Below, piece by piece: positions 1 through 42,813 of a stretch of DNA of 42,813 bases. The stretch comes from a virus. The stretch lies in IMG/VR virus record IMGVR_UViG_3300037961_004277, positions 1,217-44,029 of that record, one strand, 5' to 3'. The position numbers and the translations under genes are program-made. Every line of letters starts with the position of its first letter. Position 1 is the first letter of the stretch. The notes under the pieces are model-generated. The model did no database searches. It was not told the DNA's origin and saw only the letters and a list, made by a program, of their open reading frames with translations.

Positions 1-189
<189 letters not shown>

Positions 190-195
190 TATACT

Positions 196-219
196 AAGGG
201 GGTTAACGCCCCCTTTTTT
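196..219 (+). terminator. Rho-independent terminator after psbD
   Basis: A five-GC stem (198-202 with 209-213, extended by two AU pairs) and a six-base loop are followed by a run of six T. It closes the psbD transcript just before a late-promoter box. Confidence 0.85.
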
Positions 220-225
220 CATGGA

Positions 226-233
226 GATAAATA
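226..233 (+). promoter_or_regulatory. Late promoter box GATAAATA
   Basis: It matches the T4/cyanophage late consensus (N/T)ATAAATA. It lies between the psbD terminator and the gene at 257, leaving a leader of about 20 bases. Confidence 0.65.
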
Positions 234-256
234 GTATGAAAGATTTTTAGACGACG

Positions 257-817
257 ATGAAAACATTCCAACAATTTATGAATGAATGTTATAGTATTCA
301 GGAAACATCACTGAATAGAATTCGTTCTAAGTCCCAGAAAGGTGGAATGGCTATTTTGTCTGGACAGAGAGGAGACAAATCATCCAAAGAAAATAAGGAA
401 AGAAGCAAGCGAACTGAAAGAAGGATTCGTGGTGCTGGTCTTCCTGGTCCAACAAAAGTTTCTGGAAGATACACAGAGAATCCTGGCACACCTCAGGAGA
501 AGAAAGTGGGTGAGAAGTCTCATGTAGTTTCTTCTGGTAAGATGAGCAAGAGGAAGTTCAAGAAGACAATTCAGAAACTGGGCACAGAGGCTGGACTTAA
601 GCACAAAAAGAATGTAAAATCAGGTTCAAGCAAAGATGATCAGGACTCAGTTTTAATCCAACGCAAGAAAGGTGGATCTGCTACACTCAAAGGAACTTCC
701 AAAACATCTTGGCCAGGCAAGGGCAAGAATGTTAAAGTAGGGAAAATGAAACCAGGACGCACTGGTGAATTTGACACCAAAGTTAAGAACAAAACATTTA
801 CTTATGAAAAAGACTAA
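257..817 (+). CDS. Putative capsid-targeted internal head protein (basic)
   Basis: 186 residues. The N-terminus MKTFQQFMNECYSIQE closely resembles the capsid-targeting sequence of T4 internal proteins (MKTYQEFIAEA type). It carries IQE at residues 14-16, which fits the (L/I)xE cleavage rule of the T4 prohead protease gp21. The remaining ~170 residues are dominated by Lys, Arg, Gly and Ser and contain almost no hydrophobic core, as expected of a DNA-associated internal protein. Seen: the motif, cleavage site, basic composition and late promoter 24 bases upstream. Inferred: packaging into the head with genomic DNA, trimming by the prohead protease and perhaps injection. It could instead be a scaffold component. 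The start is fixed by the targeting motif. Confidence 0.65.
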   Translation: MKTFQQFMNECYSIQETSLNRIRSKSQKGGMAILSGQRGDKSSKENKERSKRTERRIRGAGLPGPTKVSGRYTENPGTPQEKKVGEKSHVVSSGKMSKRKFKKTIQKLGTEAGLKHKKNVKSGSSKDDQDSVLIQRKKGGSATLKGTSKTSWPGKGKNVKVGKMKPGRTGEFDTKVKNKTFTYEKD

Positions 818-998
818 GTTTCCATGGCCACATCATGTTGACGAAGAAAACAAAAGCGTCTCCGTCTATGTTGCTAGTGGATATCCAACCGTTATGGGTG
901 TACCGATCAAAGTGAAAGAACATTTCGGACCAGATTATGAGAGTAAACTGGTATCTAAAGATTACTTTGATCAATTGACAAAAGGTAATGCTGTATGA
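804..998 (+). CDS. Small conserved hypothetical protein
   Basis: 64 residues, beginning MKKTKFPWPHHVDEE. I chose the ATG at 804 rather than an in-frame ATG at 765 because the longer start would lie deep inside the preceding gene; from 804 the overlap is only 14 bases. No domain recognised. The composition is soluble, with aromatic and charged residues. It overlaps the next gene by four bases (ATGA), so the two are probably translationally coupled and part of the late unit starting near 233. Confidence 0.6.
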   Translation: MKKTKFPWPHHVDEENKSVSVYVASGYPTVMGVPIKVKEHFGPDYESKLVSKDYFDQLTKGNAV

Positions 999-1261
999 TT
1001 GGTTCACTAGATCCAGAAGAAAGGGTCCTTTCTGATCCTTCTGTTGCCGAACAAATTTCAGACCTGATGGATAAGATGGGATGGGATTGTCACGATGATA
1101 TTCGTGTCGAGTCTGCTGGTTCATCTGTCTATATGATTGATGGAGCAGGTACTAAATGGGCACCATTAAAAGGAACCGTAAAGTACAACAAAGATGCTTT
1201 CATTGTCATTAAGAATCGATCACGAGATCCGATTGTTCCCTCCCAAAAACCCGACCAGTAA
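995..1261 (+). CDS. Small hypothetical protein
   Basis: 88 residues, not recognised. The start ATGA overlaps the stop of the preceding gene. The protein is acidic in its first half (DPEERVLSDPSVAEQ) and appears soluble and globular, ending in a basic, Pro-rich tail. Followed within a few bases by a combined late-promoter box and terminator, so it is the last gene of the unit that begins at 257. Confidence 0.6.
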   Translation: MIGSLDPEERVLSDPSVAEQISDLMDKMGWDCHDDIRVESAGSSVYMIDGAGTKWAPLKGTVKYNKDAFIVIKNRSRDPIVPSQKPDQ

Positions 1262-1267
1262 ATCTAA

Positions 1268-1275
1268 AATAAATA
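1268..1275 (+). promoter_or_regulatory. Late promoter box AATAAATA
   Basis: The box lies 24 bases ahead of the 828-residue structural gene. Its 3' end overlaps the left arm of the terminator stem at 1273-1298, so a late transcript starting about six bases downstream would lack the left arm. Confidence 0.65.
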
Positions 1276-1298
1276 GAGGGTAACAACCCTCTATTTTT
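1273..1298 (+). terminator. Rho-independent terminator abutting the next start codon
   Basis: An eight-pair stem (ATAGAGGG at 1273-1280 with CCCTCTAT at 1287-1294) has a six-base loop and a T run to 1298. The start codon of the next gene is at 1299. Confidence 0.75.
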
Positions 1299-3785
1299 AT
1301 GTCCAATTATTATTATCCAGAGGGACCACTGGGACCAATCTGTGATGTAGTCGGGGATGATGCACCGAAGAAGAAAATTATATTTGATGAAGGTGATGGC
1401 AGAGAGTATACTTACGGACCCCTAGAGTTTCCTGATATGGAAGCGGTAATGCCTGGCGTTCCCGCTCTTACTGGTCGTAGGTGTAAGAAAAGAACACTTT
1501 CGGACGGAACTATTGAATATTATGATTGTGAAGATACATTTTTAAATCCTCTTCCAGAGAGTGATACTGGTCTTCCTAGTCAGTTTGATTACGATTGGAA
1601 AACTAACAGTCAATCTCCATGGGGTCTTGACGATGACTTTGAGGAACCTGATATTTCTGAAATTAGTTGTTCACCTTTTGATCCTGACCAGAATATTATT
1701 CCTGTAAGAGTTTATAATTCAGATGGAACTTTTGTAACTAGAGTACAAACAGAAAGATCTAGTCCAGTTACTTTTAACGTGACATCTGAAGATCAAACGT
1801 TTATAAACGACGCTACGATTACAGCAGAGTTTTCTACAGATCAACAGAACTTGGTGATCGGAGGAACTGGAGACGGCATCGTTCAACTTGAGTTAGACTG
1901 GGATGATAAACCAAGTATCTCTGGTCAAGCAATCGGTACGCTTACTGTTGCAGGAGCATCGATGAGTCAGGGTAATAAAACGAAAGGCACAAAGAGTGTA
2001 TCAGTACAAGTAACTGCAGGACAATCATATCCAATTGTTTTAAGTGGGAACTCTGGTACTTCTGGAAGCAGACTTGCAAGTCCACAGGTGATTGAATATG
2101 ATGATGATGTACCAGGATTTGATGTTAATGCCACATTGAGAATTGCTGATATCCTACCATTAGAACCAACCAGCAATGTTGCAGGTTATTGGAGTGACGA
2201 AGGAAACAAATATGCTGTATGGACTAACCCTGCTATCTGTACATTGCCACAAATCACACAACAGGTAACTTATCAAATTCCTATTCCTGAAACAGGAACG
2301 TATGGATTTGAGTTTGCTTGTGATGATAATGCTCAGATGTTTTTGAATGGTAGTAATGTACCATTCATGAATATCACTGGTGGTATCTTTGAGGGTGGAT
2401 CACTTAATGTACCATATACTTCTACAACAACTCTGAATGCAGGTACATTAGAATTAGTAGTAAAGTGTACAAACTCTGATGCTGGGTTTAACGATGGACA
2501 AGGAAATCCAACTGGACTTGCATATAGTTGGCAACGAAATCCTGGTGGTTGGTATATAAAAATCTGTCAAGGTGGTAATTGCATACCAGTAAATAACATT
2601 CCGTGGGTTGCATCAGGACCACATCCTGCTTGGTCTGACTTTATGAATCTCTATGCAGTATGGGTATCATCTCACTTAACTGAATCAGGATCTCCTAAAA
2701 CTGCAACTTGGAATATTCCTATCACTGATACTGGTAATTATCAATTGGATGTTCAGGCAGACAATCAAGCAGTCATAAGTTTTGATGGTGTTAGTCAAGG
2801 CACAGTTAATTCATTCACGACTACAACATCTTATTCACTAAATAATATTACAGCGGGTGGTCACACCCTTCAGGCAGTAGTAACTAATAACGTTGAGACA
2901 GTTGATAACTGGTCTAACAACCCAGCAGGTGTTGCATGGACCTTGACAAAATTAAATACTCCGTCTAACATAACTGCTAAGTTCAAAAATAATGGAGACT
3001 TACAAGTTCAAGGATCTGGTACTGGAACTATTCAATTGAACTTCTCTTGGGATGAAACTCCTGAATACACCAGTGCTAACGTTTCTGTTGCATTTGATTC
3101 AAATGGTAATCTAGTAGCAACTGGAACTGGATCTGCAACTGTTCAATTAGATTTTGAATGGAATGATAATCCTAATACCTATGGACAGGCATTAGGAACT
3201 GTTGCATACTCTTCATTGGGTGCATCATTTACACAAACTTTAGGTGCTAGAAGAGGAAATTCTTCTCAGTCTGTATCAGTTACAGCAGGAAACACATATA
3301 ATGTGAGCATCTCTAATAACCCATTTGGATTTACTCTTAAAGATAATGGGGGAAGACTTTGTTTTTATGATGGAGATGGTCAAGATTGTAATGCTTCATT
3401 GTTCATTGGCACTGTTACACAGGCACAAACTGAAGTTGCAGCAGACAATGCAGTTGAATCTTATTCGGTCGCAGGGTATACATTTACCACTGGATCATCG
3501 AATACTGGATCATCAAATGCGACAATCAATGTAACTGCAGGAACTACATATCCTGCTACCATTGTCAATAATCCTAATGGATTTAGTTTGAAGAATTCAA
3601 AGAGTAAAATTTGTTTTCAAGATAGTCTTGGAACTGACTGTAATGCTCAGATCACTATCGGAACTGTTAACAATAACAATCAAAATGCTATTGTTGCTTC
3701 TTCATTAGATTTAAGTTCAGATGGAACTGGAAATTTAATTTGGCACACCAGACTTGCTTCTGGATACGAATACACGGATGTTTAA
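1299..3785 (+). CDS. Large modular virion structural protein with repeated beta-sandwich units
   Basis: 828 residues, no exact family recognised. It is rich in Thr, Ser, Asn, Gly and Val. One module occurs near residues 175-250 and again near 590-690; it contains GTG...VQLxxxW(D/N)DxP, GQAxGT and SVxVTAGxxY. A final 55-residue unit with NNPxGFxLK and (L/I)CFxD...DCNA occurs twice near the C-terminus. Two copies of a PA14-like or carbohydrate-binding-like sandwich (residues ~295-395 and ~435-555) share YAVW, a (T/N)GxYxxxxxxDNxAxxxxxG core and AGxxxLxxxVxN. These features fit a tail or capsid fibre displayed on the virion. A late promoter precedes it and no clear Shine-Dalgarno is present, because the start abuts a terminator T run. 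The next gene starts within its stop codon. Confidence 0.7.
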   Translation: MSNYYYPEGPLGPICDVVGDDAPKKKIIFDEGDGREYTYGPLEFPDMEAVMPGVPALTGRRCKKRTLSDGTIEYYDCEDTFLNPLPESDTGLPSQFDYDWKTNSQSPWGLDDDFEEPDISEISCSPFDPDQNIIPVRVYNSDGTFVTRVQTERSSPVTFNVTSEDQTFINDATITAEFSTDQQNLVIGGTGDGIVQLELDWDDKPSISGQAIGTLTVAGASMSQGNKTKGTKSVSVQVTAGQSYPIVLSGNSGTSGSRLASPQVIEYDDDVPGFDVNATLRIADILPLEPTSNVAGYWSDEGNKYAVWTNPAICTLPQITQQVTYQIPIPETGTYGFEFACDDNAQMFLNGSNVPFMNITGGIFEGGSLNVPYTSTTTLNAGTLELVVKCTNSDAGFNDGQGNPTGLAYSWQRNPGGWYIKICQGGNCIPVNNIPWVASGPHPAWSDFMNLYAVWVSSHLTESGSPKTATWNIPITDTGNYQLDVQADNQAVISFDGVSQGTVNSFTTTTSYSLNNITAGGHTLQAVVTNNVETVDNWSNNPAGVAWTLTKLNTPSNITAKFKNNGDLQVQGSGTGTIQLNFSWDETPEYTSANVSVAFDSNGNLVATGTGSATVQLDFEWNDNPNTYGQALGTVAYSSLGASFTQTLGARRGNSSQSVSVTAGNTYNVSISNNPFGFTLKDNGGRLCFYDGDGQDCNASLFIGTVTQAQTEVAADNAVESYSVAGYTFTTGSSNTGSSNATINVTAGTTYPATIVNNPNGFSLKNSKSKICFQDSLGTDCNAQITIGTVNNNNQNAIVASSLDLSSDGTGNLIWHTRLASGYEYTDV

Positions 3786-4039
3786 TGGAACTACCTAAAA
3801 TCAAAAACGACAAACTCCCAAAAGAATTGAAAGAGATTCTTGGCGATGCTGATGCTGAGTTTGATTTAGTCGTTGACCCTATGGATGTAATTAACATACA
3901 ATTAAATCCTGATGAATACTACGAATCAAGACATAAGACCGCTCAAATGTTAATAGAATCCCGTAAAAAACTAGACGAATATAGGAGAAAACAACATGAG
4001 ATTCAAAGACACGATCAAGGGAGCGAAAAAGATCCTTAA
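3785..4039 (+). CDS. Small acidic/helical conserved hypothetical protein
   Basis: 84 residues starting MELPKIKNDKLPKELKE. I chose ATG 3785 because it overlaps the preceding stop (TAATG); an upstream in-frame ATG lies well inside the structural gene. The C-terminal half is strongly charged and probably a long helix (residues ~55-78, KTAQMLIESRKKLDEYRRK). The position behind a structural gene suggests a small virion or assembly factor, but I do not recognise the family. Confidence 0.6.
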   Translation: MELPKIKNDKLPKELKEILGDADAEFDLVVDPMDVINIQLNPDEYYESRHKTAQMLIESRKKLDEYRRKQHEIQRHDQGSEKDP

Positions 4040-4154
4040 AATAGCAAAGGAGAATCCAAATTATTATACTTCTGACGAACTTAAGTATGTTCGACTCCTG
4101 AAAAAACAGGCAAAAGATGCTTTGGAAAGGAAACGATCCCAAAGTAAAGATTAA
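3996..4154 (+). CDS. Small basic hypothetical protein
   Basis: 52 residues, MRFKDTIKGAKKILKIAKEN at the start. A Shine-Dalgarno AGGAGA at 3983-3988 lies eight bases before the ATG, one of the better ribosome sites in this part of the window. The protein is rich in Lys and Leu and predicted helical. It overlaps the preceding gene by 44 bases in another frame. Function unknown. The strong ribosome site and coupling support it being real. Confidence 0.6.
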   Translation: MRFKDTIKGAKKILKIAKENPNYYTSDELKYVRLLKKQAKDALERKRSQSKD

Positions 4155-4172
4155 AATGTGCTAAATACCTAC

Positions 4173-4186
4173 TTGTAACGTTACAA
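4173..4186. promoter_or_regulatory. 14-bp perfect palindrome, putative operator
   Basis: TTGTAACGTTACAA is a perfect dyad. It lies 11 bases upstream of the -35 box of the sigma70-like promoter at 4198, a typical position for an activator or repressor site. The binding protein is unknown. Confidence 0.5.
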
Positions 4187-4197
4187 AATTGTAATAC

Positions 4198-4226
4198 TTG
4201 ACCTTCTCGAAGGTCTGTGTTATAAT
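4198..4226 (+). promoter_or_regulatory. Consensus sigma70 promoter with internal dyad
   Basis: TTGACC at 4198-4203, a 17-base spacer and TATAAT at 4221-4226. A second dyad, GACCTTC-TC-GAAGGTC (4200-4215), overlaps the -35 and the spacer. It should be read by unmodified host RNA polymerase and is therefore probably an early promoter. Confidence 0.8.
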
Positions 4227-4235
4227 ATTCCCCAA

Positions 4236-4281
4236 CGCAGACAAGTCGAGTCTGCTTCCATCTGCGGGTAAACACTCCGCA
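4236..4281 (+). promoter_or_regulatory. Structured 5' leader with competing hairpins
   Basis: GCAGAC (4237-4242) can pair with GTCTGC (4250-4255), and TGCGG (4263-4267) with CCGCA (4277-4281). Alternatively CGCAGA (4236-4241) can pair with TCTGCG (4261-4266), which excludes both of the other stems. The layout resembles promoter plus stem-loop cassettes reported in T4-type phages, or a leader switch. Confidence 0.45.
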
Positions 4282-4304
4282 AGTAAACAAATAGGTAAAC
4301 AACT

Positions 4305-4679
4305 ATGATTAAAACTGCTTTCGCTGCCGTCGCAGCTGCTTCTACACTAGCTGCCCCTGCTGCATTTGCAGGTCCCTACGTCAACGTAGAAACCAATGCT
4401 GGTTGGACGGGTTCTGATTACACTGGTGCAACGACTGATTTCCATGTGGGCTACGAAGGTGCTCTTGGCGCTTCTGGTTCTTACTACGTCCAAGGTGGCG
4501 CTAGTCTGATCGCTCCTGACGGTGGCACTGATGAGACTGTTCCTTCTGGTAAGGCAGGTGTTGGTCTTGCTCTGACCGATACTCTTGGTGCATACGGTGA
4601 GGTCTCCTTCGTCGGTTCTGGCGATGAGGATGTCGATCGTGGCTATGGTGGTAAACTGGGTGTGAAGTATAGCTTCTAA
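4305..4679 (+). CDS. Secreted outer-membrane beta-barrel-like protein
   Basis: 124 residues. Residues 1-22 form a clear Sec signal peptide ending AAFA, with predicted cleavage before GPYVNVE. The mature part alternates polar and hydrophobic residues in Gly-rich strands, and the protein ends GVKYSF; a terminal Phe is the sorting signature of outer-membrane barrels. At ~100 mature residues it is small, with room for perhaps six to eight strands. It has its own sigma70 promoter, structured leader and terminator, and its codon use looks more GC-rich than its neighbours, all suggesting an acquired 'moron'. Inferred role: altering the infected cell's envelope, for example superinfection exclusion or transport. 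No specific function is established by the sequence. Confidence 0.7.
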   Translation: MIKTAFAAVAAASTLAAPAAFAGPYVNVETNAGWTGSDYTGATTDFHVGYEGALGASGSYYVQGGASLIAPDGGTDETVPSGKAGVGLALTDTLGAYGEVSFVGSGDEDVDRGYGGKLGVKYSF

Positions 4680-4704
4680 TTTCAGAACTATATAATTTAA
4701 ACTT

Positions 4705-4727
4705 GGGGACCAAGAGGTCCCCTTTTT
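4705..4727 (+). terminator. Rho-independent terminator
   Basis: Seven-pair GC-rich stem GGGGACC/GGTCCCC (4705-4711, 4716-4722) with an AAGA loop and five T. It ends the transcription unit of the secreted protein. Confidence 0.9.
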
Positions 4728-4748
4728 AATACTATTGCAATCATCACT

Positions 4749-4985
4749 ATGAAATTTGTTGTATACACACGCAATGGGTGTCCCTATTGTACAAAAGTAA
4801 AACAGGTTTTATCTGCTAAAGGATTTCCCTACGAGGAAATGAAACTCGATCAAAACTTTAATCGAGAAGAATTTTATGCAAAGTTTGGCAGGGGTAGCAC
4901 TTTTCCTCAAGTTCTGCTAGACTCTAAAAAGATCGGTGGATGCACCGATACTGTTCAATATTTGCGCGAAAACAAACTTATCTAA
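4749..4985 (+). CDS. Glutaredoxin
   Basis: 78 residues, the size of a minimal class I glutaredoxin. It has the CPYC active site at residues 11-14, the TFPQV cis-proline segment and a GGCTD glutathione-binding motif near the end. It would reduce disulfides in the cytoplasm at the expense of glutathione; in phages it is usually thought to supply electrons to ribonucleotide reductase for DNA precursor synthesis. It follows a terminator, and the next gene overlaps its stop by one base (TAATG). Confidence 0.93.
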   Translation: MKFVVYTRNGCPYCTKVKQVLSAKGFPYEEMKLDQNFNREEFYAKFGRGSTFPQVLLDSKKIGGCTDTVQYLRENKLI

Positions 4986-5323
4986 TGGAAGAAGAATTCT
5001 ACGAACTTGTTGAATCTGCTATTGATGCGGCATTTGAAAAGGACTGTTATCTTTTTAACTGCTCAACGTACTTGAAGTATAATAAAACTACTAGGAAACA
5101 AGTTCAGGGATTCATCAACTCATCCACTGCTGGTAACATTGCCCTTACTTGCGCTGATTTGCAGTCTTATATTAAGGGTGGTGACAAAGTTCTCCGTGAA
5201 GCATATGGACACATCGGCAAACCAAAAGCGAGGAAGATACACAAGTATCTCCAGAAAATCCTATTGGATGCGGTAGAATATGAGAAAACCCGCCGACCAG
5301 GACGTAAAAAACGTTCTAAATAA
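4985..5323 (+). CDS. Conserved cyanophage hypothetical protein
   Basis: 112 residues starting MEEEFYELVESAIDAAFEKD. ATG 4985 is chosen for its overlap with the glutaredoxin stop; the longer in-frame start at 4940 lies inside that gene. It looks soluble and helical, and ends in a very basic tail (RRPGRKKRSK), which may contact nucleic acid. No domain recognised. Confidence 0.65.
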   Translation: MEEEFYELVESAIDAAFEKDCYLFNCSTYLKYNKTTRKQVQGFINSSTAGNIALTCADLQSYIKGGDKVLREAYGHIGKPKARKIHKYLQKILLDAVEYEKTRRPGRKKRSK

Positions 5324-5346
5324 ACTTAGTTACCCTAGGGGGAAAC

Positions 5347-5583
5347 ATGTTAATTGCTTTGGCAGTTCTAGTTACAATCGGTGCATTCATTCTAGGAGTC
5401 ACCGTTTCTTGGTTAGCGAAAGGTTACATTGAAGATTACATCGAAAATGCCGCCTACGCTAAATCAGTTACCCATCCAGAGATGTTCGATGAAGAAGGAA
5501 ACATGATACACGATGAACTCATCTACGTCAGACCTCCGTCTCCATGGGATCACATTCATGACACAGAGGATGAGGAAGATTAA
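5347..5583 (+). CDS. Small single-pass membrane protein
   Basis: 78 residues. Residues 2-24 form one hydrophobic helix (LIALAVLVTIGAFILGVTVS); the rest is acidic and ends DTEDEED. This suggests an N-terminal membrane anchor with a charged soluble tail. A good Shine-Dalgarno (AGGGGG) precedes the ATG. Role unknown; it lies in the early/middle block. Confidence 0.7.
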   Translation: MLIALAVLVTIGAFILGVTVSWLAKGYIEDYIENAAYAKSVTHPEMFDEEGNMIHDELIYVRPPSPWDHIHDTEDEED

Positions 5584-5599
5584 TTAATCGGAGTTTATT

Positions 5600-6064
5600 A
5601 TGCCCAAATCTATGGAAAATAGTAACCCTAGGTTACTACTCAGTGAGATTTTGAGAAAGGTCTCCAACGCTAAAACTAAGAAGGAGAAAATTGATCTCCT
5701 TCGTAAACATAATTCAACTGCTCTAAGGCAATTGTTGATTATCAACTTCGACGAGAGTGTAGTCTCTATGCTCCCTGAAGGTGATGTTCCCTATACACCT
5801 AATGATGCTCCTGTAGGTACTGATCACAGTCGCCTAGAACAGGAGTATCGTGGTCTCTATAGGTTCTTCAAAGGTGGTGCAGATAAACTGCCAAACCTCA
5901 AGAGAGAATCTATGTTTGTTCAACTTTTAGAAGGACTTGCTGCTGAAGAGGCAGAACTCATGGTTCTCGCAAAGGATGGACGCATGAATGATAAGTATAA
6001 GCGAATCACTAAAGCAGTGATTAGTGAAGCATTCCCATCTATCGAGTGGGGAGGGCGCTCTTGA
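5600..6064 (+). CDS. Conserved cyanophage protein, possibly DUF6433 family
   Basis: 154 residues, soluble and mostly helical. It begins MPKSMENSNPRLLLSEILRK and has a central YRGLYRFFKGGADKLPNLKRE segment. I associate it tentatively with a domain of unknown function common in T4-like cyanophages. A Shine-Dalgarno (CGGAG) lies upstream. The stop overlaps the probable TTG start of the next gene, so the two are likely coupled. Confidence 0.65.
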   Translation: MPKSMENSNPRLLLSEILRKVSNAKTKKEKIDLLRKHNSTALRQLLIINFDESVVSMLPEGDVPYTPNDAPVGTDHSRLEQEYRGLYRFFKGGADKLPNLKRESMFVQLLEGLAAEEAELMVLAKDGRMNDKYKRITKAVISEAFPSIEWGGRS

Positions 6065-6327
6065 AAGGTGTAACAGTCTTGAAGCAGAATTGCGATCTGA
6101 AAGATGCAGAAGATCGCTCTCTGCCATACATTTGTTATCTCGTTAGTTACAAACAAGACGGGAAGGTTACCTATGATCTGGCAATGACAGGTAAAGCGGT
6201 AGACCTTTTCGATTATTACTATGATCTCTACGGAAAAGATTTTATAGAATTCAAACAAGCAGAAGGGAGAGTAAATCCAAAACTATGGGTGGATCCAAAA
6301 GCACCGAAAGCGAAGCGAGGAAAATGA
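6061..6327 (+). CDS. Conserved hypothetical protein, probable TTG start
   Basis: 88 residues from TTG 6061. I prefer this start because it overlaps the upstream stop (TTGA) and follows a strong GGGGAGGG site at suitable spacing. A GTG at 6046 in the same frame would sit inside that ribosome site and add five residues. The core LPYICYLVSYKQDGKVTYDL looks like beta strands, followed by an aromatic helix (FDYYYDLYGKDFIEF) and a basic C-terminus. No function recognised. Confidence 0.6.
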   Translation: MKGVTVLKQNCDLKDAEDRSLPYICYLVSYKQDGKVTYDLAMTGKAVDLFDYYYDLYGKDFIEFKQAEGRVNPKLWVDPKAPKAKRGK

Positions 6328-6584
6328 CAATTTACTTCGACAAACGTGCAGAAGAAGAGTCAGCAAAAATTGCTGCAGCAGAAGAAGAGGAAGCACAGAA
6401 GCAAAAGATTAAACAAGAAAATCTTGAGAAGAGTGCCAAAGTTCTTTCTGTATTTGTCAAACCACTAGTTCTTATGCTATTATGGAACTGGTTAATGCCA
6501 GGTATCTTTGGTCTTGCTACCATTGGATATCTTAAGGCATTCGGACTGTGTTTAATGTCCCGTATATTATTTGGTAAGGAATGA
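6324..6584 (+). CDS. Small membrane protein with charged N-terminal coil
   Basis: 86 residues from ATG 6324, which overlaps the upstream stop and follows an AGGAAA ribosome site; an earlier ATG at 6285 lacks one. Residues ~5-42 form a Glu/Lys/Ala-rich coil (EEESAKIAAAEEEEAQKQK). A hydrophobic C-terminal half follows, with one or two transmembrane helices (VLSVFVKPLVLMLLWNWLMP and the segment after it). Probably an inner-membrane protein; role unknown. Confidence 0.65.
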   Translation: MTIYFDKRAEEESAKIAAAEEEEAQKQKIKQENLEKSAKVLSVFVKPLVLMLLWNWLMPGIFGLATIGYLKAFGLCLMSRILFGKE

Positions 6585-7291
6585 CTAAAGTATGTCTTGT
6601 CTCTGTCACACCTGATGCAGAGAAAACAATGGGGTATGTTGCTCGTGTAAGCAACCCCGCTAATCAGGATAATCCTAAAGTTGCAGGTCTATTGAAGTAT
6701 TGTATTAAGCATGGGCATTGGTCTGTGTTTGAGCAAGCACATATGACTTTGGAAATCCATACTACAAGGGGACTAGCAGCTCAAATTTTGAGGCACCGTA
6801 GCTTCACATATCAAGAGTTTTCCCAACGCTATGCTGATTCTTCCCTACTCTCGGAGACGATCCCTCTACCTGAACTACGCCGTCAAGACACCAAGAATCG
6901 TCAGAATTCTATTGATGATATTGACCCGTTTGTCAAGCAAGAGTTTGAAATCAAAATGAAGAGGCACTTTGATGCTGGCATGGAACTCTACAAAGAGATG
7001 CTTGATGCATCAATCGCAAAAGAGTGTGCTCGTTTTGTACTCCCCCTCGCCGTACCAACAAAATTATACATGACGGGTTCTGCTCGCTCATGGATTCATT
7101 ATATCAATTTGCGTTCTGCTCACGGCACTCAGAAAGAACACATGGAGATTGCTGAACTTTGTAAGCAACACTTCATCTGTCAGTTTCCAACCATCGCAGA
7201 GGCGCTTGAGTGGTGTCCTGACGGCGATTGCGAATGCTCTGAGGACATTGACTATGCTGACTGTTTACAACCATCTCTGAGGATAGACTAA
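6581..7291 (+). CDS. thyX: Flavin-dependent thymidylate synthase
   Basis: 236 residues, typical ThyX length. The signature motif is present as RHRSFTYQEFSQR at residues 71-83. The C-terminal YINLRSAHGTQKEHMEIAE segment carries the substrate-binding Arg region. ThyX makes dTMP from dUMP using methylene-tetrahydrofolate and FAD/NADPH, supplying thymidine for phage DNA synthesis. It is linked by ATGA/TAATG overlaps to both neighbours, in the nucleotide and replication block. Confidence 0.95.
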   Translation: MTKVCLVSVTPDAEKTMGYVARVSNPANQDNPKVAGLLKYCIKHGHWSVFEQAHMTLEIHTTRGLAAQILRHRSFTYQEFSQRYADSSLLSETIPLPELRRQDTKNRQNSIDDIDPFVKQEFEIKMKRHFDAGMELYKEMLDASIAKECARFVLPLAVPTKLYMTGSARSWIHYINLRSAHGTQKEHMEIAELCKQHFICQFPTIAEALEWCPDGDCECSEDIDYADCLQPSLRID

Positions 7292-7521
7292 TGCCTACTT
7301 ACCCTGTAAAAAATACTAAAACTGGAGAGACTAAAGAACTCTCTATGTCCATGACAGAATATGATCAGTGGAGAAAAGACAACCCTGATTGGGACAAAGA
7401 CTGGATGGCGGGTGTCGGGGGTACTACATATGGTACACCTAAAATGGATGACGGATTCAAAGAAGTCATGTCCAAAGTCCAGAAAGCACACCCTAGAGCA
7501 AACTTGAGTCGATTCACCTAA
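7291..7521 (+). CDS. Conserved cyanophage hypothetical protein (MPTYPVKNTKTGE type)
   Basis: 76 residues. The start MPTYPVKNTKTGETKELSM resembles the first strands of FmdB-like zinc-ribbon proteins, but there are no cysteines, so no metal site is left. DNPDWDKDW and a C-terminal KVQKAHP segment are typical of small cyanophage homologues. Coupled to thyX by a one-base overlap and three bases before phoH. Function unknown. Confidence 0.65.
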   Translation: MPTYPVKNTKTGETKELSMSMTEYDQWRKDNPDWDKDWMAGVGGTTYGTPKMDDGFKEVMSKVQKAHPRANLSRFT

Positions 7522-7524
7522 ACT

Positions 7525-8286
7525 ATGGCAAGAGCAAGGAAAAAAACTGGCACCCCGCAAACTTATCCTAACGGTATGTCCAAGAAGCAAATGAAACGTA
7601 AGAAACCTATTGATTCTTCATACATGGTTCCGATCAAACCTTTGACGGACAATCAAACGCTTGCGTTTGAAAATTATGAGATGGGTAAGAACTTGCTTCT
7701 ACATGGTGCAGCAGGTACAGGTAAAACTTTTATCACTTTGTACCTTGCTTTACAAGAGGTACTTGACGAAAACACACCTTATGATAAGATATACATTGTA
7801 AGGTCACTCGTGCCGACTCGTGAGATTGGTTTCCTACCAGGTGACCATGAAGATAAGTCTGCCTTGTATCAAATTCCTTACAAGAATATGGTCAGGTATA
7901 TGTTTAGTATGCCTGATGATAATTCATTTGACATGCTTTATGACAACCTCAGAGCACAAGAAACTATTTCATTTTGGTCTACTTCTTTTATCCGTGGAGT
8001 TACTCTTGACAATGCCATTGTTATTGTCGATGAGTTCAGTAATCTGAACTTCCATGAACTAGACTCTATGATCACCCGTATCGGTGAAGATTCTAAGATC
8101 ATGTTCTGTGGTGATATCACTCAGTCCGATCTCGTAAAAGAGAATGACAAGACAGGGGTATCTGATTTCATTCGTATCTTACAATCAATGCAGGAATTTT
8201 CTTGTATTGAATTTGGTATCGATGATATCGTTCGTTCTGGTCTTGTTAAGTCTTATCTAATCTCAAAATATAATCTTGGTTTCTGA
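7525..8286 (+). CDS. phoH: PhoH-like ATPase
   Basis: 253 residues. Walker A GAAGTGKT lies at residues 61-68, Walker B IVIVDEFSN near 165-173, and CGDITQSDL near 195-203 is the sensor region of PhoH. The first 30 residues are basic. PhoH proteins are P-loop ATPases related to superfamily 1 helicases. They are widespread in cyanophages, with a disputed role in RNA metabolism or phosphate stress. No Pho box is evident immediately upstream, and the gene is embedded in the replication operon, so independent phosphate control is not supported here. Confidence 0.93.
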   Translation: MARARKKTGTPQTYPNGMSKKQMKRKKPIDSSYMVPIKPLTDNQTLAFENYEMGKNLLLHGAAGTGKTFITLYLALQEVLDENTPYDKIYIVRSLVPTREIGFLPGDHEDKSALYQIPYKNMVRYMFSMPDDNSFDMLYDNLRAQETISFWSTSFIRGVTLDNAIVIVDEFSNLNFHELDSMITRIGEDSKIMFCGDITQSDLVKENDKTGVSDFIRILQSMQEFSCIEFGIDDIVRSGLVKSYLISKYNLGF

Positions 8287-8972
8287 TGTTTAACTTTGTT
8301 GATGTCGTCCTTAATGAACACGTTGAGGTCGAACCCGTGAGTAAAGATGGAGTGAGGTTCTATCCCATTCCAAATGCTGATAAATATTATCCGAGTGTTA
8401 CCTCAATCACATCGTATAAGAACGCACAATTTTTCGCAAAATGGCGGAAAAGAATTGGTGAAGACGAGGCTAATCGAATCACCGCTCGCGCTACTCAACG
8501 CGGCACAGCATTTCACAACATCGCAGAAGATTATTTCAAAGGAGACTTAAACCTCGACAGATACTTGGAAAACAATCCATTATCTGTTAGAATGTTTCAG
8601 TCAGCAAAATCTACACTAAACCGAATCAATAACATTCATTGTCTAGAGACCTTTCTCTATTCACATTATCTCGGTTTGGCAGGTCGAGTGGATTGTATTG
8701 CTGAGTTCGATGGCGAACTAGCAGTGATCGATTTTAAAACTTCAACTAAAGATAAAAAGGAAGATCATATCGAGCACTATTTTGTGCAAGAGACTGCATA
8801 TGCAGCGATGTTCCTTGAGCGTTCAGGACTTGAGGTAAAGAAAATTGTCACACTTATCGCCACTGAAGAGGGATCTATTCAAGTATTTGAGAAGTACAAT
8901 CTTGATGACTATTTACAATTACTCAAATCCTATATTGAAGAATTTGTTAGGGGAAGAAGTTCCTATGCCTAA
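8286..8972 (+). CDS. PD-(D/E)XK family exonuclease (RecB/MGME1-like)
   Basis: 228 residues. The nuclease core is visible as GRVD (D136), VIDFKTS (D149, K151) and QETAYA (Q168, Y172), the motif II-III and QxxxY pattern of RecB/Cas4/MGME1 nucleases. H77 in AFHNIAEDYF fits motif I. There is no cysteine cluster, so it lacks the Cas4 iron-sulfur site. It probably trims single-stranded or recombination intermediates during phage replication or degrades host DNA. It starts at the phoH stop and overlaps gene 33. Confidence 0.88.
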   Translation: MFNFVDVVLNEHVEVEPVSKDGVRFYPIPNADKYYPSVTSITSYKNAQFFAKWRKRIGEDEANRITARATQRGTAFHNIAEDYFKGDLNLDRYLENNPLSVRMFQSAKSTLNRINNIHCLETFLYSHYLGLAGRVDCIAEFDGELAVIDFKTSTKDKKEDHIEHYFVQETAYAAMFLERSGLEVKKIVTLIATEEGSIQVFEKYNLDDYLQLLKSYIEEFVRGRSSYA

Positions 8973-9216
8973 AGAACAACTTGAGGACAAGTTTCTCACA
9001 CCAACTAAATTCTCATTAGAGATTGAGCGTTTGGTGAAAAAGAGCAATGGTTTGATTACATACATCGAAGCAGTAGTTACTTACTGTCAAGAGAATGAGA
9101 TTGAATTAGAAACTGTTCCCAAACTAATTAACAAACCATTGAAAGAGAGGTTGCGCCATGAGGCACAACGTCTAAACTACATGAAAGCATCATCTAAAGG
9201 AGTTCTACCGCTGTGA
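8965..9216 (+). CDS. 33: Late transcription coactivator gp33
   Basis: 83 residues from ATG 8965, which has a good purine-rich ribosome site. The segment ITYIEAVVTYCQENEIELET and the following LINKPLKERLRHEA align well by eye with T4 gp33 (YLEATTAFLEENSIPET...). The C-terminus ends VLPL, comparable to the sliding-clamp-binding tail of T4 gp33. In T4, gp33 bridges the polymerase flap and the gp45 clamp and works with sigma factor gp55 at TATAAATA promoters. That fits the many such boxes in this window. It is shorter than T4 gp33 (112 residues) because the N-terminal extension is missing. Confidence 0.8.
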   Translation: MPKEQLEDKFLTPTKFSLEIERLVKKSNGLITYIEAVVTYCQENEIELETVPKLINKPLKERLRHEAQRLNYMKASSKGVLPL

Positions 9217-9812
9217 CAGGATTTGAAGTGTACAAAATGTACCTTGCATTAAAACAACACTTCACTAAACCTGATTATGATTACTTTAAATATAGAGGTA
9301 AGGTCCGTGCAAACGAAAACTCATTTGAACAACGACGTGACCGTTACTTCTTCAAAAAATTAGCGACGAGGCATTCCGATAAACACATCTTGGAATACTT
9401 TGTCGCTAATTTTGCGTCTGATCCTAAAGGATATCTAAGATCATTTAGTGAGGACATCTATACTGATTGGAGAATACATCAGGAGTCTTTCACTTATAAA
9501 TTTAAACAAGAGATCCATACACTACTTGATGATCTCGGCACACCATACGAAGAAACGTTTGAGAGCATTTTTCACACAGAACGAGGAGGACATCCCCACT
9601 TAGTAAGACGATTTTTTGCTGGTGAAGTATCATTAGAAACACTGACTGTATTAGAGCATTGCTTAGGATACGTTGACGATTTAGACAAAAAGTTGACTGA
9701 TCCTATGTGGAAAGAAACAAGAATGAGAATCAAAAAGTATCAACCATTTCTTTCAATTGATTGCAAGAAGTATAAGAGTGTAATTTTAGAAACTATTAGA
9801 TTAAAACTATGA
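9213..9812 (+). CDS. 59: Helicase loader gp59
   Basis: 199 residues; T4 gp59 is 217. The N-terminal FEVYKMYLALKQHFTKPDYD, the QRRDRYFFKKL motif and a C-terminal LDKKLTDPMWKETRMRIKKY...ID region match T4 gp59 in order. gp59 binds gp32-coated forked DNA and loads gp41 helicase for origin-independent, recombination-driven replication. It overlaps gene 33 by four bases and the following gene by four bases, close to gene 32 as in T4, though in the reverse order. Confidence 0.9.
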   Translation: MTGFEVYKMYLALKQHFTKPDYDYFKYRGKVRANENSFEQRRDRYFFKKLATRHSDKHILEYFVANFASDPKGYLRSFSEDIYTDWRIHQESFTYKFKQEIHTLLDDLGTPYEETFESIFHTERGGHPHLVRRFFAGEVSLETLTVLEHCLGYVDDLDKKLTDPMWKETRMRIKKYQPFLSIDCKKYKSVILETIRLKL

Positions 9813-10141
9813 GTTTTTTTAAATCGGAACAAGTTCAAGAGAGCTTGTCAGATATATTTTCAACCTACCAACAGATAGCGGCAGTTACGTCTCGACTGCC
9901 GTCAATGAGTAAAGATGAGAAACTAAATCACATTGCAGAATGTAAGGGACTCATCGATAAACAAAGAACATTTTATTTTAGACTCTCTCTTGCTGCACCA
10001 GAGGACCCTGAAGCATCTGACATGAAGACAAGGATCAATGCTTTGACCAATGCGTTTGGTTACAATGATCTGTTTGAATGCATGGATGCCATGGTTATGA
10101 CACTCGAACAAGCGGCACAGAGGGAGGTTGACGAGACCTAA
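9809..10141 (+). CDS. DUF1825-like protein
   Basis: 110 residues. The opening MSFFKSEQVQESLSDIFSTY, the middle KGLIDKQRTFYFRLSLA.DPEA and the final ECMDAMVMTLEQA resemble the DUF1825 family known from cyanobacteria and their phages. Helical and soluble, with unknown molecular function. It is inserted between gene 59 and gene 32, suggesting a host-derived factor recruited to replication or transcription. Its last codons overlap the probable promoter of gene 32. Confidence 0.6.
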   Translation: MSFFKSEQVQESLSDIFSTYQQIAAVTSRLPSMSKDEKLNHIAECKGLIDKQRTFYFRLSLAAPEDPEASDMKTRINALTNAFGYNDLFECMDAMVMTLEQAAQREVDET

Positions 10142-10156
10142 ATAATATGCTACGAT
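10128..10156 (+). promoter_or_regulatory. Sigma70-like promoter for gene 32
   Basis: TTGACG at 10128-10133, a 17-base spacer and TACGAT at 10151-10156, preceded by a TG extended -10 dinucleotide. It lies in the end of the DUF1825-like gene and leaves a leader of about 40 bases before gene 32. Confidence 0.55.
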
Positions 10157-10203
10157 AACACAGTAGCAAACAAAACACACTACAAATACGGAGAAATACG
10201 ATT

Positions 10204-11157
10204 ATGTCTTTCGCATCACTTAAAAAAGCGTCTTCTGCTGGCAATACATTTGCTCGCTTGACCAAAGAGATCGAAAAACTCAACCAACCTGCTGCAGGCA
10301 GTGGCGCTGATGAGCGTCTCTGGAAACCTGAACTGGACAAGTCTGGTAACGGTTATGCAGTCATTCGATTCCTTCCTGCACCCGATGGCGAAGATATGCC
10401 TTGGGCAAAGATCTGGAGTCATGCTTTCAAAGGACCTGGTGGTCAGTGGTATATTGAGAACTCTCTCACCACTATCGGCAAGGATGATCCTGTCGGTGAA
10501 CTGAACCGCACTCTTTGGAACTCTGGTTCTGATCACGATAAGGAGACTGCTCGCGCACAGAAGCGTAAACTTTCTTACTACTCCAACATCTATGTTGTGA
10601 GTGATCCTGCTCACCCCGAGAATGAAGGAAAAGTCTTCCTCTACAAATTTGGTAAGAAAATTTTCGACAAACTCGTTGAAGCAATGCAACCTGCATTTGC
10701 AGACGAAACTCCTATCGATCCTTTCAACTTCTGGAAAGGTGCTGACTTCAAACTGAAGATCCGCAAGGTCGATGGATACTGGAACTATGATAAGTCTGAG
10801 TTTGCTGCTCCTAGCACTCTCGGTAACTTCGATGATGATAAACTAGAGTCTATCTGGAAGGACGCATACTCTCTTGCAGAGTTTGAAGACGCAAAGAACT
10901 TCAAGTCCTACGAACAACTCAAGCAACGTCTTGATCTTGTTCTTGGTAAAACTGCTGCACCAGCACGTCCTGTTGACGAGTCCCTTGAGGATTTGAGTGA
11001 AGGTCGTGGTGGATTCAACTCACCTGACATTACACCCAACCAACCTGATTGGGCAGCGGAGGTCAAAGACTTCCGAGAGAAGGCAGTTGCTTCTCCTCCT
11101 GTAGAGGATGAAGAAGATGGTATGTCTTACTTCGCTCGTCTCGCTGAGGAAGAGTGA
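10204..11157 (+). CDS. 32: Single-stranded DNA-binding protein gp32
   Basis: 317 residues; T4 gp32 is 301. The N-terminal basic segment, YAVIRFLPAPDGEDMPWAKIWSH, KRKLSYYSNIYVVSDPAHPE and NEGKVFLYKFGKKIFDKL are unmistakable. The C-terminus is acidic (VEDEEDGMSYFARLAEEE), the tail that recruits gp59, polymerase and recombination proteins. The protein contains no cysteine, so the zinc site of T4 gp32 (CPVC region) is absent; DPVGELN stands in that place. It coats single-stranded DNA during replication and repair. A dedicated promoter and leader suggest high and possibly self-regulated expression, as in T4. Confidence 0.95.
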   Translation: MSFASLKKASSAGNTFARLTKEIEKLNQPAAGSGADERLWKPELDKSGNGYAVIRFLPAPDGEDMPWAKIWSHAFKGPGGQWYIENSLTTIGKDDPVGELNRTLWNSGSDHDKETARAQKRKLSYYSNIYVVSDPAHPENEGKVFLYKFGKKIFDKLVEAMQPAFADETPIDPFNFWKGADFKLKIRKVDGYWNYDKSEFAAPSTLGNFDDDKLESIWKDAYSLAEFEDAKNFKSYEQLKQRLDLVLGKTAAPARPVDESLEDLSEGRGGFNSPDITPNQPDWAAEVKDFREKAVASPPVEDEEDGMSYFARLAEEE

Positions 11158-11315
11158 TGGGCACAGAAGTTTTAGCAATGCCTGATACTTTGGCAATGTT
11201 AGATGGCGCTGTTGGCGCTTGGAACTCCATGTCTTATGGCGAGGGGTTCCTCTTCTCGGTCTGGGTGATCGGGATGTATTATATTAAACTTAGAATGGAT
11301 AAGTATCTCCGATGA
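11157..11315 (+). CDS. Small hydrophobic protein, probable membrane anchor
   Basis: 52 residues. The ATG overlaps the gene 32 stop (TGATG) and the stop overlaps the next start (ATGA), a coupling pattern that supports translation. Residues ~31-45 (FLFSVWVIGMYYIKL) could span a membrane; the C-terminus is basic. No family recognised. Confidence 0.55.
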   Translation: MGTEVLAMPDTLAMLDGAVGAWNSMSYGEGFLFSVWVIGMYYIKLRMDKYLR

Positions 11316-11788
11316 AATTTATTCCCTTGGCACTTTTGCTTCTCTCTTCACCTGCTATGGCAGGTGGTCCTAGGATTCCTTACAGATCTACGGGTGACTA
11401 TTCAAACTACAAAGCATACCGTGATTACGAATCCAATAAAGGATACGCTTCGGAAAACATTTGTTACCGAAATGAATACCGCGAAGAGTATGTTCCTGGT
11501 AATTCAAAAAGACCTGGTTATGTAACTTCGTACAGAGAAAGAGTTGAAGTTCCATGTAAACCATGGCATCGTAGAACTCCTTCAATTCCAATGCCAGAAG
11601 TTGATCCAGCACCAGAAAGTTATCATCACGATGAAGATGGTAATGACTGTTCTCAAGGAGCAATCCTTGGTGGTATTGCAGGAGGTGGAGCAGGTGCAGC
11701 ACTATCACAAGGTGATGGTCGCTGGTGGGCAATCCCACTGGGTATTGTCGGCGGTGCAGTAGTTGGATGTGATATCGACGGGGGTTAA
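11312..11788 (+). CDS. Secreted glycine-zipper protein
   Basis: 158 residues. Residues 1-17 are a Sec signal peptide ending AMA. The middle is Tyr- and Arg-rich with an isolated Cys pair. The C-terminal third (ILGGIAGGGAGAAL...IPLGIVGGAVVGC) is a glycine-zipper double helix as in Rick_17kDa/OmpA-anchor-like proteins. It probably inserts into or across the cell envelope. Late in the gene 32 operon and followed by a long terminator hairpin. Role in infection unknown; an envelope modifier or lysis-related factor is possible. Confidence 0.65.
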   Translation: MKFIPLALLLLSSPAMAGGPRIPYRSTGDYSNYKAYRDYESNKGYASENICYRNEYREEYVPGNSKRPGYVTSYRERVEVPCKPWHRRTPSIPMPEVDPAPESYHHDEDGNDCSQGAILGGIAGGGAGAALSQGDGRWWAIPLGIVGGAVVGCDIDGG

Positions 11789-11805
11789 CCCAAAACCAAA
11801 ATCGA

Positions 11806-11867
11806 CCTTAGATTCCCAGAAAGTCGCAAAAAAAATCGCGGCAAAAAATGGGTCTCTAAGGTTTTTT
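11806..11867 (+). terminator. Terminator between convergent gene blocks
   Basis: CCTTAGA (11806-11812) pairs with TCTAAGG (11855-11861) and inner CCCA pairs with TGGG; a run of six T follows. It separates the plus-strand gene 32 operon from the minus-strand gene 53. Confidence 0.7.
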
Positions 11868-12786
11868 AGTATCCGTAACCAGATCCACCAGATCCGCCAC
11901 TTTGAGGAGAAGGCGAAGGCGATGGTGAAGGTGAAGGAGTTGGAGAAGGTGTAGATGATGTAGATGTGCTGCTAACCGCACTACCACCACCATTAGAAGT
12001 AGTAGTTGAAGTTGTAGTGACTGTACCTGAAACTCCAACAGATCCGACAGTGGTAGGACCATCATCATATGTGATCGGACCACCGTTATTACCAGTATTA
12101 GTGATTAATCCAGTATTTTGGAAATTCTGTGAACCAATATTATTAAGGAAACGAGACGCGATACTAAGAGGCGTCTTTTTATTGCCTTGATCATCTAATT
12201 CAGAATGTGGTTCATATCCGACTAAATCTTCAAATTCTTCAATCATCATATCAAGGACTGCACCTGTAGGAACTAGAATTTGACGTTTTTGCTCATTTAC
12301 AGCATATTCATGCTCATAGTTGGTAATTGGATATCTACTCTCTTCGGCAGTTTTTGTTGTTCCGTCAGGTAAAGTGCAACGATAGTCTAGAGTTACTTGA
12401 ACACCTTCTTTAATGAATACAATGTCGTTATATAAAATCTCATTAGTTTCGTAATGATGCACATCATCTGGATTTGTGTATTTCTCATTTACATAATCAG
12501 ATAACGTATTTAAGTCTCTTGGCCACTGTTCGTAGAAATCAGTAATATCGTTAATTAAGAGAATAGTCCAATCTAAATGAGAATCTTGAAACAACTCATA
12601 TGCGATGGAAGCAGGAGTTTCGTTATCCTTAATAGAATGTGCCTCAAATAAGGTTACATACTTACTTAAGTCAGGTCTAGACTTTACCTTTCGGCATAAA
12701 TTCTTGCTAAGTCTGTATTTGAAGAGTTCGTTATCTGTAACTCCCTCACCAATGAATACGTTTGGTAATTTTGAAAAATATGACAT
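11866..12786 (-). CDS. 53: Baseplate wedge subunit gp53
   Basis: 306 residues. The first ~200 match T4 gp53 in layout: FKYRLSKNL, TPASIAYELFQDSHLDWTIL, NDITDFYEQWPRD and a C-terminal EQKRQILVP strand (T4 NEKLRQIKII). gp53 joins wedges around the hub during baseplate assembly. Beyond residue ~200 there is an added tail, ending in Thr/Ser/Gly-rich and Pro-Ser repeats (PSPSPSPSPSP) and SGGSGYGY, which T4 gp53 (196 residues) lacks. The tail is probably flexible and exposed. Minus strand, downstream of gene 48 with a two-base gap, sharing its late promoter. Confidence 0.88.
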   Translation of the reverse strand: MSYFSKLPNVFIGEGVTDNELFKYRLSKNLCRKVKSRPDLSKYVTLFEAHSIKDNETPASIAYELFQDSHLDWTILLINDITDFYEQWPRDLNTLSDYVNEKYTNPDDVHHYETNEILYNDIVFIKEGVQVTLDYRCTLPDGTTKTAEESRYPITNYEHEYAVNEQKRQILVPTGAVLDMMIEEFEDLVGYEPHSELDDQGNKKTPLSIASRFLNNIGSQNFQNTGLITNTGNNGGPITYDDGPTTVGSVGVSGTVTTTSTTTSNGGGSAVSSTSTSSTPSPTPSPSPSPSPSPQSGGSGGSGYGY

Positions 12787-12788
12787 TA

Positions 12789-13748
12789 TTAGTAACCTCT
12801 TACGACATCTGCTTGACCGATGAATCTGGTCTCCAAGAATGTTAAACTCAACGTCACAGCAGGAACTTGCATCATCGGTGCCCCATCTCCTTCGCTGCTT
12901 GTGCCCATACTGGTTTCTGCAAATGCATTATATTGACCATCTGGAGTGTAGTTTACATTTACACCTGCACAGACAGAAGTAAAAATCTTAAAATGCAACT
13001 CATTATCATCACTAAATTGCCTCTTCTCTGGGTCCATGCGAACAAACTTGATATCAAATTTGTCAGGTACTTCCATAAAACGATTAGGACTGTCGTTGAT
13101 GATAGGAGTAGCACCTCTCTTGAAATAATCAATAATCATCTTATTTTCTCTTGCTTCCTCAGGACTTCTACTAAACAGTTTGAAGTTAAACGCATGAGAT
13201 CTAAATGTCATATTATTGAACAGTTGTTCAGTATATGGGTTAAATACCTTACCACCAGCAAGTTGTGCAATAGTGTTAGCATTAATATTTCCACCAATAC
13301 CCAACATTTGACTAGCAGCATTAGCAAATTGTGCTTTTGCTGAATTAATCACTTCTGGAAGAGCACCAGTTGCTGCGTCTTGCAGTGTGCTGACAATTGA
13401 ATCAAGATCCGCTTGCATCCCTTCTCCACCTGCTTCCTTTAGTGTAATACCACTAATACCTGCCATTGCCATACCACCAACACCTAAATTTTGTGTTGTA
13501 TATGCTGGATTATATGAAGTTGCTAATTGTGGTGGCATAGCAAGATATACCGCTGTGGAATTATAATCAAAGGATACATCGTTGCCAGGTAAATTTAACT
13601 GATTATAATTACCAGATCCACCATCTTTTTTGTATTTAATTCTTTTACGACGAAACATGACATAATCAATTGCCTGCGTCGGTCCATCGCCCACCTTATT
13701 TCCGATGACGGGAGGTTCTAATGGATATCTAAGTGTTGACGCTGCCAT
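12789..13748 (-). CDS. 48: Baseplate tail-tube cap gp48
   Basis: 319 residues from the ATG at 13748 (MAASTLRYPLEPPVIGNKVG). An in-frame ATG 99 bases upstream would overlap gene 4 and both late promoters, so I reject it. The C-terminal region (FNFKLFSRSPEEARENKMII, VPDKFDIKF and VTLSLTFLETRFI) is the tail-tube-like fold of gp48/gp54. It caps the baseplate hub and, with gp54, nucleates the tail tube. Transcribed leftwards with gene 53. Confidence 0.9.
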   Translation of the reverse strand: MAASTLRYPLEPPVIGNKVGDGPTQAIDYVMFRRKRIKYKKDGGSGNYNQLNLPGNDVSFDYNSTAVYLAMPPQLATSYNPAYTTQNLGVGGMAMAGISGITLKEAGGEGMQADLDSIVSTLQDAATGALPEVINSAKAQFANAASQMLGIGGNINANTIAQLAGGKVFNPYTEQLFNNMTFRSHAFNFKLFSRSPEEARENKMIIDYFKRGATPIINDSPNRFMEVPDKFDIKFVRMDPEKRQFSDDNELHFKIFTSVCAGVNVNYTPDGQYNAFAETSMGTSSEGDGAPMMQVPAVTLSLTFLETRFIGQADVVRGY

Positions 13749-13754
13749 TATCGA

Positions 13755-13762
13755 TATAAATA
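13755..13762 (+). promoter_or_regulatory. Late promoter TATAAATA, plus strand
   Basis: A perfect T4 late consensus 22 bases before the gene 4 start. It faces the minus-strand box at 13780-13787. Confidence 0.75.
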
Positions 13763-13779
13763 CTACAGTGGTCTCTATA

Positions 13780-13787
13780 TATTTATG
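13780..13787 (-). promoter_or_regulatory. Late promoter CATAAATA, minus strand
   Basis: Reverse-strand late box reading towards gene 48. It overlaps the gene 4 start codon at 13785. Confidence 0.7.
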
Positions 13788-14207
13788 CGATATTACCAAG
13801 GCACTTATCGTCCTAAGTTTCCGCGCAAATATAAGGGTGATCCCCATAAGATCATATTTCGCTCATCATGGGAATATAAATTCATGCTTTGGTGTGATAC
13901 TACGCCAAATGTGCAAGAGTGGAGCAGTGAGGAAATCGTTATTCCTTACAAATCTCCAGTTGATAATAAATACCATCGATACTTTGTTGATTTCTACATG
14001 AAAATCAATGGTAAAAAGTATTTAGTTGAAGTCAAACCTTTTAGGCAAACAAAAGAACCTAAAACACAAAAAAGGATGACAAAAAAGTATATTAATGAGG
14101 TCGTGACTTGGAGTGTAAACAAAGCGAAATGGAAAGCCGCTACTGAATTCTGTTTAGATCGTCAGTGGGAATTCAAAATTATTACAGAAAAGGAACTTAA
14201 GGTCTAA
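13785..14207 (+). CDS. 4: Head completion protein gp4
   Basis: 140 residues; T4 gp4 is ~150. YYQGTYRPKFPRKYKGDPHKI, RSSWEYKFMLWCD, WSSEEIVIPYKSPVDNKYHRYFVDFY and LVEVKPFRQT align with T4 gp4/50. The D...EVK pattern is also that of a TnsA/restriction-like nuclease fold. gp4 acts at the head neck after packaging, before tail joining. The ATG is 22 bases from a perfect late box, with no clear Shine-Dalgarno. It abuts gene 54. Confidence 0.92.
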   Translation: MRYYQGTYRPKFPRKYKGDPHKIIFRSSWEYKFMLWCDTTPNVQEWSSEEIVIPYKSPVDNKYHRYFVDFYMKINGKKYLVEVKPFRQTKEPKTQKRMTKKYINEVVTWSVNKAKWKAATEFCLDRQWEFKIITEKELKV

Positions 14208-15028
14208 TGCCAATTCAAAATCCAGAAAGTGCAAGATATAACTCTTTTCAAGAGTTTATATCATTTTCAAAGAGTAAGGATAACTCTCCAAGTTTTTCCA
14301 ACCTCTTTTCGGTGAAATTTGCTACGCCTAGAATGATGCAGAACGGTGGTGGTAATTTCAACACCAATAGAATGCAGGTTGAGGGCAATCGTGAGTTAGA
14401 TCTTCTCTTAGATTATTATGCAAATACAGTACAACTTCCCAGTAAGCAAATAACTACAGGTCAAGTTGCACCTGTTGGATCTCCCTTTAAATATGCAACA
14501 AATACTGCTTTCAGTCAGATTAATATTAATTTTCTGATTCCTAGATCTATGAGAACTAGGGTGTTCTTTGAAAGATGGACACAACTGATGGCAAATGACG
14601 CCTCTCAATATACTAGGTATTATAAAGAATATGTCTGCCCCGTACTTGCGATATATAAGTGGGAAAGAGGTGGCGGTGATTATGTATACACTGATCCTAC
14701 ACTCATCAGAGCACTAAGACAGGCAGGTAATCCTTTCTTACTCTCTAGGAAGTATAAGTTGACGGGAGTTTATCTCTTATCTAATTTGTTCCCATATAAC
14801 ATTGGATCAGTTAGACTTGACAATGCTCAAGCAAAAACTTTACAGATGCAAGTAGGTTTCTACTATGAAAGATACCGTTTCTTCACTGAAGATCAATTTG
14901 ATGATCCTGGTTTAGTTAGGGAGTTAACAACACCTTCTGGTTTTGATAATTTCACAGGCACTGAAACTAGTAGAAATGCAGTTGAATTGTTCTCTGGATT
15001 CGTATCCTCCCTCGCGACAACCGCCTAA
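14207..15028 (+). CDS. 54: Baseplate tail-tube initiator gp54
   Basis: 273 residues. NSFQEFISFSKSKDNSPSFS followed by NLFSVKFATPRMM resembles the start of T4 gp54 (YSLEEFNNQ...NMFSCVFATTP). A tail-tube fold follows: LPSKQITTGQ, ININFLIPRSMRTRVFFERW and an LQMQVGFYYERY strand near the end. It is expected to sit on gp48 and start tail-tube polymerisation. It begins at the gene 4 stop and belongs to the same late unit. Confidence 0.8.
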   Translation: MPIQNPESARYNSFQEFISFSKSKDNSPSFSNLFSVKFATPRMMQNGGGNFNTNRMQVEGNRELDLLLDYYANTVQLPSKQITTGQVAPVGSPFKYATNTAFSQININFLIPRSMRTRVFFERWTQLMANDASQYTRYYKEYVCPVLAIYKWERGGGDYVYTDPTLIRALRQAGNPFLLSRKYKLTGVYLLSNLFPYNIGSVRLDNAQAKTLQMQVGFYYERYRFFTEDQFDDPGLVRELTTPSGFDNFTGTETSRNAVELFSGFVSSLATTA

Positions 15029-15031
15029 ATA
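15024..15031 (+). promoter_or_regulatory. Weak late-promoter-like box CCTAAATA
   Basis: TAAATA core over the gene 54 stop, 21 bases before gene 26. It lacks the A of ATAAATA, so it is a degenerate candidate. Confidence 0.3.
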
Positions 15032-15052
15032 AAATTACTGAATTGAATTTCT

Positions 15053-15766
15053 ATGGCATTACCTAAATTAAATGTACCTAAGTACAAAGTGAAATTGCCG
15101 TCTGACGGTAAAACAATTGTTAACTTCAGACCTTTTCTTGTAAAAGAAGAGAAGTTGCTTCTGGTAGCAACTGAAACTGGTGATCAAGAGCAGTTGCTTG
15201 ACACTATCAAAGGTATCCTCAAAGAGTGTACTGATATTGTAGATGTTGAAAAACTTGCAACATTTGATATTGAATATTTGTTCTTACAAATTCGTACTAA
15301 GTCAGTTGGTGAATCTGTATCGGCAACAGTTGTCTGTCCCGATGATGGGGAGACTGAAGTAACAGTTTCAATCCCTCTTGACGAAATCAAGGTAGTTAAA
15401 GACAAGAAACATAAGAAAGAGATCAAACTTTCTGAAGATATGGCGGTCACATTTGACTATCCTAGACTCGATACATTTGTTAAGTTGAACTTTGGTGATG
15501 GTGGTCCAAGTGTAGATACTGTATTCACAATGGCAGCATCATGCATGGTGACTATTGCTACTGAAGAACAGGTATATGATTGTAATGATGCTACAGATGC
15601 TGAAAAGATTGAGTTCTTAGATAATCTGAATAGTAAGCAATTTGCACAGGTTCAAGAGTTCTTTGAAACTATGCCAAAATTGTCTCATACTGTCGAGGTT
15701 GTTAATCCTAAGACTAATGTGAAAAGTGAAGTTGTTCTAGAAGGACTGGCGAGTTTTTTCGCATAG
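15053..15766 (+). CDS. 26: Baseplate hub / assembly protein gp26 (T4_baseplate family)
   Basis: 237 residues. MALPKLNVPKYKVKLPSDGK and FRPFLVKEEKLLLVATETGD are the hallmark start of the T4 gp26 family. ATVVCPDDGE is an isolated Cys-containing strand. T4 gp26 and gp51 are needed for hub formation. Position directly before long tape-measure-like genes is where tail assembly chaperones normally sit. The gene ends SFFA-stop, and a TTTTTTC heptamer at 15754-15760 sits one codon before the stop in the correct phase for a -1 slip (see next entries). I infer two products: the 237-residue protein and a 300-residue extended form. Confidence 0.85.
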   Translation: MALPKLNVPKYKVKLPSDGKTIVNFRPFLVKEEKLLLVATETGDQEQLLDTIKGILKECTDIVDVEKLATFDIEYLFLQIRTKSVGESVSATVVCPDDGETEVTVSIPLDEIKVVKDKKHKKEIKLSEDMAVTFDYPRLDTFVKLNFGDGGPSVDTVFTMAASCMVTIATEEQVYDCNDATDAEKIEFLDNLNSKQFAQVQEFFETMPKLSHTVEVVNPKTNVKSEVVLEGLASFFA

Positions 15767-15804
15767 CCCTCCTGCACACAAACCTTCGGGCATATTATGA
15801 GGGC
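15754..15804 (+). promoter_or_regulatory. Programmed -1 frameshift signal in gene 26
   Basis: Slippery heptamer T TTT TTC at 15754-15760 is in exact X XXY YYZ phase with gene 26. After a five-base spacer, GCCCTC (15766-15771) can pair with GAGGGC (15799-15804); the loop contains a CC-TTCG-GG mini-hairpin at 15783-15790. The gene 26 stop is at 15764-15766. Confidence 0.7.
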
Positions 15805-15954
15805 AACTTTGCCTTAATGCATCATCATAAGTGGAATCCTGAGTACATTGATAATTTAATGCCTTGGGAGAAAGAGATTTATGTGAATCTATTAGTCAAT
15901 TTCCTCAAAGAAGAAGAAAACCGAATGAAGGAGCAACAGGCGAAGAGTGGCTAG
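15760..15954 (+). CDS. Frameshift extension of gp26 (gp51-like assembly segment)
   Basis: In the -1 frame the extension is 64 residues, starting RIALLHTNLRAYYEGN and including EYIDNLMPWEKEIYVNLLV and a charged helix FLKEEENRMKEQQ. It has no ATG at its head; the first internal ATG is at 15817 and would give only 45 residues. The coding quality, the slippery site at the junction and the overlap of its stop with the next start support translation as a fusion to gp26. The arrangement parallels the G/GT tail assembly chaperones of lambda. It may equal T4 gp51 functionally, but I cannot confirm homology. Confidence 0.65.
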   Translation, partial: RIALLHTNLRAYYEGNFALMHHHKWNPEYIDNLMPWEKEIYVNLLVNFLKEEENRMKEQQAKSG

Positions 15955-18910
15955 CACTAAAATACAACCATTCAAGTTTTACAATCCAGGTACTTCATCC
16001 ATAAAGTCACCTGTTGTTCTTGCTGCCAGAAAAAATGTATTGGCAACAAATAGATTAGGTAAAACTGTTGAGGGTATTGGGTCGCTAGTAAGTGATATTG
16101 AGACAATCAATATCAAGATGATAAAGAATGAGAAGTTAAGAGAAAGGGCAGAAAGACAAAGAGCACAGAGACAAAGAGATCAGGCAGCAGAAGATGCTGC
16201 AGAAAGAAGTGCAATCAAGAAAGCAGGTCAGGGAAGTCTTGGTAGTAAGTTAAAAAGACAAACAAAAAAAGGACTTAAGGGTGGTTTTTCATGGATTGAA
16301 AAATTCTTAGGACCTGTAGGTAATTTTTTACTGCAACTTGGTGCTTTCTTTGTTACCACTGAGGTAATGAAGTGGATTGGTGATGAACAGAACAGAGAAA
16401 AGTTAGCAACATTTTTAGACAAGGCATTATTTGTCTTTGATAAGTTATTTTCATGGGCATCCACACTAACGAACAAAGTCTTAGATGGATGGTCGGCATT
16501 ATTTGCAGAAGATGGAGACTTCGGTAGTAGACTGAGAGGTCTCGGTGATATGATGCTTGGAATTATCGGGTTGAAATACCTGATGAATCCATTCAGTTTA
16601 ATTACTGATATTTTAGGTCTGCTAGACATGGCAGACAGTATTCCAGATCCTGACGGAAGGAATAAGAAACCTAAAGGTGACAAACCACCAACACCAGATA
16701 AAAAACCAAAAGGAAACAGATTTACTCGATTCCTTAATAGTCAAGTTGAGAATATTAAGAAACCTCTTAGGAGTTTTCTTGGTGTTAAGACTCTGAATCC
16801 ATTTGGTGATAACAGAAATAATTACAGCAAATATATTGATGAACTTACAGGCAATAAACCTGGTCCGTTAGGTAATCTTGTAGATAATAGTGCCACACAA
16901 ATCAAAAGACTTCAAAATTTTGGTTCAGGTCTCATTGATAGTATGTCAACTGAGGCGGATAAGGTACTAAAATCTGAGACTACAAAAAAATTATTCCAAA
17001 ACCTAGATCCAAAAAATCTTTGGAACTCTACAGTCGATAAATCGCTTCAACTTGCTGATGCTATTGGTTTTGATGAAGCTAAAAGAACTAGTGTTGTAGA
17101 AACAGGACAAAAATTATTAGATGATGCTGTAGTTCTTGGATCAGAAGTATTAGATAAAGCAAAAAAACAAGGTGAGGCGATAACAAAAGGTGTATTTGGT
17201 TTCCTTAATACTTCATGGAAAAACCTTACCTTCCAAGAGGGAACTACATTTAGAGCTGGTGCTGAAATTACAGGTAGAAATTTAACCTTCCAAGAGGGTT
17301 CTACCTTCAGAAAAGCAGCAGATTCTGCTATAAAATTTGCTTCAGAAAAAGCAAATGCAATTCGTAATAGTATCGATTCCCAGTTTGCCAAGTTTGGCAA
17401 CTTGGTTAGTAATATAGGTGAAGCTGGTAAAACCTTCTTAATAGAGAGAATGGTTCAACCTTTAATGGGAAAACTGGAAAAACCATTAAATTTTATTAAA
17501 GGTCTTGGAACAAAGTTAGGTGATGCATTATTAAAAGTCCCTTATGTAGGGAAACTAGTTGAAGCACTCAAGGGTAAAGGTATCAAGAGTCTTGGGGACT
17601 TTGGTTCAAAGACCATGAAATTTATCGGCGCTAATGCTTGGCCGATTATTGGTGGTTTATTTGGTCTTATTTCCTCCTATGACAGATTAACTAGTAATGA
17701 TCCTACTGGTGCAGTATTTGATTTTGCTTCTGCTTTATTTGACTTATCAGTTATTGGTGGTTTTGCACCAGGTGGTGGAATTTCATTAGGTATTGATTTA
17801 TTCATGCTTGCTAGAGATCTAGCAGGTATGATGTTCGATGATTTTGATCCTAGAGAACCTGAAGATGCACTAATTGAAAAATTTGGCATGAAATTTCTTC
17901 AAGATGGATTGAGGTCTGTTGGTAATGCATTACCTTCCTTTGGTGAAATTGGCAACTTACTTGGACAAGCAGAGCAGATTGACAAGGGAGATGTAATCAG
18001 TGACGAAGCCCTTTCCATGGTGGATCAATACTCCATTGGTGGTGGTGTTGAACCTCAAGAGATGTTCCTTGGTGGTATTGTAAAAGGTATTAGTAGAGCA
18101 GTTAGTGGTGTTGTAAAAGGTGTTAGTAAAGCAGTTAGCAGTGTAGGTAACTTTGTTGGTGGCATTGTAAACAATCCGATTGTTAAAACAGCAGCAATGT
18201 TTATTCCTGGTGCTGCACCTATTGTAGGTGGCATTAGTGCTATATCATCTCTCGCATCGGGTAATCCGATGGGTGCAGTTATGGCAGGACTGAACCATTT
18301 TGCACCTGGCATGATGGCAGGTATTGATAATGTATTAGGTAAAGTCACTGGATTCCTTGATAGTCCTATTGGTCAGATAGGACAGAACTTAATGACAGGC
18401 AACATCTTGGGTGCTGCCGATATAGGTCTAGGCATGATTGGTGGACCTATTGGTTCATTAGGTCAAAAGATCTTAGGTGGTGATTTTGGTGGTGCTATCA
18501 CGAGTGGACTAGGGATGATTAGTCCTGATTTAGGAAGTTTAGCAGAAAGTGTACTCAAGGGTGGATTTAATCCAGCATCAATGATTGCTGGTGCTGCTGA
18601 TCACTTTGGACTTGGTGGTATTCTTGATGCTGTTACTGGTATCAGTAGTGGAGATCCTAGTAAAGCAATCGAAATGATTGGTTCTGAGTTGGGTATTGAT
18701 AAAAAAGTCTTAGGTGTAGTTGATAATGTTGCAACTAAGGCATTGAGTTCTGATGGAATCTCAGCAAAATATGCTATGAAGCAAGCATTAGAGTTTGTTC
18801 CTATCCCTCTTATTATCGAAAAGATCGAACCTATTCTTCAGGCAGTACCTATAAATATAAACAGAACAAAAGTAGTAAAAGCAGTAGAAACTACACTGAG
18901 CAAGATTTAA
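15947..18910 (+). CDS. Tape-measure / baseplate hub-like structural protein, paralogue 1
   Basis: 987 residues from GTG 15947, overlapping the frameshift ORF by eight bases. Residues ~5-75 and ~100-225 resemble the N-terminus of the next gene product (KIQPFKFYNPG / KINFYKFVSP, NRLGKTVEG / NNLGKTLNS, GLKYLMNPFSLITDI / GIRWLSNPMNLVNDF). A basic coiled segment (RERAERQRAQRQRDQ) follows the first block. NLTFQEG(T/S)TFR is repeated near residues 425 and 445. The C-terminal ~270 residues are Gly-rich hydrophobic helices with repeated GxxxGxx(L/I)G. These traits and position after gene 26 fit a tape-measure or gp29-like hub protein. Exact T4 counterpart unproven. Confidence 0.65.
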   Translation: MASTKIQPFKFYNPGTSSIKSPVVLAARKNVLATNRLGKTVEGIGSLVSDIETINIKMIKNEKLRERAERQRAQRQRDQAAEDAAERSAIKKAGQGSLGSKLKRQTKKGLKGGFSWIEKFLGPVGNFLLQLGAFFVTTEVMKWIGDEQNREKLATFLDKALFVFDKLFSWASTLTNKVLDGWSALFAEDGDFGSRLRGLGDMMLGIIGLKYLMNPFSLITDILGLLDMADSIPDPDGRNKKPKGDKPPTPDKKPKGNRFTRFLNSQVENIKKPLRSFLGVKTLNPFGDNRNNYSKYIDELTGNKPGPLGNLVDNSATQIKRLQNFGSGLIDSMSTEADKVLKSETTKKLFQNLDPKNLWNSTVDKSLQLADAIGFDEAKRTSVVETGQKLLDDAVVLGSEVLDKAKKQGEAITKGVFGFLNTSWKNLTFQEGTTFRAGAEITGRNLTFQEGSTFRKAADSAIKFASEKANAIRNSIDSQFAKFGNLVSNIGEAGKTFLIERMVQPLMGKLEKPLNFIKGLGTKLGDALLKVPYVGKLVEALKGKGIKSLGDFGSKTMKFIGANAWPIIGGLFGLISSYDRLTSNDPTGAVFDFASALFDLSVIGGFAPGGGISLGIDLFMLARDLAGMMFDDFDPREPEDALIEKFGMKFLQDGLRSVGNALPSFGEIGNLLGQAEQIDKGDVISDEALSMVDQYSIGGGVEPQEMFLGGIVKGISRAVSGVVKGVSKAVSSVGNFVGGIVNNPIVKTAAMFIPGAAPIVGGISAISSLASGNPMGAVMAGLNHFAPGMMAGIDNVLGKVTGFLDSPIGQIGQNLMTGNILGAADIGLGMIGGPIGSLGQKILGGDFGGAITSGLGMISPDLGSLAESVLKGGFNPASMIAGAADHFGLGGILDAVTGISSGDPSKAIEMIGSELGIDKKVLGVVDNVATKALSSDGISAKYAMKQALEFVPIPLIIEKIEPILQAVPININRTKVVKAVETTLSKI

Positions 18911-18914
18911 TTAA

Positions 18915-21605
18915 ATGGCAACTGTACAAAAAGGCGCTAAAATCAATTTTTATAAGTTCGTTTCACCTGCTGCAGCGACAAGTACGAAAGTGTCTGGAGA
19001 AAGTCAGGCAGTAGTGCAGTCTATCAATGCGAATGTAGAAGCAACAAATAATTTAGGTAAGACTCTTAATTCTCTTGCGAAGGTAGTTGCAGATATTAAG
19101 AAGGTACAGTTAGCACAACTGACCTTAGCAGAAAAAAATAGGATAAAATTTCAACCAAAGTATAATAAACCTCAAAGCAGTCTCGGTAGCAGTTTTATTA
19201 CTGCAATGAAGAAGGGGAGAACTCCTAGTTTCTTAGAAGGTCTGCTGAATATGTTGGGCGCTCTTTTAAAGATCGCCATTATTACTCCAGCATTAGAATG
19301 GTTATCTAAGAAAGAAAATCAAAAGAAAGTCAAGACTATTGTTGAGACACTGGTCACGATTGCAAAGTTTATATATGATGTTGCTAAGTTTGGTGTAGTC
19401 AATACTATTGAAGGACTTTATAAATTACTATCTGATGAGACTAATTGGTGGGAAAAACTTGGTGGATTATTACAGGCCGCGGCAGGACTAGGAACTTTAT
19501 TACTTGGAATTCGTTGGTTAAGCAACCCAATGAATCTTGTTAATGACTTTGGTAATGTTCTAAAGTTCTTAAGAGCTAACTTAATAGCAAGTAAAACAAA
19601 ATTAGGAAAGAGATTTGGTAAAAGAGGTCTCGCCAGTATATTAATAACAGGTACATCTGTTGCTTTGATGACTACTGGTAATCGTGTTGGAGATGATGAT
19701 CCACCACCGAAAGAAGAAACTAATAATAATCCTCCACCCAAGGAAGAAAAATCATCTACTCCTCTGAGTGATTTCTTTGGTGGTCTAAGAAATATGTTCT
19801 CATTCGGTAGGAAACCCGAAGAGAAAGCAGCAGGTGGTTGGATCTCTGGTCCTCAGTCTGGTTATCCTGTATCACTTAATGGTGGTAAAAGTACAGCATT
19901 CATTGGTCATGGTACTGAATATGTTGCTAGAAAGGCAAATGGTGGAGCATTTGTTGTTCCTTTTGATACTCCTGCAACTAGGAGAATGCCTCACCTCACT
20001 AATAAAAGAATTGCTGAAGCAAAGTCTGGAGGATTTGGATTACCTGGTTTTTCTGCGGGAGGAACTTTACCTGCAGGCAAGGTGCTTTCTCAAAAAAGTG
20101 CCTTTGATCATGTACACAAGTTAGCAAAAAAAGCAGGCGGAGCAAAGTTCCCTCAAATTGTTGCTGCTCAAGCAATGCATGAAACAGGATATTTGAATCC
20201 TAATCTTCCAAGTGTTTATAATAGTACAACTAGAACTAATGCTTTTGGTCAAACTGGTGATAGAGGATTTGGTACTATTCCTAGAAGTGGATTCTCTGAG
20301 GGTTGGACAAAATACGATAATTTATTCAGTGCAGTAAAAGATAATATTAAATTATGGCATGATGTAGGAAATCACCCTGAAAACTATAATGCTTTTGGTA
20401 ATCCTTTGGATGGTATTGCTGCGGTAGCAAAGGCATACTCTCCTAATGCAGATCCCGCCAATATTAGATTGGGATATACTACTGACGGGTATAGTAAGGG
20501 AATGGTTAGAGCATTGAAAGTTGGTGGATTTGATCCTACTAACATGAAATCTAGTCCGCTAACATCTAGCAATAATAGTAGTGGAAGCAGACCTCAACCA
20601 AAAGGTAATTTCTTTACAAATAACTTCAACAGGTTGAAGAACTTCCTTGGATTTGGTGATGATTCACAAGAGAAACCAGATAAAAGTTCAACCAGTAATA
20701 AATCAGGAACAATCAAACCTGCATCACACCCTGAGACAGGTTCTGGATTTACTGTTGCAGGAACAAAGGATCAAAGCAATAGACCTATTGTATTGTCAGA
20801 ACCAGCAGCAGAACAATTTGCTGCTGCAATGAAAGCTTCTGGTATGGACTTAGCATCATTTGTTGCAAGTTCTGGTAGAAGTAGAGCAAAAAATGAATCT
20901 ATTGGTGGGCATCCAGAATCACATCACTTATATGGTGAAGCACTTGATATTAATGGTGAAGGATATCAGTGGTTGAAAGCAAATGGCAGACAATATGGTT
21001 GGCAATATGTTTATAACCATAATGCTGAAAGTGCTCACTTTAAGTATGTTGGTCCTAAAGCAGGATCTACACCAATCTTAGCAGCTCCAAACAGCACTTA
21101 TGCTGGTGGTAACAGTCTTAACGGACACGTTGGTGAAGGTTCAAGAGAGGGTAGTCGTGCAGAAGAAGAGGCAAAGAAAAGAGAAAGATCGGCTTTTGCT
21201 AAAGCATTTGCAGGTAATTTCACTGCTTCCTCATCTAAATCTATTGAAGAAAGAATGGGTATGGGTCAACAGGGCACAATGTATCAGGGCGGTGCTAGTA
21301 ACTTTAGAAAAACAAAAGAAGAACGTGCTTTGATGGAACAAACCAAGAAAAGAAATGCTGCTCGTGCTGACATAAATGATAGGAGTCAAAGCATGATTCA
21401 AAGTGTGATGGCAGCGGTCGAAACGTCTAACTCTGGTAATCGAATGGCAATTGCTCAAGCACAGCAGGCAGTAATGCAGATGATGGCAGCTAGTCAAGCT
21501 AGTGGTCAGACAGTATCTGCTGGTGGAGGTGGTGGTGCTGTTGCTAAGACAACTGCTGCCATGCTTGGATCTTCAATGAACGCATTCAGTAAAATCTTCA
21601 GATGA
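18915..21605 (+). CDS. Tape-measure/hub paralogue 2 with glucosaminidase-like and M15 peptidase domains
   Basis: 896 residues. Residues 1-225 are paralogous to the preceding protein. Residues ~395-540 resemble FlgJ/glucosaminidase-type hydrolases: IVAAQAMHETGY with candidate catalytic E423, then NAFGQTGDRGF and FSAVKDNIKLWHD. Residues ~610-715 are a complete M15/VanY-type zinc peptidase: SHHLYGEALD (669-678) gives ligands H671 and D678, and ESAHFKY gives H708. The protein should therefore cut both glycan and peptide bonds of peptidoglycan during injection. The C-terminus is a coil rich in Met, Ala and Gln, ending in a Gly run. gp5 in this genome lacks a lysozyme domain, which makes this the likely tail lysin. 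It overlaps gene 27 by four bases. Confidence 0.75.
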   Translation: MATVQKGAKINFYKFVSPAAATSTKVSGESQAVVQSINANVEATNNLGKTLNSLAKVVADIKKVQLAQLTLAEKNRIKFQPKYNKPQSSLGSSFITAMKKGRTPSFLEGLLNMLGALLKIAIITPALEWLSKKENQKKVKTIVETLVTIAKFIYDVAKFGVVNTIEGLYKLLSDETNWWEKLGGLLQAAAGLGTLLLGIRWLSNPMNLVNDFGNVLKFLRANLIASKTKLGKRFGKRGLASILITGTSVALMTTGNRVGDDDPPPKEETNNNPPPKEEKSSTPLSDFFGGLRNMFSFGRKPEEKAAGGWISGPQSGYPVSLNGGKSTAFIGHGTEYVARKANGGAFVVPFDTPATRRMPHLTNKRIAEAKSGGFGLPGFSAGGTLPAGKVLSQKSAFDHVHKLAKKAGGAKFPQIVAAQAMHETGYLNPNLPSVYNSTTRTNAFGQTGDRGFGTIPRSGFSEGWTKYDNLFSAVKDNIKLWHDVGNHPENYNAFGNPLDGIAAVAKAYSPNADPANIRLGYTTDGYSKGMVRALKVGGFDPTNMKSSPLTSSNNSSGSRPQPKGNFFTNNFNRLKNFLGFGDDSQEKPDKSSTSNKSGTIKPASHPETGSGFTVAGTKDQSNRPIVLSEPAAEQFAAAMKASGMDLASFVASSGRSRAKNESIGGHPESHHLYGEALDINGEGYQWLKANGRQYGWQYVYNHNAESAHFKYVGPKAGSTPILAAPNSTYAGGNSLNGHVGEGSREGSRAEEEAKKRERSAFAKAFAGNFTASSSKSIEERMGMGQQGTMYQGGASNFRKTKEERALMEQTKKRNAARADINDRSQSMIQSVMAAVETSNSGNRMAIAQAQQAVMQMMAASQASGQTVSAGGGGGAVAKTTAAMLGSSMNAFSKIFR

Positions 21606-22990
21606 CAATAGCAAGAGAAAAAATTGGAGAAATTGTCTATAGAATCTATGTCTATAGAGATGGAAAGTTAGTAACCAATCCTCAAGGTGAGGCAAACATC
21701 TCTGATTTTATTATTGGTATAGAAGTTGTTGAAAGTATCACGTCAGCAACAATTGAGATTAAATTAGTTGTTCAAGACGCTGCTGGTGCTATTGGTGCAT
21801 TTACAGGGTCTGAACAATTAAAGATTCAATTGGTAAGTCCTATCATTGACCGTACATATTTTGTACGTTCATATGAAATTGTGTCTAGAGTTAGAGATAC
21901 TAGTGGTCAAGACATGTTCATGTTGAACTGCTGTTCCGATGAATTTGTCAAGAATGAAATTAATAATGTATTTGGTCATAGTCATGTAGTGTTTGGTGGT
22001 AAAACGGAATCATCTGAAATTGTCAAGCAAGTATTACAAGACAAAAGATTTTTACAATCTAAGAAAAATATCTTCTTAGAAGAGACTATCAACAAACAAC
22101 AGTTTGTCGCAACTAACTGGCGTCCTTTCGATGCAATCTACTGGTTAGCACAGAGATCAATTAGAAAAGCAAAGAAAGGTGGAAATTTACAAAACGGTTT
22201 TTGTTTCTGGGAAAATGCTCTCGGATATAATTTTCAATCAATTGATAAAATGATTGCTGATGTAAATGAACAGAAAGAAACTAAGAGTAATTGGAAAAAA
22301 GGAGAGGCACAATTATACACTTACACCTATTCTCAAAAGAATACAGAAGAGTCAGGTGATGATCAATACAGAATTGAATCATTAGTATTCCCAGAAGAAA
22401 GAAATTTTTTAAGTGGTTTACGTCATGGTACATGGTCTGGATTTAGTGTAGGATTTGATCCTGTTACTATCACATCATCTAAGTTTGGTCTGAGTACAGA
22501 TATGTCTGTTGATGCATATCGATATGGTATCAAAGAACTTTGGCCAACAATGGAACACTTGAACTCTAAGAAGACTAAGAACCCTATTGCTTTCATGGAT
22601 AGTCAAATTCAAACAATGACTGATTATCCAAAGAGAGTTCGTTATAGTGCTATGTCTAATCAAATCTTTGATCAGAAGTATAAGAACAATCCTCAGAAAA
22701 ACTACGAAGAATTAGTAGAACTTCAAGCATATCAGTATATGCGGATTGAATCTATTAAGAACTTTAAACTATTAATTACAGTACCTGGTAATTTAGATCT
22801 ATATGCAGGTAAAGGTGTAAATCTGGTTGTGCCTGGTACATTCAAATCGCCTGGTAGAATGCAAATCGACAAGAGATATAGTGGTAGATACCTTATCGCA
22901 TCAGTAGCACACAAAATTGCTGGTGGTAATCAACATAAAACAGAACTTGTATTGTTAAAGGATTCTATTCTTCCGCCAAACGCGGGTTGA
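21602..22990 (+). CDS. 27: Baseplate hub gp27-like protein
   Basis: 462 residues; T4 gp27 is 391. Strand-rich N-terminus (IEVVESITSATIEIKLVVQDAAG), the NWRPFDAIYWLAQRSIRKA motif and a YRIESLVFPEERNFLSGL segment fit the gp27/phage late-control D hub fold. A C-terminal PGNLDLYAGKGVNLVVPG followed by GRYLIASVAHKI is the hub's last barrel. It forms the trimeric base that holds gp5. It overlaps the preceding lysin gene (ATGA). An early-type promoter covers its stop codon. Confidence 0.82.
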   Translation: MTIAREKIGEIVYRIYVYRDGKLVTNPQGEANISDFIIGIEVVESITSATIEIKLVVQDAAGAIGAFTGSEQLKIQLVSPIIDRTYFVRSYEIVSRVRDTSGQDMFMLNCCSDEFVKNEINNVFGHSHVVFGGKTESSEIVKQVLQDKRFLQSKKNIFLEETINKQQFVATNWRPFDAIYWLAQRSIRKAKKGGNLQNGFCFWENALGYNFQSIDKMIADVNEQKETKSNWKKGEAQLYTYTYSQKNTEESGDDQYRIESLVFPEERNFLSGLRHGTWSGFSVGFDPVTITSSKFGLSTDMSVDAYRYGIKELWPTMEHLNSKKTKNPIAFMDSQIQTMTDYPKRVRYSAMSNQIFDQKYKNNPQKNYEELVELQAYQYMRIESIKNFKLLITVPGNLDLYAGKGVNLVVPGTFKSPGRMQIDKRYSGRYLIASVAHKIAGGNQHKTELVLLKDSILPPNAG

Positions 22991-23015
22991 CAAGGTATCT
23001 AATTCAGATTAGAAT
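22987..23015 (+). promoter_or_regulatory. Near-consensus sigma70 promoter for cp12-cpeT
   Basis: TTGACA at 22987-22992, exactly 17 bases, then TAGAAT at 23010-23015. It overlaps the gene 27 stop and lies upstream of a separate late box. Confidence 0.7.
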
Positions 23016-23022
23016 AACCTTG
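22991..23022. repeat. Inverted repeat covering the cp12 promoter
   Basis: CAAGGT / ACCTTG outer arms (22991-22996, 23017-23022) and TCTAAT / ATTAGA inner arms with a TCAG centre. As DNA it could be an operator over the spacer and -10; as RNA it could be a 3' hairpin ending the gene 27 message, but no T run follows. Confidence 0.6.
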
Positions 23023-23044
23023 TGAGAGTTGATAAGACTCTTAA

Positions 23045-23052
23045 TATAAATA
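23045..23052 (+). promoter_or_regulatory. Late promoter TATAAATA upstream of cp12
   Basis: Perfect late consensus 25 bases before the cp12 start, giving cp12 a second, late promoter. Confidence 0.7.
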
Positions 23053-23077
23053 ATTAAGTATCATTAGTATACAACAT

Positions 23078-23305
23078 ATGGAATCCATCGAAAAGCACAT
23101 CGAACAGGACAAGCAGATTCTTCAAGATCCTACTACAAATCCACAAATGCGTCGTCACGTTGAAGAAGAACTTCGCGAGTTGGAAGAATATGCAGATCAT
23201 CATAAGAAAGAGATTGAGGCAGGAGATCATCACGATCCAACATACCTAGAGTTGTATTGCGATCAGAACCCTTCTGAACCTGAATGTCTTGTATATGACG
23301 ATTGA
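23078..23305 (+). CDS. cp12: CP12-like Calvin-cycle inhibitor
   Basis: 75 residues. The C-terminus LELYCDQNPSEPECLVYDD is the CP12 signature, with the C-terminal Cys pair (eight-residue spacing) and the terminal VYDD that docks into GAPDH. The N-terminal half is a charged helix without cysteines, so the N-terminal disulfide of plant CP12 is absent, as in many short cyanobacterial forms. CP12 binds GAPDH and phosphoribulokinase and shuts down carbon fixation. Phage copies are thought to redirect NADPH and carbon to nucleotide synthesis through the pentose phosphate pathway. It has both a sigma70-like and a late promoter and overlaps cpeT by 11 bases. Confidence 0.9.
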   Translation: MESIEKHIEQDKQILQDPTTNPQMRRHVEEELRELEEYADHHKKEIEAGDHHDPTYLELYCDQNPSEPECLVYDD

Positions 23306-23747
23306 AGAGTATTTCTTAGGACACTGGACGAATAGATATCAAGCACAATCTGCCCCTCATCTTTATTCTTCCACTGAAATAGAGTGGAGGAAAATTGAGG
23401 GTGGTTTGCATTCAAAAAACTATTATAGAAGAGACGGACCAACTAAACCGTATCGAGAGAGATATCACAAAATTGTTGAGGTGTCGGATACGGAATTTAT
23501 CGTTGAGAATTATGATCTCAACTGGACAAGATCAGAAAACTGTGATATGATATTCACATTCGATGGCACTGCATGGAACGGTCAATTGATCGGTGATAAA
23601 TGCACTGGTGCCAAAGGATATCGTATTGTATCGGAGTATCACCTCTATGGAGACAAACTACATAGTAAAGATCAAGGGTATGATGACGAAGGTAATATGA
23701 AGTGGGGATCAGAAGTAACTTACAAGTATATTAGAATGGGCGAATAG
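23295..23747 (+). CDS. cpeT: CpeT-like phycobiliprotein lyase
   Basis: 150 residues from ATG 23295; a TTG six bases earlier is also in frame. LGHWTNRYQAQSAPHLYSST and EIEWRKI near the N-terminus, RERYHKIVEV and C.MIF.FDG.AW.G are typical of the CpeT/CpcT lipocalin-like family. Host CpeT attaches phycoerythrobilin to phycoerythrin. Phage versions, common in cyanomyoviruses, may bind bilins and alter light-harvesting during infection. The last codons and the TAG stop lie inside tRNA-Val. Confidence 0.88.
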   Translation: MTIEEYFLGHWTNRYQAQSAPHLYSSTEIEWRKIEGGLHSKNYYRRDGPTKPYRERYHKIVEVSDTEFIVENYDLNWTRSENCDMIFTFDGTAWNGQLIGDKCTGAKGYRIVSEYHLYGDKLHSKDQGYDDEGNMKWGSEVTYKYIRMGE

Positions 23748-23809
23748 CTCAGCGGTAGAGCTACTCGTTTACACCGAGTCGGTCGGGGGTTCGATCCCCT
23801 CTTCGCCCA
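23738..23809 (+). tRNA. tRNA-Val (anticodon UAC)
   Basis: 72 nt. Acceptor GGGCGAA/TTCGCCC, D stem GCTC/GAGC, anticodon stem ACTCG/CGAGT with loop TTTACAC, and T arm GGGG-TTCGATC-CCCT. CCA is not encoded. Its first ten bases are the end of cpeT; the stop TAG is tRNA positions 8-10. Confidence 0.95.
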
Positions 23810-23823
23810 TTGTCACTTTTATT

Positions 23824-23991
23824 ATGGCAAAACCTACTAAAGAAGAGATTATCGATCTCTTATATAATAACTATTCTGATTATTACACCCTACCCCATTA
23901 TGGTTTGATACCTGATTGGTATATACGATACTGGGAATTGCACAATATTGTTCTTGATTATCTGGAAGGAGACTCCGATGAAACTGCGTAA
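23824..23991 (+). CDS. Small acidic hypothetical protein
   Basis: 55 residues, starting MAKPTKEEIIDLLYNN 14 bases after tRNA-Val. Tyr-rich (NNYSDYYTLPHYG) and Trp-containing middle, acidic end. It overlaps the next gene by 14 bases. No Shine-Dalgarno is obvious. Not recognised; small ORFs in this place occur in cyanophages. Confidence 0.5.
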   Translation: MAKPTKEEIIDLLYNNYSDYYTLPHYGLIPDWYIRYWELHNIVLDYLEGDSDETA

Positions 23992-24652
23992 TGCTATTTT
24001 GGCAGGTTTAATGTTAAGTATGGCACATGGAGTGCAGGCAGGTGAAGATAAGATCACCAAAGGATACAATTCTAATGACTCCATGGGATGCATGATGCTT
24101 CGAGAGTGTAAGAAAGATGTTGATGAAGTATATTCTCTTCTTGATATCTCTTCACAGTATCCTAATACTGAAGAATTTACACCACAGGCAGAAGAGTTTA
24201 ATAAACTGTTGATGACACTGAATCAAATTGGTGTTAAAGTATACCTTGCTGATCAACGATATTTTCCTATTGGGCACCGTGGTGTCTATCATACCGTCAG
24301 TAACAATTTCTATCTAAATAAAGATTGGATGGGAGATCCTGCTGTCCTGATGCAACTTATGCGTCATGAAGGATGGCACGCTGCACAGGATTGTATGGCA
24401 GGTACTATCGATAATAGTATGATCGCTATCATCAAACCCGAAGAAGATGTGCCTATGTTGTGGCGTGTCATGGCGGAACGCACTTATCCTAAAGGTGCAG
24501 TGCCATGGGAAGCAGAAGCACAATGGGCAGGTCGTACAAAGGGTATGACCCAAGCAGCACTTGAAGCATGTGCTACTGGTGCTATGTGGGAGGTGTATGA
24601 TCCTACACCCTTAACTCGTAAATGGTTAGAACAGAATGGTTATCTTCCGTAA
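23978..24652 (+). CDS. Secreted HEGWH metalloprotease-like protein
   Basis: 224 residues from ATG 23978, which has an AAGGAGA ribosome site and yields a proper signal peptide (MKLRNAILAGLMLSMAHGVQA, cleavage after residue 21). An upstream in-frame ATG would put ten residues before the signal. RHEGWHAAQD places a zincin HExxH motif at residues 130-134. A third ligand may be E178 or E180 in PWEAEAQW. Cys38, Cys44, Cys139 and Cys198 could form disulfides. It probably acts in the periplasm or outside the cell, on host envelope or released proteins; substrate unknown. Not a standard virion protease. Confidence 0.65.
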   Translation: MKLRNAILAGLMLSMAHGVQAGEDKITKGYNSNDSMGCMMLRECKKDVDEVYSLLDISSQYPNTEEFTPQAEEFNKLLMTLNQIGVKVYLADQRYFPIGHRGVYHTVSNNFYLNKDWMGDPAVLMQLMRHEGWHAAQDCMAGTIDNSMIAIIKPEEDVPMLWRVMAERTYPKGAVPWEAEAQWAGRTKGMTQAALEACATGAMWEVYDPTPLTRKWLEQNGYLP

Positions 24653-25109
24653 AAATCGCTATCAATTAGCGAAGCAAATAACATGGCATGATGTTATTCG
24701 CAAAATGGAGAATGAATTTGAACTTGATACATGTAGTGTTCATGGATTAGTTAATCTTCATGGACATACAATATCAATACCAACTATTGTCCTTCATAAT
24801 GAAAATCAAACTAAGACTGTATTTGATGCAGTAAAAGAGATTGAGAAAGAGTGGACAACAACCAGTTGTCATTTGTATACATCTTTTGCTAAAGGTGCTG
24901 CAACATTTGGTCGTCACAATGATGAGGTAAATGTTTTAATCGTCGGTGCTATTGGAAAGGTATCATATAAGTTTGATGATGGTACAATACATATTGTAGA
25001 ACCAGGCGATGCTTTGTATATACCTGCTGGTGTATATCATGATCCCGATGTTCTCTCTGCTAGAGTAACTTTGAGTATCTCTACACAACAAACCCCTGAA
25101 ATATTATGA
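24636..25109 (+). CDS. Cupin / JmjC-like putative Fe(II) dioxygenase
   Basis: 157 residues. A double-stranded beta-helix is suggested by TFGRHNDEVNVLIVGAIGK, VEPGDALYIPAGVYHDPD and RVTLSIS. HxD (HND, residues ~89-91) and the later YH give the 2-His-1-acid metal triad of cupin dioxygenases. It overlaps the metalloprotease-like gene by 17 bases and the next oxygenase gene by four. Substrate unknown; protein or small-molecule hydroxylation is possible. Confidence 0.65.
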   Translation: MVIFRKNRYQLAKQITWHDVIRKMENEFELDTCSVHGLVNLHGHTISIPTIVLHNENQTKTVFDAVKEIEKEWTTTSCHLYTSFAKGAATFGRHNDEVNVLIVGAIGKVSYKFDDGTIHIVEPGDALYIPAGVYHDPDVLSARVTLSISTQQTPEIL

Positions 25110-25714
25110 GTAACGCAAGAGATTATCTCTTCAAGATTCCTTTTAGACAGTATAGTCTAGATAACTGGCAGGCAAAGAAGGAAGCAATTATGAAAGCACT
25201 TCCTTTGGATAAGTATACCGACTTTTATGATAATGGTGGTATCCCTGAATATATGCCTGTAATCTCAGATTGCATTGATACTGAGATGAGAGATTTCTCT
25301 CAAACTTATCCTTGTCCTGTAATGATCACTGCACTTTGGTTTGAATTATCAAAACCAGGCGATTATCATGGACCACATAATCACGGTGCTACAGGATACT
25401 CTGCTATTCTGTACGTTGACTATGATGCAGGAGAACATGAAGCAACTAAGTTTCATTGTCCTTTCTTAGAAGCTGCTACGGGTGAAAATCTGAAGTATCA
25501 ACCTGTTGTTAGAGAGGGAGATCTAATTGTATTCCCATCTAATATTTTACATGAGGCACCCATAAATACAGGTAAGAAAAATAGATTGATTGTATCTTTC
25601 AACATCATGGGTGAAGATGTTGCTAGAAGTTATCAATGTGGTCTCAAATCATCTCCTTTAACGAGACGTGACTTTGACCTATATAATTCTGGTTTCGGCA
25701 ACTCCGATAAATAG
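25106..25714 (+). CDS. Putative 2OG-Fe(II) oxygenase
   Basis: 202 residues. GDYHGPHNHGATGYSAILYVDYDAG, EGDLIVFPSNILHEAP and NRLIVSFNI reproduce the metal/2-oxoglutarate pattern of the putative 2OG-Fe(II) oxygenase family: first His in HxxHxH, a distal His in ILHEAP, and an Arg binding 2-oxoglutarate. The usual HxD aspartate is replaced by HNH, so ligation may differ. Starts at the cupin gene stop (ATGA). The late box for gene 5 overlaps its stop. Confidence 0.7.
   Translation: MSNARDYLFKIPFRQYSLDNWQAKKEAIMKALPLDKYTDFYDNGGIPEYMPVISDCIDTEMRDFSQTYPCPVMITALWFELSKPGDYHGPHNHGATGYSAILYVDYDAGEHEATKFHCPFLEAATGENLKYQPVVREGDLIVFPSNILHEAPINTGKKNRLIVSFNIMGEDVARSYQCGLKSSPLTRRDFDLYNSGFGNSDK
25706..25713 (+). 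promoter_or_regulatory. Late promoter GATAAATA for gene 5
   Basis: Late consensus box 20 bases before gene 5, overlapping the end of the upstream oxygenase gene. Confidence 0.7.
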
Positions 25715-25733
25715 TCAAAATACAAATTGATAG

Positions 25734-28283
25734 ATGCAAACTATTGACGGTATTATTAATGAACCTACAGTAAATTTCGTCGGTAAAGACGGATTTTTCT
25801 GGTGGGTTGGTGAGGTTGAAGATAACGAAGACCCGATGAGATTGGGTCGCGTCAAAGTGCGTGTTCTTGGATACTACACTAATGTTCGTGGTAGCACTAC
25901 GAATGATTTGCCAACGGATTATCTTCCTTGGGCAACTGTTCTTCAGCATACTTGTCAACCTGGTAATGATGGACAAGGTGAGAGTTCTGGTCAATTACAA
26001 CCAGGCGCTATTGTTATGGGTTTCTTCATGGATGGAGAAGCAGCACAGATGCCTATCGTATTAGGTGTCATGCGTGTTAAGAAGTCTGCAGACACTCAGA
26101 AAGAAAAAGTATTTGCCTTCACAGGTGAAGCAATGGAACCTGGCATTGCTCCCAACGTTGCAACAGTTCATCCGATGAACCCTAATGCAACTATGGCAAC
26201 TACACAAGAAGAGGGTTTCTACAGACCAAAACAAGATAACACCGTTTCATTACCTGGTAAAGATCAGGATGGTAATCCCAATGAAACTGCTGGTGCTGGA
26301 TCTCCTGCTAATGTAGGAAACTTATTGAATGGTAGTGGTGGTAATCCCAACAAACCTAGACAACCAGAAAAACCAATTCCTGCTGCTAATGGTGTTGCTG
26401 GACCATGGAAGACACTAGAGTATGAGTTATCATATCTCTTAGAAGATCTTGCTGACCATGCTGGATCACTAATTAAAGCAGAAGATGGTGACTTCCTTGA
26501 TATTGTCACAGGTAAACTTGTTAGTGCAAAGGCATTGACTGCAAAGATTCAGAACTTCTTGAGTGCGGTATTTGCTCAGGTTGTATCTGCGATGCGACAA
26601 TCTTTAGCAAACCTTGCAGAACAGTTAGAACTTGTCAATATTCTTGGTGGTGCAACTGGTGCTCCTTTCGTGGTCTTCACGGTAATTCAACAGGCAGTTA
26701 CGACGATCCTTAAATCTCTCTGTATGATCGACAATCAACTGTTGGGTTTCATTGCAGATCCTGTTGGTTCAATCGTAGGTTTACTTGAAGGTGTACTCGA
26801 CGGTTTGATTGATAAAGCAACCTTTGTTATGCAGGGTGTACAAACTGCTATCGATAGAGTTATTTGTCAGGTTCAAGGTCTTCTCGATACAGTTCTTGGT
26901 GTGGTTGATACTGTAAAAGGTATTGTCGATGGTGTTGGTAAAGCAAAAGAAATCATCGATGCATGGCAAGCAGGTAGTGAAATCTTTGAGGCAGGTACAG
27001 ACCTATTCACAAAGGGTATTACTTCAATCACTGGTTTGATTGCTATGTTCATTAAGTTCATTGGCAGTGGTTGTGGTCGTAGTGCTGATGGTGGTAAAGA
27101 TACTGTAGGTTGGTATCCTTTATTTGGTGTTACTCATTGTACTCCTGAAGAATTAGAAGAAATTAATAAGATACGAGGTAAATCTAGAGGTGACTGTGGA
27201 GGAGACAGTAGAGCAGGTGGTCTTTTAGATAGTATCTTTAATGATGCAGATCCTTATCTGACTGCTGCAAAAACTTTCTTAGATGGATCTTATGAGATGT
27301 TTGTCGGTACACCTGGCAGACAAGCAAGTATTCATAAAAATGCCAGTGGTACTACTCATACATCTGTTAAATTAAATCAGAGTTTGTATGCAGAGTATGT
27401 TGCTCGTAAAAAAATTCGTGAAGAAAGTCCAAATCTGACACCTGAACAGATTGAAGATAAGGTAAAAAAATATACTAAGACACAAAATAATCAAAAAGGT
27501 GATGATGGTGCTTTAGTTGCAGATCATACATCATATGCTGGTAACCGTACAGAGGAGACACATGGTGACAATTGTTCTACCGTAGATGGTGATGTTGTCA
27601 GAAACATTAAAGGTGATTACTTCCTGAAAGTTACTGGAGATTGTCACATTGAAGTTGGTGGTGGTTTCTTCTTAGGTGCTGAAGGTGCTCCTAAAGTTGT
27701 TGATGGCAACGGCGAAAAGAAAAACGATAAGGTACAGAAGCACACCATTAGATTTGGTTCTGATGTTGACATAAACACAGTTGGTGCTAAGTTTGAATTG
27801 CAGGGTGCTGAAGCAAATATTGCATCTACATCTACTAAGATTACTGGTAGTATGTACGAAAACTCTGCATCACAACAGAGTAGAAGTGCTGCAGAACAAA
27901 TCTTTAGTGGTGATAACTCTATTGAGATTGTTACACCTCACTTAGTTGAGATGATCAATACACCCCCATCACCTATTCCTAAAGCACTTACTGGTATTCG
28001 TAGATTTGTTGGTGGATCTGTAGAGACAGTTATGACACCAGGATTATCAGCTGATGCTATTCCTAGATATACTATTGTCAATCCACTTGGTCCTTATTCT
28101 TTGACTTGTGGTGCAACAGGATATAACTGTAACGTTGCTACTGGAATGTTTAATGTCAACGTTGGTGCTGGAGCTATCGTCCTGAATGCTGCTCTCGCTG
28201 CAACCGTCAAGTGTGGTCTAGGCATGGTCTTGTCTGCTGAAGGTATCGTCATAATCGACGGTAAATCGATTTTCCTCAATTGA
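25734..28283 (+). CDS. 5: Baseplate hub spike gp5, lacking lysozyme
   Basis: 849 residues. The N-terminal OB fold (residues ~14-120) is clear: FFWWVGEVEDNEDPMRLGRVKVRVLGYY, LPWATVLQ, GAIVMGFFMDG, PIVLGVM. No lysozyme motif follows. Instead residues ~215-440 form long hydrophobic helices (VGSIVGLLEGVLDGLIDKAT, VQGLLDTVLGVVDTVKGIVD). The C-terminus from ~600 is a spike-type beta helix: GDVVRNIKGDYFLKVTGDC, HTIRFGSDVDINTVGAKFEL, ending VIIDGKSIFLN. In T4 gp5 carries a lysozyme between these parts; here that job appears to lie with the gene at 18915. The helical insert could be a spacer or membrane-active element. Confidence 0.88.
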   Translation: MQTIDGIINEPTVNFVGKDGFFWWVGEVEDNEDPMRLGRVKVRVLGYYTNVRGSTTNDLPTDYLPWATVLQHTCQPGNDGQGESSGQLQPGAIVMGFFMDGEAAQMPIVLGVMRVKKSADTQKEKVFAFTGEAMEPGIAPNVATVHPMNPNATMATTQEEGFYRPKQDNTVSLPGKDQDGNPNETAGAGSPANVGNLLNGSGGNPNKPRQPEKPIPAANGVAGPWKTLEYELSYLLEDLADHAGSLIKAEDGDFLDIVTGKLVSAKALTAKIQNFLSAVFAQVVSAMRQSLANLAEQLELVNILGGATGAPFVVFTVIQQAVTTILKSLCMIDNQLLGFIADPVGSIVGLLEGVLDGLIDKATFVMQGVQTAIDRVICQVQGLLDTVLGVVDTVKGIVDGVGKAKEIIDAWQAGSEIFEAGTDLFTKGITSITGLIAMFIKFIGSGCGRSADGGKDTVGWYPLFGVTHCTPEELEEINKIRGKSRGDCGGDSRAGGLLDSIFNDADPYLTAAKTFLDGSYEMFVGTPGRQASIHKNASGTTHTSVKLNQSLYAEYVARKKIREESPNLTPEQIEDKVKKYTKTQNNQKGDDGALVADHTSYAGNRTEETHGDNCSTVDGDVVRNIKGDYFLKVTGDCHIEVGGGFFLGAEGAPKVVDGNGEKKNDKVQKHTIRFGSDVDINTVGAKFELQGAEANIASTSTKITGSMYENSASQQSRSAAEQIFSGDNSIEIVTPHLVEMINTPPSPIPKALTGIRRFVGGSVETVMTPGLSADAIPRYTIVNPLGPYSLTCGATGYNCNVATGMFNVNVGAGAIVLNAALAATVKCGLGMVLSAEGIVIIDGKSIFLN

Positions 28284-28284
28284 C

Positions 28285-28313
28285 TTGACACGCTCAGGGC
28301 GGTCTGCTATACT
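28285..28313 (+). promoter_or_regulatory. Sigma70 promoter after gene 5
   Basis: TTGACA at 28285-28290, 17-base spacer, TATACT at 28308-28313, two bases after the gene 5 stop. It should drive the small ORFs, tRNA-Leu and the downstream oxygenase gene. Confidence 0.75.
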
Positions 28314-28336
28314 GCATAAGTAAAGACACAGACCAC

Positions 28337-28534
28337 ATGCCCAATACAGAACTCGCTCACGTTTTCGTTAATTTCTCCAAACGAAAAATCAAAATCGTAG
28401 ACAACGAAGGATACGACAAAGAAGTTCAGTGGAAATGGGACTTCGAGGGTGCTGCTGGATTTGCAGAGACTATCTCTGAACTCGGTCACATTCTTGATCC
28501 CGAAATGGTAACTTATCTCTTTGCAGAACAATGA
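28337..28534 (+). CDS. Small conserved hypothetical protein
   Basis: 65 residues, first gene after the 28285 promoter. VFVNFSKRKIKIVDNEGYDKEV is strand-like; a helix (FAETISELGHIL) follows. Soluble, slightly acidic. No domain recognised. It overlaps the next gene by four bases (ATGA). Confidence 0.6.
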   Translation: MPNTELAHVFVNFSKRKIKIVDNEGYDKEVQWKWDFEGAAGFAETISELGHILDPEMVTYLFAEQ

Positions 28535-28752
28535 TCGGACCTATTGGTATTACACTTCGTCAAGCAGAAGATCACTTTGATTTCATCTTGGATCTTACAG
28601 AAACTCAAAGAGTTTGCTGGAAAATTACTCGCCCTGACGGAAAATCTGCTATGATGGTTCCTGTCAATGAAGTTCCTCCTGTTCCTGAAGAAATTCAGAC
28701 TCAGGTAGAAGAATTTCAAAAACAATTTTTAGAGGCAGCGAATGAGACCTGA
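28531..28752 (+). CDS. Small conserved hypothetical protein
   Basis: 73 residues. IGPIGITLRQAEDHFDFILDLTE then RVCWKITRPDGKSAMM suggests a small alpha/beta fold; the C-terminus is an acidic helix (EEIQTQVEEFQKQFLEAANE). Coupled to both neighbours by overlapping start/stop. Function unknown; expression from a sigma70-like promoter suggests an early role. Confidence 0.6.
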   Translation: MIGPIGITLRQAEDHFDFILDLTETQRVCWKITRPDGKSAMMVPVNEVPPVPEEIQTQVEEFQKQFLEAANET

Positions 28753-28909
28753 AACTCGTCATGCAATGGAAATGCTTTGGTCAGCAAAATGGAACTTGCC
28801 AACTGCAGCAAAACATGCTAATCTGACCAACAAGGAGATGAAAATCACCTTCAACGAATACTGTTCATTTCATCCACCCACCCATAATATTGGGAGTGTG
28901 GCGGAATAG
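28742..28909 (+). CDS. Small helical protein ending inside tRNA-Leu
   Basis: 55 residues from ATG 28742, overlapping the preceding gene by 11 bases. AMEMLWSAKWNLPTAAKHANL followed by TNKEMKITFNEYC resembles a short helix-turn-helix-like unit. The final 18 bases, with the TAG stop, are tRNA-Leu positions 1-18. Function unknown. Confidence 0.6.
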   Translation: MRPETRHAMEMLWSAKWNLPTAAKHANLTNKEMKITFNEYCSFHPPTHNIGSVAE

Positions 28910-28975
28910 GTAGACGCACCAGACTTAAAATCTGTTGATTGTAAAATCGTAAGGGTTCAAGTCCCTTCACTCCTA
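28892..28975 (+). tRNA. tRNA-Leu (anticodon UAA)
   Basis: 84 nt class II tRNA. Acceptor GGGAGTG/CACTCCT (one G-U), anticodon stem CAGA/TCTG with loop CTTAAAA, a long variable arm (GATTGTAAAATC) and T arm AGGG-TTCAAGT-CCCT. CCA is not encoded. Starts within the upstream ORF and ends two bases before the next ATG. Confidence 0.93.
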
Positions 28976-28977
28976 CT

Positions 28978-29556
28978 ATGTCTTGTCATCTAATTTATCC
29001 TATCAGTTTTTATTGGCACTTCAGAGCACCGAACGCAGAAGAATTTATTGAAGCGGTGGAGAATTGCCATGAACCAATTGACAACGATCAATTTCGTTGG
29101 GGTAAAGAATGTGTCATTGACAGAGTTCCTTTGAAATGGGAATCATGGATGTCTATAGTAACTCCGTCTCTTCATGAAGTTGCTAATCAGATGAACAGAA
29201 TCTTCGGGTTCGTTATGTATGATCCTTGGATCAATTATTACAAGAGAGGATATTTTCAAGAAGTACACGATCATGCTATGCAAGACCTCGCCATGGTATT
29301 TTTTGCCAATGATGGTGAGGGATTTTCAAAGTTTTGCTTCACAGATAGATATAGCACGTCTCTCAGAACTGAAGTAAAAAAATTGGTCGGATACCAAAAT
29401 ATCCGTGGTATAAACTACAAAGCAGGTGATGTCATTATCTTTCCTGGTCACCTTATGCACATGGTTACACCACACCAAAGCGATGTTACTAGAAAAACAT
29501 TCGCATGTAATATTCAACTCAAGGACGTATGTAAACCCGAAGTACCGCCAAATTAG
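28978..29556 (+). CDS. 2OG-Fe(II) oxygenase-like protein
   Basis: 192 residues. WINYYKRGYFQEVHDHAMQD places the first metal His (HDH); GDVIIFPGHLMHMVTPH gives the distal His; RKTFACNI gives the 2-oxoglutarate Arg. It belongs to the broad putative 2OG oxygenase group common in cyanomyoviruses. The ATG follows the tRNA-Leu 3' end by two bases and there is no Shine-Dalgarno. The stop TAG lies inside tRNA-Thr. Substrate unknown. Confidence 0.65.
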   Translation: MSCHLIYPISFYWHFRAPNAEEFIEAVENCHEPIDNDQFRWGKECVIDRVPLKWESWMSIVTPSLHEVANQMNRIFGFVMYDPWINYYKRGYFQEVHDHAMQDLAMVFFANDGEGFSKFCFTDRYSTSLRTEVKKLVGYQNIRGINYKAGDVIIFPGHLMHMVTPHQSDVTRKTFACNIQLKDVCKPEVPPN

Positions 29557-29620
29557 CTCAGTTGGATAGAGCAACGGTTTTGTAAACCGTAGGTCGTCGG
29601 TTCAAGTCCGACATTTGGCT
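29547..29620 (+). tRNA. tRNA-Thr (anticodon UGU)
   Basis: 74 nt. Acceptor GCCAAAT/ATTTGGC, D stem GCTC/GAGC, anticodon stem ACGGT/ACCGT with loop TTTGTAA, T arm GTCGG-TTCAAGT-CCGAC. CCA not encoded. The first ten bases are the end of the upstream oxygenase gene, whose TAG is tRNA positions 8-10. Confidence 0.95.
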
Positions 29621-29622
29621 TA

Positions 29623-29662
29623 GGGGGAGTATTAAAGATCTGCATTTAGAAGCAGCGCCCCC
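29623..29662 (+). promoter_or_regulatory. Stem-loop after tRNA-Thr
   Basis: GGGGG (29623-29627) can pair with CCCCC (29658-29662), with inner CTGC/GCAG pairing (29640-29643, 29652-29655). No T run follows, so it is more likely a processing or leader structure for the next gene than a terminator. Confidence 0.45.
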
Positions 29663-29681
29663 GCTTACTTACTAATTAATT

Positions 29682-30269
29682 ATGTCCAATTTACCATCTT
29701 TTTCACAGAAACTTCTTTGGATGACTCCCAGTAAATTACCTGAGGAGATGATTGTTTCTATGCGAAAGTATGTTGAGGAAGAAATTAAACACACCGTTGC
29801 AGGTGTTGATGGTAGACCATGTGAAAGAAACGAACTCAGATCATCGATGGCAGGTGGTATTCCTTGGGATGAATGGATACCTGGCATTATATTGAACATG
29901 ATGGTAGCAGCAAACAAAGATTATTTTAGATATGAATTAGATTATTTTTCATCAAGAATTCAATCCACTATTTACTACGGAGATCAAAAAGACTTCTATA
30001 CTTGGCATTGTGATAATGGTGGTAATAGTGTGAAACCTCAAACGCAAATGGAAAGGAAACTTTCATGTTCATTGCTGTTGAGTGATCCTTCAGAATATGA
30101 AGGTGGTGAATTTCAAATTCATTATGAAAGATCTTATTTCAAATCTTTGAAACCTGAAAAAGGTCAGTGTGTTATCTTCCCTGCATGGGTTCCACATAGG
30201 GTTAGACCTCTTAAAAGCGGCAAAAGAATTTCTTTGGTTGCTTGGATGGAAGGTCCCATGTTCAGGTAA
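29682..30269 (+). CDS. Prolyl-4-hydroxylase-like (PKHD type) 2OG-Fe(II) oxygenase
   Basis: 195 residues. The catalytic domain is clear: TIYYGDQKDFYTWHCDNGG (HxD), RKLSCSLLLSDPSEYEGGEF, GQCVIFPAWVPHRV (distal His) and KRISLVAW (2-oxoglutarate-binding Lys/Arg). It is the best-preserved member of the four oxygenase-like genes here. P4Hc enzymes hydroxylate protein side chains or small molecules with Fe(II) and 2-oxoglutarate; the target is unknown. Preceded by a stem-loop rather than a recognisable promoter. Confidence 0.85.
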   Translation: MSNLPSFSQKLLWMTPSKLPEEMIVSMRKYVEEEIKHTVAGVDGRPCERNELRSSMAGGIPWDEWIPGIILNMMVAANKDYFRYELDYFSSRIQSTIYYGDQKDFYTWHCDNGGNSVKPQTQMERKLSCSLLLSDPSEYEGGEFQIHYERSYFKSLKPEKGQCVIFPAWVPHRVRPLKSGKRISLVAWMEGPMFR

Positions 30270-30293
30270 ATAGTAACAGTATACATAAACGCC

Positions 30294-30638
30294 ATGGGAT
30301 TATACGACACCATTTATTCTACATTTGATCTTGGACCAGGATTCTGGAATCGAGAATTACGGACAAAAGATCTGGAAGGATACATGACGTATAATTGGAT
30401 TGATCCTAACGGTCAACTTTGGACAGTAGATCATACAGGAACATATGATTTTGAAGATAGTGGATGCTTCAAGGTCGTAAAGAACATAAATCATGGTAGA
30501 GTATCTCCATACCCTCTTTCAAAACAAATAGAACTATATCCTGCACATTGGACAGTGCATTATGCTCCTACTCCTAGTGCAATGGTGACATTTGTAGAGG
30601 GTATTGTTGAAAACATATTATTCGCATCTGGTAACTAA
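30294..30638 (+). CDS. Conserved cyanophage hypothetical protein
   Basis: 114 residues, beginning MGLYDTIYSTFDLGPGFWNR. Strand-rich and aromatic (YMTYNWIDPNGQLWTVDHTG), Pro/Tyr-rich C-terminus. No metal or catalytic motif seen. It overlaps the next gene start by one base. Position between oxygenases and late structural genes gives no clear role. Confidence 0.65.
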   Translation: MGLYDTIYSTFDLGPGFWNRELRTKDLEGYMTYNWIDPNGQLWTVDHTGTYDFEDSGCFKVVKNINHGRVSPYPLSKQIELYPAHWTVHYAPTPSAMVTFVEGIVENILFASGN

Positions 30639-31306
30639 TGGCATTTTTAGTACATCCTCTTCCTCCACATCCTGTATATGTGAAAAAAGAATACCTTTAT
30701 GATCATCAGAAGGGACATGGAGAGTTGACACCTGGTATCTGGATTTCAGTTAAAAGTGTTCAAGCAAAAGCATTATATTTTGAAACACTTCTTACTGAAT
30801 ATGGTGCCTTATATGATAAACTACCTTTAAGTGCATTTGTATGGAAAACTGACATCAATCCTGATGATCAGTTACCTCTAGATGTTCTAGAATTATGGGA
30901 CTCTTTCGACTACCATATCACCGTGATAGAAAAACCTATCTTAGGACGTTGCGAGTTCTTTGGTAAGGATAAAAAAATGCACGCAGGCGAGTATGAATTT
31001 ACGATTGACACTGCTCATCCAGATAAGTCTGTTATTGACACTAATTTTTCTGAGTTGGACCCCGAACACAAATCGTTCAACGTCATCGCCCTTGACAACG
31101 GACAATTTGCCGCTCAACCAAACAACCGAGTAGTATGGAGAGACAATTCTCTCATTCCAGGTAATCTTAAACAACCTGATTTCAAAGTTTGCACACAAAA
31201 CTATGCTGTCGAGACTGAACCTAAATGGTGGACAGTTGGACACACAGATGAGTGGCAATACAAAACCCTAGAGGAGGAAAAACATGAAAAAGACATTCAA
31301 GAATAA
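30638..31306 (+). CDS. Conserved cyanophage hypothetical protein
   Basis: 222 residues. A soluble alpha/beta protein with HPLPPHPVYVKKEYLYDHQKG at the start and an LGRCEFFGKDKKMHAGEYEF segment in the middle; Trp-rich end (PKWWTVGHTDEWQY). No known motif recognised. Coupled to the preceding gene; overlaps the next small gene by 23 bases. Confidence 0.65.
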   Translation: MAFLVHPLPPHPVYVKKEYLYDHQKGHGELTPGIWISVKSVQAKALYFETLLTEYGALYDKLPLSAFVWKTDINPDDQLPLDVLELWDSFDYHITVIEKPILGRCEFFGKDKKMHAGEYEFTIDTAHPDKSVIDTNFSELDPEHKSFNVIALDNGQFAAQPNNRVVWRDNSLIPGNLKQPDFKVCTQNYAVETEPKWWTVGHTDEWQYKTLEEEKHEKDIQE

Positions 31307-31424
31307 AAAAGGTGAGGAGTGGTCTTATGAACTCTCAAAGGAGGCAGAAGAGGCAGTCGCTAGGTTGCACGATGACATTCGTAAACTAGAAGAGAAAGCA
31401 CCTGATTATGGTGTTGGTAAATAG
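31284..31424 (+). CDS. Small charged helical protein
   Basis: 46 residues, MKKTFKNKKGEEWSYELSKE at the start, followed by a charged helix (EAVARLHDDIRKLEEKAP). A strong ribosome site (GAGGAGGA) precedes the ATG, which supports translation. No function recognised. Its stop is directly followed by a perfect late promoter. Confidence 0.6.
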   Translation: MKKTFKNKKGEEWSYELSKEAEEAVARLHDDIRKLEEKAPDYGVGK

Positions 31425-31432
31425 TATAAATA
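31425..31432 (+). promoter_or_regulatory. Late promoter TATAAATA for the structural block
   Basis: Perfect late consensus immediately after the preceding stop codon, 27 bases before the next gene. Confidence 0.8.
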
Positions 31433-31459
31433 GACCTGTAGCAAATAGTGTGATTATCT

Positions 31460-32779
31460 GTGGGAACTCGTAAAATTTCTCAGTTAGAGACAATCTCAGA
31501 TGCTAACCTCTCGGGAGAAGCAATTCTTCCAGTTGTTGTTTCTGATCCATTGATCCCTAACAGAAAAGCAAAAGTTAATCAACTCTTTCGTGGAGTTGGA
31601 CAAGGAACTAAGGATGCTCCTGGTCTTTGTTTCGACTTGGATCGAGATTCTGGACTGTATCAAAATGCATACGATCAAATAGGTATCGCATTTGGTGATG
31701 GTGGTGTTTATATGACAAGAATTGATAATGGTAATAGTAGCACTTCGCTATTCATTACTGCTATCGATGATGTTGCAAACAATGCTGATATTGTTCTTGC
31801 ACCAAAAGGTACAGGTGCTGTAAAGGTCACGGGTAACTTTCTTATCTCTGACCAAACTTTCATTCTGGAAGATGCACAAGGACCTAAGGCAAGATTTGAA
31901 GTTTCTAATGTTGGTACTGGTACTAATACTCGTATCTTCACCCTTCCCGCTATTACCTCTGGTAACGGAACTACCGTTGTTGGTGATAATACTACTCAGA
32001 CATTAACTAACAAGACTCTTCTTATTGATGAGGATAACTTTGTTATTGTTGATGGTACTGAAGAAGCAATCTTCCAGATTAATTGGGTAGATACTAATAA
32101 CGCTAGACGCTCATACTTCCTTCCTGATGCAGGTACAGTTACCACAACTAACGAACCTACCGCTACATCATCTACACTATTAGATACAAAAGCAGAACAA
32201 ACGTCTTTGAATAAGACGATGGTTGATCTGAAACTTGCTGCTAACGCTGATGATGGAACATTCTGGGCACAGTTCAATACTGATGCTCTCACAGCAAACA
32301 GAACCGTCACTGTTCCCAACACAAACATCACTTTGGTTGGTACAGATGCTACACAGATTCTTCAAAACAAAACCATTGAAAATCTGATCCTGCAAGATAA
32401 TACAGACAACACAAAGAAAGTTAACTTTAGCACTGCTAATCAAAACACGCTTTCAAATCAAACCTTTGAGTTCCCTCCAACTAATTTACTAAATACTGGT
32501 AGCGGAAACAACGTTATTACAACTGCGAATGCAACGCAGGAATTGAAGAACAAGACACTGTTTACCCCTGTTATCAAACAAGAGGGTCAAGTAGGAGCAG
32601 TTCAATTTAACATAGAAAATATCACTGCGACTAGAGTAATTAAATTCCCTAACGCAGACGCGACACTTCTTTCTACTGATAACGTTACCCTTGATGATGT
32701 TAACTTCGGTGCTGGTATCGGTGCTTCTAACTTAACGGGACAAACCCGTCTTCAACAATTCTTTTACGCAGGATTCTAA
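31460..32779 (+). CDS. Virion structural / fibre protein with TNKTL repeats
   Basis: 439 residues from GTG 31460 (first residues after Met GTRKISQLETISDANLSG, a common cyanophage fibre start). The repeat TQ(T/I/E)L(T/Q/K)NKT(L/I) occurs three times (near residues 180, 300 and 360); such repeats are typical of trimeric phage fibres. The N-terminal ~60 residues probably attach it to the baseplate or neck. Thr/Asn-rich strands dominate. Expressed from the adjacent late promoter. It may be a wedge-pin or fibre component; the T4 equivalent is not clear. Confidence 0.7.
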   Translation: MGTRKISQLETISDANLSGEAILPVVVSDPLIPNRKAKVNQLFRGVGQGTKDAPGLCFDLDRDSGLYQNAYDQIGIAFGDGGVYMTRIDNGNSSTSLFITAIDDVANNADIVLAPKGTGAVKVTGNFLISDQTFILEDAQGPKARFEVSNVGTGTNTRIFTLPAITSGNGTTVVGDNTTQTLTNKTLLIDEDNFVIVDGTEEAIFQINWVDTNNARRSYFLPDAGTVTTTNEPTATSSTLLDTKAEQTSLNKTMVDLKLAANADDGTFWAQFNTDALTANRTVTVPNTNITLVGTDATQILQNKTIENLILQDNTDNTKKVNFSTANQNTLSNQTFEFPPTNLLNTGSGNNVITTANATQELKNKTLFTPVIKQEGQVGAVQFNIENITATRVIKFPNADATLLSTDNVTLDDVNFGAGIGASNLTGQTRLQQFFYAGF

Positions 32780-32785
32780 TTAACA

Positions 32786-34231
32786 ATGGCAGACCAAGGA
32801 CTTTTAGGACAAGCAAAACCAGCGGGAACTACTAATACAGTCCTGTATAGTGCTCCTGTGGATCAATCTGCTTCGGCAGTATTAACCATCGCCAATGATG
32901 GTACTGGTGCAGCATATGATGTTGCTCTCAAAGATTTCGATCAAAATCTCGTTCTTGATGCAAGTACATACAAATTGCATGAAGGAGATATTATTACTGG
33001 TTATAGAATCAAAGTTAATACTAATATTAGTATCAACGATGAGTTTAATCCAGGACAAGTTCTCACCTCTACTGATGGTGAAAAGACATTTAAGTACGAG
33101 TCATTTTATATTCCTCCCGTAACAACAATCTACGTTAAAGATATTTCTATTCGTGCGATTACTGTTGAATCTGTAAGTGGTACATTTGCTATCGGTGATA
33201 CTCTTACAAAGGGTACTGGTGGTAACACAACTACTGCAACAGTATACCAAGCAACTGAAACTATCTTGTATATCGGTCCTTCTACCTTAAATGGTTCTGG
33301 AACTGAGTTTGCTGCTGGTGATTCTGTAGGAAATGGTTCAGCAACAGCAACTGTTGCTACAGGTGGTGTTGGCACTGCTGAAGAAGAATTTGTATTCTCT
33401 ACTACCACTGCTAATGGAGTATACGGTACATTCTTCAACTCTCCTCTTACACTCTTTGGTGACAGAACATATCGTTTTGATGTATCTGACTCTACTATGA
33501 GTGGTAGAGACTTCAGTATTTCATCTACCATTAATGGTGAGTGGGGTCCTGATAATACTGCTGGTAACTCTGATGATGGTACAGAATTTACCACTGGTAG
33601 AACAACTAGTGGTGCTCATGGTGACGGTGGTAGTGGATATGTTCAGTTTGCCTTTGGTGGTAACTCTAACTTACCTAATAACTTCTATTTCTATGATGGT
33701 GGTACAGGTACTGCCTCTAATGCAAACTATGGTGGATCTGACCGTTCCTTCACTGTTTCTGAAATTTATGAATATGATGAGTTCTATGTGTTTGATATCA
33801 CTGGAACTTGGGCAAACAGCACTGACACATTTAGTGATGCAGGAACAACTTATACTGTAACTGCTCAAACTGCTGGTGCATATGGTGTTGTTCGTTCTTA
33901 TGTTGGAACTGCACTTAAGGTAATCAAGGGTGTTGGATCTGCTGATTTTGCTGGATCTGGTACATTCCAAGATGTTCCTAAAGACAATGCTCAGACAAGA
34001 ACTCTTGCAACTGTTAGTTCAGTGACAACTGCAACTACTGCACTTGAAGATCAAAATTATCTTACCAAAGATAAGACAAATGCTGCCAACAATGTTGACA
34101 GAATTACATCTCTCGTCGTTGGACCTGGCGAAAGATTGGTTGTTGAGAGTGCAACTCAAAACAATATGTTTAGTCTAGTTGGATTCCAAGATGCTTCTAC
34201 AGCATTGACAACTAGAGTTTTCGGTTCCTAA
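32786..34231 (+). CDS. Virion structural protein
   Basis: 481 residues, rich in Thr, Gly, Ser and Val with no helix-rich region. The N-terminal part (NTVLYSAPVDQSASAVLTIA) is reminiscent of fibre or collar attachment domains. Central segments have Gly/Asn/Asp loops (FAFGGNSNLPNNFYFYDGGTG), compatible with a beta-sandwich that binds receptors or calcium. The C-terminal VVGPGERLVVES strand is often seen in virion decoration proteins. Six bases after the preceding structural gene, in the same late unit. Specific role unknown. Confidence 0.65.
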   Translation: MADQGLLGQAKPAGTTNTVLYSAPVDQSASAVLTIANDGTGAAYDVALKDFDQNLVLDASTYKLHEGDIITGYRIKVNTNISINDEFNPGQVLTSTDGEKTFKYESFYIPPVTTIYVKDISIRAITVESVSGTFAIGDTLTKGTGGNTTTATVYQATETILYIGPSTLNGSGTEFAAGDSVGNGSATATVATGGVGTAEEEFVFSTTTANGVYGTFFNSPLTLFGDRTYRFDVSDSTMSGRDFSISSTINGEWGPDNTAGNSDDGTEFTTGRTTSGAHGDGGSGYVQFAFGGNSNLPNNFYFYDGGTGTASNANYGGSDRSFTVSEIYEYDEFYVFDITGTWANSTDTFSDAGTTYTVTAQTAGAYGVVRSYVGTALKVIKGVGSADFAGSGTFQDVPKDNAQTRTLATVSSVTTATTALEDQNYLTKDKTNAANNVDRITSLVVGPGERLVVESATQNNMFSLVGFQDASTALTTRVFGS

Positions 34232-34237
34232 TAAATA
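34230..34237 (+). promoter_or_regulatory. Late promoter AATAAATA
   Basis: Overlaps the upstream stop codon and precedes the 1320-residue structural gene by 21 bases. Confidence 0.7.
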
Positions 34238-34258
34238 ATCAAAAAAGCAGCGTAGGCA

Positions 34259-37200
34259 ATGTCCCTTACTAGACTTAAGAATATTATTACGTCCAGAACT
34301 GGACGTATTATTTACGTTAACCCTGATGACTTTGATGCATCTGATGCTATTGACAACAGGGGAAACTCTGCATTGCGTCCGTTCAAGTCACTACAAAGGG
34401 CATTTCTCGAAGTAGCAAGATTCTCTTATCGAGTTGGTTTATCAAACGACGAGTTTGATGCCTTCTCGATTATGCTGTATCCAGCAGAATATGTGGTGGA
34501 TAACAGACCAGGTGATGTTCTCTATACAAACGTTGCTCCTCTTGATGAGAACTCAAACCTTGATTTGACTTCTCCTAATAATGTACTATACAAATATAAT
34601 TCAATTGAAGGTGGTATCATCGTACCTAGAGGTTGTTCTCTAGTTGGTACTGACCTCCGTCGTACAAAGATCATTCCTAAGTATGTTCCATATCCTACAG
34701 TATACGCTGCTAAGGGTATTAACACTGAAGCGCAAGTACCTCCCCGTACTGCTATCTTCAAGGTAACTGGTGGTACATATTTCTGGCAGTTCTCTTTCTT
34801 TGACGGTGCTGAAGAAGGTGTATACTTCAAACCTGATTCAATTGAAACACTAGCACCTAAGTTCTCACACCATAGACTCACATGTTTTGAGTTTGCTGAT
34901 GGTGTTAATAGTCTTTCATCATTAATCTCTCAGGGCACAGTTCCTAATGCAGATTATTCTGCTGTACCAAACATTCTTGAGAGAACAGATTTAGAAATTT
35001 ATTATCAGAAGGTATCGAAAGCATTTGCAACGATTCCCGATACCTCTGGCGATCCTGCTACTGACCAAATTCAGGCAAGGGTCGAGGAAAATAGAATCGT
35101 TGGACCTATCTCCGATGAATACAGAGTCTTACAAATCACAAGAAATGGACAGACAGCTACGGCTGTCACTGTTGACGAGTTTGATAACCCCAGAGACCAC
35201 GGATTTTCTGTTGGTGTTAACATCAACGTTAGTGGTGTTACAGGATCAACTGGACCGCAATCCGATCTTGATGCAGGAATTTATAACGGAAGTTTTACGG
35301 TCACGTCCGCATCTGGTAACGTCTTTACTTACCAAATGCAAGGAGAACCAACAGGAAACGCTGTAGGTTCAAACATTACTGTTAAGACAGAGATTGACAC
35401 TGTTGACTCTGCATCACCATATGCGTTTAACTTATCCCTACGTTCTGTATGGGGTATGAACGGTATGCACGCTAATGGTAGCAAAGCAACTGGTTTCAAA
35501 TCAATGGTTGTGGCACAGTTTACTGGACTGTCACTACAAAAAGATGATAGAGCATTTGTAAGATATAACGCCTCTACTGGTAACTATGATGTAGCAACTG
35601 CTGGCGATGGTGCTCACTTAGATGGTTTCGCTGAATATCGTAAGGGTTGGGGACACGAGCACATTAAGTGTTCTAATGACTCCTTCATTCAGGCAGTTTC
35701 GGTGTTCGCTGTTGGATATGCTGGTCACTTCATCGCATTGAGCGGTGGTGACATGTCAATTACTAACAGTAACTCTAACTTCGGTAACACTGCACTTCGT
35801 TCTGTAGGTTTCAAAGCAAAAGCATTCTCGAAAGATAAAGCAGGTGCAATCACACATGTCATCCCGCCAAGATCTCTCAATGTTATCAGTACAACTGCTA
35901 CTGGTACTAACGCTGCAGCGTCAATTACTCTTGCTAATGATGGATCAATCAATGGAGTAATTCAAGGTATGACAGTCAGTGGCACCAATATTGGAACTGG
36001 TGCAACTGTAGGTAGTGTCAATACAAACACAAGAGTTGTTACATTAACAGCATCAAATACTGGCACAGTTAATGGTAACGTTATCTTCGGTGAAGAAACA
36101 TCTGTTAACTGGGTGAACATCGATATTCAAAGAACAAAAGTAATTAACGCAGCACTTGCTGGACAAGGAGGGACACCTGGCACAAGATTATATCTCTACG
36201 GATACACTGTTGAAGCGTCTCCACCTACAACAAGAGTTCAAGGTTTCACCGTTGGTGCTCGTCAAGATGGCACGGGTAATAACGCTGTTCCCGACAAAAT
36301 CAATTGCTTACTTGTAGCAAACGGTGCAACTGAAGCAACAGTTCAGCAGGCATCTATTTCACCATATGGTCCTTCTGTATCTGGTAAACTTGCTGGTACT
36401 GCTGGATCTCCTATTCAATATGATGAAAATACATATACAATCGGTGGTGTTGCTGGTTCTGTTGGTGGTTGGTATCTCTCTGTAGATTCTACCAACAATG
36501 CAATTTACACAACATTATCATCTAATACACAGTATAATACTGTTAACTTTACTCCTACTACATTCCTTAAGAGGATTCCTGACCCTCGTGACTTACAAGA
36601 TAGAACATATCGTGTACGTTATGTGATTGACAAGGATAAAACTAATCCTCTGCCTAGAGATCCTATCAGTGGTTTCGTAATGCAACCTCTGAATAGTGAT
36701 ACAACATCATACGCTTTACAGCGAACCTTCTATATCTACGATATTGAAGTTGTACAAGAATTTGAGAGAGGTGTTAACGATGGAATCTACTATCTTACCT
36801 TGCTTTGTGCATCTATTGCACCTTCAACTTCTAACTTCAACGACAGATTCTTCTCTCAAAACGTCAACGAAGTCTATCCTACGTTTGACCGAGACAATCC
36901 TGTTGCTGACCCTCTTGCTGCGATTTCCGTCGCTGACAACGAAACTATCGGTCTCGTAAATGCAACTGATGGTGCTAATCCTACACCAGCAAAAGATCCT
37001 AAGCGTTCAATCACTAAGGAAGGTATTCAGTTCTTGTTAACTGACACTGGTTGGACTCAACCAGGTACTACACCTAACTATGATTCGGTTAATGCTAGAC
37101 TATCTAACATTGAACTGACTGCGAGAAATGGTGATGAGGAAACGAGAAAGATCAATATCCGACAAAACACTGATGGTACAGTTGCACCTATCAACGTTGA

Positions 37201-38221
37201 GTTTAGAAGACACTCAATCCTGAGATCTGGTAACCATACATTTGAATATCTTGGTTTCGGACCAGGTAACTATTCAACTGCATTCCCTCAGACTCAGGTA
37301 GAAACATTAACACAAGAACAGGTTAGATTCTCACAGTCTATCAAGGAAGATGCAGGAGTTGCATTCTATTCTGGTCTTAACTCTAATGGTGACCTGTTTA
37401 TTGGTAACCAGGTTATCAACCCTGTTACAGGTCAAATCACAAACGAAGATATTGCACAACTTAACGTTGTTGGTGAAGAGAACACAACTATTGAGACATT
37501 CTCAGAGTTGGTTCTTACTGATAAACTCACCGTTATTGGTGGTGCATCAAACCAGTTGGAATCTATTTTCGCTGGTCCCGTTACCTTCCAAGGTCTGACT
37601 ACATTTACAAATAATATTCAAGCAAGAAAGATCTCTTATTACAATCAGGATGGTACGGTAATTAAACAAACCTTACTGGCACCTGAAGATGCAAATGGAC
37701 AACCCAGTTTTGCTAATATCACAGGATACGATACCCCTGCTGATGGTGATCTTGTTTATAACATCAACTGGACACCTGGCAAGTCGCTTGGTTGGATATA
37801 CTACGGTGGAGCGTGGAAAGAGTTTGGTCTCACAGATACTGGTGACATCAATATTAGTTCTTACAACAACAGCACAATTATCGGTATTGGTACTGCTCCT
37901 AATAATTCTTACAGGATCAACGTAGATGGTTCTGTACGAATTGATGGTGATGTAGTTGGTACTGGTCGTGGTGTTGTTGGTTCCGACAAGTACATCACAA
38001 AAACATATACTGGAGATGGAGCAACACTTACATTTGCAGTAACTACCTATTCTGGTGGTATTCAACATAGTGATGATTCACTATTAGTATTCCTCAATGG
38101 TGTTGCACAAATTGCGGGAACCAACTATACAGTCGATTCTAACGGAGCAAACGTCGTGTTTAATAGCGGTGATGCACCTTTAGCAGCAGACACAGTTCAT
38201 ATTCTCGAACTGCCTATCTAA
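34259..38221 (+). CDS. Very large fibre-like virion protein
   Basis: 1320 residues. The N-terminus (MSLTRLKNIITSRTGRIIYV, then RPFKSLQRAFLEVARFSY) looks like a pectate-lyase-type beta-helix fibre: IIVPRGCSLVGTDLRRTKI and an HHRLTCFEFADGV turn follow. Later segments GNAVGSNITVKTEI, ITLANDGSINGVIQGMTVSG and the final VFLNGVAQIAGTNYTVDSNG are beta domains known from distal tail proteins. It is the largest gene in the window. By position before short fibre genes it could be a long fibre shaft or a baseplate-attached spike. I see no catalytic motif. Identity with a T4 gene cannot be claimed. Confidence 0.7.
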   Translation: MSLTRLKNIITSRTGRIIYVNPDDFDASDAIDNRGNSALRPFKSLQRAFLEVARFSYRVGLSNDEFDAFSIMLYPAEYVVDNRPGDVLYTNVAPLDENSNLDLTSPNNVLYKYNSIEGGIIVPRGCSLVGTDLRRTKIIPKYVPYPTVYAAKGINTEAQVPPRTAIFKVTGGTYFWQFSFFDGAEEGVYFKPDSIETLAPKFSHHRLTCFEFADGVNSLSSLISQGTVPNADYSAVPNILERTDLEIYYQKVSKAFATIPDTSGDPATDQIQARVEENRIVGPISDEYRVLQITRNGQTATAVTVDEFDNPRDHGFSVGVNINVSGVTGSTGPQSDLDAGIYNGSFTVTSASGNVFTYQMQGEPTGNAVGSNITVKTEIDTVDSASPYAFNLSLRSVWGMNGMHANGSKATGFKSMVVAQFTGLSLQKDDRAFVRYNASTGNYDVATAGDGAHLDGFAEYRKGWGHEHIKCSNDSFIQAVSVFAVGYAGHFIALSGGDMSITNSNSNFGNTALRSVGFKAKAFSKDKAGAITHVIPPRSLNVISTTATGTNAAASITLANDGSINGVIQGMTVSGTNIGTGATVGSVNTNTRVVTLTASNTGTVNGNVIFGEETSVNWVNIDIQRTKVINAALAGQGGTPGTRLYLYGYTVEASPPTTRVQGFTVGARQDGTGNNAVPDKINCLLVANGATEATVQQASISPYGPSVSGKLAGTAGSPIQYDENTYTIGGVAGSVGGWYLSVDSTNNAIYTTLSSNTQYNTVNFTPTTFLKRIPDPRDLQDRTYRVRYVIDKDKTNPLPRDPISGFVMQPLNSDTTSYALQRTFYIYDIEVVQEFERGVNDGIYYLTLLCASIAPSTSNFNDRFFSQNVNEVYPTFDRDNPVADPLAAISVADNETIGLVNATDGANPTPAKDPKRSITKEGIQFLLTDTGWTQPGTTPNYDSVNARLSNIELTARNGDEETRKINIRQNTDGTVAPINVEFRRHSILRSGNHTFEYLGFGPGNYSTAFPQTQVETLTQEQVRFSQSIKEDAGVAFYSGLNSNGDLFIGNQVINPVTGQITNEDIAQLNVVGEENTTIETFSELVLTDKLTVIGGASNQLESIFAGPVTFQGLTTFTNNIQARKISYYNQDGTVIKQTLLAPEDANGQPSFANITGYDTPADGDLVYNINWTPGKSLGWIYYGGAWKEFGLTDTGDINISSYNNSTIIGIGTAPNNSYRINVDGSVRIDGDVVGTGRGVVGSDKYITKTYTGDGATLTFAVTTYSGGIQHSDDSLLVFLNGVAQIAGTNYTVDSNGANVVFNSGDAPLAADTVHILELPI

Positions 38222-38224
38222 ATA
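38217..38224 (+). promoter_or_regulatory. Degenerate late box TCTAAATA
   Basis: Lies over the stop of the 1320-residue gene, 23 bases before the first short fibre gene. CTAAATA instead of ATAAATA makes it a weaker candidate. Confidence 0.35.
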
Positions 38225-38247
38225 CTAAGGAGGAATACTAGGACAGC

Positions 38248-38664
38248 ATGGCAATCTCAAGAATTAGTGGAAATCAGATATCCACTGCAACTGAAGCAAT
38301 TATCACCACTTTGAGTTTCCTGAACACAAATAGTGTTTTTAGGTTGCCTGTAGGTACTCAAGCACAGAGACCTACAGGTGTATCGCCTGGCACAATTCGT
38401 TTCAATACTGATACAGATTCTGCTGAAATCTACAAAGCAGATGATGGAACTGGTAGTGCTGGATGGTCAGCAGTTTCTGGTGGTGGTCCTGCTTTGGGGT
38501 CAGATAGTGTTATCAGAACAAACCCCGCTACTATCGAAGAAAATATTACAGTTGGACCTACTGCTGGTGGTGAATTTGCCAACGGCATGAGTGCTGGTCC
38601 TATGACAATTGCAAACGGTTATACTGTCACCGTTGAATCAGGTGGTAGTTGGAGTGTTGTATAA
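38248..38664 (+). CDS. Short fibre protein, array member 1
   Basis: 138 residues. It contains the shared module FRLPVGTQAQRP...PGTIRFNTDTDSAEIYK (residues ~31-63). The C-terminal ~60 residues are a Gly/Thr-rich strand region ending TVTVESGGSWSVV, a sequence often closing phage fibre knobs. AAGGAGG lies 14 bases upstream. The next gene starts in its stop codon. First of five consecutive genes with the same module. Confidence 0.7.
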   Translation: MAISRISGNQISTATEAIITTLSFLNTNSVFRLPVGTQAQRPTGVSPGTIRFNTDTDSAEIYKADDGTGSAGWSAVSGGGPALGSDSVIRTNPATIEENITVGPTAGGEFANGMSAGPMTIANGYTVTVESGGSWSVV

Positions 38665-38903
38665 TGCCACAACTTAACGTCGGTACAGTCAGAGGCAATT
38701 CTCCTAATTTTGAAGTGTCATTAGATGCCACTTCTACTCTATTGATGTCTAGTGATCTTAGAGTAAATAATCAATCATATGTTCCTATCCCTTCAGGTTC
38801 TGCATCAACTAAACCTGGTGCACCTGATGATGGGAGTATCAGATACAATACAACAACATCCAGACTAGAAATCTATACTGGTGTAGAGTGGAAACAAATT
38901 TAA
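38664..38903 (+). CDS. Short fibre protein, array member 2 (module only)
   Basis: 79 residues from ATG 38664, overlapping the upstream stop (TAATG). It consists of a strand-rich start (MPQLNVGTVRGNSPNFEVSL) and the shared module PIPSGSASTKPGAPDDGSIR through RLEIYTGVEWKQI, where it ends. With no receptor domain it may be a connector, or a member whose C-terminal part was lost. Confidence 0.7.
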   Translation: MPQLNVGTVRGNSPNFEVSLDATSTLLMSSDLRVNNQSYVPIPSGSASTKPGAPDDGSIRYNTTTSRLEIYTGVEWKQI

Positions 38904-38906
38904 GAT

Positions 38907-40295
38907 ATGAGCACATTCAGCACCCACTATCTAAAAGGAATCGGTGCCACCTTGAATCAGGTGACAATTCCTGCTGGTCATACATTTAGAGTAAACGGTT
39001 CATTAAATAATTCATTAAATACTGGTGCATTCCAGTTACCATCTGGGGGAACCTCTTCACGTCCTAACAGTCCTCAGACAGGTTATTTTAGATATAACAC
39101 AGACAATAATATTATTGAAATCTATGATGGTTCTGCATGGGTAGATTATAATTTTGCGGGTGCTGTTGGCGGTGGCGGAGGTGGTAGCACACCAACAATT
39201 CCCGATGAATATTTGGCATATGTTTTCAATGCTCAAGGTGATGCAAGATCACCAAACTTTAAGACACTTGGAACTCTTTCAGTAGCAGATCCATCTGTAA
39301 CCGCAGCAAACTTATCTGAAGTTCAGGCAAACGCAAGTTGGACTGTTGCAAGATTTACTAGTGTAAATAATCCTGGCGTTCAATATAGATTCCAAAGAGG
39401 AACTAATATTGATGTTGTAGTTGAATCACTTCTTTCTAATTATAGTAATTGGACAGCATCTACTAACTCAACTTATGCTGTAACACCTTTACCAGGTTCA
39501 TCAACTAGAGTTAATCAACCGATGAACTTCCAACATAATAATGGCGGTGGTGAAACACATGATATTGTTACTTTAGGTTATCCTGGTACTGTCTGGAGCA
39601 CTGGTATGGTATGGGGTAACATTGACTCTACTGGTAACTATGCTGGTATTGTTAACACTCCGTATGCACCTTCAGGTTCTGGTGGTGGTAATACAGGCGA
39701 TACATTGTTCATGTATCTTGAAACTGGATCTCCAACATATAATTCTGCTGACTATACAAACTATCTTACACCTTCTGGTCCTCTAGGAAACGCCACTACT
39801 TTTAACTGGACTAACTCTACAAGTTCTGGTCAGGGTAGTAGCAGTCCTAATAATGTTGCTGATGCTGTTAGTAGAGACACTACTAGTAGTTGGCCCTCAT
39901 ATGGTATTCAGATGCAGGGTGGCACTAACTGGATCCGTGTAGATTTGGGTAGTGGTAATGCAGAATCATTTGATTTTACCTTTGTAATTGGTTATCCTAA
40001 CGATAGTCACTGGTCCAATAGAAATGAAATTCAAGGATCAAATGATGATAGTAACTGGACAACAGTTGCTCAATGGGACTATCACAATGGATCTGCTAGT
40101 TCTGCTGACGGTTATCTAATTTATAATGCTGGTGGTCACATGTATAGTAATACTATCAACGATACTGATAAGTGGATTCCCGTTAATACGAACGGGATTA
40201 AATATAGATATTGGAGATTGTATGGTAGTAACTTCGGTACATCCAATGGATATATGCTTGTTATGAACTGGGCATTATTACAAAAGAACTCATGA
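38907..40295 (+). CDS. Fibre protein, array member 3, with discoidin-like C-terminus
   Basis: 462 residues. Residues ~42-80 are the shared module (FQLPSGGTSSRPNSPQTGYF, IIEIYDGSAW), followed by a GGGGGG linker. The C-terminal ~150 residues resemble an F5/8 type C (discoidin) domain: NWIRVDLGSGNAESFDFTFV, NEIQGSNDDSNWTTVAQWD and KYRYWRLYGSN. Discoidin domains bind glycans or lipids, so this is a candidate host-surface receptor-binding protein. It overlaps the next gene by four bases. Confidence 0.75.
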   Translation: MSTFSTHYLKGIGATLNQVTIPAGHTFRVNGSLNNSLNTGAFQLPSGGTSSRPNSPQTGYFRYNTDNNIIEIYDGSAWVDYNFAGAVGGGGGGSTPTIPDEYLAYVFNAQGDARSPNFKTLGTLSVADPSVTAANLSEVQANASWTVARFTSVNNPGVQYRFQRGTNIDVVVESLLSNYSNWTASTNSTYAVTPLPGSSTRVNQPMNFQHNNGGGETHDIVTLGYPGTVWSTGMVWGNIDSTGNYAGIVNTPYAPSGSGGGNTGDTLFMYLETGSPTYNSADYTNYLTPSGPLGNATTFNWTNSTSSGQGSSSPNNVADAVSRDTTSSWPSYGIQMQGGTNWIRVDLGSGNAESFDFTFVIGYPNDSHWSNRNEIQGSNDDSNWTTVAQWDYHNGSASSADGYLIYNAGGHMYSNTINDTDKWIPVNTNGIKYRYWRLYGSNFGTSNGYMLVMNWALLQKNS

Positions 40296-41479
40296 GTATT
40301 CTTCAAGTTAACAATTTGGAAGGTCCCGACTGGGATGATTTTAGAATCAGGATGGAAGGTGATGCACACCTTAACATCAATGGTACTCTTGCTATGGCAA
40401 GTAGTGCTCAATTTTGTTTACCCAGAGGAACAACTGCTGAAAGACCGTCAACTCCAGTAGCAGGAATGATACGGTTCAATGTAACTATCGATAGTGCTGA
40501 ATATTATAATGGTACTGAATGGATTCAAATGCCGTTAGGTGCAACTAATGATGGATCTGATGCAACTAAACCAGCAATATCTGCTAAGAAATTATTTGAC
40601 GATGGTATTGTTACCAGTGGTAAGAGTAAGAGATTTATTACAACATCTGCAGGTGTTAAAGAAGTTTGGTGTGATTTTGATACTCAGGATGCAGATGGTA
40701 ATAGTGGATGGATGTTAGTCGCATCATTTGCAGAGGGTTTTAGATGGGGTGGTGATGGTCAAAATATTATTACTACAGGAAATTATATTAGTCCTGATGG
40801 TGCTGAACATTATAATCCATCTGCTAACTTTTATGATATGCCAATGAATCAGTTTAGAGTTACAGCTAACAACTCTGTAGATACTGCTTTGGGAGCATCT
40901 GCATCTGCTGATTGGTATTACAATTGGAATAATACTATTACATGGAAAGAAGTATGGGGACCAACAGCAGGTAACTTTAGATATTATATGTCTAATGGTA
41001 GTAACCCTAGTGTTCAAAGATCTAGTTTAAGAAAATTTGATAATAGTTATAATATCAAATATGGTTATAACAATCCCAACCATAAGTATAACAATATTAC
41101 TGACTATGGTTATCAGGGATCTAGAGTTGATACTGCAGATTATAGTTATGGTACTGTTGGTAATAGCAGTGCTCCATCTGGAGGACGTTTTGATGTTTGG
41201 GCAGCATTAAGCAATCCTGGTTCACAATTTGAGTGGTATCACGTTGGTAGAAATGCAACTTATACATCTAGATCTAGCGGTGACGTTGATGGTACGTTAG
41301 CAATTCCGATTCAAGGTGCAAACACCGATGTAACTGGACAAGACGTTGATAGTAATATTTCTGCAAAGGTTGGTAACGACGATAATGGAAACTGGGGTGG
41401 TGCTGCAAGTAGTGCTGGAAGTAATGCAGGAAACAATGGCGCAATCACAAATACACCGTTGTGGTGGTGGATTAAGTGA
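40292..41479 (+). CDS. Fibre protein, array member 4, with fibrinogen/intelectin-like C-terminus
   Basis: 395 residues. The shared module is FCLPRGTTAERPSTPVAGMI...AEYYNGTEWIQMP (residues ~42-81). The part from ~115 onwards reads KEVWCDFDTQDADGNSGWML then VASFAEGFRWG, the opening of fibrinogen-related and intelectin lectin domains. The protein ends TPLWWWIK, as intelectin-type domains do. It probably recognises a host glycan. Two such lectin types in neighbouring fibres suggest alternative receptor specificities. Confidence 0.7.
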   Translation: MSILQVNNLEGPDWDDFRIRMEGDAHLNINGTLAMASSAQFCLPRGTTAERPSTPVAGMIRFNVTIDSAEYYNGTEWIQMPLGATNDGSDATKPAISAKKLFDDGIVTSGKSKRFITTSAGVKEVWCDFDTQDADGNSGWMLVASFAEGFRWGGDGQNIITTGNYISPDGAEHYNPSANFYDMPMNQFRVTANNSVDTALGASASADWYYNWNNTITWKEVWGPTAGNFRYYMSNGSNPSVQRSSLRKFDNSYNIKYGYNNPNHKYNNITDYGYQGSRVDTADYSYGTVGNSSAPSGGRFDVWAALSNPGSQFEWYHVGRNATYTSRSSGDVDGTLAIPIQGANTDVTGQDVDSNISAKVGNDDNGNWGGAASSAGSNAGNNGAITNTPLWWWIK

Positions 41480-41485
41480 TAAATA
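41478..41485 (+). promoter_or_regulatory. Late promoter GATAAATA
   Basis: Overlaps the stop of array member 4, 28 bases before array member 5. Confidence 0.7.
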
Positions 41486-41513
41486 CTAAGAGCGTAGTAA
41501 TTATAGGATAACA

Positions 41514-42725
41514 ATGCCTAGATTAAATGTAACTAGTGTTACCGCAAGTGGAAATGTAGAGGCTCTGAAGTCTTTCTCTGCAGGCACTGGTTTTAGGTTG
41601 CCGCAATATACTTCTGGAAATAGACCCGCATCTGCACCTGCTGTAGGTGTTATGATTTATAGATCCGATACTGATATTATTGAAGTATGGGATGGATCTG
41701 CATGGCAAAGTATTGTTAGTGATGCTGAGATTCAATCATATGCAAATGATGCTGGAAGACCTGTATCACCTGAAATTGGTAAATTAGGTTTCAACTTAGA
41801 TACTGGTGCTTTAGAAGTTTATAACGGTATTGATTCAGGAACTAATCAACCTATTTGGTTGACAATGGGTGGTGCTACAGTTGAAGCATCTGGTGGTAAT
41901 AACACATACACCTTTAATGGATACACAATTCACGCATTTACCAGCGATGGAACATTTACTGTCACCAAAGGTGGTGATGTTGAAGTTCTTCTCGTCGGTG
42001 GTGGAGGTTCAGGTGGTAACGACAACGCTGCTGGCGGAGGTGCTGGCGGTCTTGTATTTAAGACTATTGCCGTTACACCTGGTGCTTATCCAATCGATAT
42101 TGGTGGCGGCGGTGGAGTCGTTAGTGGTGAGCAACAGGGTCAAGATGGACAAGCAACGACTGGTTTCGGTCAAACCGCTCTAGGCGGTGGTGGCGGAGGT
42201 GGTGGTGACGGTGGTCAAGATGGAAGACCTGGTGGATCTGGCGGTGGTGCTGCTGGTGAAAACGAACCGAACAATCCTGGTAATGGACAACAACCAAGTT
42301 CTGCATCTGGTGGATTTGGAAATCCTGGCGGACAATGGGGACCTGGTGATGATAATACTGGTGGAGGCGGCGGAGGTGCTGGTGCACCTGGCGGCAATGC
42401 TGGTAGCGGAGCAAATGAAGGTGGAAATGGTGGAGTAGGTAGAGATTATTCTGCTCAGTTTGGTACTACCTATGGTGAAAATGGATATTTCGCTGGTGGT
42501 GGTGCTGGAGCGGTTGGTAACAATGATGGTGCCCCTCCAAGTTCATATGGTAACGGTGGATTAGGTGGTGGTGGAGATCACGGAAAAAATGCTGTTCCTA
42601 CCTATCATGGAGAACCAGGTGCCGCTAATACTGGTGGAGGTGGTGCTGGATCTGCATATTATGGACAGTATGGTCCACCAGGTGCTGGCGGTACTGGTAT
42701 CGTTCTTGTACGTTATCTTGCATAA
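41514..42725 (+). CDS. Fibre protein, array member 5, with polyglycine adhesin-like C-terminus
   Basis: 403 residues. The shared module is FRLPQYTSGNRPASAPAVGV through IIEVWDGSAWQSI (residues ~23-68), and a second related segment lies near residues 80-120. From ~135 onwards comes a glycine-rich domain: FTVTKGGDVEVLLVGGGGSG, many GGGGGG runs and the ending GTGIVLVRYLA. The Gly runs resemble the polyglycine sandwich of gp38-type tail-tip adhesins of T-even phages; the frame strands match the generic phage glycine-rich domain. Probably a host-range determinant with exposed variable loops between Gly helices. Confidence 0.75.
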   Translation: MPRLNVTSVTASGNVEALKSFSAGTGFRLPQYTSGNRPASAPAVGVMIYRSDTDIIEVWDGSAWQSIVSDAEIQSYANDAGRPVSPEIGKLGFNLDTGALEVYNGIDSGTNQPIWLTMGGATVEASGGNNTYTFNGYTIHAFTSDGTFTVTKGGDVEVLLVGGGGSGGNDNAAGGGAGGLVFKTIAVTPGAYPIDIGGGGGVVSGEQQGQDGQATTGFGQTALGGGGGGGGDGGQDGRPGGSGGGAAGENEPNNPGNGQQPSSASGGFGNPGGQWGPGDDNTGGGGGGAGAPGGNAGSGANEGGNGGVGRDYSAQFGTTYGENGYFAGGGAGAVGNNDGAPPSSYGNGGLGGGGDHGKNAVPTYHGEPGAANTGGGGAGSAYYGQYGPPGAGGTGIVLVRYLA

Positions 42726-42731
42726 TAAATA
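42724..42731 (+). promoter_or_regulatory. Late promoter AATAAATA
   Basis: Overlaps the stop of array member 5 and precedes the last, partial gene by 22 bases. Confidence 0.7.
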
Positions 42732-42753
42732 CAAAGAAGGGATTATCTGATCT

Positions 42754-42813
42754 ATGTCTAACTTAAACACAGTAAATGTTAAAGCAGGGATTATCACTGC
42801 TAGTGGTCTAGTT
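42754..42813 (+). CDS. Start of another fibre-like gene (partial)
   Basis: 20 residues before the window ends, MSNLNTVNVKAGIITASGLV, in the style of the other short fibre genes (short polar start, alternating hydrophobic residues). A late promoter lies directly upstream, so the fibre block continues beyond the window. Confidence 0.6.
   Translation, partial: MSNLNTVNVKAGIITASGLV

Follow-up and report, generated by a model that had tools for sequence, protein, structure and literature searches.

The −1 frameshift of tail assembly chaperones was reportedly found to be conserved by Xu, Hendrix and Duda in 2004. In phage lambda, one gene near the tape-measure gene gives rise to a short chaperone, gpG, and a C-terminally extended one, gpGT, through a −1 slip near the 3′ end at the slip site G GGA AAG. 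The gp26 family described below is likened to this pair by arrangement, not by sequence: its predicted slip site is T TTT TTC instead of G GGA AAG, the stop codon lies 0–1 codons past the site in most members, and a Shine-Dalgarno-like element is found on the 5′ side.

Frameshifting of the G/GT type is a textbook device, of which the gp26-51 protein considered here is a well-supported instance, and it has been described as widely conserved among long-tailed phages "except T4" (PMC5009743). As cited in two later papers, T4-like tail assembly chaperones were identified by Vladimirov, Gautam and Davidson (2022; Virology 566:9–15); one of these papers attributes to that study the poly-T slip signals in T4-like short forms (PMC12846349), and the other the arrangement of a short plus a fused gene (PMC10885494). 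A tail-chaperone frameshift at GTTTTT has also been described in Vandenendeviridae and Andersonviridae, where it shares with the present case a conserved −1 shift on a T-rich stretch towards the end of the short form, as well as an extension that records either list as a gene of its own or leave intergenic; these are different phage families, and the likeness drawn is one of arrangement (PMC12846349).

The window analyzed here, a stretch of 42,813 nt from a 44 kb IMG/VR virus record, has its closest relatives among Kyanoviridae cyanophages such as S-SM1. With a probability of about 0.93, its gene 26 and the −1 frame that follows would encode the two tail assembly chaperones of a T4-like marine cyanophage, TAC-N (gp26) and TAC-NC (gp26-51), by means of −1 frameshifting, forming the T4-superfamily version of lambda G/GT.

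Gene 26 and the frame behind it

The plus-strand gene 26 (positions 15053–15766) encodes a protein of 237 aa belonging to the T4_baseplate family (PF12322, 236 bits; phrog_150, 278 bits), which is the proposed short form. Its 3′ end reads GAA GGA CTG GCG AGT TTT TTC GCA TAG. As the initial annotation had noted, the heptamer T TTT TTC (15754–15760) stands in the X XXY YYZ phase of the gene, one codon ahead of the TAG stop (15764–15766), and opens onto a −1 frame without a start codon at its head. This frame (15763–15954, plus strand) runs for 63 codons counted from 15763 until the TAG at 15952–15954, and its first ATG, GTG or TTG occurs only at 15817. The extension matches phrog_634 with 100 bits, a family annotated as "baseplate hub assembly catalyst" (gp51), and a search of the extension alone against Pfam found no family. 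When the two parts are joined, the 300-aa protein matches phrog_150 up to position 277 of 282, and the phrog_634 match spans the junction.

Across the 51 open reading frames of the window (14,390 codons), and apart from a single AAATTTA site, this is the only in-phase X XXY YYZ heptamer which lies at most 20 codons from a stop and opens a −1 frame reaching at least 30 codons beyond its gene. The AAATTTA near 3733, before the stop of the gene at 1299–3785, was considered as a second frameshift and rejected; the −1 frame there is just the following gene, joined by an ordinary TAATG overlap, and the site is probably a coincidence.

The surrounding genes belong to the tail. A tail tube gene (phrog_45) precedes gene 26, and two long tail genes follow on the plus strand, with tape-measure candidates among them. 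The first (15947–18910; 987 aa, phrog_790), a candidate tape-measure or tail protein, begins at a GTG (15947) and shares its first 8 nt with the end of the extension; the second (18915–21605; 896 aa, phrog_1200) has a match to M15 peptidases and a weak one to glucosaminidases. The two products resemble each other at their N-termini, as seen in cross-matches between phrog_790 and phrog_1200, and PHROGs labels both as "endolysin," though one may be the tape measure. Elsewhere in the window, a 306-aa open reading frame on the minus strand (11866–12786) ends in a long low-complexity C-terminal tail of Thr, Ser, Pro and Gly.

The structures of gp26 and of the extension were modelled separately, with pLDDT values of 86 and 87, respectively. 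The extension is predicted to fold into a helical hairpin, and the gp26 model matches predicted viral baseplate hub proteins. Neither model had a significant match among solved structures: the HK97 chaperone 2ob9 appeared among the gp26 matches at a non-significant level (E 2.2, probability 0.41), the extension model matched nothing in the PDB, and the gp26 profile likewise found no match among PDB sequences.

Conservation and selection across the gp26 family

Close to 300 loci were collected from IMG/VR and from named phages, yielding 289 complete gp26-family open reading frames. The initial annotation had proposed examining the conservation of TTTTTTC in cyanophage gene 26, and an in-phase run of six T (T6) is present in 283 of the 289. 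All of these have an open −1 frame after the slip site, extending 58–78 codons from it. The last letter of the heptamer is C in 247 cases, T in 35 and G in one, and the gp26 stop follows within 0–8 codons (0–1 in 270 of the 283, exactly one in 243). Carriers of T6 include cyanophage isolates, phages of Methylophilales, Sinorhizobium, Stenotrophomonas, Vibrio, Aeromonas and Cronobacter, and metagenomic contigs. The six open reading frames which do not combine T6 with an open frame are those of T4, Mokit, K364, 207E48.1, Cygsa01 and L295; Mokit is a T4-like phage carrying both paralogs, and L295 ends early. Single assemblies often contain homopolymer miscalls, and the split could in principle be a sequencing or assembly error in a true single gene with one more T, but the same split recurs in 283 open reading frames from independent isolates and metagenomes, and two family profiles found no collected locus with both parts in one open reading frame, which makes such an error vanishingly improbable.

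The two phenylalanines at the site are conserved as protein even in T4, and codon choice was therefore tested. Among 136 distinct representatives, which were picked for carrying T6 (only 6 of the 289 open reading frames are without it), all 136 have TTT at the first Phe, preceded by a codon whose last base is T, against 52.6 expected from synonymous usage given the protein. At the second Phe, 125 of the 136 use TTC, although TTT makes up 68% of Phe codons elsewhere (binomial P 2e-49; P values here are nominal, all sequences being related by descent). Other Phe-Phe pairs in the same genes are written TTTTTT in only 3 of 154 cases. These patterns also bear on transcriptional slippage, whereby a U added on the T run would place the same downstream frame behind gp26 and yield the same fusion protein. 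The homopolymer run itself is compatible with such a mechanism. Six T are nevertheless short for slippage by RNA polymerase. Codon choice closes the run with C in nearly every case, and the run keeps a constant T TTT TTC phase, in keeping with slippage by tandem tRNAs; the selected Shine-Dalgarno-like element discussed below would act on ribosomes. Slippage of the polymerase is thus highly unlikely as the source of the longer product.

The −1 frame is free of stops in all 121 representatives compared, whereas the other two frames average about five stops each. Its overall pN/pS of 0.19 indicates purifying selection, and the value is 0.28 over the first 18 codons of the extension, upstream of 15817, where the window has its first possible start codon. 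This selection contradicts independent initiation at 15817 only, the outcome named beforehand as refuting the frameshift.

More generally, the extension could be a small protein of its own, gp51, translated from an internal start (ATG 15817 in the window). In the records of P-SSM2 and S-SM1, gp51 has a CDS of its own, as it does in the GenBank annotation of many cyanophages. Some non-cyanophage relatives also have a TAATG or TGATG overlap which could permit reinitiation, and Ackermannviridae-like phages and Cygsa01 have kept the overlap without T6. Against a separate gene, no start codon is conserved in the extension: the first ATG lies anywhere from codon 3 to codon 35 among relatives, and in the window the first 18 codons contain no ATG, GTG or TTG yet are conserved as protein. 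The separate-gene reading also leaves the invariant in-phase T6 unexplained, and in T4 gp51 the extension is fused to a gp26-like domain. An independently initiated gp51 therefore has very little probability compared with translation by frameshifting. In three further records, those of ACG-2014d, Cronobacter S13 and Aeromonas AsFcp_2, the extension falls in an unannotated gap of about 160–190 nt (L181 3215–3401; L175 3212–3374; L172 3242–3407, respectively).

A Shine-Dalgarno-like element upstream of the slip site

In E. coli dnaX, a homopolymeric X XXY YYZ site has a Shine-Dalgarno-like sequence about 10 nt upstream and a stem on its 3′ side. A similar element, GAGGG in most relatives or GAAGG(A), precedes the gp26 slip site by approximately 9 nt. 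Across the 136 representatives, predicted pairing with the anti-Shine-Dalgarno sequence peaks at this element, with a mean of about −6.7 kcal/mol as opposed to about −3 to +1 kcal/mol elsewhere in the preceding 90 nt. The Glu codon within the element is GAG in 77 of 109 cases, compared to 18 of 64 at other Glu-Gly sites (nominal P = 6e-8). The window itself has GAA at this position, yet the pairing still reaches −6.8 kcal/mol; its GAAGGA (15740–15745, plus strand), ending 8–9 nt before the slip site, is the candidate 5′ stimulator on the grounds of anti-Shine-Dalgarno pairing and codon choice.

The initial annotation had instead pointed to a six-pair stem on the 3′ side. The complementary segments GCCCTC (15766–15771) and GAGGGC (15799–15804) are indeed present five bases past the heptamer, but they do not form the predicted minimum-energy pairing and they are not conserved. 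All six pairs occur in 3 of 134 representatives, the mean being 2.85 of 6 against 2.73 after shuffling, and a role of the stem as stimulator was rejected. Downstream of the slip site, folding is little stronger than in the rest of the gene. The Shine-Dalgarno-like element, which would stimulate slipping, is better supported in this role than the 3′ stem. By analogy, the gp26 element corresponds to the 5′ half of the dnaX signal; dnaX differs in having a 3′ stem, none being conserved in the gp26 family, and in that its frameshift yields a shorter product, in contrast to the longer product predicted here.

Conservation, coding selection, selection on the slip-site codons and homology to T4 gp26 and gp51 are shown by the sequences, and the occurrence and rate of slippage are inferred. 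Most ribosomes would terminate at the TAG at 15764 and release gp26 (TAC-N, 237 aa). A minority would be held by the GAAGGA some 9 nt upstream and slip back by one base on T TTT TTC, with both tRNA-Phe re-pairing with TTT TTT, and would then add 63 further residues up to 15954 to give gp26-51 (TAC-NC, 300 aa). The chaperone roles of the two forms are suggested by lambda gpG and gpGT (reviewed in PMC5009743): the N part may coat or escort the tape-measure protein, the C part may recruit the tail tube subunit, and neither form would be expected to stay in the virion.

T4 gp51 and the probable replacement of the slip site

T4 gp26 aligns over its whole length with the short form (hhalign E 7e-17). 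The N-terminal part of T4 gp51 also aligns with the short form (E 1.4e-5), while its residues 208–243 align with the extension (E 4.5e-5), and the protein matches both phrog_150 and phrog_634. T4 gp51 therefore corresponds to the long form contained in one open reading frame. The T4 proteins thus belong to the same family, with gp26 as the short form and gp51 as a gp26-like domain joined to the same C-terminal one; they differ in being encoded by two separate genes, as opposed to the one gene with a predicted frameshift in the window phage. The slip site is absent from T4 gene 26, which reads TTC TTT. The earlier remark that T4 is not a classic example agrees with this separate paralogous gene 51 and missing slip site.

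In a tree of 50 sequences, T4 gp26 groups with slip-site-keeping T4-like phages of Vibrio, Aeromonas and Cronobacter (SH-aLRT 99), the place of gp51 itself being unsure due to long branches. Given this grouping with phages which keep the site, the frameshift was most likely replaced in T4, by a duplicated and fused gene. Another arrangement is found in the Vibrio phages K364 and 207E48.1 and the Pseudomonas phage Cygsa01, which have no T6; their extension still lies in the −1 frame and begins at a TAATG overlap. This points to a possible switch from frameshifting to reinitiation; an Ackermannviridae-like query found no further contigs. The Shine-Dalgarno-like element, the preference for TTC and this third arrangement are possibly new.

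The proposal of a programmed −1 frameshift connecting gp26 and gp51 to the G/GT chaperone logic is supported by conservation, codon-level selection and T4 gp51 homology. In many cyanophage records, gp26 and "gp51" are listed as separate baseplate genes, or the second is left unannotated; the evidence argues that both belong to one tail chaperone made by frameshifting, as its short and its long form. This reading explains how T4 gp26 and gp51 are related, and the codon-level signature of T TTT TTC plus an upstream GAGGG is amenable to a reporter test. The odds appear about even that the T4-like superfamily reaches the same chaperone pair by three routes: ancestral −1 slippage on T TTT TTC with upstream Shine-Dalgarno-like help, a stop 0–1 codons away and no conserved 3′ structure; reinitiation at an overlapping start, in an Ackermannviridae-like clade from which the slip site was lost; and, in T4 and its closest relatives, gene duplication in which one copy is fused. 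If true, this would clearly document the replacement of a recoding signal.

Follow-up and report, generated by a model that had tools for sequence, protein, structure and literature searches.

When a tRNA gene begins so close behind a protein gene that it supplies the stop codon of that gene, the question arises whether the arrangement has been selected, as a link between tRNA maturation and protein synthesis, or whether it was left behind by the insertion of tRNAs into a crowded genome. The question is raised by a marine T4-like cyanophage, kin of S-SSM5 (Kyanoviridae), of which a 42,813-nucleotide piece of a 44-kb IMG/VR virus fragment, hereafter the window, was analyzed. It encodes exactly three tRNAs, for valine, leucine and threonine, all on the + strand (ARAGORN and Rfam), and each of the three is preceded by a protein gene with homologues whose stop codon lies wholly within the tRNA. 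As developed below, tRNAs have probably settled at the 3′ ends of genes, at a hot spot that T4-like cyanophages have near gp5, where the start of the tRNA took over the function of the stop.

Three tRNAs and the stop codons they carry

The elements on which the argument depends are as follows.

23045–23052, + strand: putative T4-type late promoter motif TATAAATA, upstream of the CP12–cpeT–tRNA-Val unit
23078–23305, + strand: CP12-like ORF (the orthologous position in S-SSM5 is annotated CP12)
23295–23747, + strand: cpeT, CpeT/CpcT-like lyase of 150 aa (PF06206, E 4.8e-15; phrog_488)
23738–23809, + strand: tRNA-Val(UAC) (ARAGORN, Rfam)
23745–23747, + strand: TAG, stop of cpeT and U8-A9-G10 of tRNA-Val (DNA reading)
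28742–28909, + strand: gene of 55 aa, phrog_1308 (T4-GC 160) (E 3.5e-32)
28892–28975, + strand: tRNA-Leu(UAA) (ARAGORN, Rfam)
28907–28909, + strand: TAG, stop of the phrog_1308 gene, D-loop positions 16–18 of tRNA-Leu (DNA reading)
28978–29556, + strand: 2OG-Fe(II) oxygenase of 192 aa (PF13759, 2OG-FeII_Oxy_5, E 3.1e-11; phrog_81)
29547–29620, + strand: tRNA-Thr(UGU) (ARAGORN, Rfam)
29554–29556, + strand: TAG, stop of the oxygenase gene and U8-A9-G10 of tRNA-Thr (DNA reading)

The geometry can be read directly from the DNA, and it agrees with the initial annotation, according to which tRNA positions 8–10 form the TAG that terminates cpeT and the oxygenase gene, the small gene at 28742 ends at a TAG in the D loop of tRNA-Leu (positions 16–18), and all three tRNAs overlap the gene upstream and supply its stop; the upstream genes all belong to known families. 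The ARAGORN call of tRNA-Val is one base longer at either end. The end of the CP12-like ORF and the start of cpeT have 11 nt in common, and no Rfam match to a structured RNA was obtained near tRNA-Thr.

Overlap per se is ordinary in these regions, and a score of three in three says little in itself, because 30 of the 49 adjacent CDS pairs in the same regions of four related phages also overlap; at this rate three overlaps in three have a probability of ~0.23. The figure speaks for plain compact packing and chance, in which phage genes often overlap and tRNAs hold stops in every frame. The type of stop, unlike the overlap itself, exceeds chance. In the window, each of the three overlapping genes stops at TAG, against 3 of the 54 other, non-overlapping genes of these regions (TGA in 31, TAA in 20), and it is the tRNA that imposes the stop.

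Exchange of tRNAs behind cpeT

Distinct cpeT ends numbered 84, with a tRNA near by in 67 and none near in 17. Absence of the overlaps from most relatives would have contradicted the initial annotation; for cpeT they are present in most, the stop being wholly inside the tRNA in 61 of the 67 cases and before it or at its edge in six. Positions 8–10 hold the stop in 45 of the 61, as TAG, as TAA if base 10 is A, or as TGA in tRNA-Leu, and the others stop at 4, 5, 19, 21 or 24; the stop frame differs between relatives. Homologues of cpeT that have no tRNA (e.g. in S-TIM4 and metaG-MbCM1) end with a stop of their own at the same place to within a few residues, and the tRNA therefore occupies the site of the cpeT stop.

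Five tRNA species are found behind cpeT (Val, Thr, Gly, Asp and Leu), and the cpeT tree, a quick tree that excludes the last eight residues and is unrooted as regards the direction of tRNA gain versus loss, shows at least seven switches of tRNA identity. Both the recurrence of the layout and the swapping of tRNAs are demonstrated at the level of sequence by these comparisons, and cassette swaps behind a single gene form an evolutionary record of phage tRNA movement.

Two cases show the junction before and after a change. In ACG-2014b, cpeT is followed by tRNA-Thr, -Asn and -Val; in ACG-2014a it is followed by tRNA-Val alone. The tRNA-Thr/Asn cassette is the same over 151 of 151 bases in ACG-2014b, ACG-2014a and S-MbCM25 and occurs there in three contexts, lying directly behind cpeT in the first phage and elsewhere in the other two. 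The first base of tRNA-Thr is exactly where identity between ACG-2014b and ACG-2014a sets in, and upstream of it they share no base. Since the tRNA-Val of ACG-2014a matches the third tRNA of ACG-2014b at 72 of 72 bases, arrival of the cassette in ACG-2014b, as read from the sequences, swapped the tRNA that ends cpeT and brought a new TAG at positions 8–10 in the same frame.

The second case involves a nuclease. In S-RIM8, cpeT is joined straight to tRNA-Gly, uninterrupted; in its close relative S-RIM50 (locus L096) an HNH gene lies between the two. The 12-base tRNA start GCGGATGTAGTT occurs twice in S-RIM50, as the end of cpeT and as the true start of tRNA-Gly, and the HNH gene ends in the latter copy, so that the stops of both genes are kept. 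Comparison of the two phages thus documents an insertion with duplication. Homing-type nucleases occur at the junction in other relatives as well and are absent from the three junctions of the window, as judged from the ORF list and the Pfam and PHROG matches.

It might be proposed that the arrangement arose when mobile elements integrated site-specifically, using the end of the tRNA for attachment, the more so as HNH genes end within tRNAs of five isotypes. Integration of the classical kind uses and rebuilds the 3′ half of the tRNA, whereas the junction here is at the tRNA 5′ end, and as a general signature the duplicated tRNA start fails, being found at just 1 of 98 junctions (the control also gave one); nor was an integrase noticed among the upstream families. 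Such an origin is highly improbable.

Recurrence of the position-8 stop and its proposed origin

The wider survey comprised 282 loci with 1072 non-redundant tRNAs, including a subset of 265 array-heading tRNAs that are preceded by an ORF of 90 aa or longer whose end lies between −150 and +75. The stop falls exactly at tRNA position 8 in 73 of these 265, and at any other position in at most 11, a count to be read with the fact that two IMG/VR locus scans required TAR or TAG at positions 8–10 of tRNA-Val and tRNA-Thr, which enriches tRNAs with a stop at 8–10 and places no restriction on the frame in which the upstream gene is read. When distinct junction types, each defined by its gene family, tRNA and frame, were counted by hand, 22 of 32 used the frame with position 8, where one third would be expected (binomial P 4.5e-5, a value made optimistic by the relatedness of the sequences). 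Selection against longer C-terminal tails offers an explanation of this excess. The position-8 stop is common to unrelated upstream genes, encoding 2OG oxygenases, HNH nucleases and proteins of 61, 67 and 88 aa, and is given to them by tRNAs for Asn, Ala, Arg, Pro, Gly, Val and Thr.

The triplet U8-R9-R10 is nearly invariant, being required by tRNA folding, and the stop that it forms cannot easily mutate for that reason. The most conserved bases of the tRNA can hence act as a ready-made, mutation-proof stop codon. The base just 5′ of the tRNA belongs to the coding sequence of the protein gene, and it is G at 1 of 91 junctions, where 17% would be expected for this position of the codon; the same avoidance of G is seen in tRNA leaders generally, and it suggests that the tRNA 5′ end is processed at the boundary between gene and tRNA.

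A sequence of events can be proposed for the origin of the layout. A tRNA or tRNA cassette would insert flush against, or inside, the 3′ end of a protein gene at a recombination hot spot; the old stop would be lost, and the ribosome would read into the tRNA up to the first in-frame stop. In one frame of three this would be U8-R9-R10 (TAG or TAA), at the cost of just two or three added residues; in the other two frames it would lie deeper, at positions 19–23, or at 52 in tRNA-Leu. The position-8 frame would be favored if longer tails are selected against, and homing nucleases are candidate movers of the cassettes in some phages.

These sequence comparisons give good support to an architecture that arose by insertion in a compact genome. 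The initial annotation had left the choice between a selected and an insertion-driven arrangement: insertion is supported by ACG-2014b, S-RIM50 and the changes of tRNA behind cpeT, and selection is supported weakly, through the excess of the 8–10 frame. The sharpness of that excess in gene families unrelated to one another and with different tRNA species, and the specific history to which the cassette and HNH insertions point, also make compact packing and chance an unlikely explanation in themselves. Packing and chance differ from the insertion account chiefly in emphasis.

Little overlap is seen for most tRNAs of the second cyanophage locus (tRNA-Arg), of the S-PM2 arrays, of KVP40 and of T4, the comparison genomes outside the cyanophages being T4, KVP40 and T5, and it is chiefly at the gp5-linked hot spot that the layout is found. 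Passages of Sullivan et al. (2010, PMC3037559) that concern this same locus describe the gp5 region of cyanophages as a hot spot with tRNAs, note tRNAs at non-syntenic regions and propose tRNAs as recombination substrates; shared stop codons are not described in those passages. Nor was an earlier description of shared stops between tRNAs and coding sequences in phages found in the open-access papers searched.

Related arrangements are nevertheless known. In the tRNA region of phage T5, the HNH genes hegC and hegD and the gene T5.069 overlap tRNA-Ser, a pseudo-tRNA-Gln and tRNA-Asn; as in cyanophages, protein genes end inside the next tRNA, but the stops lie at 12, 21 and 22, with none at 8–10, the overlaps are longer, and recurrence across tRNA species behind one gene is known here for cyanophage cpeT and not for T5. 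The T4 nuclease SegB lies in the T4 tRNA region and promotes the inheritance and spread of that region (PMC2988022). It resembles the cyanophage nucleases as a free-standing nuclease among tRNA genes and differs from them as an intergenic GIY-YIG enzyme; segB and its neighboring tRNA in T4 do not overlap. Short stop/start overlaps of phage genes (ATGA, 11-nt) are likewise compact, with few shared bases, and common in these regions, but here the second gene is a structural RNA and its conserved bases fix the stop of the first. Among the gene overlaps of compact phage genomes, the layout is in this sense a neat variant that recurs.

Plausible shared transcripts and the proposed RNase P conflict

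No late-promoter motif was found between cpeT and tRNA-Val, or directly before any of the three window tRNAs; the nearest is TATAAATA at 23045, before CP12, and motifs of this type number 4 in the window against 2.8 expected, which is weak alone. A motif scan for independent tRNA promoters found sigma-70-like sites at background (28 versus 23 expected). Because no late motif separates cpeT from tRNA-Val and sigma-70-like sites are at background, a shared cpeT–tRNA transcript is plausible. We infer, more generally, that gene and tRNA are transcribed together, that RNase P cuts at their boundary, and that the short overlaps have been kept as compact and nearly harmless.

Given a shared transcript and an RNase P cut before translation ends, the geometry makes a conflict unavoidable. 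The resulting non-stop message is a consequence of the geometry and no evidence of a regulatory role. It is improbable that the conflict has been selected as such, RNase P stripping the stop from the joint transcript so that any one transcript would yield a tRNA or else a protein with a normal end; equally so that ribosomes stalled on cut messages and in need of tmRNA rescue tie CpeT dosage to tRNA supply. Still a little more doubtful is the full scheme, in which each joint transcript yields either the tRNA or a CpeT or oxygenase that ends normally, RNase P serves as off-switch, host tmRNA clears the stalled ribosomes, and the coupling is kept through tRNA exchange. A selected conflict would be in keeping with the persistence of the cpeT overlap through at least seven tRNA swaps, and its strongest hint, as regards selection on the stop, comes from loci L185 and L252, where cpeT enters tRNA-Leu in the position-8 frame and positions 8–10 read TGA where TGG is usual, the change being compensated in an A10-T25 pair. 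TGA is, however, likewise present at 8–10 of tRNA-Leu(UAA) without such an overlap (L186, L206). The differing stop frames among relatives, the 17 cpeT genes that have no tRNA, and the cyanophage tRNAs elsewhere, most of which have no overlap, also argue against selection of the conflict.

The D-loop stop of phrog_1308 bears on the same point. In ten further loci, this gene runs 54 nt into tRNA-Leu and stops at 52–54; in the lineage of the window, D-loop position 17 is A, against C in most relatives, and this A gives rise to the earlier TAG. The variant tRNA-Leu also occurs where no gene uses the stop (L042, L203 and L207), for which reason the phrog_1308 stop looks incidental and selection on the D-loop TAG is rejected; the variant likewise argues against selection of the conflict.

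In mitochondria, where tRNAs punctuate the transcripts, tRNA excision sets the 3′ end of the mRNA, some messages share bases with the tRNA, and polyadenylation completes a stop reduced to U or UA. Here, in contrast, the full stop lies in the body of the tRNA and would be lost on cleavage; punctuation of the mitochondrial type does not apply, the TAG, TAA and TGA codons being complete in the DNA. With settlement at gene ends as its probable origin, the layout offers a clean test case for what follows when tRNA maturation removes the stop of the very message from which the tRNA is cut.

The overlaps also matter for annotation, since several records miss these tRNAs or the overlapping genes: S-MbCM100 and ACG-2014a and b, tRNA-less by their GenBank annotation, do contain tRNAs.

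A mobile tRNA-Thr/tRNA-Asn cassette

A 151-base cassette made up of tRNA-Thr and tRNA-Asn occurs, with all bases identical, at different places in three phage genera:
L045 (ACG-2014b) 7447-7597, tRNA-Thr/tRNA-Asn cassette
L051 (ACG-2014a) 12959-13109, tRNA-Thr/tRNA-Asn cassette
L309 (S-MbCM25) 1501-1651, tRNA-Thr/tRNA-Asn cassette
In the match against ACG-2014a, the first identical base is exactly base 1 of the tRNA. Judged from these alignments, the cassette is a case of precise tRNA cassette mobility.

Elements adjoining the tRNAs

A conserved hairpin element lies beside tRNA-Thr in the window:
29623-29662, 40 nt, GGGGGAGUAUUAAAGAUCUGCAUUUAGAAGCAGCGCCCCC
Thirteen IMG/VR contigs carry it, as do several isolates, and a search of Rfam gave no match. 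The window copy is located 17 nt 3′ of tRNA-Thr, as measured from the inner motif; the other copies are found 8-13 nt upstream of tRNA-Thr or tRNA-Asn. The element may specify a small stable RNA or serve in inter-tRNA processing.

Cyanophage S-RIM50 carries an insertion between cpeT and tRNA-Gly:
L096 448-846, HNH endonuclease gene
The start of tRNA-Gly is duplicated there over 12 nt, with a TATAAATA motif between.

Genes entering tRNA-Leu and annotation of the region

The phrog_1308 frame enters tRNA-Leu for 54 nt (L036, L041, L044 and other loci), so that in many genera the tRNA gene also codes for part of the phrog_1308 C-terminus. A cpeT homologue is ended by a tRNA-Leu UGA at positions 8-10, with an A10-T25 pair (L185 4894; L252, minus strand).

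Four tRNAs of the region, detected by ARAGORN, are unannotated in the GenBank records of S-MbCM100 (L030), ACG-2014b and ACG-2014a, and the annotated tRNA-Pro of S-H25 (L038 7438) is tRNA-Gly(UCC) according to ARAGORN.

Relatives also differ in their cargo around the gp5 gene, between tRNA-Val and tRNA-Leu:
window 23948-28283, variable cargo (phrog_591 protein, cupin, 2OG oxygenase)
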